A model generated the notes under the pieces. It was not told the origin of the DNA. It searched no databases and saw only the letters and a list, made by a program, of their open reading frames with translations. The position numbers and the translations under genes are program-made. 64,000 nucleotides of DNA from Tetrapisispora phaffii CBS 4417 (taxonomy: Eukaryota > Ascomycota > Saccharomycetes > Saccharomycetales > Saccharomycetaceae): assembly GCF_000236905.1 (NCBI RefSeq), contig NC_016525.1:62001-126000 (forward strand), written 5' to 3'. Of this stretch, positions 1-64,000 are shown piece after piece (positions within the stretch are counted from its first letter, which is position 1; each line of letters begins with the position of its first letter).

Positions 1-745
1 ATTGTGAATTTTTCTTTTTATATTCTTCAGAACGTATTAAATTGTCATTGAAGTAAGATATCACACCATTATCTACCGTATCCAGATCCCAAACGTTTAA
101 AGATTCATAAGGGATGCTATGATTTGATAAAAACGGACTGAAAAGAGCATCCCAAGTGTCATCGCCTACAAAGAACACTTCTTTGTTATTAAGATACATC
201 TGTTTTATCAAATTATCTTCTTCAATAACAGTGCCATCAAAATTAGAACCTGCATCAATGAAAGTTGGCAACGAACCTGTTGTCAAACCTTTTAATCTTT
301 GTAAAGTTGTGGTCGGAGGGTCCGCCAAGAACTTCAGCAGTAAGGAATTGTTTTGTTTTTTTCCTACTGATTCCTTACAGAATTGATCGTATAAAGTTGT
401 AATTTTATTGTGATGATTTGAATTGTAAGCTGAATTATTTGTATTGACGGGTATAACAAAATCAAATCGCAACGCATCTATGACCAGGATCACTGTTTTT
501 TCAAATTTTTGTTGATGAACAAAACCATTATTCGATGAATTTGCTGCATACATTGATGGTTTCAATTCATTGATGTCATCCAGGACATTTCTTGATAGTA
601 GGAAACCTTTAGTAAAGAATGCTATAGCTATAAATTGCAAAGCAGCCACTGCAGTCAAGTAAAGGACGTATAATGTATGTGACTGTCTAAATTTCAAGAA
701 CCTAATCTTGTAGATGCTTAATTGTTCCATTCTATTTCTAATCAT
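1..745 (-). CDS. GPI13: GPI ethanolamine-phosphate transferase 3, N-terminal part (PIG-O family), cut by window edge
   Basis: The reverse strand reads open from ATG at 745 to the window edge, giving 248 codons. The conceptual protein has a short cytosolic N-terminus, one membrane segment at about residues 24-46, then a luminal domain. Residues 85-98 (VILVIDALRFDFVI) are the alkaline-phosphatase-fold metal site with Asp90. Residues 143-161 (PPTTTLQRLKGLTTGSLPTF region) hold the conserved Thr-rich active-site strand, and FVGDDTWDALF follows near 192. These are marks of the Mcd4/Gpi7/Gpi13 family, and the PPTTTLQRLKGL stretch fits Gpi13/PIG-O best. The family transfers phosphoethanolamine to the third mannose of GPI precursors in the ER. 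No ATG lies upstream in frame before a stop at 782-784. In S. cerevisiae GPI13 is divergent from FRA1, as here. The full protein should be about 1000 aa, so most of it lies outside. Confidence 0.9.
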   Translation of the reverse strand, partial: MIRNRMEQLSIYKIRFLKFRQSHTLYVLYLTAVAALQFIAIAFFTKGFLLSRNVLDDINELKPSMYAANSSNNGFVHQQKFEKTVILVIDALRFDFVIPVNTNNSAYNSNHHNKITTLYDQFCKESVGKKQNNSLLLKFLADPPTTTLQRLKGLTTGSLPTFIDAGSNFDGTVIEEDNLIKQMYLNNKEVFFVGDDTWDALFSPFLSNHSIPYESLNVWDLDTVDNGVISYFNDNLIRSEEYKKKNSQ

Positions 746-2041
746 CGTAACAGGACAAAAGTCATCTAGAATTGTGAATATTTACGTAGGCGTTTCTGTT
801 GAAATGAGTTTTTTTCTTTATAAAGAACGGTTACTATGTATGATATAAGAAATTGGAATATCTAGTTTATTATATTGATCTTAAACCGATTAATTTAAGA
901 TGTAACCTTTTTAGATAGCCCTATATATAATTCAGTGAAAAAAATGATAGCAAAAGACACGGGAACCCTATCATAACCCTACAAAATAAACCCTAAATCA
1001 GGCAACACAATTGCATTAAGACCATTCTCTCCGCAGAGAAGAGAAAGGTTTCACGTTAGCAAATTCAGTTAGTAAGTGTGCATATAGATCAGGAAACATG
1101 CAAACAGACACATCCCCAAATAGAACCCAGAATCACTGGAGTTCGATTGCAGAAATGCGTCAAAAGAACAGATCCAATAATCAGAGGCAGTAAATGTGTT
1201 ATACATGGACGATTATAGATCATTGAAACGGCAAAACAACACCGTTGCACACTGCTCTATAGACCACCAACAGCTAATAAAAAAGAGAAATACAATGTTT
1301 CTTGACTTATAGACCTTATATATACAAGTTGTTGCGAGTGGTGGTGAACTTGAAAGCAATTTAACCGCCCACCAAAACCACAAAAACACCAAGAAACGCA
1401 GCATTACCCGCACTGCAGCGCTGCCCAACCCAGAGACAACTAGATAGGAGAAAACCCGATGTTATTCCCCAAAGAGGTAATCCACGTGACCCTTCTGATT
1501 ACCCTCCTAACGCAGCATGTGACCACCCGTCCAGAGTGATAAGACAGCAACCAAGCTACTTTTGCACCCCGCCGTCCGACGAAGGCCAAAGGGGTACGCC
1601 GCACGTGACAGCTAAAAACATCATAGTGACAAATCTGTGAGCAATTTTCATTTTTTCAATTTCGAACTGCTTATTGCTTGCTAATGACGGCGATACATAG
1701 TGTATTATGTAGCTGAGCATATGGAGAATGGATGGTGAGTTTTTCAAATATTTGATTTAATTATTATGCAGCATATATATTGAACGTAAAGATTAATGAA
1801 ATGTTGCTATTTAATTTTGAAAAGTTTCAACTTGATATCCAAAGATTCTTGATTTGTATTGAAAATTGTTGACAATATCACTTCTCTCTTACATATATAT
1901 ATACACACACACATATTTAAAACGTTTCTTGTCATCTTTCAAAGTGCAAGGTACAGACGAAAAACGTTACATTTCTCAATACATTATTGTTCGAGGAAAC
2001 AGAATCATATCCTGCAGTATACGTTTATTGTTAGCAAACAC
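746..2041. other. Divergent intergenic region GPI13/FRA1
   Basis: About 1.3 kb separates the divergent starts. It holds two CACGTGAC E-boxes (1483-1490 and 1602-1609), a short alternating purine-pyrimidine run near 1890-1915, and no convincing gene. The short open frames here have no recognisable domain. Confidence 0.6.
1483..1609. promoter_or_regulatory. Two CACGTGAC (Cbf1-type E-box) sites
   Basis: CACGTGAC occurs at 1483-1490 and again at 1602-1609 in the same orientation, 119 bp apart. CACGTG followed by AC is the preferred Cbf1 core. The sites could serve GPI13, FRA1 or both. Function is inferred from sequence only; Pho4 is an alternative binder. Confidence 0.45.
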
Positions 2042-4285
2042 ATGGCTAGTGTAAGTCATAATACGTCAAGGATTTCCATGTTGGGTCGTCCTCCTAATCT
2101 CAAAGGGTCTTCTTTCAGAAGTTGTGACAACTGTAACTGTTCTCCTGGTTTACTATCAAGAAACAATAAGCGATCATCTTTACTGTTCAGAAAGTTTGAA
2201 AACACCTTAAGTAGACAGAGATCTTCTAGTATCAATTTCAATGTCAAGGGCTCCAATGCAAGTGTCTATTCTTCCGATGCCTTGTGCAAGACTTCAAAAG
2301 AAATCAATACCAGTGAGAGATTGGCTAGTTTACGCAAACAGATGACTAAATTCGGATTATGTTGCTATATCGTCCCTACTGAGGACGAACACCAAAGTGA
2401 ATATGTCTCGGAGAAAGACGAGAGAAGGTCCTTCATTTCTGGGTTTTCTGGTTCAGCTGGTATTGCTTGCGTCACAAGGGATTTGTTGAATTTCAACGAT
2501 AAGACCGATCCTATTGGAAAATCCATTTTATCGACCGATGGACGTTACTTCAATCAGGCTTTGCAAGAGCTTGATTTCAACTGGTCGTTGCTCAGACAAG
2601 GCGAGGATAAGTTGACTTGGGAGGACTGGTGTATCACTGAAGCTATTGAAATGCTAAAAGGTTTGGGTGTTAACAACACGGATAAGAAACCTTTGAAAAT
2701 CGGTATTGATCCAAAGCTAATCACATATAAGGAATCTTTAACTTTTGAAAAAAAAATTAGAAAATTTTTGGTCGACAACGGCATTATTACCGAAGAAAAA
2801 GCTGCTGAAGAAGCAAACAAATTCGTACAATTAGTTGGCGTAGAAGAAAATTTGATTGATTTAGTTTGGGGAGATTTCGAAGAAGTTCCAAACATGCCGA
2901 CAAATGACTTGATTCTACTATCTGAAGACTACCATGGTGAATCGTTTGCTTCGAAACGTAGCAGGTTATTGGAGAATTTGAGGGAGAACCATCATTTGTC
3001 AGAGTCTAAGGATGACAAAAAGAGTGTCAAGAATTATTACGTTACAGTTGCTTTAGATGAAATTGCATGGTTATTGAACTTGCGCGGTTCCGATATTAAA
3101 TACAACCCAGTGTTTTTCTCATACTTATTAATCAGTGACTCAGATGATGAAACTGTATTATTCTCGAATGCTAAATATGATGACAATATTTCGAAATATT
3201 TGAAAGATAACAACATTACCGTTCAAAAATACGAAGAATTTTGGAGTTCGATAAACGATCTTGCGACCAGTGCCGCCGAATCGAGCCATTTCATCATTCC
3301 TGATAATTCGTCGTGGAACTTGGTTAGAAGCGTAGAGAACAAGAACAAGATGATCCATTCTCCTATCAACGTTATGAAATCTGTTAAGAACGCCACAGAA
3401 ATCAACAATGCTCACAAAGCACAAACAAAAGACGCACTATGCTTAATCCAATTTTTTGCTTGGTTAGAAGACAGATTAGTGAACCACGAGACTTTAATCA
3501 GTGAATATGAAGCTGCTGAAAAATTAGAACAGATCAGAAAGGTTCAAAAGAACTTCATCGGTAACTCTTTTGAAACCATTTCTTCAAGCGGTGCCAATGC
3601 TGCCGTCATCCATTACAGTCCAACGGCCGAGTCTTCCGCCATGATCAACCCATCTAAGATTTATCTATGTGACGCCGGCTCCCAATTTCTAGAAGGTACA
3701 ACCGACATCACAAGAACGATGCATCTAACAGAACCAACCCAAGAAGAAACCACAAACTACACTTTAGTCCTAAAGGGCAACTTGGCCTTAGAGAGAGCTG
3801 TGTTCCCAGAGGGCACCAACGGATACCAACTGGATTGCATAGCCAGACAATTCTTGTGGGAACGCGGCCTGGATTACAGACATGGCACGGGTCATGGCAT
3901 CGGTGCCACTCTGAATGTGCACGAAGGTCCCATTGGCATCCAACTAAAACCACATCTAGTGGATTTCCCCTTGGCTGCCGGCAACATCATCAGTAACGAG
4001 CCAGGGTATTACAAGGACGGTGAATACGGTATAAGAATCGAGAATGACATCTTGGTCAAAGAGACGGAGCCATCGATGCGCTTCGGCGATAAGAAGTTTT
4101 TCTGTTTCGAGAACATGACTCTGGTGCCATACTGCAGAAAGTTGATAGACGTCAGTTTACTAGACCCTGTGGAGTTGAAACAAGTGAATGATTACAACAG
4201 AAAGATCTGGGACAGCCTAGTCAACTACCTACAACCCCAAAGTATCACGTTCAAATATCTAAAGAGAGAAACCTCCCCATTATAA
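2042..4285 (+). CDS. FRA1: Fra1-type aminopeptidase P homologue (M24 family)
   Basis: ATG at 2042 gives 747 aa, matching the roughly 749 aa of S. cerevisiae Fra1. The open frame extends upstream to 1859 but without an ATG, so 2042 is preferred. The order is a Ser/Arg-rich N-terminal extension (CSPGLLSR near residue 33), two creatinase-like N-terminal domains (CCYIVPTEDEHQSEYVSE, SGFSGSAG), then a pita-bread M24 domain. In that domain YLCDAGSQFLEGTTDITRT supplies the two metal Asp, and HGTGHGIG, NEPGYYKDGEYGIRIE and the late FENMTLVPY supply the remaining ligands. The C-terminus is the family's KRETSPL. All metal ligands appear present, so it may be an active cytosolic metallopeptidase. In S. 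cerevisiae Fra1 works with Fra2 and Grx3/4 to pass mitochondrial Fe-S status to Aft1. TPO1 follows in the same direction, as in S. cerevisiae. Confidence 0.95.
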   Translation: MASVSHNTSRISMLGRPPNLKGSSFRSCDNCNCSPGLLSRNNKRSSLLFRKFENTLSRQRSSSINFNVKGSNASVYSSDALCKTSKEINTSERLASLRKQMTKFGLCCYIVPTEDEHQSEYVSEKDERRSFISGFSGSAGIACVTRDLLNFNDKTDPIGKSILSTDGRYFNQALQELDFNWSLLRQGEDKLTWEDWCITEAIEMLKGLGVNNTDKKPLKIGIDPKLITYKESLTFEKKIRKFLVDNGIITEEKAAEEANKFVQLVGVEENLIDLVWGDFEEVPNMPTNDLILLSEDYHGESFASKRSRLLENLRENHHLSESKDDKKSVKNYYVTVALDEIAWLLNLRGSDIKYNPVFFSYLLISDSDDETVLFSNAKYDDNISKYLKDNNITVQKYEEFWSSINDLATSAAESSHFIIPDNSSWNLVRSVENKNKMIHSPINVMKSVKNATEINNAHKAQTKDALCLIQFFAWLEDRLVNHETLISEYEAAEKLEQIRKVQKNFIGNSFETISSSGANAAVIHYSPTAESSAMINPSKIYLCDAGSQFLEGTTDITRTMHLTEPTQEETTNYTLVLKGNLALERAVFPEGTNGYQLDCIARQFLWERGLDYRHGTGHGIGATLNVHEGPIGIQLKPHLVDFPLAAGNIISNEPGYYKDGEYGIRIENDILVKETEPSMRFGDKKFFCFENMTLVPYCRKLIDVSLLDPVELKQVNDYNRKIWDSLVNYLQPQSITFKYLKRETSPL

Positions 4286-4748
4286 TTTTAAATAAACATA
4301 TGTATCTATGAAAGAAATAAGGTAAGCTATATATATATGAAAGCGCTCTGCATAGAGTGAGGTATATACGAGTAAGGGATCTGTATCTATATATATGTAG
4401 TCCCTGTCCATGAGTGATATCTACATGGTTCAGGGGGGTGTTGTTTCTTGAATAATATTACACTAATAATAGATCTAGTAACCGATCCCCCTGATTATGC
4501 CTCAAGAGAATGAGTTATTTTAGAAAATGACTGTTTCGAAATCAACCGGCCAGTAATGTAATGCCGTTAGTCTACTAGATCCTTTTCCTCCTTGGGTAAC
4601 ACTTTACAAGCGGTTACTAAAACTCCGACAGTCTTAGTGTACTCCATCACAGCTCGTCCACAATGATGCCATTGGGCTTGTGTGTGCGTTGTCCAAGGTA
4701 CCCTTCCTTGCGCCTGCGGGACTCCGAACATCGACGACTGGCTGCCTG

Positions 4749-4779
4749 GTTCCGTGGATGCCACTATTGTCCACGGAAC
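4749..4779. promoter_or_regulatory. Inverted pair of pleiotropic drug response elements
   Basis: A perfect 10-bp inverted repeat (GTTCCGTGGA, 11-nt spacer, TCCACGGAAC) contains TCCGTGGA at 4751-4758 and TCCACGGA at 4770-4777. Both are accepted Pdr1/Pdr3 PDRE variants. S. cerevisiae TPO1 is a known Pdr1/Pdr3 target, so the sites most likely control TPO1, although they lie about 0.87 kb from its ATG. Confidence 0.65.
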
Positions 4780-5291
4780 GGGGCCCAAGCTGCTACCCCG
4801 ACGTATATTTCCGAGGCCATCGGTGCGTCAATTTACTGTTAGACGGACGAGCGCTTGCAGAAGTTCGGTAAAGGCGCAGTTCTCCGGCAAAACGCTGTTG
4901 TTTCCAGAAAAAAAGAAACTAAAAGAAAGCGTTTCCTTGTCGGTCGTGCGTTGTTTTGTGAGACTCCCCACCTAAAGGCGAAGATGATCCGTATACGACC
5001 AGTGGAGTTCTGTTCCCTGGACGCGCAGTCGCCGGTGCGGCGACGCTAAACGGCCGCGTCCCAAACGTAACGTGCAATAGCCCTTTCTGCGCGGAAACAC
5101 TGATACTGCCATTGCCCACTTCTCTCCGTTTTTTTCTTGGCCAAGGTCGCAAACATCAGCCCGTCACTTCCAGAGAATGTAACCGCGCGCAGAAGAAGCC
5201 CGCAGCAGACCGTGCATACAACCGAAACAAAGAAAGAAAAAAGAAAAAAAACAGGAAGCAATCACGCATAACACAGCAATTACGGATGACG

Positions 5292-5299
5292 TCCACGGA
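5292..5299. promoter_or_regulatory. Third PDRE upstream of TPO1
   Basis: TCCACGGA, identical to the right arm of the 4749-4779 palindrome, lies 343 bp before the TPO1 start, a more usual distance for an activator site. Confidence 0.6.
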
Positions 5300-5641
5300 C
5301 ACTTCTCCATGTTTGGTTCGCTTACAAATGCGACGTGGGCTTTCGCACTACCTCGTTGATTTCAGTCCTTACAACTAATTTTCGATTCTTCTATAACGAT
5401 ATCGAATTTTAATTCACTGTAATGTTTTTAACAGTGATAATTTTTTTTCAAACAATAGGACGATGGATGAGCTCTAACATCATATATAAACAAGCGATAT
5501 ATTAAGTACATAGGTGTTTTTAGAAGGATACTCTTTTCTCGTTGAATCGTTTTCGTAAATTCACTTTCTAACAGATTTGATTGCAAAAGGTTTGTTTGAA
5601 TAATATATACATATACATATACACACTATTAAAAATTAATT

Positions 5642-7396
5642 ATGGCGACTTCTTCTGTTTCTACTGACAAGGAAGGAATCGATACTGTGTTCACGGGAAG
5701 TTCAAGTTCCCGTAGTGTCGTGGAAGACATACAGGCTTTTGATATGGAAAATGGTGCGGCGGTAAAGGAAGGTGAGGACGGCAACGCCGGGTTTCCTGAC
5801 ATTGCTCTAACTAGAAAGGATTCAATCGCTTCCGCTGCTCAGTCTAAAGTCGGTTCAAATAGACAATTGTCGAGAATCCTTACTGGTTCCAACCCAGTCG
5901 GTGTTGATGACGAGGACAACGATATTTCTGAGCCAGATTATACCGATGTCCCTGCTATGGGTGGTGACAGACCATACCCCCCACCATTACCAAAACAGGA
6001 CTTATTCGAAGTCACTTTCGACGGTCCTGATGATCCAATACATCCATTCAACTGGCCGCTTAGGAAAAAAGTTATTCTATGTGTCATTTTATGTTTAGAT
6101 TGTATTGCCATCTCAATGGGTTCCTCGATTTTCGGTAATGGTATTGCACAACTTAGAGAGGAATACGGTATCGCTACCGTTGTTGGTATCTTAGGTGTCA
6201 CCTTATATGTCTTAGGTTTTGCTGCTTCTCCTGTCATTTATGCGCCATTATCTGAAATCTACGGTAGAAAGGGTGTCATCATTATCTCAGCTTTTGGGTT
6301 TTCCATTTTCCAATTTGCAGTCGCAACCGCTGAAAATCTGCAGACCATCTTTATCTGTAGATTCTTCGGTGGTCTAATTGGCGCCGCTCCAATGGCCGTC
6401 GTCCCGGCTGCGTTTGCCGACATGTTTGACAACAACATGAGAGGTAAAGCCATTTCCTTGTTCTCTTTAGGTGTGTTCGTCGGCCCCGTGTTGGGTCCAG
6501 TCATCGGCTCTTACATTGTCCAACACACTACTTGGAGATGGTTGGAATACGTAATCGGTTGTTTTTCGGCATTGATTTTTGTTTTGATTTGTATCTTCAT
6601 GGAAGAAACTCATCACCCAACCATTTTGGTCAACAAAGCTATAATGATGAGAAAAAAGACCAACAACTGGGGTATCCATGCTGCTCACGAAACCGTTGAG
6701 TTGTCTATCAGGGATATTGTTCAAAACACAATCACCAGACCAATTATCATGCTGGCAACCGAGCCTGTTTTATTAATTATCACCATTTACAACTCTTTTG
6801 TTTACGGTATTCTGTATTTGATGTTAGAAGCTTATCCAATTGTTTTTGTTGAAGGGTACGGATTTTTAGTTAATGGTGAATTGCCATACATTGCTTTAAT
6901 TGTTGGTATTTTAATCTGTACTGTCTTCTTGTGGAAGTTTGAAGAGTACTACTTAAAGAAATGTAGAGAGGCAGGTGGTTTAGTTCCTGAAATCAGATTA
7001 TACCCAATCATCTATTCGGGTGTTGTTTTCGCTATCGGTATTTTATGGTTCTGCTGGACTGGTTACTATCCAAAGAAGATCCACTTCATGGTTCCAACCG
7101 TTGCCGGTGCTTTCATTGGTTTCGGTTTGTTTGGTATTTTCTTACCATGTTTGAACTACATCATTGAATCTTACTTATTTGTCGCTGCTTCTGCCGTTGC
7201 TGCTAACACATTTTTGAGATCTGGGTTTGGTGCTGTCTTCCCACTGTTCACCAACTACATGTTCCACGGCATGGGTGTCGGTTGGGCTGGTTTATTGCTG
7301 GGTCTATTTGCCTTCGCCATGGTTCCCGTTCCAATTTTCCTAGTGAAGTACGGTAAAAGAATTAGAGTCAAATCCAAGTATGCATACTCTGGTTAG
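5642..7396 (+). CDS. TPO1: Plasma-membrane polyamine/drug:H+ antiporter, DHA1 family
   Basis: The 584-aa protein matches the roughly 586 aa of S. cerevisiae Tpo1. An acidic, Ser-rich cytosolic N-terminus of about 130 residues carries the TPO-family segment ending in the [13 protein letters not shown] box just before TM1. Twelve hydrophobic segments follow in two six-helix halves. The MFS A-like motif ([10 protein letters not shown]) lies between TM2 and TM3, and the antiporter motif C region reads [18 protein letters not shown] central cytosolic loop (residues 320-360) splits the halves. The C-terminus is short and basic. Tpo1 exports polyamines and several drugs and acids from the cell. Placement between FRA1 and HSP104 agrees with S. 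cerevisiae order, except that ISA1 is missing here. The promoter has three PDREs. Confidence 0.95.
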
Positions 7397-7630
7397 TTTA
7401 CGTAAAAAAAACAGACTAAGAAAAAGCGAAGAAAATAATAATAATAATACAATAAAAGTTCTGAGAAGAGGGTATGTTAAATGCAATACCAATGTAAGGA
7501 AAAATATCCGTTTATTACTTGATTTGTTTCTTTCTTTTCTTTTATTATTTCATTTCCTCAAAGTTTCACACTTTGCATTTTCCCCTTATATCTAATAAGT
7601 TATCGATCATACAAGGTCAACTCGATACGG

Positions 7631-7638
7631 GAACTTTC
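7631..7638. promoter_or_regulatory. HSE-type GAAnnTTC site
   Basis: GAACTTTC is a minimal head-to-head heat-shock element pair about 1 kb before HSP104. It is a short motif and may occur by chance. Confidence 0.3.
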
Positions 7639-7947
7639 ACACCCTTCCAAGAGATTTAACTTTATTTAATCAACATTTCATACACATTCAGCATATCTAA
7701 ATACCTAATATGATTAATATTTTTTAATTTTTTTGTTTTCATTCTAAATAACTAAAGATGCATTCGATGCTTACAATATGAATGCCGTGGTGATAACACT
7801 CCCTTACACATTAACAAAAGTAGCTTGACCATTGCGTTGCTAAAACCATTCTTGGTTCTGTTCCTAGTGGTTATTGCATACTCTTGTGTTGTATCTACAA
7901 TGATATCCCAACCGTTACCCGCACGTACACTATTTTGTTACTCGAGA

Positions 7948-7968
7948 GAACTGGAAAGAACTGGAAAG
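7948..7968 (+). promoter_or_regulatory. Tandem GAACTGGAAA repeat, gapped HSE candidate
   Basis: The 10-bp unit GAACTGGAAA occurs twice in tandem, placing GAA cores at a 10-bp step (7948 and 7958). Hsf1 can bind such gapped or stepped HSEs. It lies about 0.7 kb upstream of HSP104. Confidence 0.35.
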
Positions 7969-8074
7969 ATCGAGTTCGTAACAATACCGCTTCAATTTTC
8001 AACCCACTGTACGTGCATTTCTTTGCTGATGGCCATTTAAAGGGTACGTTTATTTTCAGTATTGTTTTATTTTT

Positions 8075-8123
8075 ACTATGGGGAGAGGGGAGGAGAGGGT
8101 TCAACGGCCCCTATCCCCATAGT
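8075..8123. promoter_or_regulatory. STRE cluster inside a 10-bp inverted repeat
   Basis: ACTATGGGGA (8075-8084) and its perfect complement TCCCCATAGT (8114-8123) flank a purine-rich core containing AGGGG (8086-8090) and CCCCT (8108-8112), the Msn2/Msn4 stress response element in both orientations. Another AGGGG lies at 8292-8296. This fits stress induction of HSP104. Confidence 0.55.
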
Positions 8124-8645
8124 ATGAAATTTCACAGTGCAAAAAAATTATATTCAAAGTTCAAGATAGTCAGTTGTAGGTAATGTTTGGGGAACTTTGA
8201 AGGATGGATATGCAGTAAATAATTTCGATCACTATTTACCTCAGTTGTTTCTCTAAAATGGGTTGCATCGTGTTCTGTTCTTGTACAACAAAGGGGGTTT
8301 TGGTTGTCAATTCTAAAATTCTTTTATGTAGAATAAATTTTTGGCAACTTCTAGTAACTGCTAGTAATTTCTTGTATTACTGCAACATCACATTGTTACA
8401 CTTTCAATACAGAGGGATATACATATGTTGAAAAGAAAGACAACATTTCAGAATATACATATATAAAGAGGTGAAATTGTTGTTAGAATAATTTTTCTTT
8501 TTAGTCAACTTCTCTTATCACTTTTTAATCTTGTTCGTTTCAATTTTTAATAGTTACCTATATAAGACTAATACGAAATCATTTCACAAAGAAGATAGTA
8601 AGAAGTTAATAAAACTTTTCAACTTAGATAAAGAAATTATTGAAA

Positions 8646-11366
8646 ATGAACGACGAAATGCAATTTACTGAAAGAGCGTTAAATGTTTTGACTATTGGTC
8701 AAAAGTTGGCTACTGATCATCAGCATGCTCAATTACAACCAATTCATATTTTAGCTGCTTTTATCGAGACTCCTGAAGATGGTTCCACTCCGTATCTTCA
8801 AAATTTAATTGAAAAAGCTCGTTATGACTATTCGAATTTTAAAAAAATTGTAAACAGAACATTGGTTAAAGTTCCACAACAACATCCAGCTCCAGCACAA
8901 ATTACTCCTTCATATGCACTTGGACAAGTATTGCAAGATGCTGCTAAGATTCAAAAACAACAAAAGGACTCCTTTATTGCTCAGGATCACATCCTATTTG
9001 CACTATTAAACGATGCTTCCATAAAACAGCTGTTTAAGGAAGCTCAAATTGAGACCGAAGCAGTCAAACAACAAGCCCTTGAATTGAGAGGTAACCAAAG
9101 AATAGATTCCAGAGGGGCCGATACAAATACACCACTAGAATACTTGACCAAATATGCAATTGATATGACAGAAGAGGCCAGACTAGGTAAGCTGGATCCA
9201 GTTATCGGCAGAGAAGAAGAAATTAGAGGCACAATCAGAGTGCTAGCAAGAAGAATCAAATCCAACCCATGTTTGATTGGTGAACCGGGTATCGGTAAAA
9301 CTGCCATTATCGAAGGTGTTGCGCAAAGAATTATCGATGATGACGTTCCAACGATCTTACAGAACTCTAAATTATTCAGTTTAGATCTAGCGGCACTAAC
9401 TGCTGGTGCTAAATATAAGGGTGAATTCGAAGAGAGATTGAAAGGTGTTATCAAGGAAATTGAAGATTCGAAAGTTTCCATTATTTTATTCATTGACGAA
9501 ATTCATATGTTGATGGGTAACGGTAAAGATGATGCTGCCAACATTTTGAAACCAGCTTTATCAAGAAGCGGGTTGAAGGTCATTGGTGCTACCACCAACA
9601 ACGAATACAGATCCATTATTGAAAAAGATGGTGCTTTTGAAAGAAGATTCCAAAAGATTGAGGTTTCAGAACCAACAACCAGACAAACTGTTGCCATTTT
9701 AAGAGGGTTACAACAAAAGTATGAAATCCATCATGGTGTAAGAATTCTAGATAGCGCTTTAGTTACTGCATCTCAATTAGCCAAAAGGTATTTGCCATAC
9801 AGAAGATTACCTGATTCTGCCTTGGATTTAGTTGATATTTCCTGTGCTGGTGTAGCTGTTGCAAGAGACTCCAAACCAGAAGAATTAGATTCTAAGGAAC
9901 GTCAATTGCAATTATTGCAAGTCGAAATCCAAGCTTTAGAAAGAGACAAGGACGCTGACTCAACGACCAAAGAAAGATTGCAAAAGGCTAAGCAAGGTGA
10001 AGCCTCTTTGATTGAAGAGCTAGAACCACTAAGAAAACGATACGAAGAAGAACGACACGGTCACCAAGAGCTAACCGATGCCAAGAAGAAATTAGAAGAG
10101 TTAGAGAACAAGGCATTGGATGCGGAAAGAAGAAACGATACAGGCACTGTTGCTGATTTAAGATATTTCGCTATTCCAGATATTCAAAAGCATATCCAAG
10201 AATTAGAAGACCAGGTTGCCGACGAACAATCTCGTGCCGGTGCCAATTCCATGGTGCAAAACGTCGTCGACTCTGACACCATTGCTGAGACCGCTGCAAG
10301 ATTAACTGGTATCCCAGTGAAAAAACTAACCGAGAGTGAAAATGAGAAGCTAATCCATATGGAGAAGGACTTATCCTCCCAAGTTGTTGGCCAATTGGAA
10401 GCAGTCAAAGCAGTCTCGAATGCTGTCAGATTGACAAGGTCTGGCCTAGCAAACCCAAGACAGCCTGCTTCTTTCCTATTCTTAGGTCTATCCGGCTCCG
10501 GTAAGACTGAATTAGCCAAGAAGATTGCCGGATTTTTATTCAACGACGAAGACATGATCATCAGAGTCGATTGTTCTGAACTGAGTGAAAAACACTCTGT
10601 CTCGAAATTATTAGGTACCACTGCCGGTTATGTTGGTTTCGAAGAAGGGGGGTTCCTAACAAACCAACTTCAATACAAGCCATACTCTGTGATCTTATTT
10701 GACGAAGTTGAGAAAGCCCACCCTGACGTACTGACAGTGCTGCTACAGATGCTAGACGATGGTAGAATTACGTCAGGCCAAGGTAAGACGATCGATTGCT
10801 CCAACAGCATCATAATCATGACCTCCAACCTGGGTGCTCAATACATCCAACAACAACCGGGCTCTAAAGTGCAAGAAGCCACAAAGGGCCTAGTAATGGC
10901 TGCTGTGAAACAACACTTCAGACCAGAGTTCTTGAACAGAATTGCAGCAATCACAGTATTCAACAAACTATCAAGAAAGGCTATTCACAAGATTGTCGAT
11001 ATTCGTTTAGATGAACTCCAAAAGAGATTCGAAGAAAACGACAAGCATTATAAGCTGGAGTTAACCGACGAAGCCAAAGATTTCCTTACGAGATTCGGAT
11101 ACTCCGATGATATGGGTGCTAGACCATTGAACAGATTGATCCAAAACGAAATCCTGAACAAACTAGCAATTAGAATCCTAAGAAAAGAAATCAAGGATAA
11201 AGAGACTGTCAAGGTAGTGTTGAACAAGACTGAGAATGCATCCAATGATATTGTTGAGAGTCTGGATGTGTTGCCAAACCACGAAGCAACGATAACCGAT
11301 GGTTTAGATTTCGGTGAGATGGATGATATTGAGATGGATGTTGAACCAAGCATAGACTTGGACTAG
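8646..11366 (+). CDS. HSP104: Hsp104 disaggregase, ClpB-type hexameric AAA+ ATPase
   Basis: The first ATG at 8646 gives 906 aa; the frame is open two codons further but starts with TTG there. Walker A lysines fall exactly at Lys218 (GEPGIGKT) and Lys620 (GLSGSGKT), the residue numbers known for S. cerevisiae Hsp104. The order is Clp_N repeats (residues 1-150), NBD1 with pore loop KYKGEFEER and Walker B FIDEIH, and a coiled-coil middle domain (about 410-530). NBD2 follows with pore loop GYVGFEEGG, Walker B LFDEVEKAH and the GARPLNR sensor-2 motif. The acidic tail ends in DLD, which fits the family's C-terminal TPR-cochaperone contact. The protein resolubilises aggregates with Hsp70/Hsp40 and supports thermotolerance and prion propagation. 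Upstream STREs and HSE-like sites fit stress control. Confidence 0.98.
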   Translation: MNDEMQFTERALNVLTIGQKLATDHQHAQLQPIHILAAFIETPEDGSTPYLQNLIEKARYDYSNFKKIVNRTLVKVPQQHPAPAQITPSYALGQVLQDAAKIQKQQKDSFIAQDHILFALLNDASIKQLFKEAQIETEAVKQQALELRGNQRIDSRGADTNTPLEYLTKYAIDMTEEARLGKLDPVIGREEEIRGTIRVLARRIKSNPCLIGEPGIGKTAIIEGVAQRIIDDDVPTILQNSKLFSLDLAALTAGAKYKGEFEERLKGVIKEIEDSKVSIILFIDEIHMLMGNGKDDAANILKPALSRSGLKVIGATTNNEYRSIIEKDGAFERRFQKIEVSEPTTRQTVAILRGLQQKYEIHHGVRILDSALVTASQLAKRYLPYRRLPDSALDLVDISCAGVAVARDSKPEELDSKERQLQLLQVEIQALERDKDADSTTKERLQKAKQGEASLIEELEPLRKRYEEERHGHQELTDAKKKLEELENKALDAERRNDTGTVADLRYFAIPDIQKHIQELEDQVADEQSRAGANSMVQNVVDSDTIAETAARLTGIPVKKLTESENEKLIHMEKDLSSQVVGQLEAVKAVSNAVRLTRSGLANPRQPASFLFLGLSGSGKTELAKKIAGFLFNDEDMIIRVDCSELSEKHSVSKLLGTTAGYVGFEEGGFLTNQLQYKPYSVILFDEVEKAHPDVLTVLLQMLDDGRITSGQGKTIDCSNSIIIMTSNLGAQYIQQQPGSKVQEATKGLVMAAVKQHFRPEFLNRIAAITVFNKLSRKAIHKIVDIRLDELQKRFEENDKHYKLELTDEAKDFLTRFGYSDDMGARPLNRLIQNEILNKLAIRILRKEIKDKETVKVVLNKTENASNDIVESLDVLPNHEATITDGLDFGEMDDIEMDVEPSIDLD

Positions 11367-12169
11367 CGAACAACAACAACTGTGAATACACTTGTATAAA
11401 TATATAGATAAATAGATTAACAAAGAAATTCATTGGAAAATGAACTTATTAGCGTTTGTATTGTCTAGCATGTCGTCGATAAACATTGAATATATATGGG
11501 CTGTAAATCGTTGCCATAATAAAACCAAGAAAGTCACCACTCATAGTTTGAGAGTGATTCCCTTGCCGTCTTAACGGTGAACGGAGACCGAGGGAGGGAG
11601 GGACAATCATGAACTAACTTTAATTTATCACTTATTCCTTGGGAAATCACACCACACGTGTAAGAGATCGCTGCACACGAACAAAGATTATATAAATAGT
11701 GGCGGTAGTGGTTAGTGGTAGTGGCGGTGGTGGCAGACACAGAGGCCTAATTAGGTAATATGCCGCTTTGGGACTATTTATTGGAGACAGACGAAACAGA
11801 GCACCGACAGCCCGCTGACGCACTGTGAGTTTCTTGACTCAATTGCAGAGACAGGACAGCGGGTGTGTGTGGGACGTGCCTGTTCCGTGGCTGGCGAACA
11901 GTTCTGCGAATCCTTGTCACGCATGCACTTCGTATAGCTTCCTTTTTGGTTTTTCTCGGTCGCAGCGTCACACCACTTGTCGCGCGGAGAGTGACTCGAC
12001 CGCATCTGGCCAGACGCGGAACCAGAACCGGCGTGCAGTGTGTACCACTTGTTTTTGTGTAAACTAAAAGACAATTACACAAAAACAATTGCGAACGAAG
12101 AACCGTTTGGCGGCGGCTCTTCTTGCGCTTGTGCGGACACAACACTGTATTCGCGTATTATTTAAATGT

Positions 12170-12179
12170 TCGGCGGCTA
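12170..12179. promoter_or_regulatory. URS1 (Ume6) site
   Basis: TCGGCGGCTA is an exact URS1 core. Ume6 represses early meiotic genes through URS1 in mitosis and recruits Ime1 for activation in meiosis. It lies about 0.8 kb before RIM4, an early meiotic gene in S. cerevisiae. Confidence 0.65.
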
Positions 12180-12728
12180 AAACTACTCCTGCGGCACCGC
12201 GCTTGTGCTTGTGTTTCTGCGTGTGTCACCGTGGTAACGGATTGTCAATCATTTTCAAAGATCTGAATGGCATAGCGGTAACGGTTGAAGAATGGCGAGG
12301 TGTCAGTGCTTAGTCTCATGATTTACCGTCTGTTTGGTTTACGTGTTTTGTATGATGCTCTATATAGGTTGTCAATTTAAATAAAACAAAATTGATTACC
12401 GTCCATAATTTAACAATGCCACAAAAACAAAAAATGGTAAATCTTTTTTTTTTAACTATTTTTTAATAACTTTAGTTTAGTGAATTTAGATCTATATAAG
12501 GAGGTATTATTTCGATTTTTTGAGGTTCTTTCCTGGTCTCCTTCTTATTCTCTTTCCCGTTTACCTTATAACTTGCGGTTTACTCTATTTTATTCTCCCT
12601 TTATCTGTTTTCATCTTGTTGTTGTTATTGTCGTTAATATATTCAACTGTCCAAGAAAACAAACTAGATAACAGCTTCTTTTTCCTTTTTTTTCTCAAGA
12701 AAACAATTCTATTTTATAGCAAAATCAT

Positions 12729-12738
12729 TAGCCGCCAA
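12729..12738. promoter_or_regulatory. URS1-like site close to RIM4
   Basis: TAGCCGCCAA matches the reverse-orientation URS1 core TAGCCGCCGA at nine of ten positions, about 200-280 bp before the possible RIM4 starts. That distance is typical for early meiotic promoters. Confidence 0.6.
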
Positions 12739-13007
12739 AGTAGTTTACTTTATACCTATCAAAACATTTTTTTTCTTTTTTCATTTCATCGCAAATCGGA
12801 ATTTCAAGCAGCCAAAAAAACAACAACATTATATACCACACCATATTGTGTCATTTTCGCACCCTGTTTATTGGTTATTAGTATTCATTCAAACAATTTT
12901 TTGATTATCTTTCCCGTTATAAGTAATTGAAATGGAGAGTTTAGGAATCACAAGAAGTGATTCAAATATTATCGAAAATAAATGTAGGAAGAATTCAAGA
13001 TGTATTA

Positions 13008-15479
13008 ATGAATCACAAACTCAAAAAAAATATAAATGACGACGCTAAAGAGGTCAAAGAAGATGGAGAGGTAGTAGCAGCAACAACAGAAGAAGAAGAG
13101 GAAGAGGAGAAGGAAGAAGAGGAAGAAGATGAAAGAGGAGAAGTGCGTGAAAGTGCCAATAGTTTCAGAGGAAGACCTTCATCTTGTATATTTGTTGCAA
13201 GTTTGGCCGCAACGTTAACGGATGACGAATTATGTATTTCTGTCACAGAAAATTTCAAGAAATTTGGCGAATTAGCAAGAGTAAAAGTCTTGAGAGATCC
13301 ATCAAATAGACCATATGCATTTGTTCAATATACAAATGACAAAGATGCTAAGAAAGCTTTAAAGAAAGCACAGGGGACTAGTTTAAATGGAAGGTTATTA
13401 AGGTGTGAACCTGCAAAAGTTAATAGAACTTTATTTATAACACATCCAATTAAAAAAATATCTTCAATTGATATCCAAAGATTATGTGAAAAATTTGGCG
13501 AATTAGAATTGGTGGTACCAAATAGAGAAAATAACCAATATATCAAGAGATATAGTTATCCACTTTCAAATAGCAACTCTTGGTTTGTTCAATTTGCATA
13601 TAGAGATGATGCAATTAGAGCTTTCGCAAACTTTAGGGGCGATAATTATGGTTCCAACAATACTCACCATCACAATCAAAATAACCAGAACAACAATCAT
13701 ATTAACCTCAACAGTTTAGGAACTCCATCTTTTAAAACTTCAGATGGTTATGAAGATAATGATTCAAACGAAAATTTGAATAACTTTTGGGAAGTTGATT
13801 GGGTGCAAAATATTTCCGTACCAAAACATTTTAATCTGTTAATTAAAAATGATAAAGAAACTCCAACAAATGTTAAAGTTAAAAATATATTATTGAAATC
13901 AAAGGATTCAAAAATTGATTTAACCACTACTTCTTCAATTCGTAAAAACAAATATACAGCAAGATCTCAATACTCTTCAGAAAATGATAATGGCGAGATA
14001 ATTTATAATTCAGAGACTGATTCTGAAGGATTTGTTGAGTATGATATTGATAATAGCAGCACTAAACTAATTAATGAATTATCATTAGAAGATAAAGATC
14101 AACATCCAATTTTAACTAGAGACGGTAATTTTTATTCTGATGAAAAGATAAACTGTGACACCAATACTAGTAATGATATTAAACATGGAGAGGATGAGGA
14201 GGTTTCTGATGAAGATTCTGTAGATGAAGATGAGGATGACTATTACGGTAATACAACTGATGATAGTGATTCTGTAAGAATTGATAAGAAATCAATATTT
14301 GTTGGTCAATTGGATCCAGGTTCAAACAAAGAAAATTTAACTGACAGGTTTTCAACACATGGAAGAATTCTTGACTTAAATTTGATTGTTAAACCAACAA
14401 ATATTTTTGCATTCATAACTTTCGACACTGAAGCTGCTGCTGCTGCTGCATTAGAGAGAGAAAATCATGCCATATTTTTGAATAAAACAATGCATGTTCA
14501 ATACAAAGAGATTGGTGGTTTGCATAGAAAGAAATCACGTTTTAACAAAAATTTTGGTAATAGTTTCTTGGATAATTCAAAAACCTTCACTGGTCCACAA
14601 TTTAATTTAGCCCCACCACCAATCAATATTTATAGAAAAAGGAATTCAATGGATTATGAGCCTGCTAATATGTATAACTACATGTCTCCGCTTCCACCTA
14701 TGCCAATACCACCAAATTGCCAATATCCAACAATGACAGACTACGAAATGAATAATTATATTCCTTACTCCAAGAATTCTAACTATTCCTTTAGAAGAAA
14801 ATCTTTCCCAGTAAGAACAAATAACTCAACGGCAAACCATAGCAATAGTTATCCAAGATATGTTGTCTCTCCAAATAATTACAATTTCAAGAATGATTAT
14901 GCAAGTAATACTATTTCAACCAATACTTGCATGTCAAACACCACTGGAGATTTAGTCTCCGACAAGACTGATTCTATTGAAAACTCAATAGTAACTTCAA
15001 AAGACAACGATTCAATTGAAGGTTTAGTTAATTTACAAAATAAAGGTGTTTCCAATGAAAAATCAAATATTAAGAATAAAGTAGATGAATTAACCGATTC
15101 TAAATCTGACATTAATATTACAGAAGTATCTCCAACTTCAAGAAATGCTGAACTAAATAATAAAAAGAAATTCTATAGAAGAAATTCTTTCTACCATCAA
15201 CCAATAAAACCTTATTATTTCCCTCAGTATTATTACCATCCAATGAATTATCCAGTTGGCCCAAACATTGCATCACAGACGGCCAATTCTTCATACATGA
15301 TGGTATACCCATTCCCGCCACCTCCTCCAAGTAGTACGATGATGAATTCATCAATGTCAATGGGAAGAATGAGTTCAAATTTTCAAGGTTCACCACCATT
15401 AGCATCAGAACATAGGTACAATGCAGCTGATGCTGAAAGTTTCTCTAATCCCAACAAGTCCTATGAATTGGATTATTAA
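13008..15479 (+). CDS. RIM4: Rim4-like meiotic RNA-binding translational repressor, three RRMs
   Basis: ATG at 13008 gives 823 aa; the frame is open upstream to 12957 without an ATG. A Glu-rich segment precedes RRM1 (about residues 59-138, with SSCIFVASL and RPYAFVQY). RRM2 follows directly (140-210, NRTLFITHPI and WFVQFAYRDDAIRAFAN). An acidic, Asn-rich linker leads to RRM3 (427-501, KKSIFVGQLDPG and IFAFITF). The C-terminal 320 residues are low complexity, rich in Asn, Tyr, Ser and Pro, fitting the amyloid-forming region of Rim4. S. cerevisiae Rim4 (about 713 aa) represses mid-meiotic mRNAs such as CLB3 until its aggregates are cleared. The start is uncertain because an upstream ATG at 12932 is in another frame, joined through an A8 run. 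URS1 sites upstream fit early meiotic expression. Confidence 0.85.
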   Translation: MNHKLKKNINDDAKEVKEDGEVVAATTEEEEEEEKEEEEEDERGEVRESANSFRGRPSSCIFVASLAATLTDDELCISVTENFKKFGELARVKVLRDPSNRPYAFVQYTNDKDAKKALKKAQGTSLNGRLLRCEPAKVNRTLFITHPIKKISSIDIQRLCEKFGELELVVPNRENNQYIKRYSYPLSNSNSWFVQFAYRDDAIRAFANFRGDNYGSNNTHHHNQNNQNNNHINLNSLGTPSFKTSDGYEDNDSNENLNNFWEVDWVQNISVPKHFNLLIKNDKETPTNVKVKNILLKSKDSKIDLTTTSSIRKNKYTARSQYSSENDNGEIIYNSETDSEGFVEYDIDNSSTKLINELSLEDKDQHPILTRDGNFYSDEKINCDTNTSNDIKHGEDEEVSDEDSVDEDEDDYYGNTTDDSDSVRIDKKSIFVGQLDPGSNKENLTDRFSTHGRILDLNLIVKPTNIFAFITFDTEAAAAAALERENHAIFLNKTMHVQYKEIGGLHRKKSRFNKNFGNSFLDNSKTFTGPQFNLAPPPINIYRKRNSMDYEPANMYNYMSPLPPMPIPPNCQYPTMTDYEMNNYIPYSKNSNYSFRRKSFPVRTNNSTANHSNSYPRYVVSPNNYNFKNDYASNTISTNTCMSNTTGDLVSDKTDSIENSIVTSKDNDSIEGLVNLQNKGVSNEKSNIKNKVDELTDSKSDINITEVSPTSRNAELNNKKKFYRRNSFYHQPIKPYYFPQYYYHPMNYPVGPNIASQTANSSYMMVYPFPPPPPSSTMMNSSMSMGRMSSNFQGSPPLASEHRYNAADAESFSNPNKSYELDY

Positions 15480-16602
15480 TATTCTTTTATGACCAATCGA
15501 AATTAACATATGTTAGGCTCTATATAATAATAAAAAAACAAACCGTATAACCTCATTAAATCTTAAGATTTTATGTATACTTTTAGTTCTTTAATAATAT
15601 TTAATTTAATGTGTTTTTTTGACGGTATTATAGTTATAAATATAGTTAGAATATGGAGTATTCATAAGTAATATCGTTTAAATACTATAGGTAAACAAAT
15701 ATTTTAACACAAATCAAGATCTATATTGGATCTAATTATAATGTTGTATTGCAGTGAATGAACCTATACGAAAGTTACAGGTATATAAGACAGGCAATTG
15801 TTGACTTCGTTCGTTACATATATTATATAATTCTATATATATCACATATGGAGAATTGGTCGATAAGTATTGCGAAAATACATCCTACTTAAATAACAAA
15901 ATTATTGAAAAGAATAGCACTAACTCAGATGCCGAAGTTACTAATAACCACTTGAATCCTTACAAATACTACTTTACTGACACACAAGCTTCAATAAACA
16001 AATACGACACGCCACTACCCTGGATATTAATTACAGCTTGAACTTATAATGGAAGTATCCAGTATGGATTCTCATCACCATTCGGAATTACAGTTAAGAA
16101 AAGAATGGAAGTAATCTTATTGTGAGTATATGTCGTAGGATTTGTTTATTTGTCAAGCTCTAGAGCTGTCATATTAGCGTCTATGTATTTGAGCTTGATT
16201 AATACTGAATCACAATAATATAGTGCAAAGGCTTGCGCTAAGTAGTTGAACTGCCCCTAAATATTCCACTGTTTTGATATAGGACCCAAGAAGTTAGATC
16301 ACTACATAACAATACTAGAAGTATATATGGGTGTCCTATTTATGCATCTAGGACTCAAAAGAACCATGTAATTATCCGTTATGTAGAATATAAAAAGGAG
16401 ACTAAGTTTCGTTTAGTCTTAGAACAATGAAAGATATGAGAGTGCGATTCCCATTCAATAGAATTTAACAGTCCATCTTACATCTGTCTATCTATTGTAT
16501 TACATTCCCCGCCAAATTTAGCTGATATTGTAGTTAGCATTAAAATATTCATGTTGTATTCTGAGGTCTGGGGTAGTAACGTTGTGCGGAGAAACAAGCC
16601 TA

Positions 16603-16991
16603 TGTTGGCTAGCGCCAACTCTTAAGTTAGTGTCATTAGTCACTTTAGTTGCTTTCCAGTAGTTTATCTTCTTAACAGTTCAATAATCGATTGGTCTTTT
16701 ATTAGTATATTTAAATAATTCTATATAGAGTTAGATGCCATCCTAATGTATAAGTTATCTCATACTTGAGTGAACACGTTACCTGCTCAGTCATTTTCCT
16801 AAGATCGTTAGTACTGTATTGCACATCTGGATTTATCACCTAGCCATGCATATTGTAGTGACAATTTTTTATCTATCCTTTGCAAGATTGTTCTAGCACT
16901 TTCTATCCAAGTAGTAAGTGATCAGTTGCTTCCGAACTCAAAGTGTCATAAACAACTTAGTTCCGTCACATACACAACATGAATTCTGACA
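16603..16991 (+). mobile_element. Solo LTR of a Ty-like retrotransposon (copy 1)
   Basis: This 389-bp segment begins TGTTGG and ends TCTGACA. It is clearly homologous along its whole length to 56209-56599; shared blocks include AACTTAGT-like ends, AAGTGATCAGTTG and CCGAACTCAAAGTGTCA. TGTTGG is a common start of Ty LTRs. No internal coding sequence flanks it and no 5-bp target duplication is visible, as expected of an old solo LTR. Similarity continues about ten bases left of TGTTGG, so the true left edge is uncertain. It lies about 220 bp from the tRNA-Pro relic. Confidence 0.75.
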
Positions 16992-17210
16992 CCCTGTTAC
17001 TCGGAAATAGATTATTATAGAAGGGTTACTAGGATTCGATCGTAAATGCGTTTAGTGGATCTCTTTATCCTTGATATTTACCAAGTAAATCTTGTCTTCC
17101 CACAATTCTAATTAATCGAAATGGAATCTAAATACCTGGGAGATTTAACAGAAGTCACGAGCCTGAACTGTTGTGTTAAGAATGGTTTTCAACATTTCTA
17201 CAAATAATTA

Positions 17211-17318
17211 GGGCGTGTAGTCAAGTGATATGATTCTCGCTTTGGGAGATTCTTCTAGTAAAATAGTAGTTCAATTCAAATATGCAAGAGGCTCTGGTTT
17301 CAATTCCCAGCTCGCCCC
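17211..17318 (+). pseudogene. Degenerate tRNA-Pro(UGG) with intron
   Basis: The segment starts GGGCGTG and ends CTCGCCC plus a discriminator C, with an anticodon loop CTTTGGG followed by a roughly 36-nt intron and a 3' exon TGCAAGAGG. The arrangement is that of yeast tRNA-Pro(UGG). Compared with my recollection of that tRNA, about six exon bases differ. They include the second G of the conserved D-loop GG pair (GTGATAT), one anticodon-stem pair, and the T-stem G53 that starts the B box (GTTTCAATTCC). Loss of G19 and G53 should harm both folding and TFIIIC binding. It is therefore more likely a decaying pseudogene than an active gene, though a divergent active copy cannot be excluded. Confidence 0.65.
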
Positions 17319-18012
17319 CACCTATTTAATTGCTTCAATAGAATTACAAAGAATATTAAAGAACACTAAAGGAATATCGAGAACACAGTTGACATTGTAA
17401 CCTTGGTCACATACAACTAATTTCACTTGTACTCGATCTTGTCCATGGTTGAAGCACTTATCGACTCAGAATAAAATGAAACCTTCAACAGTTGCACCTT
17501 ATCATTTACTTATCATTTACTTATCACCAAACTTATGAAAAATCTTCAAAAGTTGTGTGATGCTTGACTTAAAATTTCAACATTTCGCGTCACGCTTCTA
17601 TTAGAAGCGCGTGCAAACGTGCTATATTCATGTTTTTAAAGACGATGAGATAGATGAAATAATACTGGAAGCTTTAATTGACAATAATTGCAACTTTCCA
17701 GTTGTAAAATTTTTTTAAATTAACTTTTACTCATCGGATTATTGTAAGTTTATATATATTTACAAAGTGTTGGATGCCAAGTGTTTACGTATCGAGGTCT
17801 CTAGATTGTATTGGCTAGGGATACTTTTTTTCTAGGTAACGATATTCACCCATTCAAGTACAAGCTGACCTTTCCAGAGAAGTTAAAAGCAAGAAATTTC
17901 ATTTGCAATTTCTTTTACTTCTCCGTCCATTCATTTAATAACACCCATTGACCCAGTCACGCAGAGACATTCAAGGAAATACATATAAATATACAATATA
18001 AAACATTTTATT

Positions 18013-21000
18013 ATGGTAAAAGGTGACGATTTTTCTGCGTCACACAAGCAAGCGATTTACAAACACTACCAATCCTTACAAATATTTTTCAATATTACAG
18101 GTATAAAACATGACAGATCGAAATCTGTAAGAGCTCAAAAAGCTAGGTTGAAACTAGTCAAGTTGTCGTTACTGCAGTTTTACGAACTGAGCACAGATGT
18201 CTATGACGAGTTGAACAGAAGAATAAGTGAAGACCAGACAACACCTAATTATTTATTGCCAGAACCTACTTTTCATTTGAAGAGAAACCAAGCAAGACAG
18301 AAGTTAGCCAACTTATCACAAACGAGATTTAACGATTTAGTTGACGATATTTTATACGAAATTAGAAGAAGAAAATTGAATATCGACACTAGCTCCAATG
18401 AAATGGATACAACTTTAGAAAGTGGTGCAGATAACACGTTCAATTCAACAGTCAATTCAATTGCACCAAACCCATCATTACAGGAAATAAAAGTTATTCC
18501 GAAGCGTGCATCAATTAATTGGTCCTCAGATGAAGAAAAAGATGAAGCGGAGGCAAAAAATGAATTCAAACAAAATGAAGAACAACAACCTCAAGAAGAT
18601 CTAAATAATTCGCTCTCATATAATACAGAGACGGATATCAATGAAGCTAAGGAAGTAAATCTGAACCAAGCTTTGACGAGGTCAGTGGAAGGTCCCATGG
18701 CTTCCGCAACTAATCATACCATTGAAACAGCTGATGAGAAGTCACTTGTGAATCATAACATAGACAATTTAGCTAGTACTGAAAATGTTCTAGAAAAAGT
18801 AATCGATGAACATTACAATAATTCAAATGCAACGGAAATCACGTCTTCTGAAGTTGCAAACGTTCCAGATACCAAACTTCTATTACAAATCCAACAGTTA
18901 ACCGAAGAATTACAAAAGTCTAAGGAAGAGAATGAGGTTCTCAGAAAATCCAGTATGGAAGCAGAACCTCAAGAGAAATACAATTCAGAATTTAATTCAC
19001 AATTTAAAGAAGAATTGACAGCATTAAACAGTCAAATTAACAGTTTACTGATAGAAAATGAAAACTTGAAACAAACTGTTTCTGAATTGAAACTTGAGAG
19101 GAATCTTGAACCAACAATGTCCACTAATGAAATGCTAACAAAATTACATAACAGATACCCCTTAGAGAAGAACTCTATCTCAGCTTATATATCGAGTGAT
19201 GGCATCATTCCGATAGACTTAGTAGAATATTTATATGCAGCTTTCAATTATTTCTATGAACTTTTAATCAAAGACCATCCAGATTCATTAGGATCTGATC
19301 TCTTTGAAACTCTGTTCAAGGTATCAGACACTATTAACAAAATTTTATCAGCTGTAGACACTAACGGTTTTAAATCAAATATTGTATTAATTAAGGCATC
19401 GTTATCCCATCTGATAACGACAGTTAGGTATTATTCATTGTATACATCTCTTTTACCAAAAGTCACAATCCAGGCTGCCATCACAGAAGTTGCGTTTTCT
19501 ACTTTCAAGCTAATTAGTACTGCGAAAATTACAGGGGACGATCATACTATTGATGAAAATTCGCCAGGTATTATAAATAATAAAAATATTACGACTTCAT
19601 TGCGAAACATTTCCAGCCTGCCGGATAATGGCGTTCCAACATCACCATTGGATGGCAAATCAGTAAATTCGTCGTCACACAATATTAGTGATATGAAAAA
19701 CAGATCTTTACTTGAAAATCTAAATGAAGACGAAGAATTATCTCCTGTCAAACCTTTAAAAATAACACAAAAGGCAAATACTAGTTCCCCATTAAAATCG
19801 CAATATCAAAGAAGGATATCTGGTGCAGGTTTGTTCAGCTCTCTTTTAGATTCAAATAGGAAGAATGGCTCTACTGTTTCAAAAATTGAGAAAAGACAAT
19901 TAAAAGTTGTTTCCAGTTCCAGTCCAGTTACTTCTGCCGGAGAGACTTTTGACAAAGATTTTAAATTAAACGAAAGACAATCAAAAATAAGCACTGATTA
20001 TCATCCTTTGACTAAGGACTCAAATGATCACGAAAATCCAACAGGACGATCTGATAATTCAACTCTACGAAATAAAATTGAAAAGCTAGACAATCATAAG
20101 GATAATAAGCTTAATGATTTCACTAAAAGTTCAAATATACAAACCAAACCTGATAGAATACCCCCTGCTATAATTATACCTAAAAAGGAAGATAGAGTGA
20201 AACCAATTTTAATCGCTAATGGCACAGATGAGGCAAAACCAATCGTCGAAGATATTTATTCAACGAAGTCAAATAAAGGAGTAGATTTTACTGACACAGA
20301 AGATAAAACCATTGACGAAGATTTAGATAAGGCAGTTGAGGAGGATTTAAATAAATCTGTTGAAACGGGAAGGGTAATCAGAGATAATAAGTCAAGTCAA
20401 GAAAACGCTGATTTGACAGTAAACACAACTGTTAATGCAATGAATACCACTAACGATTCATCAATTGTGGATGTTTCATCAGAAGACAACATTAAAGGAA
20501 AAGTTCCCAGGTCGGTTATGAAGGAAATACAAAAAGTCATGCCAATAAAGAAAGAAAGCAAGAAGATTAGAAAAATGAAAGAATTTGATACATCTTATGA
20601 TGAAGAACATGCTGTTCCAGCAGCTTTTACAGATAAGATGAAAAAATTCAACAACGTAAATGGCATTGGCCTAAGAGTCTTGCCTGATAAGCCTAATTCT
20701 CAAAATACTGAAATTGAACTAAAAAATGAACTTCAACAAAATCTAGTTGATTCTGTTCAACCTAGAAGTTTAGAAAGGAAATCAACGGAGAAAAGTTTCC
20801 CTCCAACTTCTTCTAAAATTACAGATAAAATGAAAATTGCTTTGGAGGAAGATGAACTCGATATCAAACAAAGAGAAGTAACTCAACCAAATGTTGTCAA
20901 GAAGCGTGCTGAGATGAATCCCGATAACAGAGAAGAAAGTGAAGAAGAAAGTGAAGAGGAAAGTGAAGAGGAATTTGATATAGATGCATTCGATATCGAA

Positions 21001-21468
21001 AATCCTGATAATACATTATCTGAATTATTACTCTATCTGGAGCACCAAACTGTAGAAGTTATATCTACTATTCAATCTTTATTGAGCTCGATTAAACTAT
21101 CGAATTCCACCAAGGGCAAATTACGTAGTGAATCTAATGACATTAGCCAAGTTATTAAACAAATGTGCAATGCCACTAGTGTGTCTATGAACCAAAGCCG
21201 CAACGGTAATTTAAAGGAACACGGCAGTTGGGTTGTTCAAAGTTTGGCTGACTGTAAGAGAAGGATCATCATGTTGTGCGACTTGAACGACAGTGGTGAT
21301 TTCAACAGCGTAGCTAACGATTCGGAATTTGCCGATAAACATTTTAAGCAAAGATTGGCTGGTATTGCCTTTGACATTGCCAAGTGTACCAAGGAATTGG
21401 TAAAGAGTGTCGAAGAAGCAAGTTTGAAGGAAGAGATTGAGTATCTGAATTCTCATATGAAACAATGA
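18013..21468 (+). CDS. SPA2: Spa2/Sph1 polarisome scaffold
   Basis: The 1151-aa frame starts at the first ATG. The N-terminal 120 residues hold two Spa2 homology (SHD/GIT-type) repeats: AQKARLKLVKLSLLQFYELSTDV and the near-invariant NQARQKLANLSQTRFNDL. A coiled coil covers roughly residues 285-365 (heptads of Leu/Glu/Lys), then a conserved helical block at about 375-505. A long Ser/Asn/Lys-rich disordered middle contains an EESEEESEEESEEE run, and a conserved C-terminal helical domain spans about 1000-1150. Spa2 recruits Bni1, Pea2, Bud6 and MAP kinases to sites of polarised growth. S. cerevisiae has two paralogues, SPA2 (1466 aa) and SPH1. The direct neighbour ATG39 matches the SPH1 locus, so orthology could be to SPH1. 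Confidence 0.9.
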   Translation: MVKGDDFSASHKQAIYKHYQSLQIFFNITGIKHDRSKSVRAQKARLKLVKLSLLQFYELSTDVYDELNRRISEDQTTPNYLLPEPTFHLKRNQARQKLANLSQTRFNDLVDDILYEIRRRKLNIDTSSNEMDTTLESGADNTFNSTVNSIAPNPSLQEIKVIPKRASINWSSDEEKDEAEAKNEFKQNEEQQPQEDLNNSLSYNTETDINEAKEVNLNQALTRSVEGPMASATNHTIETADEKSLVNHNIDNLASTENVLEKVIDEHYNNSNATEITSSEVANVPDTKLLLQIQQLTEELQKSKEENEVLRKSSMEAEPQEKYNSEFNSQFKEELTALNSQINSLLIENENLKQTVSELKLERNLEPTMSTNEMLTKLHNRYPLEKNSISAYISSDGIIPIDLVEYLYAAFNYFYELLIKDHPDSLGSDLFETLFKVSDTINKILSAVDTNGFKSNIVLIKASLSHLITTVRYYSLYTSLLPKVTIQAAITEVAFSTFKLISTAKITGDDHTIDENSPGIINNKNITTSLRNISSLPDNGVPTSPLDGKSVNSSSHNISDMKNRSLLENLNEDEELSPVKPLKITQKANTSSPLKSQYQRRISGAGLFSSLLDSNRKNGSTVSKIEKRQLKVVSSSSPVTSAGETFDKDFKLNERQSKISTDYHPLTKDSNDHENPTGRSDNSTLRNKIEKLDNHKDNKLNDFTKSSNIQTKPDRIPPAIIIPKKEDRVKPILIANGTDEAKPIVEDIYSTKSNKGVDFTDTEDKTIDEDLDKAVEEDLNKSVETGRVIRDNKSSQENADLTVNTTVNAMNTTNDSSIVDVSSEDNIKGKVPRSVMKEIQKVMPIKKESKKIRKMKEFDTSYDEEHAVPAAFTDKMKKFNNVNGIGLRVLPDKPNSQNTEIELKNELQQNLVDSVQPRSLERKSTEKSFPPTSSKITDKMKIALEEDELDIKQREVTQPNVVKKRAEMNPDNREESEEESEEESEEEFDIDAFDIENPDNTLSELLLYLEHQTVEVISTIQSLLSSIKLSNSTKGKLRSESNDISQVIKQMCNATSVSMNQSRNGNLKEHGSWVVQSLADCKRRIIMLCDLNDSGDFNSVANDSEFADKHFKQRLAGIAFDIAKCTKELVKSVEEASLKEEIEYLNSHMKQ

Positions 21469-21889
21469 ACCACTCCTCCCAATACACACACTTATATACA
21501 CACCCCATTAACTAATATATAAAACCAGTTGTAATATTAATACTACCAATAATATAAATATAAATAAATGCATACATTCTAAATCAATTAGCTTTTTCAT
21601 TTTGTGTCCCCTTTATCTTTAAAATACGGATGCCTGAAAAAAGGCAAAAAATATGCAAAACTCACGGTATATAAATAGCATAGGATTTTGTAAAGGTAAT
21701 TCTATGTCTATTTCAATTTGAAATGATGCAAATAAGCTGAACAGTAAGTAATTTTAACAATATTTTAAGAATAACAGTAAAATATTTATTGTGAAAAAAC
21801 TATAAGCAAATCCATCTGTATAGTAAAATATTTCTATTGACGCATATCAGGGGAACTAAAAGACATAAACAACTGATTTACTTCCAAAA
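21469..21889. other. Intergenic SPA2/ATG39-like
   Basis: 421 bp, AT-rich. A TATATAAATAG box near 21669 is the only clear promoter element. No gene is seen. Confidence 0.5.
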
Positions 21890-22681
21890 ATGAGAAACGA
21901 AGACACCGATTTAGAGTTCAGCTGGAAGTTCATCAACGAGAACGATGGGGATGACGTTTTAAGCAGCAGTAGTGCTAACAGCAGTGACATCTGCGAGACT
22001 GAAAACGATGTGTCGCAAATTAATAAGCGGTCATTAGAGTTACCTGTCTCTGAATCGAAGCAAGAGGAGACTAATCTATCAGGTGCCGAAGTGAGTGGTA
22101 ACGAAGAGAGGAGCCTGGCCACAAACACTTATTTGCTTATCTGTGTTGGTATTGGAATTACTATCTTGCTTGAGAGTGTGGCATTGTTATACTTTATACA
22201 TTTTGAAAAATATAGTTTCAAGAAACACGATGAAGGCAGTGGGGCAAACCCTTACAGACAAAATTTCGAGACCATAGTGGATTACATAAGGCCGGACGCC
22301 AAGGATAATTTCCACTATGAAGGCTATTTACAACAGCAACTGGATAATTTCAAAACGGGCAAATATTATATTGATTTTGAGAAAAATATAGCCATTCCAT
22401 TAAAGAATTCAACGAAAATATGGCGGTTAGGCGGTAAAATAGAAAACTTCAACCAGTTTCAAGCAGGGTATGAAGACGTATTTGAATACGATTTCGAGAA
22501 AGATGTCGAACAAATATTGAAGTTAATCTACGAAGATTTGAACCTTATTTGGATTGTGACGAAGACCACAATTAACCACTCTGCATGGCTCAACAACACG
22601 ATAAAGTTACTAACCAACATATCTAGCAAACTCGATCATTGGAAAATAAACATCTACGAAAAAGTATCATATTCCCTATAA
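21890..22681 (+). CDS. ATG39: Atg39-like nucleophagy receptor, single-pass perinuclear ER membrane protein
   Basis: The 263-aa protein starts with an acidic, Ser-rich tail containing a W-x-x-I Atg8-interacting motif (Trp12-Lys-Phe-Ile15, preceded by Asp/Glu). One strong membrane segment spans residues 81-103 (LLICVGIGITILLESVALLYF), followed by about 160 residues with amphipathic-looking helices near the C-terminus. This is the layout of S. cerevisiae Atg39: a cytosolic AIM, one TM in the outer nuclear membrane and a luminal tail touching the inner nuclear membrane. It lies directly downstream of the SPA2/SPH1 gene, matching YLR313C-YLR312C order. The protein is shorter than S. cerevisiae Atg39 (about 398 aa) and sequence similarity cannot be judged by eye. 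The call rests on position, topology and the motif. Atg32 has a similar layout but another location. Confidence 0.7.
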   Translation: MRNEDTDLEFSWKFINENDGDDVLSSSSANSSDICETENDVSQINKRSLELPVSESKQEETNLSGAEVSGNEERSLATNTYLLICVGIGITILLESVALLYFIHFEKYSFKKHDEGSGANPYRQNFETIVDYIRPDAKDNFHYEGYLQQQLDNFKTGKYYIDFEKNIAIPLKNSTKIWRLGGKIENFNQFQAGYEDVFEYDFEKDVEQILKLIYEDLNLIWIVTKTTINHSAWLNNTIKLLTNISSKLDHWKINIYEKVSYSL

Positions 22682-23559
22682 AAAACGCATCTAACCATTC
22701 AAAATAATATCTTCCACAAGAGCTGGAGCAAACAAGTTTTCAAATTTTTATATATATACATAATCAAATAGTATCAGTCACACACACATATATATATGCG
22801 TGATGCCTATAATAATATGCAACAACAAAGGAAACATCCTGTCTGGTTCAGTAATAGTATGTCACATTGCATTTCAATAAAAATAGTATTCCTGTTCACA
22901 GCGACAGTCTAGATAACGAGTCCCTCTCTCAACACGACAGCTGCCTTCTACACAAGAAGCACTTTCAAACAACGAACAGTGCAATTGAACGTACGCATTC
23001 GAACCATCCCGTCGTACCGTTCCACGCTCTCTGGAAAAGTTTCGAAAACTTTTCCAGAAACTTTTTCCTGAAAGTATTTCGAAATTTCGTAAAAGTACAG
23101 TGTATTGCCGCAGAAGAGACCCGTAATATCTTACAACAAAGTCCAATTTATCACTACAAGAAACATCGAAACATCGAAACTAGGAAAACTGCATAGACAC
23201 CGATGGATACATGCCGGTTCACCAAGACCACACTCCATCGCCAGCTTAGTCTTTCGTGTGTGCTTTGGATGCATGGAGAGATTGTGCATGTCTACGAAAC
23301 GCATTGTATGCCACTTGACTTTACTCTGCTACGAGTACGCTCTCCTTCCACCGTCTTTCCGGTTCTTTCAGCTGCTTGGAATTATTTTCAACTTTTCAGA
23401 TAATTTGTTTCACGTCTGATTTTTGTTTATCTGGAATCGAGTGCATGGCATACCGTATACAGAAAACATAATAAAGGTATATATATTTGTGTTTCCTGGA
23501 AGGTTACCTGTTTGCTTACCAGCGCATATAAGCGTTTGGTTGTCTATTGTTTGCACACA
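22682..23559. other. Intergenic ATG39-like/CDC25
   Basis: 878 bp. It includes a (CA)n-(TA)n run at about 22780-22800 and a heat-shock-element-like inverted repeat at 23031-23082. A TATA-like run near 23475-23490 lies shortly before CDC25. Several short open frames have no recognisable product. Confidence 0.5.
23031..23082. promoter_or_regulatory. HSE-like array and inverted repeat upstream of CDC25
   Basis: CTGGAAAAGTTT (23031-23042) and AAACTTTTCCAG (23046-23057) form a 12-bp inverted repeat around a three-base centre. It runs into two TTCnnGAA units, TTCCAGAA (23052-23059) and TTCCTGAA (23065-23072), and ends in TTCGAAATTTC. Tail-to-tail TTCnnGAA is the Hsf1 recognition pattern. Confidence 0.45.
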
Positions 23560-26500
23560 ATGCCATCCTCTCACGCTCACTCTCACGCTCACGCTCCCTG
23601 GACAACAGCAACGAGCACAATGTCCAGTCACCCTCTCACCACGGTGGTGCCCATCGACCGGGTCGTTGCCATCGCAAGGCACCCGACCAGCTCGAACCAC
23701 CCATCAGACACATACCTCCGTTTCAACCCCGGTGACAAGATCTACGTCCTGAACAAGAACGACAACGGCTGGTGGGACGGCATCGTTCTGCATGGCAAGG
23801 TCGTCACCCGAGGCTGGTTCCCTCTCCACTTCGTCAAGCCGTACAGAACAGTGTCCCCCGGCGCCAAAGTCGCCGGCAACCGAAGAGTCAGCGGCGCCAG
23901 GACCGGGAGCGGGTCCGCCAAACTCTCGTCCTCGAGCCTCTCGCTGTCGCAGTTCCGTTCCCACAGTGTCTCCGCCGCCAACAACGCCATCCCCAACAGC
24001 GGCAGACGGTGTTCCGCGTACTCCTTGTCTCCAACAGAAACGTCGTCGACCAACGTCATGCTGAACCCCGCAACGCCCCCTGTTGAAAGTGGAGTAATCG
24101 AAAGTGGAGTAACAGCACATCCAACAAGTTTGCCTGGCGGCTCGCTGACACAAAACCAAAACCAAGGGTCATTCATTCCGGCTGTTTCCCCAATGGTGAA
24201 GTCAAAAAGTGTTGGATCTCCAATTTATCCGGCGCCCGCCAAAGATAAGGGGCGCCCAACAGCGCATGGGAAAGAGCAAGACAGGAACACGGTTGAACGT
24301 CAGGTCCTGGCTCGTCATGCTGTAAGTGTGGATTATCATTCGGATATAAATACGGGGGGTTTCCAGACCGGTTCCGTTGTTGACAAGCAAGGGATCTTGA
24401 CTCTCGACGAGGTTAAGGCTGTTGTTTACAACTTCACTTACAAGAGATCTGCACACGCAGATCGTGGACACAAATTCGACAATGTTTCAAGTTTTGAAAA
24501 TAACATTATAAATTTATTATTGGATTGGAAACCCATACAGAATCCTGGAAATGAAAGTGGAGACAGAAGTGGAAGTGGAAATTCAATATTATATTATAAT
24601 GAGTTTCTGAAGATTTATTGCAAAAGTTTACCTATTTTTGATTTCGATAAGATAAAAGAATCGATCAAAATCGAAGAAAATGATTATATAACAGAAGAGA
24701 AAAAATATTCACAAAATAACAATAATGATAAGAGCAAGGGCGTGGGTAACCCCGTTAGTAATACTACAAATCTGTTCCGTTCAAAAAAATATCATAATGC
24801 ATTTTACTATCATCAGAAAGACATACGATATTGGTTTGAACTAAAAGATCTAATTATTAAAAATTTGACTTCAGCTCACAACGCCATTTTATCAATGAAT
24901 GCCAAAAAATTCGAAAAATATTTTTCATTATCTTCAGATTATATTACGTATTTGAATTTAGCATGCCATTTATTCAAGAAATATCATTTAACAAATTTGA
25001 AAAATAGTATTTTAACAAAACAGTTAAGATTGTTTTTAAAGCGAATAATGCATTCACTATCAGTAATTTCAATCAAATCAGCAATGTTTTTTGAAATCAG
25101 TCATATCAATACTAAACTAGATCCTGATCTAAAGAAAAGTTTTACCGCTAAAAATTCAATCGATCCGCTTTATTATTCACAGATGGAACGGTCGGTTTCA
25201 AAAGATATTAAAAATAGTTTAACATTAGCGCCAATAACTCCTGTGCTTTCAAGAAATCAAGAAACCTTAAATACACCTACACCGGAAAATAATATGGAAT
25301 ATCTTAATGGAATCGATCCAGTGTCAACAGGCATAACCTCACCATTTCCAGGCATAATTAATTCAAAATCAAATTCAATATCGACTTTAAGGAATAATTC
25401 AGAAAACAATATAAAATTCGATTTATCAATGATTAGTCATATTAGAATTTTCGAATTAATAGATAACGAATTTCAAAATATTAATAAGAATGTTATTAGT
25501 TTATATCAATTGATTATTAACAATGGCAATACTCACTTAGTATCGCCAAATAAGACAACAAATGTTGTAGATGACTTAGATGCATTGTTATTACCGCAAT
25601 TGCTACCAAGATTTATTAAAGGTTCTTTAAATGGTGGTTCTTGGAAAAATCCTTTTGTAATGAATTCTAAAATTTATCCCCAAAATTCAAAAAATGATTC
25701 AAAAAATCATTCTGTGGGAAGTCATAACTATAACAATTATTATAATGATCAAAAAATTGAAGAAAATAATGATAACGATAATGATAATTCAAATAATTAT
25801 AATAATTTGGAGGTTGATAATGGTAAATTCATTAGCGATTATATTTTACATTCTAAACTACTGAATAATGAATCTGTTTCTAAACAAAATCAATCGAGTT
25901 CTACAATGACAGATTATTCAGTAAGAAGAGGTAGGCATGGTAAACATAAAGCCAAAGAAGATTATCCTTTAAACAATGCAACTCTAAAATTATTGAAAAG
26001 ATTATCCTTAGTTGCCTTAGCCAAATTTTTACCGGAAATGAATCACAAAAGGAATAATGCATCATCCAGGAATTTTGAAATGAAATCAATTCAAAATATC
26101 AAAATTTTAAATCAATCAGCATCTAAGGAAAGAAATTTAGAAATAATCTCAAAAACTTATGAGGAAATCAATGTGAATTTACTTGTTTTAGAAGTAATGG
26201 AAAATTTAGATTTATCAATTTTTATTAATCTAAAAAGATTAATTCTAAATCCGAGCCAAACTTCAAATGATACAGAAACGGAAGAATTCTTGAACCATGC
26301 TTTATGTATAATTGCTTCAACATTAATGGATTTTTACAATATTAAGCAACTTTTACATGATATTTATATTAAACTGGTGATGTCAGCACAACAAGTGACG
26401 ATAGATGATGATCCTTATTCATTTCAATCAATGAAACCAAATTTCTTTGTCAACTATTATGATCCAAAACGAAGTGATAGCAATTTTATGAATTATTCCA

Positions 26501-28416
26501 AGTATCATTTATCAATTAATGAAATTGAAAATGAAAAAAAATATAATAACTTATCTGATGAACTTTATAATTTTTTAACATCGCAAGATATTGAGAATAA
26601 CTCAATGAATTACTTGGATACAACCATCGAGTTTAAGGATACTTTACACAGATATAAGGAATTGATAACTCATGCTTATAATGTTGTTGAACAATTAGAA
26701 ATTGAAAGAGAAAATTTGTTAAATTATTCTGCAAGAATGATGAAGAACAATTTGATTATTGAATTACTTAAAAATGATAAAGAATTTAAAGAATCAAATA
26801 TATCAACAAATTATGATATTGAAAATTACGTCATAATATCTGATATACTAAATAGACATGATTCCGAATCAAGAGATGATTTATTTGACTTTACAAACTT
26901 ACCGAGCGATAGGTTTACGTTAGATGATGCAAATATCGAACTTGGTATTCAATCCGAGTCACAAAGTAGACATTCAGATGATTCTGGAGAAAGTGATCTG
27001 GAATGGTATTTAAAGTGTGATGATGAAGAAAATTTATTTTATGATTCGAAAGGAAGAGTTAAATATGGTACTAAAGAAGCCTTGATAGAACATTTGACTC
27101 GTCACTTAAAGCCAGATCATCAGTTTATTTTCACAATGTTATTGACTTTTAAGAGTATGTTCTCAACATTAGAATTTCTTTACATGTTGGTTTATAGATA
27201 CAATATTTCACCGCCACAAGGTTTAAGTTATGATGAATATCATGAATGGATCACCAAAAAATCGAATCCAATTAAACATAGAGTGGTTGAAGTTTTAAAT
27301 CTTTTATTTACTGATTATTGGAGTGATTTTTACTATGAAGATGGTTTAGAAGTTGTGTTAGATATTGCAAACGTTGCTGTCGCAGATGATATCCCTGGAT
27401 CACAAAAGTTGGTTGAGATAATTGAGAAAAATAACATTATCAAATCAGCTTCTGCAGATAATATTTTAAAAGAAAAAGTACAAGAAGTTTCTTCAAATCC
27501 TCCTGCTAACAACACGGCACAAACATTATTGTTTACAAGTAAGCTTTTTAAATCAAAAAAATTTAGAATAACTGATATTGATGTTAATGTTTATGCATAT
27601 CAACTTACGCTTTTGGAACATCAACTGTTTAGTAAAATTACTTTATTTGATTGTTTGCTAAGAGCTTGGGGTGAAAAATATCTAAATACTAAAGGTTCGA
27701 CTAATATTTCTGATTTTATATCATATGCAAATAAACTGACCAATTACATTTCCTACGTAATTGTTACAGAACGAGAACCAAAAGAACGTGCCAAGATAAT
27801 TGAATATTTTGTTAATGTAGCAGATAAATGTAAAGAATTGAAGAATTTCTCAAGTATGACTGCTATTATTTCTGCATTATATTCTTCTCCAATTTATAGA
27901 TTGAAGAAAACATGGCCATACTTATCAAGCGAGTCTAATGCCATTTTAGCTGAATTAAATTCGTTAACAAATTCAACAAAGAATTTTGTTAAATATAGAG
28001 AGTTGGTTAGAGCGGTTAAAAATGTAGCGTGTGTCCCATTTTTTGGAGTTTACCTATCTGATTTGACTTTTACACAATATGGTAATTCTGACTTTGTCGA
28101 TGGCTCTACAGAACTCGTGAATTTTAGTAAAAGAAACATTATTGCTGATATTATTTTTGATATCATGAGATTCAAGAACTATAATTACGATCTAGAACCT
28201 CAAATGGAGCTCCAAAATTATATCAAAACTTCTTTAGAAGGAATTCCTCATATAGAAAAACAATATGAATTATCTTTGCAGTTAGAAGCTAGAGTTAACA
28301 ATAATGCTTATTTAAAAGCAACATATGTCAATGGGAGCAAAAATGAAAATGCCAATATTAACATTGAAGGGAAAGGTTCCAAACTATTGAATTTTGGCAG
28401 GAAAAACAACCATTAA
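23560..28416 (+). CDS. CDC25: Cdc25 Ras guanine nucleotide exchange factor
   Basis: The first ATG at 23560 gives 1618 aa (S. cerevisiae Cdc25: 1589 aa); another in-frame ATG is at 23620. An SH3 domain lies at about residues 28-92 (KIYVLNKNDNGWWDGIV, RGWFPLHFV). A long Ser/Asn-rich middle follows, with the conserved LPQLLPRFIKGSLNGGSW block. RasGEF-N is at about 1166-1290 (GTKEALIEHLTRHL) and the catalytic CDC25 domain at about 1337-1570 (FSSMTAIISALYSSPIYRLKKTW, FFGVYLSDLTF). The C-terminus is short and basic. Cdc25 loads GTP on Ras1/Ras2 at the membrane and drives cAMP-PKA signalling. SDC25 is a paralogue, but the UBC12 and ATG39 neighbours match the CDC25 locus. The first roughly 900 bp are GC-rich and the rest is strongly AT-rich. 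Confidence 0.95.
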   Translation: MPSSHAHSHAHAPWTTATSTMSSHPLTTVVPIDRVVAIARHPTSSNHPSDTYLRFNPGDKIYVLNKNDNGWWDGIVLHGKVVTRGWFPLHFVKPYRTVSPGAKVAGNRRVSGARTGSGSAKLSSSSLSLSQFRSHSVSAANNAIPNSGRRCSAYSLSPTETSSTNVMLNPATPPVESGVIESGVTAHPTSLPGGSLTQNQNQGSFIPAVSPMVKSKSVGSPIYPAPAKDKGRPTAHGKEQDRNTVERQVLARHAVSVDYHSDINTGGFQTGSVVDKQGILTLDEVKAVVYNFTYKRSAHADRGHKFDNVSSFENNIINLLLDWKPIQNPGNESGDRSGSGNSILYYNEFLKIYCKSLPIFDFDKIKESIKIEENDYITEEKKYSQNNNNDKSKGVGNPVSNTTNLFRSKKYHNAFYYHQKDIRYWFELKDLIIKNLTSAHNAILSMNAKKFEKYFSLSSDYITYLNLACHLFKKYHLTNLKNSILTKQLRLFLKRIMHSLSVISIKSAMFFEISHINTKLDPDLKKSFTAKNSIDPLYYSQMERSVSKDIKNSLTLAPITPVLSRNQETLNTPTPENNMEYLNGIDPVSTGITSPFPGIINSKSNSISTLRNNSENNIKFDLSMISHIRIFELIDNEFQNINKNVISLYQLIINNGNTHLVSPNKTTNVVDDLDALLLPQLLPRFIKGSLNGGSWKNPFVMNSKIYPQNSKNDSKNHSVGSHNYNNYYNDQKIEENNDNDNDNSNNYNNLEVDNGKFISDYILHSKLLNNESVSKQNQSSSTMTDYSVRRGRHGKHKAKEDYPLNNATLKLLKRLSLVALAKFLPEMNHKRNNASSRNFEMKSIQNIKILNQSASKERNLEIISKTYEEINVNLLVLEVMENLDLSIFINLKRLILNPSQTSNDTETEEFLNHALCIIASTLMDFYNIKQLLHDIYIKLVMSAQQVTIDDDPYSFQSMKPNFFVNYYDPKRSDSNFMNYSKYHLSINEIENEKKYNNLSDELYNFLTSQDIENNSMNYLDTTIEFKDTLHRYKELITHAYNVVEQLEIERENLLNYSARMMKNNLIIELLKNDKEFKESNISTNYDIENYVIISDILNRHDSESRDDLFDFTNLPSDRFTLDDANIELGIQSESQSRHSDDSGESDLEWYLKCDDEENLFYDSKGRVKYGTKEALIEHLTRHLKPDHQFIFTMLLTFKSMFSTLEFLYMLVYRYNISPPQGLSYDEYHEWITKKSNPIKHRVVEVLNLLFTDYWSDFYYEDGLEVVLDIANVAVADDIPGSQKLVEIIEKNNIIKSASADNILKEKVQEVSSNPPANNTAQTLLFTSKLFKSKKFRITDIDVNVYAYQLTLLEHQLFSKITLFDCLLRAWGEKYLNTKGSTNISDFISYANKLTNYISYVIVTEREPKERAKIIEYFVNVADKCKELKNFSSMTAIISALYSSPIYRLKKTWPYLSSESNAILAELNSLTNSTKNFVKYRELVRAVKNVACVPFFGVYLSDLTFTQYGNSDFVDGSTELVNFSKRNIIADIIFDIMRFKNYNYDLEPQMELQNYIKTSLEGIPHIEKQYELSLQLEARVNNNAYLKATYVNGSKNENANINIEGKGSKLLNFGRKNNH

Positions 28417-28729
28417 AATTATTTCGTTAATCTAAAACTGATACTTTCCAAAGATGGATTTAGATCTAGATTACAATTAACATATCCTTTCAGTTACTCT
28501 CTAAAGGCTAATATGTTTGAAAACTTATGGACTAAGACACTAATAACTTATGTAGATATATATATTTATATAAATCCCTCTGGATAGGGCTACCATATTA
28601 TTAAAATTTGAACTTTCGTCATAGAAGCAGAATTGTACAAATAAGACAATACATTTTGTTTTATTCACTTATAATTTATAAAAAAACATTACACACAGTT
28701 AGATCATCTGCTTGGCACCATTCTTTTTT
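28417..28729. other. Convergent 3' intergenic CDC25/UBC12
   Basis: 313 bp, AT-rich, between two gene ends. It probably holds both polyadenylation regions (TATATATA near 28557-28570). Nothing else is seen. Confidence 0.5.
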
Positions 28730-29378
28730 TTAAACTACTCTATCATATCTAACATTATTAATTTCACTTCCAAGCATTGCTCGTTGAACTAATTCACAAA
28801 ATCTGTTCCTGTCATTTGCTAACACTTCGGCAGCTTGTTGATTCAATGGATCTGTAGAGGTGAAATCCAAGAATAAATATAAAAGACCAATGACAATGCT
28901 GGTTAGGTCCAAGGCAGGTGACCAGTCCTCCCTCAGGATATTCAAACATATCTTGCCATTCAAATCGATGTTAGGATGAAAGATTTTATTCAAACATATT
29001 GCAGATGGAGGTTCGATAGGGTACATCTCATTGAATTTTAAATTAAACTTAAATGCACCCCCCAAATATGGTCCTTCTCGAGGTGAAATGCAGAGTGTAA
29101 TCAAAGGTTGCTCGTTCATGTCTGATAATGAAGATTGAAGTTCTAATGTACATTGTGGGGGGAGATTAAGATGATCTAAATCATTTTGTAATCTTATCCT
29201 CCCTGGTGACAATGAAATGAGATTTGGCTCCCCTGTTGTTGCGCCTCCTGTCTTCTCTAAGAATTGAGTTTCTCGTTTCTTTCTTTCTTTTAATTCACGA
29301 AGTTTCAACTAAATACCATATCAGATGTCAGTAATATGACTAAAACATCATTAAAATAATCTTTGATATACATACCAT
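28730..29378 (-). CDS. UBC12: Ubc12, E2 conjugating enzyme for Rub1/NEDD8 (spliced)
   Basis: Exon 2 (28730-29308) begins with TTG, not ATG. Directly upstream is a TAG acceptor (29309-29311), a TACTGAC branch site (29327-29333) and a GTATGT donor (29370-29375) that abuts an ATG at 29376-29378. Splicing yields MLKLREL and a 193-aa protein, close to S. cerevisiae Ubc12 (188 aa), whose gene also has an intron near its start. The UBC fold is complete: YPIEPP, the HPN motif (residues 112-114), the active-site Cys122 in KICLNILREDWSP, and a basic N-terminal tail for the E1 Ula1-Uba3. Ubc12 passes Rub1 to cullins such as Cdc53. It is convergent with CDC25 and divergent from STT4. Confidence 0.93.
29309..29375 (-). 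other. UBC12 intron, 67 nt, after a one-codon first exon
   Basis: Read on the minus strand: donor GTATGT immediately after ATG, branch site TACTGAC (one change from TACTAAC), acceptor TTTAG with about 16 nt from branch site to AG. It is short for a yeast intron. Confidence 0.9.
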
Positions 29379-29891
29379 TTCTCACTATTTTTCTGATGTT
29401 ATTTCTACCAGAGAACAACAACTTTGACAACGCTTGTGATTAGTACTTATTCATATGCTATGACAAACTCTGAATCTCAAAACATTCGATGTTATCTGCA
29501 TAGAATAAACACTTCAGTTATTTGTAATCTGTGCATTCTGGTATGGATAGAGAGACCCTTTCTCACCATATTTATTACCTTTACAAGTTCGGCTCCTTAT
29601 AATATTTTTCGGATCCCACTAATAAACCGAATTTTTCAATTGAACATATGTTCAATTGAATAACAATACAGGCTACATATAAACAAGTGTTTGATTTGAT
29701 AGCTGGATATGTTGCACGCATATTCATAAACTTATATATACTCCATTCTGTAATACTTGACAATAAGTATATATATATATATATATTGGTATTGAATTAG
29801 TCAGTGACTATCCATGTATCTAANAAGTTGTGTGCCGTTTAGTTTGTCAAGTAAATTTGTAGATGCGATACAATAGAAGTAATCAACNGTT
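29379..29891. other. Divergent intergenic UBC12/STT4
   Basis: 513 bp, AT-rich. It has a perfect 26-bp palindrome at 29635-29660, a (TA)n run near 29770-29785, and undetermined bases at 29824 and 29888. An ATG at 29863 lies 29 bases before the annotated STT4 start. Confidence 0.55.
29635..29660. repeat. Perfect 26-bp palindrome upstream of STT4
   Basis: The arms are TTCAATTGAACAT and its exact complement, with no spacer, centred on CATATG at 29647/29648. It could be a dimeric regulator site or only a cruciform-prone AT-rich sequence. No known yeast factor site is recognised. Confidence 0.6.
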
Positions 29892-32800
29892 ATGACCTCA
29901 TTGAGGTCACAAGCATTAAAAAAATTGGCCCAATTATCCTCAGATGAGTCTGCTCAATTTGGTGTGGCTAATGATGGATCCTCGACACTTGATATGCTGA
30001 CTCATTCTTTGCCAATATTCTACTCTACTAATGTGTCAAAATTATACACTATTCCATTAAATTTGAATGAGTGGGATGTTCTATATGCGATCACCTCTTC
30101 AAAAGTCAAGAGTCTTGAGCAAGCACATAAGTTATTGGATGACGTTATCTCCGTATATTTTGTCGAGTCTCCAAGACAGCGTTTTTCTGATGTGTTAATT
30201 ATGAAATTTAAACAAGAATTGTTGAGAAACCCAAATGAAATCTCGACTTTCCAACTGACTCGATTCATTTTGTCCATCTCTAACAGTTTTCCTGAGTTGA
30301 ACGATAAGTGTTTCTCATTAATCGAAAAATATTTGTCGTTGGTTCAATCACTGTTTTTGATTAAACCATCCGTGCTATTCTCATTCCTAGGTTTTTTAAA
30401 TGCAGTTTCTTCCTCCATGGACGATGTATCGATTGATTTATCTAAGAAGACATGGTGTTCAATTATCAATATCATCAATTCATCAAATTTCTTCCAAGAG
30501 ATTGAAAAAGTTTTGTCCTCGTCATCTGATTTCATCAATGACAGTGTTGTAGAATATTTCAAAGCTGGTCATGAAATTAGTGGCCCATTATTTTTCGAAG
30601 TAATTACAAGTATTGGTCTAGCTTTAGCAAATACTATTGTGTTCAAGAATATGAAAGACATCGGTATTGATATTTTAAATGATAGTCAAATGTTCTCAAG
30701 AAATATTCTACAATTAAAACACATTGAATACAATATCGATCAAGATCCTTCAATTGCAACTGATATAAATATTACAACTATTGACACTTTCAACCAAATC
30801 CTAAAGAATAATGCTGAAGTGTTAACTTCATTAACTGATTTTGCTTTGGAAAATGCTGCTGATCTTGATAATCTAGATCTATCCACTTTAAATAGAGCAA
30901 AATATACTTTTAATTCCAGAGCGAATCTATTGCAAATAACATGCTTAGTGCCATTCTATAGCAGTCTGGAATCAAAAATGTTTGAGGATATGACAAGTGT
31001 TGTCTCTAACTACATGGAAAATATTTTATTATCGGGTTATATCAGCCCACAGTTAATAAAATCTATTATTAGTTCAGTCTCCTTACTAAATTATTATACA
31101 GAAGAATATTCTTCTACTATATTACGTCTTTTCCCTATATTAGTGGCTTCAGACAACATTACGAGAGAGACTGTGGAAGAAGTATCTGTAACATTCACTT
31201 TAGGTTTACAACCTTTAAATGAGGACACTATTGTCAATACTATTTATTCAATTAATAATATGATTACCGTTAATGATAACGGTTCACCAAGCTCATTGAT
31301 AAGAGAAAGAAAGTTAACTGGAACAATTTCTAGTATGCCGATGAAGGGTAGATCATTAACTATAGATACATTAGATGCAATCAAAAACTTTTCGTCTGCA
31401 CACAATAGTCATGAAAGTAGTCCAATTCCTGGCCAATCACTATCTAATGCTACATTTCACGGAAATTTATTTGAGAATTGTATCTCAGCTTCGATTGTCA
31501 TCACAAATAATTATAATGTTCCATCTATAACTGCATTGACGACTACTATTTTAACTCAGAAGTTTGGTGTAATTTCAAAGAATTTGGACAAAATTATTAT
31601 CAAATTTTTAGCAAAACTAGTTACCTGTGTAACTAGCGCTGAATTTTCTTTAATCTTGAAGTTCTATAGACTTGCAACTCAAACGTCAGCCAAAAATGAT
31701 GATGCAAATTTATCAGCAGATATCGTTTCTGCTAAGGTTTTTATTGCAAATCAATTGAGAAAAGGGCCAAAATCTTCAGAAATTTTTAAACTGTACTTAC
31801 ATGATTTACTAGATAGCATTATATCTAGCGGTGAAGTAGAGCATAAGGAACACAGAACTGATACAGAAATCTCTAAAGTTGCTGAACAGATCTCGTCTCT
31901 TCTACGTCCATTATCAGCATTATTACCAACTCTTGATGAGGAACCTCTAGATTTAAGTTCTGATGAACTATTTACTAATATGTTTAGAAATATTTGGTTT
32001 AATATGGCTATCCATGGGTTTTATTATAATGCCGAATTTCTATTACCATACAAGAAATATTTACTGATAATTGCGTATAATACATCACCATTAGCATCTG
32101 ATTTCCCTGCCAACAAGAAAGAGATTTCTGTTGAAATGAATACAGTGTTACGTCGTAGTACATCAAGTACCATTGAAAAGAAACAAAAAAACCTTATTTC
32201 AGGGTTTTTATCCAGCAGCACAGTTCAGTCAAGATCACCAGCTTGTGAAAGAATAATGTTTTTAGCTGCAGCACATCATTTAGAATTTCTCAGGTGTGAT
32301 GCTGGCGATTGCTCAAAGATGTTATTATATTTCTCTGATTCTTCAATTATCTCTTCATCAATTTCAAGGAGTATCGACTTAATGAATACTGCAATTACGC
32401 ATAAATATACAAATTCAGTTCAGTTGGGCAATTTGGAGATATTTAATTCTAAAGCCGTTGCCAAGCAACTAAATAATATTATTTTACTACTTGCTCATAA
32501 GAACGAAATGTTACAAAACTCTGCGTTCCACACCTGTGAAAGATTAATCAAGACTGTTCCATCTTCTCTTTGTCGTCACCAGTCTCTATATACATTATTG
32601 GATTTAATGACAGTTATTTTCGATGGTGTTATTGATTGTGAAAGAAATAGATTTGAACCACATTATATTTTTCATCTGAAACATTCCAAGACAAAGGTTT
32701 TATTACAAAATTCTATTAGTTGGCGTAGAAATGCTTTATCTAGACTTTCAAAGAGTGCAAAATCTTGGATCAAAATAGTTATGAGCAAATGTCCTTTAGA

Positions 32801-35645
32801 TCTTAAAATGTTATTCCATTCATATCTTTCTGATTTTAATGATTATAATATCGAACACACAGTTGAGTACGGTGTTTCTTTTGCAATTGAAATGGCTGGT
32901 GCTATTTTACCTGTTGATAGAGAGCTATCTCGATTAAGCCTGGTTGGTAATGAAAAACCAAATAATATAGCTGGTTTCTTTTCTCAGCATTCATGGAAAT
33001 CTAAATATTTGGTTGATATGGTAATTTCATCATCTCCTGTTGATATTTACAAACAAATCGGTGAATATGCACAATCAATTAGAACCTGTATTTCAGAAAA
33101 AACCACAATTGGACAAGACTTGTTAAACAAAATTTTTGATCTTTCATTTGCACTAATTATTAACAGAACTCCTGGATCCATAAGTCTAATTAAAGATTTA
33201 GTTCACATCCCTTTTGAAATATTAACTGGTAATTCTATGAAAACAGGTATTAATATTTGGTTATCAATAATGAAGGAAAGAGAAGATCTTTCTTTCTACT
33301 TATTGTCTGAAATTGGAATGTGTTGGATGCGGTCTATTGATAATAAAATTGGTTTATACTCTAATGAACTTGATTTAGTTAAAGAAGAAAATCAAATGAT
33401 GGAATATAAAGAATATAATAAAAAGCTAATTAACAAGAATATTTCTTTGGCAGAGTCATTATTAAAGCCTCATAGATTATTAATAAACTTTTTGAGTTCA
33501 TATTTTGAGGGATCTATGTTCCAAAGTCATTCCTTGTTAAAATTATTTAACATTTGGATTTTGAATGCGGTCACTGAATTGAAAACAGCTTCCTTACACC
33601 CCTATGCTAGGTTAGTTCGTAATGAATTGATAATATTTGCTATATTGGTGCTCAATGCAAACTTAAAGAGGCCAACAAAAGCAATCCCAGACTTATCATC
33701 TTCTATCGTTATTGGTAATTTATCATGGTTCAAAAAACCTCTTTCTTGGCCATTTGGTGCTGATCAATTGAGAAATGAAGCCGATTTGGCAGTTTCAGTT
33801 GAATTATTATCAAAATTAGAACATATAATGCCAACATTAAGTGCATATTGTAAAAATGAATCTGCACTATTGAAAATAGCTTTAAAATTGGATATTTATA
33901 ATATGAAAACATGGTTATCTCCTTTAGCAAAAATTGATAAACCGAAAACACCATTAAGCTTAGAACTATTGAACGCTGCAATTAAAATTGATCCTCAAAT
34001 CGCATATAACATATCACAGTTTTTGAATGTCGACAAGGGTAAATCTGCTTTATTGTCAGCTATCGTTAGTAACCCGCTTCAATTCGTCGGTGTTTCTGAT
34101 GTTTTGGATTTATTACTATCTTCAAGTTCTTCTAGCAAAGATAGAAACAATTTGCACTACATTACTTATTGGAGCCCAACTACTCCATTAAAGTCCATTA
34201 ATTTATTATTGCCACCTTGGACAACCAATAAATATATTTTACAATATGCTGTTTATTCATTAGAATCTCATGATGTCAATGTTACGTTCTTTTATGTTCC
34301 TCAAATTGTTCAATGTTTAAGATATGATAAGACAGGTTATGTGGAAAGATTGATATTAGACACTGCAATGATAAGCGTTTTATTTTCCCATCAAATTATT
34401 TGGAATATGTTAGCAAACTGTTATAAGGGTGATGAAGGTTTAATTGAAGACGAAATCAAACCTAAATTAGATTTAGTAAGAAAAAGATTAGTCGCCAAAT
34501 TTTCTACCAGACATAGAGAGTTTTATGAAAGAGAATTTAAGTTCTTCAATGAGGTTACTGGTATTTCTGGTAAATTAAAACCTTACATTAAAAAGAGTAA
34601 AGCAGAGAAGAAACAAAAAATTGATGAAGAGATGGCTAAAATCGATGTTGAGCCTGGTGTGTATTTGCCATCAAATCCAGATGGTGTAGTGGTTGATATT
34701 GCTCGTAAGAGCGGTAAACCTTTACAATCTCATGCTAAAGCACCATTCATGGCTACTTTTAAAATCAAGAGGGAAGTAGAGCCTGACGACTCGACTGCTA
34801 GTTTATCATCCAATGCTGAGGGTGAGTCCAGTAAAAATGGAAATAAGAAGCTTGTTGAAAAGTGGCAAGCCGCTATTTTCAAGGTTGGTGATGATTGTAG
34901 ACAGGATGTTTTGGCTTTGCAATTGATATCTTTGTTTAGAACCATCTGGTCAAATATTGGATTAGATGTTTTTGTTTTCCCTTATCGTGTCACTGCAACT
35001 GCTCCAGGTTGTGGTGTTATTGATGTTTTACCAAACTCTATATCTCGTGATATGTTAGGTCGTGAGGCTGTGAATGGCTTATTTGAGTATTTTATTACTA
35101 AATTTGGTAACGAAACAACATTCGAATTCCAAAATGCAAGAAATAACTTTATTAAATCTCTAGCTGGTTATAGCGTCATTTCATATTTATTACAATTCAA
35201 GGATAGACATAACGGTAACATTATGTATGATGATCAAGGTCATTGTTTGCATATTGATTTTGGTTTTATTTTTGACATTGTCCCAGGTGGTGTCAAATTT
35301 GAAGCCGTGCCATTTAAATTAACCAAGGAAATGGTCAATGTAATGGGTGGTTCAAAAGATACCGCAGCGTTTAAAGATTTTGAAGAATTATGTATCAAGG
35401 CATACTTATCTGCAAGGGTTCATATGGATGCCATCATTCAATGTATCGAACCAATGATCGGTTCTGGATTACCTTGTTTCAAAGGTAGTAAGACCATCAA
35501 AAATTTGCAGAATAGATTCCAACCACAAAGAACTGACCAAGAAGCTGCTGTCTTTATGAAGGGCTTGATTAAAAAATCATATGAAAGTTTGTTTACTAAA
35601 GGTTATGACGAGTTCCAAAGGTTAACTAACGGGATTCCATATTAA
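29892..35645 (+). CDS. STT4: Stt4 phosphatidylinositol 4-kinase (type III alpha)
   Basis: The frame encodes 1917 aa (S. cerevisiae: about 1900). Most is helical solenoid (HEAT-like) without obvious motifs. The C-terminal 280 residues are a PI3/PI4-kinase domain with FKVGDDCRQDVLALQL (about residue 1665), the catalytic DRHNGN (about 1771) and the activation-loop HIDFGF. The sequence ends QRLTNGIPY, as expected for PI4K-alpha proteins, and a lipid kinase unique region precedes the catalytic domain. Stt4 makes plasma-membrane PI4P with Efr3 and Ypp1, feeding Mss4 and Pkc1 signalling. UBC12 and STT4 are divergent neighbours in S. cerevisiae too. The true start may be ATG 29863 if the undetermined base at 29888 hides one more base. 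Confidence 0.96.
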   Translation: MTSLRSQALKKLAQLSSDESAQFGVANDGSSTLDMLTHSLPIFYSTNVSKLYTIPLNLNEWDVLYAITSSKVKSLEQAHKLLDDVISVYFVESPRQRFSDVLIMKFKQELLRNPNEISTFQLTRFILSISNSFPELNDKCFSLIEKYLSLVQSLFLIKPSVLFSFLGFLNAVSSSMDDVSIDLSKKTWCSIINIINSSNFFQEIEKVLSSSSDFINDSVVEYFKAGHEISGPLFFEVITSIGLALANTIVFKNMKDIGIDILNDSQMFSRNILQLKHIEYNIDQDPSIATDINITTIDTFNQILKNNAEVLTSLTDFALENAADLDNLDLSTLNRAKYTFNSRANLLQITCLVPFYSSLESKMFEDMTSVVSNYMENILLSGYISPQLIKSIISSVSLLNYYTEEYSSTILRLFPILVASDNITRETVEEVSVTFTLGLQPLNEDTIVNTIYSINNMITVNDNGSPSSLIRERKLTGTISSMPMKGRSLTIDTLDAIKNFSSAHNSHESSPIPGQSLSNATFHGNLFENCISASIVITNNYNVPSITALTTTILTQKFGVISKNLDKIIIKFLAKLVTCVTSAEFSLILKFYRLATQTSAKNDDANLSADIVSAKVFIANQLRKGPKSSEIFKLYLHDLLDSIISSGEVEHKEHRTDTEISKVAEQISSLLRPLSALLPTLDEEPLDLSSDELFTNMFRNIWFNMAIHGFYYNAEFLLPYKKYLLIIAYNTSPLASDFPANKKEISVEMNTVLRRSTSSTIEKKQKNLISGFLSSSTVQSRSPACERIMFLAAAHHLEFLRCDAGDCSKMLLYFSDSSIISSSISRSIDLMNTAITHKYTNSVQLGNLEIFNSKAVAKQLNNIILLLAHKNEMLQNSAFHTCERLIKTVPSSLCRHQSLYTLLDLMTVIFDGVIDCERNRFEPHYIFHLKHSKTKVLLQNSISWRRNALSRLSKSAKSWIKIVMSKCPLDLKMLFHSYLSDFNDYNIEHTVEYGVSFAIEMAGAILPVDRELSRLSLVGNEKPNNIAGFFSQHSWKSKYLVDMVISSSPVDIYKQIGEYAQSIRTCISEKTTIGQDLLNKIFDLSFALIINRTPGSISLIKDLVHIPFEILTGNSMKTGINIWLSIMKEREDLSFYLLSEIGMCWMRSIDNKIGLYSNELDLVKEENQMMEYKEYNKKLINKNISLAESLLKPHRLLINFLSSYFEGSMFQSHSLLKLFNIWILNAVTELKTASLHPYARLVRNELIIFAILVLNANLKRPTKAIPDLSSSIVIGNLSWFKKPLSWPFGADQLRNEADLAVSVELLSKLEHIMPTLSAYCKNESALLKIALKLDIYNMKTWLSPLAKIDKPKTPLSLELLNAAIKIDPQIAYNISQFLNVDKGKSALLSAIVSNPLQFVGVSDVLDLLLSSSSSSKDRNNLHYITYWSPTTPLKSINLLLPPWTTNKYILQYAVYSLESHDVNVTFFYVPQIVQCLRYDKTGYVERLILDTAMISVLFSHQIIWNMLANCYKGDEGLIEDEIKPKLDLVRKRLVAKFSTRHREFYEREFKFFNEVTGISGKLKPYIKKSKAEKKQKIDEEMAKIDVEPGVYLPSNPDGVVVDIARKSGKPLQSHAKAPFMATFKIKREVEPDDSTASLSSNAEGESSKNGNKKLVEKWQAAIFKVGDDCRQDVLALQLISLFRTIWSNIGLDVFVFPYRVTATAPGCGVIDVLPNSISRDMLGREAVNGLFEYFITKFGNETTFEFQNARNNFIKSLAGYSVISYLLQFKDRHNGNIMYDDQGHCLHIDFGFIFDIVPGGVKFEAVPFKLTKEMVNVMGGSKDTAAFKDFEELCIKAYLSARVHMDAIIQCIEPMIGSGLPCFKGSKTIKNLQNRFQPQRTDQEAAVFMKGLIKKSYESLFTKGYDEFQRLTNGIPY

Positions 35646-36502
35646 TGACATTAGAATCCGGTAAATTTATTGCATAATTTTTATAAAATATAGTAACAAG
35701 ACGTGTTTATTTGTTTATGTGTTTCAACAATGTATATAAACATATCTATAATAATTAATATCTCCAATTTATAGTTCACTCAATAGTTAACCTCATATGG
35801 AAGATCAATTCGATTGATAGCTCTGACATACCCAATACCATCTCAGGATATGACAATATCAAAGAGCAGCTAATGTCTTAACAAGGAAATTATCGATTGG
35901 ATAAAAGTTACTAAAACTACAAGAGAGAAGGCTTTAACAAACTCTTCAAGGTATACGGCCCATCTTGTATATAATTACTTATCAAAGCTATTTTCATCGC
36001 TTTCTTATGCTATGAGTAACTAAAGAAGTCAACTTTTCAATCAGTTAAAGAGTCAGTTTACCTGCAACGTATGTCCCGCCTATAATGAAGCAACCACCAG
36101 AACATTCCTTAACTGATAACGGAAAAGAAGTTGACCTTGATATAAAACATATTTTACTTTAGTATATATACCTCTAACCAATTGAAGCAACTAATCATTT
36201 GCTTTATCGGTTAGAAGCATACATGCTATAATAAAACCTGAAATTTCGACATCTTATCGAAGAAGCATCTAAAAGGATAATGGCATTTTTTATTTCGAAA
36301 TTGAATAAAATATTGGTTTAAGAGTGAAAGGGCGCTAGGAATATTGCACCCTATTATTTTCTAAATTCACAACATAAGTTGATAATATATATAGGAGTTT
36401 ATATAAGAGCAACGTATTTTTATTAACCAGTTTGCCTTTTACTATAAATTAGCTAACCATACGAAGGCGTATGATATCTAAGCTTCACTTATAGAAACAA
36501 CC
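35646..36502. other. Intergenic STT4/BPT1
   Basis: 857 bp, AT-rich. TTACTAA (35908-35914) is a Yap1-type response element, plausible for a metal/glutathione-conjugate pump but short enough to be chance. No gene is seen. Confidence 0.45.
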
Positions 36503-39500
36503 ATGTTTTCGAATGTTACCATGGGCTGTCCCAATGGGTTCCATCCATACCTAGATAACCACACAAATGCACTCACTCCATGCTTTCTATCTCTAGTGAA
36601 TCTTGTGTCGGTGCTATTTTTCAGTTGCGTTGGTGTTATACAACTTATTCAGTTACTTCGTGAGACTAAAATCCCTCCAAATTTCAAATATAAATTCAGA
36701 TGGAGTTCACTCCCATCAAGACATTTATTACATATTACAGATATATCTTTGCAAGTTGTCATACTAGTCTTGCAACTTTGTGTTTTATTTAGCAATTCCA
36801 AGTCTGAACAGCCATTGATCACACAATATGCCATATTATCAAATATTGGATTTTTAGTTCTCATATCATACCCAACACAGTACTTAGAATACTATAAGAG
36901 TCCATGTACCATTGGTAACCAAATATTCTATTTTATGTTTCAAATATGTTTAGTATCTTTTCAAATTATTCAACGATTCACCCATGGCAATAGAGACGCA
37001 TTAGTGACAGTGTCAGGAAAATACTCTTCCATATTGGAATGTCTTCTATTGTTCAATACTATCGTTATTTTTATATATGAAACGAGATATTTTAAGCCAG
37101 CTCCTCAAGTTATCGACTTCTACAAGTCCAATGATTTATTTATTACTAACCATGCATTGGCTGATATTTGGTTTATGTGGATGAATAAACTGATTTCCCA
37201 AACCTACAAAGATAAAAAAATTAAGGATCCTCATAATTTACCTTTACCTCCAATCGATTTAGATATTAGAACTATTGCCACTAGAATGGAAAGCTCATGG
37301 GAAAAACAGAAATGGAATGGCACAAATTCCATATTGAGAGTTATCTTAACTACATTTTGCAAATCGTTGATTATTGCTATGTTATATGAAACAACGACTG
37401 ACATATTGACTGTAATCGAACCACAGTTCCTAAGAGTTTTCATTAAAACATTTGAAATGAATGAAACTAATGTTTATCCCCCTTTACAAGGTGCAATAAT
37501 TGTAGTCGCTTTATTCTTATCAAAGTTTATTTCGACTTTATTAGGAAATCAATTTTATATTAAGATATTTGAAGTAGGTTTGGGTATTAGGGGTTCATTG
37601 ATGGCATTGGTATATAAAAAATCATTAAGAATTTCATCTGATGCTCGTCAAAAACATTCTTCTGGTGACATCATCAATTTAATGTCTACTGATGTCTTGA
37701 ATCTACAAAGATTTTTTGAAAACTCTCAATCCATCATTGGTGCACCAATTCAAATTGTTATTGTATTGATTTCGTTATATTTGTTATTAGATAAGGCAGT
37801 TTTTGCTGGTATGATTAGTATGGTGATTATGATTCCAATAAACGCATATTTATCGAGAAAAGTCGGTTCATTGTATAAAACTCAAATGAAGTACAAGGAT
37901 TCTAGACTAACAATATTGACCGAAATTTTAAATTCTATCAAGTCTATCAAATTATACTCATGGGAAAAACCAATGCTAAAGAAGTTATTACATGTCAGAA
38001 ACGATTTAGAGTTAGAAAATTTTAAAAAAATTGGTATCTTTAGTAATCTTATCTTTTTTGCATGGAATTGCGTTCCTCTAATGGTCACTTGTTCTACTTT
38101 CTTAATCTTTTCTATGATCAGTGACGTTCCGCTATCACCAGATATCATTTTCCCTTCGTTAACATTATTCAACATTTTAAATGATGCAATCTATGTTGTA
38201 CCATCGACCATAAATGATGTTATTCAAGCTAACATCTCTATGAAAAGATTAAGAGACTTTTTATTAGCTGAAGAACTAGATGATTCGTTTATTGAGTATA
38301 AATCGCCTTCTGAAACTGATGATGCTCCGGTAATTGAAATTAATAATGCTACCTTTTTATGGCAATCTAAGAAAATAATTAATGAAAACAGCAGCACAGA
38401 TGAAGAAAGTAATATTGAAACATCGAAAGCTGCTCTAAAAAATATTGATAACTTTACCGTAAAAAAGGGTAGTCTAACGTGTATTGTTGGTAAAGTTGGT
38501 TCTGGTAAGAGTACCATATTACACGCAATTTTAGGTCAATTACCATGTATAAGTGCTTTAGACCAAACCAGGGCTCCAAAAGTTACTATTAGAGCTACCA
38601 GCATTGCTTACTGTCCACAAGAAGCATGGATCATGAATAGTTCAGTCAAAGAAAATATCGTTTTTGGTCACAAACATGATGAAAACTATTATAACCTTGT
38701 TATCCAAGCTTGTCAATTAGCATCAGATCTAAGCATTTTACCGGATGGAGATGAAACTATAGTGGGTGAGAAAGGTATTTCTTTAGTCGGGGGGGTACAA
38801 AAGGCACGTATATCGCTAGCTAGAGCGGTATACGCGAGAGCTGATGTATATTTATTAGATGACATATTGTCTGCAGTAGATGCACACGTCAGTAAAAACA
38901 TTATTAAATATGTTTTAAGTAAGGAAACGGGTTTACTGAGAAATAAGACAATTATTTTATCTACAAATAATGTTAACGTTTTAAAGAATTCTCAAAAAAT
39001 ATACGCAATTGAAAAGGGTGAAATTGTTGAAGAGAGTGATTATGAAAATGTTATGAACTCTTCAGATGCTTCCAGAATCAAAAAGCTAATTGAAGAGTTT
39101 GGAACTAGTACCTCAAATTCTAATGAAGTCAAAGAAACCAGTAGCGAGAATTCCTCGAGTGAAATTGAGGATAAAACTTCCAATGCAACTGAACTCTTGA
39201 AAAAGAAAGATATTGATGAAGATAATGATATTGTAGAATCCATAGTTTCTTTTGATGCAGAAAATATGTTCCAAAATATTTCAATGGTCAATTCTAGAAG
39301 AGCATCCATGGCTACCCTAAAGCGTAAGCCAGTACTTGATTTAGATAAATCAAAGAAAAAAACAGCTCAACAAGAAGAGACAAAAGAAGAAGGGCGTGTT
39401 AAAACTAGAGTTTACATAGCCTATATCAAAGCTTGTGGTGTTACTGGTGTTATTTTGTTTTTTGTTTTTATGATTTTGACTAGAATATTCGATTTAGCAG

Positions 39501-41215
39501 AAACTTTTTGGCTAAAGTATTGGTCAGAATCTAATGCCAAGGCTGGATATAATAAGGATTTTTTGAAATTTGTTACCATTTATGCCATAATTGGTTTATT
39601 ATCAGCGGCTTTTAATAACATTCGTACCGTTATTATGTTGTTATATTGTTCTATTAGAGGATCAAAGAAACTTCACGATGGAATGGCACTATCTGTCATG
39701 CGTAGTCCAATGAGTTTCTTTGAAACTACCCCAATTGGCCGTATTGTCAACAGATTTTCTAGTGATTTAGAAGCCATTGATAGTGGTTTGCAATATATAT
39801 TTTCATTTTTTTTCAGGTCTGTTTTAATTTATGTGGTTTCTTTAATTTTAGTTGGTTATAATCTACCTTGGTTTATTGCGTTAAATGCAGTTTTGATCAT
39901 GATATATTTCTATTACCAAGCTTATTATATCATGTTAAGCAGAGAATTAAAAAGATTGACGACAATTTCATATTCACCAATTATGTCGTTAATAAGTGAA
40001 ACACTTGGTGGATTCTCTGTTATTAATGCATTTGATCACACGTCGAGATTCAATTTCTTTAATTTTGAAACTGTTCAATATAACATCGACTGTGTTTTCC
40101 AGTTCAGATCCACTAATAGATGGTTATCGGTTCGTTTACAAACCATTGGTAATTTGATTATTCTTGCAACCGGTTTATTATCATTTGCTACCTTAGGAAC
40201 AAAAAAACAATTGAGTTCTGGTATGGTTGGTTTGTTGATGAGTTATTCTTTACAAGTTACCAGTTCATTAATGTGGATTGTAAGAATGACAGTTCAGATT
40301 GAAACTAGAATTGTTTCTGTTGAAAGAACCCTAGAATATTGTGAGTTAAAACCAGAAGCTCTAGAAATTATTGAAAACTCTAGGCCACCAGAAGGCTGGC
40401 CAAGAGAAGGTGCAATTGAATTCAACAACTATACTACCAAATATCGTGAGAATTTAGATCCTGTGCTAAAAGATATAAATGTTTCTATTAAACCAAAAGA
40501 AAAAATTGGAATTGTCGGTAGAACAGGAGCAGGAAAATCAACTTTGACCTTAGCATTATTCAGATTAATTGAAGCCACTGGCGGCTCTATCTCAATTGAT
40601 GGAATTGATATCTCTAAAATCGGTCTAGAAGATTTGAGAAGTAATCTAGCTATTATCCCACAAGATGCACAAGCTTTTGAAGGAACGATTAGAAGCAATC
40701 TAGATCCATTTGATCAACATTCAGATGAAGAATTATGGAGAGCTGTAGAGTTGTCACATTTGAAACAGCACATACTAAGAATGAATGAAGAGGCTAACGA
40801 TAGGGAGTCAGACTCGAGTAGAACAGACATAACAACACCTGATAGTCACAATATTAAAGAATTACTAGCCACTCCAATTTCAAAAAATGGTTCTAATGTT
40901 TCTGTTGGTCAAAGACAATTATTATGCTTATCAAGAGCATTATTAAACCCATCAAAAGTTCTAATTTTAGATGAAGCCACGGCAGCCATTGATATGGAAA
41001 CAGATAAAATTGTCCAAGACACTATTAAAAACGAATTTAAAGAGAGAACAATTTTGACGATTGCACATAGAATAGATACAGTTATGAATTATGACAAGAT
41101 TCTTGTTCTGGATAAGGGTGAAGTTGCTGAATTTGACACAGTTTCTAATCTATTATCTGATAAAAACACTATGTTCTATAAGCTATGCGAACAAGGTGCA
41201 TACTTAAAAGAATAG
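36503..41215 (+). CDS. BPT1: Bpt1-like vacuolar ABCC transporter (MRP/Ycf1 group)
   Basis: The 1570-aa protein matches S. cerevisiae Bpt1 (1559 aa). The order is an N-terminal five-helix TMD0, an L0 linker (KDKKIKDPHNLPLPPID), TMD1, NBD1 with Walker A GKVGSGKST (about residue 663), TMD2, and NBD2 with GRTGAGKST and SVGQRQLLCLSRALL. The linker between NBD1 and TMD2 has a RRAS-type phospho-site (SRRASMATL), as in Ycf1 and Bpt1. Bpt1 exports bilirubin, glutathione conjugates and cadmium complexes into the vacuole. The NBD1 signature reads LVGGVQ (residues 761-766) where LSGGQ is expected: Ser is replaced and one residue is inserted, inside a seven-G run. In S. cerevisiae BPT1 lies beside SDC25 in the duplicated block, consistent with its place here. 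Confidence 0.93.
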   Translation: MFSNVTMGCPNGFHPYLDNHTNALTPCFLSLVNLVSVLFFSCVGVIQLIQLLRETKIPPNFKYKFRWSSLPSRHLLHITDISLQVVILVLQLCVLFSNSKSEQPLITQYAILSNIGFLVLISYPTQYLEYYKSPCTIGNQIFYFMFQICLVSFQIIQRFTHGNRDALVTVSGKYSSILECLLLFNTIVIFIYETRYFKPAPQVIDFYKSNDLFITNHALADIWFMWMNKLISQTYKDKKIKDPHNLPLPPIDLDIRTIATRMESSWEKQKWNGTNSILRVILTTFCKSLIIAMLYETTTDILTVIEPQFLRVFIKTFEMNETNVYPPLQGAIIVVALFLSKFISTLLGNQFYIKIFEVGLGIRGSLMALVYKKSLRISSDARQKHSSGDIINLMSTDVLNLQRFFENSQSIIGAPIQIVIVLISLYLLLDKAVFAGMISMVIMIPINAYLSRKVGSLYKTQMKYKDSRLTILTEILNSIKSIKLYSWEKPMLKKLLHVRNDLELENFKKIGIFSNLIFFAWNCVPLMVTCSTFLIFSMISDVPLSPDIIFPSLTLFNILNDAIYVVPSTINDVIQANISMKRLRDFLLAEELDDSFIEYKSPSETDDAPVIEINNATFLWQSKKIINENSSTDEESNIETSKAALKNIDNFTVKKGSLTCIVGKVGSGKSTILHAILGQLPCISALDQTRAPKVTIRATSIAYCPQEAWIMNSSVKENIVFGHKHDENYYNLVIQACQLASDLSILPDGDETIVGEKGISLVGGVQKARISLARAVYARADVYLLDDILSAVDAHVSKNIIKYVLSKETGLLRNKTIILSTNNVNVLKNSQKIYAIEKGEIVEESDYENVMNSSDASRIKKLIEEFGTSTSNSNEVKETSSENSSSEIEDKTSNATELLKKKDIDEDNDIVESIVSFDAENMFQNISMVNSRRASMATLKRKPVLDLDKSKKKTAQQEETKEEGRVKTRVYIAYIKACGVTGVILFFVFMILTRIFDLAETFWLKYWSESNAKAGYNKDFLKFVTIYAIIGLLSAAFNNIRTVIMLLYCSIRGSKKLHDGMALSVMRSPMSFFETTPIGRIVNRFSSDLEAIDSGLQYIFSFFFRSVLIYVVSLILVGYNLPWFIALNAVLIMIYFYYQAYYIMLSRELKRLTTISYSPIMSLISETLGGFSVINAFDHTSRFNFFNFETVQYNIDCVFQFRSTNRWLSVRLQTIGNLIILATGLLSFATLGTKKQLSSGMVGLLMSYSLQVTSSLMWIVRMTVQIETRIVSVERTLEYCELKPEALEIIENSRPPEGWPREGAIEFNNYTTKYRENLDPVLKDINVSIKPKEKIGIVGRTGAGKSTLTLALFRLIEATGGSISIDGIDISKIGLEDLRSNLAIIPQDAQAFEGTIRSNLDPFDQHSDEELWRAVELSHLKQHILRMNEEANDRESDSSRTDITTPDSHNIKELLATPISKNGSNVSVGQRQLLCLSRALLNPSKVLILDEATAAIDMETDKIVQDTIKNEFKERTILTIAHRIDTVMNYDKILVLDKGEVAEFDTVSNLLSDKNTMFYKLCEQGAYLKE

Positions 41216-41418
41216 TATTCCCATGAAACCCCATGCAGTTACATCATTAATTATATAAAATCTAAAATATTTACATAAAAACATCAAATATTGTACATTA
41301 AATTATTATGATTCATTAGGTTTATATAAATAAATTTAAATAAATTATATAAACATGTTTTATTATTGCTAAATCTATATTATTAATTAATAACTATTTG
41401 TTACATATGGTGCATAAG
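41216..41418. terminator. Convergent 3' region BPT1/MET17
   Basis: 203 bp of highly AT-rich sequence between two convergent genes. TATATA-type efficiency elements and A-rich positions suit overlapping polyadenylation signals for both. No discrete structure is visible. Confidence 0.4.
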
Positions 41419-42801
<1,383 letters not shown>

Positions 42802-43230
42802 TCAGATAGTAATCCTTGTTTTTTACTGTTTACAGACAAGGAAAGAAAAACGTTACGAGCAACTACAAAGAACGGACATTGTCTGGGCCATCCAGCTGAG
42901 ATCAAACTGAATCGCACAACAGCAGGTCCTTATATACCTTTCCAAGATGGACCATGGGCCCGACACCATCCGTTGCTCACCTTCTGGCAGATCTCTAATT
43001 GGGCAAATCTAGCCCATCCGTTCATTACTCATTGGCCACAAGTGCAAGATCACACCGTATCGCGATTCTAACAGGGTATCGTCGCTTGGTCGGCGAGCAG
43101 GAAGCAGAGACAACCTAAAGGATTTAAAGGCCTCAGTTCGAGGATCCACACCTCTTCTAGAGGCTTGCCAAAAAGTTGGTGATAATTTCCGGCGCCGATC
43201 GGCTTTTCTCCGAGCTGGCGCCGGAACCGT

Positions 43231-43242
43231 TGACGCCACAGT
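43231..43242. promoter_or_regulatory. Met31/Met32-type site
   Basis: CCACAGTT reads AACTGTGG on the other strand, the core bound by Met31/Met32 in sulfur genes. It lies about 485 bp from MET17 and 315 bp from the rightward gene, close to the Cbf1-type boxes. Confidence 0.5.
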
Positions 43243-43276
43243 TCTGGGGGACGCTAGAGGGAGTGTGGAGGGATGT

Positions 43277-43383
43277 CACGTGCGTTTGCTGCCATGCCTA
43301 AGCAGCCAATGGTGGTTGAGCGCGCTAATTGCACGTGTTGTGTAATTCCGTGTGCACGTGATGCGGAATGCAGCCCGCACGTG
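43277..43383. promoter_or_regulatory. Array of four CACGTG boxes, three at 23-bp spacing
   Basis: CACGTG occurs at 43277-43282, 43332-43337, 43355-43360 and 43378-43383. The last three start exactly 23 bp apart, each within a degenerate 23-bp unit with GCACGTG followed about six bases later by GGAAT or TAATT. Three of the four have the TCACGTG/CACGTGA form favoured by Cbf1. With MET17 on one side, Met4-Met28-Cbf1 control is likely. Confidence 0.75.
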
Positions 43384-43418
43384 ATGTGGAATTGTCGCTG
43401 CAACCAACATTGGCTGCT
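43301..43418. repeat. Imperfect inverted repeat enclosing the E-box array
   Basis: AGCAGCCAATGGTGGTTG (from 43301) is matched by the complement of CAACCAACATTGGCTGCT (ending 43418) with one mismatch. Each arm contains CCAAT. The dyad centre (about 43359) falls at the third CACGTG, so three E-boxes lie in the loop. Confidence 0.7.
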
Positions 43419-43555
43419 CCATTCCCTTGGCTGCATCTGCTCAGCCTTCCTTTGGAAGTATAAATACATATCAAGATTCAGACGTGTCTTCCAACAGTTA
43501 CACATAGTAGACTACTTTCGCACCAACCAACCCTTCAATCGCCCCTTCGTCAACA

Positions 43556-44092
43556 ATGGACTCTATGGATTCTCCACTGCAATCGCCAGCCCAGCTCAAG
43601 GTCACCTGGGAGGTGACAAACTCGGAATCTCTAGATATAGACAACACCTCTGTCTGCAAAACAGTCGAACTTAACATATACCCTAGTAACATTAGAGAAA
43701 ACAAGAAGAAGACTATTGTCGCTGAGGTGCTATTCCTCAGCGTCTCCGCATTCGTCGCACTGTATATCAACACGTATCTCAACGATCTGGAGCCTTTGCA
43801 TAAACCGCTAAAGGACCTTACCCCAGATGAAAACCCACTACTCTCTTTCAAGTACATTTTGGCAAGCTCGTTCTTTGTTATGAATCGTTATCTATTTGGT
43901 TTTTCAATGATGTTTATTCTGGCTTATTACGTCATTGTAAGGTTTATTCTTAAATTGCCAAAGGCTTTCCACGACTCACTTATGTTCCTCTTCTCTCTAT
44001 CGTTTGTGAACTATTTCATAAGTGCATCAACTGCAGTCTTCATCAGTGTTCACGCGATAACAAAAACCACAATGTCAGAACCACAGTTCTAA
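43556..44092 (+). CDS. Unrecognised small membrane protein, about three TM segments
   Basis: A 178-aa frame with a good promoter: TATAAATA 90 bp upstream and an ATG in an A-rich context. The N-terminal 55 residues are hydrophilic with Asn/Ser. Hydrophobic stretches lie at about residues 57-76 (VAEVLFLSVSAFVALYI), 99-131 (long, probably one or two helices, with FFVMNRYLFGFSMMFILAYY) and 141-168. No signal-peptide cleavage pattern, metal motif or known family signature is seen. It shares its upstream region with MET17 and sits 180-280 bp from the E-box array, so a link with sulfur metabolism is a reasonable guess. I do not recognise an S. cerevisiae counterpart. Confidence 0.7.
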   Translation: MDSMDSPLQSPAQLKVTWEVTNSESLDIDNTSVCKTVELNIYPSNIRENKKKTIVAEVLFLSVSAFVALYINTYLNDLEPLHKPLKDLTPDENPLLSFKYILASSFFVMNRYLFGFSMMFILAYYVIVRFILKLPKAFHDSLMFLFSLSFVNYFISASTAVFISVHAITKTTMSEPQF

Positions 44093-44388
44093 GAAACATA
44101 CTATACATATATATATGACATTAAACAAATTTAGTCAAGGTAGAGTACTGTTTGACTTTTCAGAGGAGCCTTTAATCAATAGATTTGTTAGCTGTCCGTC
44201 TATTACTCTTTGACGTGGTGCACTTTTAAAATCTTTTCGAGGAACTTCAGAGCAATATTCACTTGGTTCCAAAGATGAACACGTCGAATCGCTAATAAGA
44301 CATTAAACCAGATATATGTTCATTATGTACTTTAAAATTATTTGATAACTATATATGTATGTATATGTATATATATGTTCGATGCAGA
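44093..44388. other. Convergent 3' intergenic 43556 gene/RPT6
   Basis: 296 bp with TATATA-rich stretches near 44100-44115 and 44350-44375, suited to polyadenylation. Nothing else is seen. Confidence 0.4.
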
Positions 44389-45600
44389 TTACTTGAATAG
44401 TTTTGCCACAGAGATAGCAGTTTCGTTGTTCTTGTTCATCACCTTGGCGACAGCCAGTTCAAAATCTTCTTGTGTTACATGTATTCTTCTCTCTCTTAGA
44501 GCGTACATACCAGCTTCTGTACAGACACCCTTGACATCGGCACCAGAACAGCCATTCATTTTCTCAGCAACTTTCTTCAAGTTGATACCACGAGTTAGAT
44601 TCATCTTTCTAGAATGAATTTTCAAAATTTCAGCTCTAGCGGCAACTGTTGGTGGTGGAAATTCTATTTTTCTATCTATTCTACCTGGTCTCAATAGAGC
44701 TGGGTCTAAAATATCCAATCTATTAGTAGCCATGATAATCTTGATGTTTTTAGAGGTTTCAAACCCATCCAATTGATTTAGTAGTTCCAACATTGTTCTT
44801 TGAACTTCGGAATCACCACCGCCAGAACCTCCTTCAACACGACTAGAACCAATAGAATCGATTTCATCCATGAATATAATAGAAGGGGCATGTTCTCTTG
44901 CCATCACGAACAATTCACGTACCATTCTGGAACCCTCACCAATATATTTTTGCACTAATTCAGCACCTGAAACTCTAATAAATTTGCAGTCTGTGTGATG
45001 TGCAACAGCTCTTGCTAGCAGAGTTTTACCGGTACCTGGTGGACCATATAAGATAACACCCTTTGGTTGGGCAATACCTAAACTTTCAAATAATTCAGGG
45101 TGCTTGACAGGCAGTTCAATAACCTCTTTAATTTCCCTGATTTGTTTAGTTAAGCCACCAACCATATCATAAGTGGAATCAGGAACTTTTTCAACCATCA
45201 TCAATGACACTAATGGATCAGCCTTGTTATCCAAAACTTTATGAAGTAAATAAGAGTCACTCTTCAAGCAAACTCTTTGCGATGGCTTCAACTCTTTAAC
45301 ATTGATATCTGGAGCAACATCAACAATATATTTACCTTCTGGTTGCACTTTCACCAAGACTCTCTTATCAGAGACAACTTTTATCACCTCTCCCACATAA
45401 GAACCAGGCTCTTGTAGTAACCGTAGCTCGTCCTCTATAAAACGAACTTTGTCATTTAAAGCGTTTCTTTGAGCCTCCAGACGACGTAAATTCTCAGTTC
45501 TTGCGTGAACCTTAATCTCTGTCTCTTGAATCTTTTGTTCAAAAAATGGCTTAATACCACTTTCATGGCTATTCATAGTTGCAGTTGCTACACTTGACAT
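44389..45600 (-). CDS. RPT6: Rpt6 (Sug1), 26S proteasome base AAA ATPase
   Basis: 403 aa against about 405 in S. cerevisiae. An N-terminal coiled coil (residues 20-65) and OB domain ([17 protein letters not shown]) precede the AAA module: Walker A GPPGTGKT at 186-193, Walker B FMDEID with Asp245/Glu246, the second region of homology [19 protein letters not shown], and arginine fingers. It ends SVAKLFK, the Rpt6 tail; it lacks the HbYX motif of Rpt2, Rpt3 and Rpt5. Rpt6 unfolds and translocates substrates and is also linked to transcription. The upstream PACE sequence at 45736-45744 indicates Rpn4 control. Gene order left of it differs from S. cerevisiae, where RPT6 is on chromosome VII, marking a block junction after MET17. 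Confidence 0.97.
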
Positions 45601-45735
45601 TGCTCACTAGTTCTTAATCCTTGCGTTAGTTGTCTATTGTTGACCATACCTACCAAATAAACACGTCAAATGTACAACAACTTTTATATATTTATAAAAC
45701 TTACATATGTACCAAATCCATTTAATACCACGAAT

Positions 45736-45744
45736 TTTGCCACC
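45736..45744 (-). promoter_or_regulatory. PACE element (Rpn4 site) for RPT6
   Basis: TTTGCCACC on the plus strand is GGTGGCAAA read toward RPT6, the exact proteasome-associated control element, 136 bp before its ATG. A Reb1-type CGGGTAA follows at 45793-45799, a common partner in constitutive promoters. Confidence 0.85.
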
Positions 45745-45792
45745 CTTTTCAGTTACCCCGTCTGCCACAAAAACAAAAAAATACACAAACGT

Positions 45793-45799
45793 CGGGTAA
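45793..45799. promoter_or_regulatory. Reb1-type site
   Basis: CGGGTAA is the complement of TTACCCG, the Reb1 core. It lies 57 bp beyond the PACE element, about 190 bp from the RPT6 ATG. Confidence 0.55.
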
Positions 45800-46314
45800 C
45801 CAATATTTTGCAGAATCTTACGAATAGCACTCTCGATATAAAAGCCACGCCATCGACGGCAAATAAGTTATAAATACTCTACAAACACACTGTTTCACTG
45901 GATAGTTTTGGTTAAATAATACCCATTGTAGAAGCAGCCTTAATACGAATAACCAAATGAGATGGGGATTAGGAGCGCTACAAAAGAGTGTGATTTGTCA
46001 GCAGACTTTCCGGTTGGATTAGTGCTTTCATTTTGCACCGAGGTGCAGATAGTAAATACCAATTTGAGTAAAGGACTAATGAATTAGGAAATCTACAAAC
46101 TCTAAGTAGACAAGAAAAGAGCCATAAAAATTTTTATAGAGGTTCTCACTCGAATATCGTGTCTGTTTATGTTTATTTTGAGGAGCTCAAGGCAGAACTC
46201 TGTTGACGTTGGTGAATCTAAATAGTGTAAACATCCAACGTTCGTATTTACCGAAAAAATGGTTGTATCTAGAAATAAATGAATACATATACTTACATGG
46301 TTGTTACATGTATT

Positions 46315-46341
46315 TGAAACAACTCTTTCCGCTGTGTTTCA
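46315..46341. promoter_or_regulatory. Two inverted pheromone response elements (Ste12 sites)
   Basis: TGAAACA at 46315-46321 and its complement TGTTTCA at 46335-46341 match the Ste12 PRE core exactly. The two copies face each other with a 13-bp gap, 380-405 bp before the ATG of the surface protein. Paired PREs are the usual minimum for pheromone induction. Confidence 0.7.
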
Positions 46342-46405
46342 AAGTTCGAATTGATTAGAAGTGTATTCATTGTAAATTTCTACTACTGCGTTTTCAGCTT
46401 CAACC

Positions 46406-46435
46406 ATGTAAATTTCCTAATTAGGAAATTTACAT
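46406..46435. promoter_or_regulatory. Palindromic alpha2-Mcm1 a-specific-gene operator
   Basis: A perfect 30-bp palindrome. Its centre is TTTCCTAATTAGGAAA, an ideal symmetric Mcm1 P-box. On each side is ATGTAAAT, the alpha2 half-site (CATGTAA on the left including position 46405, AATGTAA on the right), at the spacing I recall for the STE6-type a-specific operator. It lies 285 bp before the ATG at 46720. In alpha and diploid cells such operators are bound by alpha2-Mcm1 with Ssn6-Tup1 and repress; in a cells Mcm1 activates. Confidence 0.85.
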
Positions 46436-46719
46436 TCGAAATCTGAGACAAGATCTGAAGGAAAAAAGAAACGATAATATGACAGCGATGGGCATCGCAA
46501 TGGATTTTGAGGTTAAAGGTAAATAGGGACTGCGACGGTAATAGTTAGCTAGTTTCTAAGTCAATATGCCAAACACACTGGGACTTTATATATTTCAAGG
46601 AATATATAAAGGGTGACAATATTCTCTAGATGAACGTATGAAACTAAAATGTTACCGGAATTGAGAAATACAAACAAGAGTAAAAAGTCATTAACGGATC
46701 CGACTACCTGAAAGAATTC

Positions 46720-49473
46720 ATGATGTACTGGGCTTATTTGTTTTTCTTATTAGGATTATTCATACAAAATGTTTTAGCAATTGACACAACTACGATTCGT
46801 AGAACAATTGAGTTCACATCCACAATGTGCCCAACATGTGTTACAGAAACACTAGTCCCTGTAACTGTTAGTGACTTTGTTACTTATGTTGTGACAGAAA
46901 CTGACAATATCACTTTCTCGGTGACAACAACAATCTCCATTACATCAAGCACAACTGTAACTGCAAATTACACATCTATTATTACAGATACCGTTGATGT
47001 CACGGAAACTATAGACGCTTGTAATACTGTAAATGTTACAAATACGATTGAAAATACCATTACAACAACTGAAACGGCTGTTGAAACAGAAACACAGACA
47101 TCGACAGCGATTGTTACTTCGACTGCAATTGTGACTTCTACCGAAAAGACAGTTTCTTCATCAATTGTGACATCAACTGTGACAGCTACTGCTACTGTTA
47201 CCAGCACTGAAACTATTACTACCATTTTGAGGTCAACGGATACGGAAATTCTTACAGATACAGTAGATATAACCGAAATATGGACAGAGATTGATGAACA
47301 AGCTGTGACAATTTCAACTACAGCCACGACAACACTTACCACGAGAGAGACAAGTACTGAGGTTACAACAACTACTAAAATTGTTATTGAATCCACTACT
47401 ATGACCTCAATATTCAGCACAACTGAAACATTTTTAACAACCGTAACTGATACTACAGCAGTAACTTCGCTAACAACAAGCACAGTTTTGACTACAGATG
47501 TTATATTTGTTACAGATGTAATTTCGGAAACGCTAATTCAAACAGATCCAACAACAACTACTAAAATTGATTATGAAACCGATACCGTATTCGTAACTTC
47601 CTTAGTTTATTTAACTACAACGAACATCGTAACAGTAGAAACTGATTTGATAAAAACGGTAACTCACACAAATGTTCAAAATCTAACCTCTACAATTACT
47701 ATTGAGCACAGTGAGATTAATACTTCTATAGTGGATCAAACAAGATACTTCACAGAAGACAACACTGTCTACGATACACTTACAATATATGAGACGATTA
47801 ATGTGACAGACTATTTCACAAACAACAACACTGTCTACAACAATATCTATGATACCGTAACGGTCAGTGAAACGATTAAACATTATGTTAACAGTGAAGT
47901 ACCAGCTACATTTTATTTGACAGATACAGAATATAGGACAAATGTTGTTAACATCACAGACACTTCGTACATTGAAAAAGAGCTAATTTTAACAGAAGTA
48001 AATACTGTGATTGTTACAAATACGATACCGACAACAAAGACATTTAATATAACGATCACGGAAATAGATACGGTGACAGAAAACTTAAGTTTAACTCAAG
48101 TTCTTAGAGAGATATTTACAACAACAGAAACAAATGCGGTTAATACAACAGAATTTTCACATATGACGGAAACATTCAGCATGACAGATACTATTGTAAT
48201 TCCAATGACAGATATAATTACAAAAGTGGCTAATATCACATTGACATCAACTACCACTGATATAATAGAAGCTACAAATACTGAAACTTATCTACAAACA
48301 TTCGATTCCACAAGTGAAGTGACAGTGACAGAAACCAATATAATTGTAAATACTGTTGATTACACTAACTTGGAAACTTATGTGGATGTTCTTAACACAA
48401 CTAATTTCATTGACACGATTGAAACGGAATATGTAACTAATACAATTAACAAAACAAACAGGGTTGAAGTGACTGAAACAGTGGATATTACAAATGTCAA
48501 TAGTATCTATGAAACAATATTGGAGACCAATACACTTGATATTACACAACTAATTGAAGAAGTTAACACAATAAATATATATAATAGAGTTAATACTACC
48601 TTAACAATGGAAACGACAGAAACCGTTAAAGAAGCAATTACAACAAATATAATTGGAACTGTTAGAGTGACAGAGACATCGGTTATAACAGAATTTAACA
48701 ATGAAACTTTATCTGAAACAGTGTTCGATATAGATGAGGAAAGAAGTACTGTTAAATTAACGAATACTGTTAACACCATCAATGTTGTAGATGTTACTCT
48801 GACATGTGACACAACCAAATTTATAGATGTGACCCATACTTTTAATAGTATATCAACAGTAAGTGTTATCAATGTCTTTAATTCAACTATTGAAGAGAAC
48901 ACAACAATAACCTTAGATGCCAAAAGTGTTTTGCAAGATAATGAATCTTCTAACGTTTTATGCTCAGAAAAACCATTATATGTACCGATATCTGCATCAT
49001 CTCATAGGACAACCCAAACTAAACCTTCAATTGATAGTTTAACTAAAGTAACTGAAACAATTATTGGCACACCTAGTATTACCTCAAATTCCGTTAGCTT
49101 GTCACAAAAAGAGGTTTTTAATGATGCTAGCACCTTGTCAATCATATCTCTATCGTATAATTCAGAGGAAAGTACATCAGAAATAATTGAAAATACAAAG
49201 TTTTCAAATCAATTATCAAGTGATATCTCTATAACTAGCAGATCGCTTCTACCTGCATCAAATTTACCTCCTTCTGAAATCTCCAATAATGTTTCTAGTT
49301 ATGATATAAGAAGTACAGAAGTTAGTCCTTCAATGACATTAATTTCCAATGAGAGTTCTTCTACTAAGTATGAAACTGGCGCGGCCAAAATATCGACATA
49401 TGAAGGCAAAGCCTCAAAATTAAATTTGAAGGTACCGTCATTTATCGTAACACTATTATACTTGTTACTGTAG
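46720..49473 (+). CDS. Thr-rich GPI-type cell-surface protein, candidate a-specific sexual adhesin
   Basis: 917 aa. Residues 1-20 (WAYLFFLLGLFIQNVLA) form a signal peptide and the last 15 residues (FIVTLLYLLL) a GPI-attachment-type hydrophobic tail. Between them is a mucin-like region dominated by Thr, Val, Ile and Asn, built of irregular T-[ED]-T-V-[DN]-x-T units with many N-x-T/S sequons. It is unusually rich in Glu/Asp at regular intervals. Cysteines are few: a CPTC pair at about residues 37-40, one near 97 and two late in the chain. CPTC also occurs in the Aga1/Fig2 adhesins, but I see no other clear similarity. The promoter has an alpha2-Mcm1 operator and two PREs, so expression is predicted in a cells and induced by pheromone. 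It could be the anchoring or adhesive part of an a-agglutinin. I cannot assign an S. cerevisiae orthologue. Confidence 0.85.
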   Translation: MMYWAYLFFLLGLFIQNVLAIDTTTIRRTIEFTSTMCPTCVTETLVPVTVSDFVTYVVTETDNITFSVTTTISITSSTTVTANYTSIITDTVDVTETIDACNTVNVTNTIENTITTTETAVETETQTSTAIVTSTAIVTSTEKTVSSSIVTSTVTATATVTSTETITTILRSTDTEILTDTVDITEIWTEIDEQAVTISTTATTTLTTRETSTEVTTTTKIVIESTTMTSIFSTTETFLTTVTDTTAVTSLTTSTVLTTDVIFVTDVISETLIQTDPTTTTKIDYETDTVFVTSLVYLTTTNIVTVETDLIKTVTHTNVQNLTSTITIEHSEINTSIVDQTRYFTEDNTVYDTLTIYETINVTDYFTNNNTVYNNIYDTVTVSETIKHYVNSEVPATFYLTDTEYRTNVVNITDTSYIEKELILTEVNTVIVTNTIPTTKTFNITITEIDTVTENLSLTQVLREIFTTTETNAVNTTEFSHMTETFSMTDTIVIPMTDIITKVANITLTSTTTDIIEATNTETYLQTFDSTSEVTVTETNIIVNTVDYTNLETYVDVLNTTNFIDTIETEYVTNTINKTNRVEVTETVDITNVNSIYETILETNTLDITQLIEEVNTINIYNRVNTTLTMETTETVKEAITTNIIGTVRVTETSVITEFNNETLSETVFDIDEERSTVKLTNTVNTINVVDVTLTCDTTKFIDVTHTFNSISTVSVINVFNSTIEENTTITLDAKSVLQDNESSNVLCSEKPLYVPISASSHRTTQTKPSIDSLTKVTETIIGTPSITSNSVSLSQKEVFNDASTLSIISLSYNSEESTSEIIENTKFSNQLSSDISITSRSLLPASNLPPSEISNNVSSYDIRSTEVSPSMTLISNESSSTKYETGAAKISTYEGKASKLNLKVPSFIVTLLYLLL

Positions 49474-49682
49474 TACTGTAGTACATCCCATGCATCCTGT
49501 AATCTATTAAATAAAGTTAATTTAGGAGAATGTTAGCATATCTTAATAACATTTAAAATTTAAATCTTTCTAATCAAGGCCATAAAGCCTATAATTGCTT
49601 TATTATGTTTAGGTAAATGTTTAATATTAAATATTATTTCTGGGATATAAATATAAAAATATTTAGAATTTATCATTTTCAT
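49474..49682. terminator. Convergent 3' region surface-protein gene/CHO2
   Basis: 209 bp, AT-rich, between convergent ends. It presumably holds both polyadenylation regions. Confidence 0.35.
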
Positions 49683-52199
49683 TTAAGAAAAATCGTTCAG
49701 TATCTTTTTTATTTCACATATTCTATTGCAAATTGTTTCAATATCGCCATTAACATTTTTGATATAATCTGTTGATAATTCTATTCCAGTTGAATAGTGA
49801 ATAAATTTCACGAACGCTTTGATATTAAAATATTTATTACCGTTTCCATCAAACTTATTGTCAAGTAAAGATCCAATGTTGATTAAAGTTCTTTTAAAAT
49901 CCTCAAATAGCCTCTCTGGATTATCGGTTTCAAATTTAGGGTATTCAATTTGAATAGGCTGCGAAATTAAAAAAACATTATGACTGTTCTTCGAATGGTA
50001 CCTGAATTCGTAAATACCAGGCTCATAAACTAGAAGATTATTATCAAATATAACAGTACCTTGAATAATACTACCTTTGTCTCTAAATTCGTTTACTGAA
50101 TTACTATTTCTTGGATCAGCTTTATAACTATTTTTACAAGTGGCACTCCAATGACCAAATGAAGAAATTTTTGTCTTTTTGTAATCAGATCTTGTGCTTA
50201 AAACGTTGTATAATCCTATCCAATCCTTAGTATCATAAACTTCCGAGGGTAATTGCCAACTGACTAGGATTCTATTAGGTAGAATACATTTATCTGATCC
50301 ATTACTTTCTACCTTAAGTAAACAGTTAGGAGCTAAGTTTGTTTTAACATCCCTAATTGTATCTTGCATGGCAATGCCCCAGTCCATCAAATTCTCTGCG
50401 TCATGGGAATCTTTCAACTGTTTTTCATGTATAATTTTATTTAGCAATGCTGCTTCTAAGCTATCTAAAACATTAAGTAATGATTTTATTGGCTTTATTT
50501 TTAATAAAGATTTTTCCACCCCAGCCTTTCTCTTGTTTTTACCATACACTTTATCGACATGAGGTTGCTCTATAAATTTATTGAATAGTAGATTGGTTGT
50601 AATCCAAATTCCTACCAGAGTAATATTTTCATGATTGAAATTTGTCATTAGGGCGCTTCCTAATACACCACAATTGCTTAAAAATGCGTCTGGATTATTT
50701 AAGTATCTGAAAATACCTTGGGAGGTTAATTTTCTCTCAATAATGTAATTTGTTAAAAAAAAATCACCATAAAAGTAACCAAAGTCTGAAATTGCTTGTC
50801 TTATTTCATAATTACACCAAATTTGAATGACACAAACAATAATACCGAATATTATATTTACTGTGTTTATCGCATGGTAGTTTTCATACAACTTATACAA
50901 TGTTTGTAAGATCAACAATGTAGTTGTAATAGAAAGTAGGTAATTGTAAATAAACTGCCAATTTTTATAAGAATATATCTGAGTAAATCCATTCTTTAAA
51001 AATGCTTTTGTATATGACCTATATTGCGATTGCTTGTATAGTAAAGCTGAATAGACACTCCAGGATAACAGTTTTGAAGCTGCAGTGACGATAAATAAAT
51101 AGTAACTTCCAGGTTTGCTTTTAACAACCCATGCGCACAAGTATATTACTGACGCTAGAGTGAAAACGTCAGTAAATCTTAATAGTTGGAAATTTTCAAA
51201 ATAAAGACCATTCGAGATCAAAGGTTTGGTGTAATCATTATTTTCTTTTATAATAATATCATCGATGTTATCATTATTATTAGTTAATTTTGAAGAACCA
51301 TATATCTTTTCAATATGTGGGTTTTCAACGTATTTTAAGAATAGAAACTGTAAAATGTGGCCCCATATGGATACTAGAAGAACTTTGTAGTCTCCACACA
51401 AAAGAGAAAACCCGTAGTATCCCAGGTATCCTAATGAGTACATTGGATGTGGTACTATATTAAATACACCATCAAATGTCAATTCAGAGTCTTGTAAAGA
51501 AAAAAAATCACCCCAGTACCAAGCATAATCAGTGACGACACGATGGGCATCCAATTTAATCCAGACGTTTAGCATAACCATAATGATTCCAATTAATGTT
51601 CTAAAATTCAATAGTGACTTGACATAATCACCTTGGTAGTCTGGTAAAGAGAAATACACGAATATGATATAATTTGTAAAATCTTGCATTAAAATCAGAT
51701 CAACAAATTGACGGAACATTAGCCAAATTAAATACTCTGGTGGGTAGGACTCAATATCGAACTCCTCCCCCAATTTAGTTTGGAGCTCAAATTTGCAAAA
51801 TCTAGAGAGATTTGAATTATTCTTTTTATCAAACAATTTATTTTTAATGGCAAAATTTGATAATATCTCATATTTTGATTGCTGATGTAATATATGCCCA
51901 ATACCTACATTATAAGCCAAACGCCATATAGTATATTGTACTAAAAAGAAATATTTAGCAAACTGTACACTATATTTACTTCCAATCCAATAACCAACCA
52001 AAATATCCCCAATGACAGTTAAAGTGACACAGTACTCCAAAAATGACTTTCTTATTGTTGGGTCAAAAAGAGACCTAACCATATCGTGTGTAACTTTGGG
52101 AGTAAACATCACTCCAGAACTACGAGTTCGACAAGTATCCCCAGTTTTCACCGTAACACTATCACTCTTCACATCAACCATAGTATTTGAGTCAGCCAT
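49683..52199 (-). CDS. CHO2: Cho2 phosphatidylethanolamine N-methyltransferase
   Basis: 838 aa (S. cerevisiae Cho2: 869). It begins with a short tail leading into TPKVTHDMVRSLFDPT, a Cho2 hallmark. It has two tandem membrane halves, each ending in a PEMT-type motif (NIVPHPMYSLGYLGYYG at about 250 and the degenerate YLNNPDAFLSNCGVLG at about 500), each followed by an ENPHIEKIYG or EQPHVDKVYG element. The soluble C-terminal domain is beta-rich (WIGLYNVLSTRSDYKKTK). Cho2 performs the first methylation of PE to monomethyl-PE in the ER on the way to phosphatidylcholine; Opi3 does the rest. A UAS-INO-like site lies upstream (52417). PTI1 lies next to it in the same direction, as in S. cerevisiae. 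Confidence 0.96.
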   Translation of the reverse strand: MADSNTMVDVKSDSVTVKTGDTCRTRSSGVMFTPKVTHDMVRSLFDPTIRKSFLEYCVTLTVIGDILVGYWIGSKYSVQFAKYFFLVQYTIWRLAYNVGIGHILHQQSKYEILSNFAIKNKLFDKKNNSNLSRFCKFELQTKLGEEFDIESYPPEYLIWLMFRQFVDLILMQDFTNYIIFVYFSLPDYQGDYVKSLLNFRTLIGIIMVMLNVWIKLDAHRVVTDYAWYWGDFFSLQDSELTFDGVFNIVPHPMYSLGYLGYYGFSLLCGDYKVLLVSIWGHILQFLFLKYVENPHIEKIYGSSKLTNNNDNIDDIIIKENNDYTKPLISNGLYFENFQLLRFTDVFTLASVIYLCAWVVKSKPGSYYLFIVTAASKLLSWSVYSALLYKQSQYRSYTKAFLKNGFTQIYSYKNWQFIYNYLLSITTTLLILQTLYKLYENYHAINTVNIIFGIIVCVIQIWCNYEIRQAISDFGYFYGDFFLTNYIIERKLTSQGIFRYLNNPDAFLSNCGVLGSALMTNFNHENITLVGIWITTNLLFNKFIEQPHVDKVYGKNKRKAGVEKSLLKIKPIKSLLNVLDSLEAALLNKIIHEKQLKDSHDAENLMDWGIAMQDTIRDVKTNLAPNCLLKVESNGSDKCILPNRILVSWQLPSEVYDTKDWIGLYNVLSTRSDYKKTKISSFGHWSATCKNSYKADPRNSNSVNEFRDKGSIIQGTVIFDNNLLVYEPGIYEFRYHSKNSHNVFLISQPIQIEYPKFETDNPERLFEDFKRTLINIGSLLDNKFDGNGNKYFNIKAFVKFIHYSTGIELSTDYIKNVNGDIETICNRICEIKKILNDFS

Positions 52200-52696
52200 A
52201 GTTATGCTGATGATTCCGTTTCTTGATTACCGTCATAACTTAAATCAAAGAAACAAGAGTATGATATTAAACCACAATGACCATGGTGTTGAAGTGTAAA
52301 TATGGCGTTAACTGATAGCCTTATATACTTCTGAACGTAAGTCTTGGAATGTTGTTGGGAGTCATCATGAATCATCAATTGAAAAGTCTCCTTATCAATT
52401 GTCTCTTAACTATGGGCATGTGAAAATTATAAAATCGCGATGAGCTTATATGCACTCTAATTGGCCGTGGTAAAGTAGTAAAGCCTGTTTAACAACGGTT
52501 ATATATACATTACTGGACCAGCTGAGCATTGAATGGAAGTCTAGCAATGTCAATTGAGCAACCAAGAGGGTTGATTGGAGACATTGTTGAGTTGTTGAAT
52601 TTAGAGCGCTGGGGGAGAGGCAAGTACGAAGAATGGAATGTTACAAATGTATGATTATATTTTTACGATTATAAACAGTATGTATGATTAATTACA
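52200..52696. other. Intergenic PTI1/CHO2 with UAS-INO
   Basis: 497 bp forming the 3' end of PTI1 and the CHO2 promoter. It contains a UAS-INO-like element at 52417-52426. No additional gene is seen. Confidence 0.5.
52417..52426. promoter_or_regulatory. UAS-INO (Ino2/Ino4) site for CHO2
   Basis: CATGTGAAAA matches nine of ten bases of the inositol-sensitive element CATGTGAAAT, 218 bp before the CHO2 ATG. CHO2 is an Ino2/Ino4-Opi1 target in S. cerevisiae. Confidence 0.7.
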
Positions 52697-54016
52697 TTAA
52701 ATACGATATTCGTTTTGCAAGTTTGTTACCATTATACGTTGGTCCTCTGGCAGTAATGTGATTTGTTTGGGTGTCAATTCCAATACCTGTTTGATCATTG
52801 TCTGTTGATCTGAGGGCAATGCATTCAACTTCCCGTAATTTATGCTTGGAGGGGATGGTTGCATTGGAGGCGGTGACATCTGTGGCATCTGTGTCATTTG
52901 TGGCATCTGTGGCATCTGTGTCATTTGTGGCATCTGTGGCATCTGTGACATCTGTGGCATCTGCGGTATCTGGGCTACTGGTTGCATTCGCGATACTTGT
53001 GGGATTTGTGGGATTTGTGGGATTTGTGACCTTTGTGAGAGTTGTGGCATTTGAGGCATTGCAGATTGGCCCATGAATGGATATGAGTTGATATTATTGA
53101 ATGCAGGAGGTGTGAATGGCATCTGTGGGTTTTTTGGTATGAAATGTGGCTGTTGCATGTTTGGCATTCCAATTGGTGGAACTGGCGCCATGTTCATTGG
53201 CATTCTTGTCCCATTCATCGTCATATTTGTACCGGAATAGTTACTCACATTAGATGAGTCCATGTGTTTCTTCATCACTTGTGTAACTACATCATAATTT
53301 ATTAAACCTATCTCTAGCATGGCTTGCGTTACAGATATTGAAATATCAAGATTAGTTCTTAGAAAATTTTCTAATTGCGTTCTCCTTGTAGCATCTTGGC
53401 TCGCCAAGATCTTCAGATTTGAAATAATTTCTATCAATTGTAATGGAGGAATTTTGCTCAAGTTCTTAGACACTGCATCTGCTTTGGACAATATGTCTTC
53501 TTGTAATGGTGGTAATTGTTGAGAAGCTTTACTCAATATATCAGGAATTGTCACGTTTTCATTAGAAACTGGCATTTGTGGTTTTGGTTGCAATGGTCGC
53601 CTGGATAACGGAACCTCAGTAATCATTTCGAAGGGTAGTTCCAAACCAGCATCCCATGGATAATTATCTCTTGTGAGTTGTATTTCATCTTTCTGTTCGT
53701 CTTCGTTGACGCCGTTGAGTAAAACATCCTGAGGTATTATTCTCTTAAGAAAACACGGAAATCTGTCTATCTTCTCTAACAAGTGGAATGCACGCTGGCA
53801 CTCCTTAGCTGTTTTGTAATGGATAATTACAGAGTTCAACTTGCCGGTTCTTGGCTCAAGTTTGGATGAAAAATGTACAATTGGACCCGACCCAACAACA
53901 ACAGACGTGATGGTCTCCGTAGTCCACTCCTGTGGGATGTTGGTGATCTCAACAGCGGATGCTAACGTTTCAAAAGTCATCGTATGACGACCTGTTCTAG
54001 TACGTGGATCTGTCAT
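52697..54016 (-). CDS. PTI1: Pti1, RRM subunit of the cleavage and polyadenylation complex (CstF-64-like)
   Basis: ATG at 54016 gives MTDPRTRTGRH and 439 aa, close to S. cerevisiae Pti1 (425 aa). The frame is open 35 codons further upstream to an ATG at 54121, but that extension is unlike the family start. An RRM-like domain lies at about residues 15-95 (EITNIPQEWTTETITSVVVGSGPIV). A hinge (LPPLQEDIL through LRTNLDISISVTQAML) follows, then a Met/Pro/Gln-rich region with tandem MPQM units and a short conserved helical C-terminus (LPSDQQTMIKQVLELTPKQITLLPEDQR) that matches the CstF-64/Rna15 C-terminal fold. The paralogue RNA15 is the alternative; the MTDPR start and the CHO2 neighbour favour PTI1. 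Confidence 0.92.
   Translation of the reverse strand: MTDPRTRTGRHTMTFETLASAVEITNIPQEWTTETITSVVVGSGPIVHFSSKLEPRTGKLNSVIIHYKTAKECQRAFHLLEKIDRFPCFLKRIIPQDVLLNGVNEDEQKDEIQLTRDNYPWDAGLELPFEMITEVPLSRRPLQPKPQMPVSNENVTIPDILSKASQQLPPLQEDILSKADAVSKNLSKIPPLQLIEIISNLKILASQDATRRTQLENFLRTNLDISISVTQAMLEIGLINYDVVTQVMKKHMDSSNVSNYSGTNMTMNGTRMPMNMAPVPPIGMPNMQQPHFIPKNPQMPFTPPAFNNINSYPFMGQSAMPQMPQLSQRSQIPQIPQIPQVSRMQPVAQIPQMPQMSQMPQMPQMTQMPQMPQMTQMPQMSPPPMQPSPPSINYGKLNALPSDQQTMIKQVLELTPKQITLLPEDQRIMVTNLQNEYRI
52860..53050 (-). repeat. Minisatellite in PTI1 encoding MPQM units
   Basis: On the plus strand GGCATCTGTGTCATTTGTGG-like 9- to 18-bp units repeat imperfectly; on the coding strand they give repeated MPQM and TQMPQM. 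The array keeps the frame and probably varies in copy number between strains. Confidence 0.75.
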
Positions 54017-54406
54017 CGTCAACCTCGTTTTAACGGTTTCTAGTCTTATGCTAGGCCTTTCCTCAAAGGCTGAAAAAAAAAATACAATATCCCCACAAAT
54101 GATCCTAAGTAGATTCTTCATAACATAGCATTATGTTCTTTTATCATCCTTAAACTCGTCAAACTGACCATCAAAAACTTGCTATGGATGGTATTGCAAT
54201 TGTTTATTATTCCCAAAACTGTTTAAGCTGAGACTTCAAAAGCCTTTAAGAATGCGCACGTGACCATGACATGGATTTAAAGAAGCACTATTTATAAGAA
54301 GTGGCCAGTATTTTGAGCTTTCTTAATGTTACTATTCGCTGTTAAGTAGACTAACGAGACCACCAGTGCGCCGAGGACTCAGTTTAAGGTTATTTAAAGT
54401 TGTAAA
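54017..54406. other. Divergent intergenic PTI1/PITH gene
   Basis: 390 bp. It contains CACGTGAC near 54257-54264 and a TATTTATAAG stretch near 54288-54300. No gene is seen. Confidence 0.45.
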
Positions 54407-55135
54407 ATGGCTCATCATTGTGAGGATGAACACCACCATAGCCATGGGGACGACCATGTCCCACCGGCTCCTACTTATACTTCGCAGACGTTGGCTAATG
54501 TGATTGATACTCATAAGATACGCTGTTTAAATGTCGAGACATCTTCCACTTCACAACCTTTAGTTAGTAAGTTTTTTCTGAAAAGTCAAGATGCTAAATT
54601 CGATTGCAAAGACTACATACAAAGTGATGCTGACTGTCAGATCATTCTACATATTCCATTCACTGTTAATTGTAAAATATACTCGATTATGTTGAGGACT
54701 AATGCTAACGACACAGATAATGAGTTGAGCACGCCAAAGGATATCAGAATATACAAGAATTACCCAAAGAACATCGATTTTGATACAATGGGCAATACTA
54801 AAGAGGACTATAAAATTCAACAACCAGAAAATGTAGGGATTTTGTTTGATGAGGAAAATTTGGTTAATGAAGATGAAGATACGTTTGTGGAGCATTCCTT
54901 GCCACGTCGGGTGTTTCAGAACTGCCATTCGATAACCTTGTTCGTGGAAAACAACTGGTCTGGCGATGGGGATGAGTTGACCAGAATTTATTATTTAGAG
55001 ATAAGAGGTGAAGCTACGAGTGCATTGAAGACTAATGATGGCATCCCGCTGGCTACTGTCTATGAGTCAGCGCCAAATCCCCTGGATCATGGTAAATTGG
55101 AATCAGAGCAAACTGGTCTAAACATGAACTTTTGA
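54407..55135 (+). CDS. PITH-domain protein
   Basis: 242 aa. The first 20 residues are His/Glu/Asp-rich (MAHHCEDEHHHSHGDDH), a hallmark of PITHD1-type proteins. The PITH beta-sandwich follows: LKSQDAKFDCKDYIQSDADCQIILHIPFT, the inner strand IYSIMLRTN, GNTKEDYKIQQPENVGI, then LPRRVFQNCHSITLFVENNW and IYYLEIRGEA at the end. The PITH domain is named for its interaction with the 26S proteasome, known from the TXNL1 C-terminus. The stand-alone form has no well-defined biochemical role. No TM segment or signal is present. I do not recall a clear S. cerevisiae counterpart at this position, so no symbol is given. Confidence 0.85.
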   Translation: MAHHCEDEHHHSHGDDHVPPAPTYTSQTLANVIDTHKIRCLNVETSSTSQPLVSKFFLKSQDAKFDCKDYIQSDADCQIILHIPFTVNCKIYSIMLRTNANDTDNELSTPKDIRIYKNYPKNIDFDTMGNTKEDYKIQQPENVGILFDEENLVNEDEDTFVEHSLPRRVFQNCHSITLFVENNWSGDGDELTRIYYLEIRGEATSALKTNDGIPLATVYESAPNPLDHGKLESEQTGLNMNF

Positions 55136-55245
55136 GAAAATTGGTTAAAAAAGGATAGATTACTCGTTATATTCATTACCTAACTGATATTTATAAGGTT
55201 TATTCTCTATACTGCTCGGGTTTTTGTATATATAAACGTATAGTA

Positions 55246-55887
55246 CTATCTTACTTGACTTCCCTTAGGCAAGCTACGCACGATAAGAGGAATCAGATCT
55301 TCTGGCGAGTTCCCAATAACTAAAAGAGCTTTCACATCGTTGGTGTCTTCCTCTCGGTACATAACCTTATTTCCATCGCCAATAAATAGCCTAGAAGTAA
55401 TATCAGCCCATTCTTTATCCTTTATCCTTCTCGTAGTGATAGTATCTTCTTGCTTGTAGCCCTCTAGAACAACTTGATGTCCAATTAACCGCATATCTCC
55501 TGTAGTCTGAGGTTGACAAAGTTGCACAACATTACTTGCTAGATCTTCTCCACAGAGTATCATTGCCTCACTGATTTCTCCACGAAGTTTACGTTTCTTC
55601 ATATTATCAACGATAACGACCAATTGATTCTTGAACTCTGCTATTGGAATGATACCTTGCAGACCGCTACAAACCTGTTTTGTTATTGGCTCTCCTTGGT
55701 TATCGGATGCATTTTTACTCACTTGTATTTGGGAAATGTATAACTTCTCAGAGTTCGGATGCAATGCAACACTATTCGTGTATCCAATCTTTAAATTCAA
55801 TAGATTGAAATGGTAACATCTTCTGAAAGGAATAATGGACCTTGCAATGTTCCCATTTTGAACATAATATCTGTTCAATCTTATCAT
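55246..55887 (-). CDS. Arc1/EMAPII-type tRNA-binding-domain protein, probably mitochondrial
   Basis: 213 aa. The first 28 residues (MIRLNRYYVQNGNIARSIIPFRRC) are basic, lack acidic residues and look like a mitochondrial targeting sequence. The rest resembles the tRNA-binding OB-fold of Arc1, EMAPII and TyrRS C-termini: LKIGYTNSVALHPNSEKLYISQIQV (usual motif HPNADKLYV), VCSGLQGIIP, VVIVDNMKKRKLRGEISEAMILCGED (usual NLKPAKMRGV-SEGMLLA), and a divergent end. S. cerevisiae Arc1 itself has an N-terminal GST-like part missing here. A role in binding tRNA or an organellar synthetase is inferred only. Confidence 0.8.
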   Translation of the reverse strand: MIRLNRYYVQNGNIARSIIPFRRCYHFNLLNLKIGYTNSVALHPNSEKLYISQIQVSKNASDNQGEPITKQVCSGLQGIIPIAEFKNQLVVIVDNMKKRKLRGEISEAMILCGEDLASNVVQLCQPQTTGDMRLIGHQVVLEGYKQEDTITTRRIKDKEWADITSRLFIGDGNKVMYREEDTNDVKALLVIGNSPEDLIPLIVRSLPKGSQVR

Positions 55888-56034
55888 CCTATTAATGGTT
55901 TTTGTTGAACGTTGCGTACAGATACTGTCAGCAGTTACCTTGATATCTTAATTGTGATAAGTAACTTTGAGTGTTCAAAAGTATCCTATTTTTAAAGTAA
56001 GGATGGTTCATCGATCAATGAGATGCAAAAAAAA

Positions 56035-56107
56035 TGGACGCGACAGGAATCGAACCAGTGACCTCTTGCTTGCAAGGCAAGCGCGCTACCAACTACGCCA
56101 CGCGCCC
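56035..56107 (-). tRNA. tRNA-Ala(UGC)
   Basis: The minus strand folds into a 73-nt cloverleaf without an intron: acceptor GGGCGCG/CGCGTCC with one G-T pair and discriminator A, A box TGGCGTAGTTGGTAGC, anticodon stem CTTGC/GCAAG with loop CTTGCAA (anticodon TGC), and B box GGTTCGATTCC. No CCA is encoded, as expected in eukaryotes. G1 is the 5' end at 56107 and the LTR lies about 100 bp upstream of it. Confidence 0.97.
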
Positions 56108-56208
56108 ATTATTTATTAGGCGTTATTGTAATATAACATGATAAAAGAAGTAGATTAGGGTATAACATCACTAATTGTTATCACTGTCTTATATATGAAA
56201 CAAGCTTA

Positions 56209-56599
56209 TGTTGGTTAGTACCAACTTATAAGTTAGTGTCGTTAGTCACGTTAGTTGCTTTAGAATAGTCCATCTTCTTTATTGTTCAATAATCGATTGG
56301 TTTCTTTATTAATATATTTAGTACAATTCTATATATCATTTAGATGTCCTCCTTATATATGAGTTTATCTGATAGTTGGGTAAACACATACATATGTTCA
56401 GTCTTCTCCAAAGATCTTTAGTACTTTATTGCACAGCTGTGTTTATCACGCAGCCATTTACATTGTAGTGAAAAGTTTTCATCTGTTCTTTGGAAGATTG
56501 TTGTAGAACCTTCTTTCCCATTAATAAGTGATCAGTTGTTTCCGAACTCAAAGTGTCACAACACTTAGTTCTGTCACATACACTACAATAATTCTGACA
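56209..56599 (+). mobile_element. Solo LTR of a Ty-like retrotransposon (copy 2)
   Basis: 391 bp from TGTTGG to CTGACA, homologous over its length to 16603-16991 and in the same plus-strand orientation. It starts 102 bp upstream of the tRNA-Ala 5' end, the position preferred by Ty elements that integrate near Pol III genes. No flanking internal region or target duplication is visible. The inverted repeat GTTGGTTAGTACCAAC at its start is shared in modified form by copy 1 (GTTGGCTAGCGCCAAC). Confidence 0.78.
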
Positions 56600-57120
56600 C
56601 CTTGAGTAAAGTCAATAAATTAAATGGAGAATTCAGCGACTGATTCGATAGAGCTTGTCATGACAACTATTCATAGAAAAATAAATCTATAAGCCACGTC
56701 CAAATGGAATTTATTGAGATACTCCGGTCAAGACAATGTAACTTTCTAATTTGAGACCGCATATAGGGAGTTAAGTTCAGATCTGTAACATTATATATAG
56801 ACGAATACTGGCATAAAATTGAGAATGAACAATAGAGAAATTGCCGGCCCTGACTTTGAACACGTTAGTGGGATAAACTATCGTACATAATTAACTTTGG
56901 GTTCTTCAGAGTGTCTATATTTACATACTATGCATCCCAAGCTCCGGCTCCTTAGTTTAATACATATATATAATATGCAATTACTTAACTATCACCTCCA
57001 ATTTGGCATATTTATTATTACAAATTTATAAATGCATATTTACGTGATAAAATCCATTGTACTGCATATTATTATTCAAATTACAATCTTATTGGCACAA
57101 AAATTTACATGTATACCGAA

Positions 57121-58554
57121 TTAACTGGTCTTATTCAATTTATTCTCATCAGCTTTTTGTTTCCATGTTCCTCTAAACAAATGCAAAACGTATGCCATTG
57201 GATCTTCTCTAGACTTTGAGCCCATCTGATTTACTTCTGGCGAGAAACTGGTAATAGGTAGCACCATGACATCGTCTATTATCACAGGTTTTGTTATCAG
57301 TGAAAAAAACTCCCATGGGATAATATTTCTATAATTCAGATTACGATATATATGGTCATAAAATTTATAGTTCGGTTGTGTAGTGTTACTTGGCTCGATA
57401 TTTCTATTCAACAACAGTACATCATCATTTTTACTCAGTAAATTATTAAAATATTCGAAAACTAGGTCTGTGAAAATGCCAGGGCCAGTCCAGTTCATTA
57501 TATCAGTACCGTCTACATTTGAACGGGTTTTCAAATGAGAAATTGAATCATTTATTAAAATAGGGTGGCTTGATCTCCCAACAATATCATAATCAATAGT
57601 TGGACCAACTAAAAAACTTGAAAACTTTCCATTAGTTTCATACACACTATTTAGAGTTGTAGCAGTTATGTTCAAGATCAATTCTCTTAACATGGGGTGC
57701 CCAGGCTTCGCTTGAATCGTCCACTGACAAAACTGTACTCGTCTGGCATACCAATCTTGCCAATCTACTCTATCGGGGTCTGCTTCAATACCAATCACTA
57801 TACCTGGTCCTTGTTTTCTCATTTTAGGAAGATTAGAATTCTTTAGTTTTTGATAAGTTAATGGTTCATTGGTCCTATTTGACACTTGGTATAAATTATT
57901 CAACTTAGTTTGATTAACTGAAACCCAGTGTTCTAATGGTTTCAACGGCAATGTATCTAAATCAGAGTAGATTCCACCTTTCGCATACAGAATAAGATAC
58001 CTGAAGAAATCAATCTTGAGAATTGTCACTGGCATAGCTCTGATGGCCTCTAAGACTAGAGGCACATTGCTGTATATATCCTCTAATAAGGGGATAAGCT
58101 GCTGGTCTGTTATTAGAGAGTAATGGTCGGTCTTATTTTTCCAGTATTCGACTAATAATTTGTAATACTCTGGAAATAGTTCATGGTGTTCAGAATGTTT
58201 CCAAGTTTGCCATACTGAGCGAGGTATTGATATATCTGCATTATAAGGAAATTCATATGCAAGTTGATCTCTTAGATCCTCTATACTTGTGCTATTTTCC
58301 ATTTTAAAATCTCGCATATTGACAGTTTTCGATCTGAACGTGGATGGTAATTTTACATACAGTTCCTCATCATAGATCGTGTCACTAGTCAAGTGATTTA
58401 CTTCCAATGTTTCGGCTGCACTTGCACTCTGAGAAGCACTGTTTACCTGTTCAATATCCGCTAGAGAGAATATAAAATGCTCTCCAAAATCCAAGCATAT
58501 GTGCAGTAACAAAACACATAGAAAAACGTTGAAAATCTGCCTGTTGATTGTCAT
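57121..58554 (-). CDS. OCH1: Och1 alpha-1,6-mannosyltransferase (GT32), Golgi
   Basis: 477 aa (S. cerevisiae: 480). A type II signal anchor lies at about residues 7-27 (IFNVFLCVLLLHICLDF), followed by a stem to about residue 105. The GT32 catalytic domain has IPRSVWQTWKHSE, then the nucleotide-sugar DXD motif in YAKGGIYSDLDTLPL (Asp198, Asp200), and GPGIVIGIEADPDRVDW and WTIQAKPGHPMLREL further on. Och1 adds the first alpha-1,6-mannose that starts outer-chain N-glycan elongation in the cis-Golgi. HOC1 is a shorter paralogue; length and the adjacent PNC1 support OCH1. Confidence 0.96.
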   Translation of the reverse strand: MTINRQIFNVFLCVLLLHICLDFGEHFIFSLADIEQVNSASQSASAAETLEVNHLTSDTIYDEELYVKLPSTFRSKTVNMRDFKMENSTSIEDLRDQLAYEFPYNADISIPRSVWQTWKHSEHHELFPEYYKLLVEYWKNKTDHYSLITDQQLIPLLEDIYSNVPLVLEAIRAMPVTILKIDFFRYLILYAKGGIYSDLDTLPLKPLEHWVSVNQTKLNNLYQVSNRTNEPLTYQKLKNSNLPKMRKQGPGIVIGIEADPDRVDWQDWYARRVQFCQWTIQAKPGHPMLRELILNITATTLNSVYETNGKFSSFLVGPTIDYDIVGRSSHPILINDSISHLKTRSNVDGTDIMNWTGPGIFTDLVFEYFNNLLSKNDDVLLLNRNIEPSNTTQPNYKFYDHIYRNLNYRNIIPWEFFSLITKPVIIDDVMVLPITSFSPEVNQMGSKSREDPMAYVLHLFRGTWKQKADENKLNKTS

Positions 58555-58851
58555 GACATTTATTCAGTATCCCAAGCTCACTGGCTCGATTGAGTACACA
58601 AATCAGCTAGTGCTCGATTCAACGTATATATGTATGTATGCGTATGTGTTTATGTATACCTCTTTTACTCAAGTTGCCATGTTACTCGAACTGTTCATTA
58701 TAGTGGTCAACGTCAACCTCATCGCTAATCTTAGGCGATGTCATATAAAAAATAGTGAAATATGTATCATAAGGATACTATAAATAATATAAAATGATGT
58801 ATGATTGATGTATATTTAGTAAGCAATAGTAAATGTGTGATGACAACTGTC
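58555..58851. other. Intergenic PNC1/OCH1
   Basis: 297 bp holding the PNC1 3' end and the OCH1 promoter, with TATATGTATGTATG-type TATA sequence near 58625-58650. No further gene is seen. Confidence 0.4.
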
Positions 58852-59505
58852 CTATGTCAGTGTTATGTTATGGATTTTGAAGTTCTCAGTCAAGTTAGCC
58901 ATTGCAGTTTGTGAAGTATCTATTGCTCTACAGTAATCTTTTAAAACTGTGGTTTTGTAACCTAATTGAGATGCAGATATAGCAGTGTCTTTAACACAAT
59001 AATCCAATGCTATTCCGACTATATAGACTTCTTTGATATTGTTATCTTGTAAAAGATCATTCAACTCGGTTTTATGATCGTTCCAAATGTCATTAAAAGC
59101 AGAATAATATTCTCTATCTTTGAGGTAACCCTTTTTCAACACAACTATATCAGGACGGTCAAGAAGAACACTTTTCAAATCTGTATGGAATTCACTCCCC
59201 TTTGTATTTTGCACACAATGAACGGGCCAAACAACAACATCTTGTTCCCTCGTGTCCCCTACCACAGGTGAGTTATATTTAACACTCTCAAAATCGGCAA
59301 CATTCTCATGGTTTTGAGCAAAAGAAGTATGATCCATCGAATGCCAATCCTGTGTCATTATAACCATATCCCAATCTTCCTTCTCAATCAGTGACAAAAT
59401 CGGTTGAATAATTTCATTACCACCATTAACTGCCAAAGACCCATTTGGTGGTAAAAAATCATTTTGAACATCGATGACTAACAAAGCCTTACGATCATTC
59501 GACAT
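58852..59505 (-). CDS. PNC1: Pnc1 nicotinamidase
   Basis: 217 aa (S. cerevisiae: 216). Isochorismatase-fold hydrolase with the full catalytic triad: Asp13 in LLVIDVQNDF, Lys125 in KKGYLKDREYYSAF, and Cys170 in VGIALDYCVKDTA. Metal ligands Asp53, His55 and His59 are in TQDWHSMDHTSF, and VWPVHCVQNTKGSEF follows. It converts nicotinamide to nicotinate, feeding NAD+ salvage and relieving Sir2 inhibition. It sits next to OCH1 in the same direction as in S. cerevisiae and is divergent from ENP2. Confidence 0.97.
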   Translation of the reverse strand: MSNDRKALLVIDVQNDFLPPNGSLAVNGGNEIIQPILSLIEKEDWDMVIMTQDWHSMDHTSFAQNHENVADFESVKYNSPVVGDTREQDVVVWPVHCVQNTKGSEFHTDLKSVLLDRPDIVVLKKGYLKDREYYSAFNDIWNDHKTELNDLLQDNNIKEVYIVGIALDYCVKDTAISASQLGYKTTVLKDYCRAIDTSQTAMANLTENFKIHNITLT

Positions 59506-59961
59506 TTTGTTGTTGATTTGTTTGCGTGAGTATCCAATGTCTCTCGGTTCAAACTAACACGCAACTATATTAATACGTTGTTGACTTCAAATTCAAATGG
59601 ATCAAACGTCGTAATAACACAATCCTCTCTTATCCAAAATTAATGTTTCTTTATATGACTTATCCATGTTATATGTGAAGACATGGCTCTTACCCATTGT
59701 GTGAATATTAGATTTTTAAAGGGAGCCCATGTTCTCATTCCGGGTAATCGCAGCGTGAAAAATTTTTCAAATTTGATATTTTAAGCTCATCTCATCTCAT
59801 CTCATCTACTTAAACCAGTTTAGTTTCTTTCAAGGTGTTGGTTTTGCAAGTTACTTTTGGTGCTCTTGTTGTGACAACAGTGGTAAGCTATAGGACTAGC
59901 ATTGATAAGGCGGGTTTTTTTTTGGAGATTTCTCTTGATAAGCAAGATTACTGAGTGAAAA
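59506..59961. other. Divergent intergenic PNC1/ENP2
   Basis: 456 bp. The right half carries a Reb1-type CGGGTAA (59741-59747), the RRPE palindrome (59756-59769) and the repeated PAC-like cores (59785-59807), all within 70 bp and about 155-220 bp before the ENP2 ATG. Confidence 0.7.
59741..59807 (+). promoter_or_regulatory. Ribosome-biogenesis promoter module: Reb1, RRPE, tandem PAC cores
   Basis: Within 67 bp are CGGGTAA (59741-59747, Reb1), the perfect palindrome TGAAAAATTTTTCA (59756-59769, RRPE core AAAAATTTT bound by Stb3), and CTCAT repeated four times at 5-bp steps (59786-59805). The last gives overlapping copies of CTCATC, the complement of the PAC core GATGAG bound by Dot6/Tod6. ENP2 belongs to the RiBi regulon in S. 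cerevisiae. Confidence 0.75.
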
Positions 59962-62103
59962 ATGGTGTTGAAATCTACTTCTGCTAGTGATGTTTCCGTA
60001 TACCAGGTCTCAGGTACAAATGTGGCGAGATCTTTGCCTGACTGGATTGCTAAAAAGCGTAAGAGATCGTTAAAAAATGATTTAGACTACCAGAACCGTG
60101 TTGAGTTGATCCAAGATTTCGAGTTCAATGAAGCCTCGAATAAAATTAGAGTTACAAAAGATGGACAATATGCTATGGCCACTGGTACTTATAAACCACA
60201 AATACATGTCTACGATTTCAATAATTTATCTTTGAAGTTTGAAAGACATACTGATGCAGAGAATGTCGATTTTTTGCTCCTTTCCAATGACTGGACAAAG
60301 AGTGTCCATTTACAAAACGATAGAAGCATTCAATTCCAAAATAAAGGTGGTCTTTACTATAGTACTAGAATTCCAAAATTCGGAAGAACTTTAGCTTATA
60401 ATGACGTTAATTGTGATTTGTACATCGGTGCAAGCGGTGATGAACTGTATAGATTAAATCTGGAGCAAGGTAGATTTTTGAACCCTTTCAAATTGGATAT
60501 CAACGAGGAAAAAGCAACCGCAGTAGGTGGTGGAGGTGTTAACCATGTGTCGATCAATAGTGCTAACGGTTTGGTTGCTGTTGGTTTAGAAGACTCGGTT
60601 GTTGAATTTTGGGACCCAAGAGCTCGTTCTCGTGTCTCGAAATTATATTTGGAGAATACTATAGATAACTCAGATTTTACAGTAACTACTACAAGTTTTA
60701 GAAACGACGGTATAAATTTTGCATGTGGTACATCCAATGGCTATTCATACTTGTACGATTTGCGTGCTTCAGAACCTTCAATTGTTAAAGATCATGGTTA
60801 CGGTTTTGAAATTAAGAAATTGATTTGGTTAGATGACGTTCCAGGTTCATCTGACAAAATTTTGGCATGTGATAAAAGAATCGCTAAGATATGGGATAGA
60901 CTAGACGGGAAGGCGTACGCTTCGATGGAACCAAATGTAGATATCAACGATATTGAACATGTTCCAGGTACAGGTATGTTTTTCACAGCTAACGAAGGTA
61001 TTCCAATGCATACATATTATATTCCAAACTTAGGTCCATCACCAGAATGGTGTTCATTCCTAGACTCTATCACGGAAGAATTAGAAGAAAAGCCAAGTGA
61101 TTCGGTCTACTCTAATTATAGATTTATTACAAGGGATGATGTTAAGAAGTTGAATATTAAACATTTAGTGGGAACAAAGGTACTAAGGTCTTACATGCAT
61201 GGTTTTTTCATCAACACCGAGTTATACGATAAGGTTTCGTTAATTGCCAATCCAAACGCTTATAAAGATGAAAGAGAAAGAGAAATTAGAAAGAGAATTG
61301 AAAAGGAAAGAGAATCCAGAATTAGGTCATCTGGTGCAGTTCAAAAACCTAAGATTAAAATTAATAAGGACTTGGTTGAAAGATTATCTGAAAAACGTGG
61401 TGATAAAGTTGCTGAAAATGTTATGACAGATGATCGTTTCAAGGAAATGTTCGAAGATGAAGAATTCCAAGTTGACGAGGATGATTATGATTATAAACAA
61501 CTGAACCCAGTGAAGTCAGCTAGGGAAACTGAAGAAGGTGCTTCTAAACGTATTAGAGCATTAACAGCTGCTGAAGAATCTGATGAAGAAAGAATTGCAA
61601 TGAGAGAAGAGAGAAAGAATGGCACACGTCGTGGTATTTACAGTGACAATGAATCTGAATCTGAAGATGACGAAAATGAAGGTGAACAGGTTGAGTTAAC
61701 GAAAAAGGAGAAGAAGCAAATTCAAAAAGAAGTTGCAGCCATTCAAAGGAAAAAGAAAGAGAGACAAGAAAGTGAAAGGTTCATGAGTGATATCAAGGTT
61801 GGCACCAAGGGTGTAGCAGCCGACACGACACACGACGTCTCCTTTGGTAAGAAGGTCCGTGAAATGAGGAATGAGGAATCAGAAAAGAAAGAAAACAGTT
61901 CCATTCTACATCGTAACCATCGTGGTGAAGCAGAATTGACATTTATTCCTCAAAAACAAGCAAAACCAAAGAAGAAGACCGTCAAATATGCATCTGAAGT
62001 AGAAGACAGTGAAGATGAAGAGAAAGAGAAAGACAACGGTAGAAGTAAACCAAGGTTTGAAGGTACAAGAAGAGCCAGTAAGAATGTATTCCGTGGTATG
62101 TAA
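59962..62103 (+). CDS. ENP2: Enp2, SSU processome WD-repeat protein (NOL10 family)
   Basis: 713 aa (S. cerevisiae: 707). The N-terminus SVYQVSGTNVARSLPDWIAKKRKR is the family signature. A seven-bladed WD propeller follows (about residues 45-350), with blades such as FEWDPRARSRV-type VEFWDPRARSRV and FACGTSNGYSYLYDLR. The NUC153-like block GTKVLRSYMHGFFINTELYDKV and DDRFKEMFEDEEFQVDED comes next, then a charged Lys/Glu tail with nuclear localisation-like clusters. Enp2 acts in 18S rRNA maturation in the nucleolus with Bfr2 and Lcp5. The ATG is in a good context and the promoter has RiBi elements. Confidence 0.96.
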   Translation: MVLKSTSASDVSVYQVSGTNVARSLPDWIAKKRKRSLKNDLDYQNRVELIQDFEFNEASNKIRVTKDGQYAMATGTYKPQIHVYDFNNLSLKFERHTDAENVDFLLLSNDWTKSVHLQNDRSIQFQNKGGLYYSTRIPKFGRTLAYNDVNCDLYIGASGDELYRLNLEQGRFLNPFKLDINEEKATAVGGGGVNHVSINSANGLVAVGLEDSVVEFWDPRARSRVSKLYLENTIDNSDFTVTTTSFRNDGINFACGTSNGYSYLYDLRASEPSIVKDHGYGFEIKKLIWLDDVPGSSDKILACDKRIAKIWDRLDGKAYASMEPNVDINDIEHVPGTGMFFTANEGIPMHTYYIPNLGPSPEWCSFLDSITEELEEKPSDSVYSNYRFITRDDVKKLNIKHLVGTKVLRSYMHGFFINTELYDKVSLIANPNAYKDEREREIRKRIEKERESRIRSSGAVQKPKIKINKDLVERLSEKRGDKVAENVMTDDRFKEMFEDEEFQVDEDDYDYKQLNPVKSARETEEGASKRIRALTAAEESDEERIAMREERKNGTRRGIYSDNESESEDDENEGEQVELTKKEKKQIQKEVAAIQRKKKERQESERFMSDIKVGTKGVAADTTHDVSFGKKVREMRNEESEKKENSSILHRNHRGEAELTFIPQKQAKPKKKTVKYASEVEDSEDEEKEKDNGRSKPRFEGTRRASKNVFRGM

Positions 62104-62341
62104 TGAAAAAAGTTGTATATCGATTTAGATCAGAGTTTACCATTTCAAATAAAAGCATAAAATTATAAATAACATACATTTATACAAGAAAAGTTACTAC
62201 TGATTTAAGCTCATAAAATTTATTCCATTAAAACCTTTATATAAAAACTTAGAAGACAAAAATATCTAAGTTGAATTGTATTATTCTTCTTTATCTATCT
62301 ATCAAATTTTATAATATGAAAATACCCCCTTGTATACCACG
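62104..62341. terminator. Convergent 3' region ENP2/ECL1-like
   Basis: 238 bp, AT-rich between convergent genes; polyadenylation signals presumably lie here. No discrete structure is seen. Confidence 0.35.
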
Positions 62342-62587
62342 TTAAACATTATTTATAATCCATAAATTATAATTATTCTCTGTAATTCTATCCATCTTCT
62401 TCAAACTGTTATTGAAGTCATTGAGGACAGTCAGATTTATACTGTAATCTGATTGATATATTTGATTGCGATCATCATGTTTATCAGCGTCAATTACCAT
62501 ACATCTGTTGGAGCAATATAAACTCATTAGATGGTCTGAGTCCAATTTTCTTTCACAACTTATACAATAATCAGTAAAAGCAGACAT
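62342..62587 (-). CDS. ECL1: Ecl1-like small zinc-binding protein
   Basis: 81 aa. The N-terminal motif DYCISCERKLD followed by LYCSNRC (C-x2-C ... C-x3-C) is the conserved zinc-binding signature of the Ecl1 family, whose members prolong chronological lifespan when overexpressed. The remaining 50 residues are Asn/Asp-rich without motifs. In S. cerevisiae ECL1 (YGR146C, about 211 aa) is the convergent neighbour of ENP2, the arrangement here. The protein is much shorter than that, and the frame ends cleanly. A truncated but conserved core, as in the short S. pombe Ecl proteins, is plausible. Confidence 0.75.
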   Translation of the reverse strand: MSAFTDYCISCERKLDSDHLMSLYCSNRCMVIDADKHDDRNQIYQSDYSINLTVLNDFNNSLKKMDRITENNYNLWIINNV

Positions 62588-63026
62588 TCTTTTTTAATTT
62601 TTATTTTATACTATTTTTTGTTAAGCATATGTATTTAACCTATGGCTCTTGATTTTATGTATAGATTTAAATGAGAGAAAGTAAACTTTAACAATTGTGA
62701 GATGCCAATAATAAGAGATGATAACTCTTCTTATATACTGTTTTTTTGCTATCATTCAGGGATACCCTCATGGGAGCAGATGATATATATACTCCTATAT
62801 ATAATTAGATACCAGATCTAATTTTCTACATTTGATTGAGGCTGAATGTAAAAAGTCTTATAAATGCATATAAGAGGTAACCTACATAATATTTTGAGAT
62901 TAAACAATTGGAGGTGTTTTATTGCACACCAACAAAAGGGAAACACCCTTTCTCAGTTGAATCAATCTCATTTATTCTGACATTACCTGACAATGAAACA
63001 TGTTCGTATTAATAGAAATTAAAAGA

Positions 63027-63098
63027 AACACATATATATATGTGTGTGTGGATCAAATCATATAATATATACATACACACATACACATACACACACAG
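63027..63098. repeat. Alternating purine-pyrimidine microsatellite
   Basis: ACACATATATATATGTGTG followed shortly by repeated ACATACAC units. Such tracts slip easily and can adopt Z-DNA. Confidence 0.7.
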
Positions 63099-63964
63099 TT
63101 CAACGTAACCATCGTTTACGTGCGTATTTAATTGTTACATCTAATAGAATGTCTCATGTTTTTTAATTCAAATAATGAAACTATAAGCTGAGTTCTGTGA
63201 TAACTTAGTTAATATGATCTCAGCTCTCGCTCATCAGCTGTTAGTTCATTGTTCTCGAAATACACCAAAAATACATAACCGACAGATCAGGTATGGATCG
63301 AATACTAATCATCGGATACCTCATAATATCATGAAACAAAATCTTTCGCATGTTTTACTTCTTTTGTTGTCTTCTCTTCTCTGTCTCCTGTCTGTTTATT
63401 AATAGACAGGTATAAGGCAGGTGGTATTCAAGAAGATTTATATTTCTTGGCTTGAATCTTTGTTTTACATTTCGAAAGGGCTCCCTCCTTTCTACAGAGA
63501 TCCCTTACCAATTCATGTTTTTGTTTCGCCTTTTTTTCGATTAATTTTGGCTCGCTCTCGAGAAATTTCCTAAATTAGAAACTTAACCCTACATGAACCA
63601 GTGAGAACAAGAGAGCGTAAACGATGAAAGAAATATTCAACGTAATTGCTCCCAATTGCAATTGCAAATGGTAGCAATTAATCTCAAAAAAGGGTACTTC
63701 TCTTATTCCAAAAATAACCACGCAAGTGAATGTTTAGCTATCCGTCAAGGCGCAATGTTATAGTGTAGCCATTACAGTGAAACCAACAAAAGGTATTAAA
63801 AAAAGCCTCTTGATACTACAGGTGTTTTGATGCATATAGATAGTTGTATCACAACGTCTATTATTAGGGTAAATTCTGCAACTTCTGCATGTACGAGTTA
63901 GATTGAAATCAAAAAGTAAAGTGTAGACTTTTGTTTCAAACAGCGCAAGAGAGTAGGCCGGTTG

Positions 63965-63972
63965 TTACCCGG
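63965..63972 (+). promoter_or_regulatory. Reb1-type site TTACCCGG
   Basis: An exact Reb1 core near the window end, in a T-rich surrounding typical of a nucleosome-depleted promoter. The regulated gene would lie to the right, outside the window. Confidence 0.5.
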
Positions 63973-64000
63973 CTTGTTTGCTTTTTGTTGGTTTTTTTCT

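Follow-up and report, generated by a model that had tools for sequence, protein, structure and literature searches.

Locus organisation and promoter elements

The window (the whole stretch of 64,000 nucleotides that was analysed) lies on contig C6 of the genome of Tetrapisispora phaffii, a member of the Saccharomycetaceae; the genome amounts to 12.1 Mb in 17 contigs. It carries a gene for a Thr-rich protein, called here the window gene, flanked by genes for an RPT6-like proteasomal ATPase (44389-45600) and a CHO2-like methyltransferase. The gene and its upstream region display the following features:

46315-46321, plus strand: TGAAACA, pheromone-response-element (PRE)-like (Ste12 site), 84 bases before the palindrome
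46335-46341, minus strand: TGTTTCA, inverted partner of TGAAACA, 64 bases before the palindrome
46406-46435, no strand: alpha2-Mcm1 operator, a perfect 30-bp palindrome with alpha2 half-sites TGTAAATT and AATTTACA around the P-box CCTAATTAGG
46585-46595 and 46603-46609, plus strand: TATA-like boxes, recognised by eye only
46720-49473, plus strand: 917-residue Thr-rich ORF, a probable GPI wall protein and candidate Aga1-like anchor
46720-46779, plus strand: probable signal peptide, residues 1-20 (hydrophobic run; model helix 2-20)
46780-46839, plus strand: residues 21-40, the mature N-terminus IDTTTIRRTIEFTSTMCPTC, also conserved in the protein of locus L032
46840-48963, plus strand: alternating-Thr region, residues 41-748 (Thr at 173 odd and 34 even positions)
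49411-49470, plus strand: C-terminal stretch with hydrophobic tail, GPI-type (from the sequence; model helix 907-916)

An earlier note on this DNA had singled out the palindrome, and the check is exact: ATGTAAATTTCCTAATTAGGAAATTTACAT is identical to its own reverse complement. The inverted TGAAACA pair that the note placed 65-90 bp further upstream is present, its spacing being corrected to the 84 and 64 bases given above, and TATA-like runs are also present. The operator sits between divergent genes. Its centre precedes the window-gene ATG by 299.5 bp, and the RPT6-like gene is about 800 bp away. The observation that this promoter has no second of its kind in the window also holds, the sole other place above 8 bits scoring 8.3 and lying inside an ORF. 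Rfam at gathering scores has zero matches between 45600 and 50000.

A Thr-rich protein with alternating threonine

The product of the window gene contains 25% Thr and is hydrophobic both in its first 20 residues and at its carboxyl terminus. This agrees with the signal peptide and GPI-type tail attributed to it earlier, and the protein is probably secreted and GPI-anchored. Pfam gives nothing at E 1 or better for the window protein and no match for the protein of L032, a second Thr-rich candidate presented below. The PDB yields two weak matches alone to the window protein (E 0.099 and 0.24), and AlphaFold run without an alignment predicts no fold (mean pLDDT 30.7). Searches of the genome with either protein retrieve only the query itself. 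No homologue of either was found in a set of 5.8 billion proteins, one query being scored at residues 1-130 only; the same set returned 84 relatives of STE2, including T. phaffii STE2. Since the proteins' own records were missed while STE2 was retrieved, the empty homologue search is uninformative, possibly due to composition correction on a Thr-rich query.

The predominance of Thr at odd positions between residues 41 and 748 is not reversed locally: no 40-residue stretch starting from 21 to 721 has a majority of even Thr. Val, Ile and Leu favour the even positions (129 versus 62). The alternation is gone in residues 749-900, where Thr occurs 9 and 8 times in the two phases. In the L032 protein the alternation comes in blocks and shifts phase at least once, the totals being 61 and 32. 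An old dipeptide repeat kept in register by selection against odd-length indels would explain the pattern, as would a two-faced extended stalk; tandem repeats at the DNA level are few and short in the window gene.

Genome-wide distribution of the operator

The 16-base core of the palindrome occurs nine times in the genome and is thus not specific by itself. The alpha2 arms (TGTA) accompany two of these nine sites, those of the window gene and of STE6. The seven armless cores resemble Mcm1 sites belonging to a different regulon; their neighbours include a GFA1-like amidotransferase gene (Pfam), a homeodomain gene and genes that by eye are chitin-synthase-like. The proposition that every core palindrome is an operator was rejected, the arms being missing at seven of the nine.

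When the arms were required at 28-bp spacing with up to two mismatches, 50 places were found, of which eight are exact, none has one mismatch and 42 have two; the reversed-pattern control, with two mismatches allowed, gave 37. The pattern TGTA-P-box-TACA with arms 26-28 bp apart and no mismatch is found at 12 places genome-wide, against two for the reversed control. Nine of the 12 precede STE2, STE6, AGA2, AXL1, ASG7, two a-factor genes, the window gene and the gene at L032. The three others look like chance matches and were set aside: C5:429347, an exact match at 28 bp, is within coding sequence, and the cores of C7:554888 and C14:24874 are non-conforming.

With a matrix derived from the other six 28-bp sites the window site obtains 41.8 bits, a score whose chance expectation in 12.1 Mb is too small for the calculation to resolve. 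Scored leave-one-out with the 28-bp matrix, the seven 28-bp sites give 23.9 to 41.8 bits, the window site tying with that of STE6; these two are identical, each having two complete alpha2 half-sites spaced at 28 bp, so this top value is not an independent one. Sites near GFA1 and at C5:400627 attain 27.8 and 30.6 bits. They have no TGTA arms and were judged to be extended Mcm1 sites. It is thus the arms, and not the matrix by itself, that distinguish alpha2 sites from extended Mcm1 sites.

Composition of the predicted a-specific regulon

Protein families led to the assignment of several operator-bearing genes. STE2 was named by PF02116, its protein being identical to TPHA_0P00260, and AGA2 by PF17366 (E 3.7e-20); the latter has its own operator and is located 42 kb from the window gene. 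STE6 encodes an ABC transporter and AXL1 an M16 peptidase. The names STE6, AXL1, ASG7 and a-factor are provisional, that of ASG7 following its cysteine and membrane pattern; Pfam has no match for the ASG7 protein. The two a-factor genes are identical and end in CVIA. L032, on contig C11, codes for a Thr-rich protein of 427 residues.

The distance from operator centre to ATG is 264.5 bp for AGA2, 240.5 bp for STE2 (to the second Met), 234.5 bp for AXL1, 296.5 bp for STE6, 290.5 bp for L032 and 276.5 bp for the proximal a-factor gene, about 160-180 bp for ASG7 and about 530 bp for the second a-factor gene. It falls within 234-300 bp at seven of the nine operators, STE2 being counted from its second Met. 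Each of the nine is accompanied by one or more TGAAACA no farther than 150 bp away, 12 elements being counted over 2,949 bp. The element is found at the same distance in one of eight comparison sites, namely the seven core-only sites and the coding match C5:429347, with C7:554888 and C14:24874 left out. At the seven 28-bp operators there are ten PREs, where the rate in these loci predicts 1.0 (Poisson P about 1e-7). The window gene thus resembles the members of the alpha2-Mcm1 regulon (STE2, STE6, AGA2, AXL1, ASG7 and MFA) in having the same operator at a similar position with adjoining PREs. In S. cerevisiae BAR1 is a-specific, but neither AXL1 nor a Thr-rich anchor pair is known to be so.

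Regulators and probable control of the window gene

The reading frame of MATalpha2 (locus L038) matches chain C of 1MNM, a MAT alpha-2 transcriptional repressor by its title, with E 5.3e-25 across residues 61-139. The match takes in a LVFNV-TQDM stretch ahead of the homeodomain. 1MNM is the alpha2-Mcm1-DNA complex, and this stretch is the linker that contacts Mcm1. None of the 10 HMG-box matches in the genome (E 0.001 cut-off) is at the mating cassettes, so MATa2, the activator in pre-duplication species, seems to be absent from T. phaffii and control is expected to work through repression by alpha2. PMC2253631 gives a concordant account, in which a switch to a purely negative mode took place around the genome duplication.

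The operator common to known a-specific genes, the PREs at all nine operators, the MATalpha2 linker and the lack of an HMG box at the cassettes together make a-specific, pheromone-responsive control of the window gene very likely. The reading of the gene as a-specific and pheromone-induced, put forward in the earlier note, is supported in that the operator is common to recognisable a-specific genes and a PRE-like element accompanies each of the nine operators. Acting together at 46406-46435, alpha2 and Mcm1 would silence the window gene in alpha and a/alpha cells. In a cells it would be activated by Mcm1 on the P-box with the aid of Ste12 at the paired TGAAACA, and alpha-factor would raise its expression further.

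Two other explanations of the palindrome were weighed. It could be an ordinary cell-cycle (ECB) Mcm1 site free of alpha2 control, a view that draws on the seven of nine cores lacking alpha2 arms near the GFA1-like, homeodomain and chitin-synthase-like genes. We hold this to be very improbable given that the window site, like the identical one of STE6, has two complete half-sites spaced at 28 bp, and that among the seven armless sites a PRE is found inside 150 bp at just one. Even more improbable is that the palindrome is fortuitous or serves the divergent RPT6-like gene, as its location between divergent genes might invite. Chance is countered by a genome-wide expectation too small for the calculation to resolve. 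As to the RPT6-like gene, the distance to the window-gene ATG is much like those measured for six other operators (234-297 bp), and a-specific control of a proteasome-ATPase-like gene some 800 bp away would be surprising.

A second candidate with a common N-terminus

The window and L032 proteins have in common a mature N-terminus of the form [IL]DTTTI...STxCPxC, with CPxC at the same place in both. The best 22-mer comparison of the two scores 67, while the maximum of the null is 54 over 275,370 pairs and likewise over 338,141 pairs, and when the first 100 residues of the mature proteins are aligned locally the score is 133, versus a maximum of 112 in 2,000 shuffles. Full-length BLASTP between the two is not significant (E 2.7), and their C-terminal 25 residues fail against the null, 15,855 of 271,908 pairs reaching the score.

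L032 is situated between an NSR1-like RRM gene and a group of RTS3-like, ALG13-like and eIF4G-like genes. Beyond Pfam families, the gene names around the window gene and L032 are tentative, and by the S. cerevisiae gene order the two loci are presumably sister blocks of the whole-genome duplication. On this order the window gene and L032 may be ohnologues descending from that duplication.

Relation to Aga1, Fig2 and Aga2

The window gene had been proposed to encode the a-type agglutinin or its anchor. The first option is disfavoured by the presence of AGA2 with its own operator 42 kb away, and the gene is best read as coding for an anchor or accessory protein. Our preferred hypothesis, which we consider moderately probable, is that it specifies an a-specific, operator-controlled and pheromone-induced GPI wall protein that docks Aga2 via CPTC, being one of two such proteins with that of L032. 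Its product would be secreted, heavily O-mannosylated and held in the wall by the GPI tail, with the N-terminal CPTC facing outward as the docking point for Aga2, probably via disulfides; L032 would provide the second a-specific anchor candidate. The anchor role is plausible, being argued from a short stretch of likeness around CPxC.

This likeness comes from comparison with a provisional Aga1 fragment sequence. In the window protein the top-scoring 16-mer places FTSxxCPTC on ICPTC of that fragment, a score reached by none of 500 shuffles, and the best 16-mer of L032 also falls on ICPTC, weakly (16 of 500 shuffles reach the score). The T. phaffii AGA2 protein has two cysteines 43 residues apart, the same two-cysteine arrangement as in S. 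cerevisiae Aga2. According to PMC6081942, two disulfides link Aga2 to Aga1 in S. cerevisiae and an N-terminal Aga1 fragment of 149 residues forms the complex with Aga2. These disulfides lead us to infer that CPxC is the natural docking candidate.

As predicted for the window protein, S. cerevisiae Aga1 is secreted, Ser/Thr-rich and of GPI type, and both coexist with an Aga2 gene; Aga1 also presumably has CPTC near its N-terminus. The two differ in that the window protein has no WCPL or CX4C, the elements of Aga1 and FIG2, and in that its gene carries an alpha2-Mcm1 operator and is not beside MVD1. Both elements are likewise absent from L032, judged by its cysteine positions and its lack of Trp. 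A genome search with the Aga1 fragment used above, conducted with no positive control, found nothing. In S. cerevisiae, AGA1 adjoins MVD1 and FIG2 adjoins ABP1. At the corresponding T. phaffii place the gene following MVD1 is a WD40 gene, TUP1-like by eye. A cofilin-domain candidate for ABP1 is found at C8:559021. An Aga1/Fig2 gene may be present elsewhere in the T. phaffii genome.

FIG2 of S. cerevisiae is, as predicted for the window gene product, a pheromone-induced Thr/Ser-rich GPI wall protein. It differs from it by its WCPL and CX4C repeats, of which the window protein has neither, and by being expressed in both mating types, as stated in PMC12363806, whereas the window gene carries an a-specific operator. 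The window gene could be a-specific and pheromone-induced yet encode a Fig2-like adhesin or wall protector that does not bind Aga2, the anchor being L032 or an undetected Aga1. The existence of L032 as a second candidate and an Aga1 likeness limited to one short motif speak for this possibility, as do the missing WCPL and CX4C and the roles of Fig2 and Aga1 beyond Aga2 anchoring (PMC10144551 and PMC12363806). We regard it as rather unlikely in view of the CPxC at the matching N-terminal place in both T. phaffii proteins and of the a-specific operators found here, which are at odds with the presence of S. cerevisiae Fig2 and Aga1 in both mating types (PMC12363806).

Implications for mating adhesion in T. 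phaffii

No publication on the window gene in T. phaffii was among those listed in the literature searched, which mostly excluded subscription journals. An a-specific anchor has a precedent in Lachancea kluyveri: PMC6405483, citing Baker et al. 2012, describes its AGA1 as a-specific and as induced when alpha2 is lost. The window gene thus adds a candidate to a known kind, that of anchor-type genes under a-specific control. The two species differ in that L. kluyveri also has MATa2 (PMC6405483), whereas the cassettes of T. phaffii yielded no candidate for it.

A bolder scenario, which we deem unlikely, is that T. phaffii has lost a canonical Aga1/Fig2-type anchor. Aga2 would then hang on a duplicate a-specific pair at sister positions of the whole-genome duplication, docking by the N-terminal CPxC alone on a stalk of about 700 residues in which Thr at every second residue makes a sugar face opposed to a Val/Ile face.

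The alpha2-Mcm1 and Ste12 regulon can be read from a single yeast genome with little background, and it gains two genes that the similarity searches used here leave unnamed. If the pair are Aga2 anchors, they would define a minimal anchor with one CPxC whose control is a-specific as in L. kluyveri, unlike in S. cerevisiae, and the regulatory history of AGA1 would become testable.

Coding features of the window

The threonines of the 917-residue window protein (ORF 46720-49473), a candidate Aga1-like anchor, are unevenly placed. Residues 41-748 carry 173 Thr at odd positions vs 34 at even ones, and the phase of this bias is constant across ~700 residues. A further reading frame lies between MET17-like and RPT6-like genes:

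window:43556-44092, + strand, frame of 178 aa

Its product has several hydrophobic stretches, and a Pfam search with it gave no match.

Mating-type cassettes

An a1-like homeodomain exon is found in four cassettes, two of which also have an alpha2 match:

C5:764704
C5:848681
C13:17786
C17:14599

The C5:764 and C17 copies share an identical stretch of 425 bp, so that the end of a1 seems to lie within the flank common to the cassettes.

Mcm1-type and operator-like sites

Two extended palindromic Mcm1-type sites have no TGTA arms, and score 27.8 and 30.6 bits, respectively, with the operator matrix; the first precedes a GFA1-like gene and the second another gene:

L022:4985-5012
L040:1028-1055

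Locus L031 carries a tandem pair of a-factor genes spaced by 1.2 kb and encoding identical peptides (MQPTTQ...FWDPECVIA), together with four sites:

L031:3423-3524, a-factor gene
L031:4628-4729, a-factor gene
L031:3817, 3881, 4040 and 4992, sites

Three palindromic operator-like elements are found upstream of the second gene, two of them without a full P-box.

A weaker operator-like site was detected at L033:4998-5025 (C5:422017), scoring 25.8 bits with the operator matrix, for which a simple base model gives a genome-wide chance expectation of 0.013. It has one TGAAACA within 150 bp, and a STE14-like ICMT gene begins 275 bp past it. STE14 may thus be a-specific in T. phaffii.
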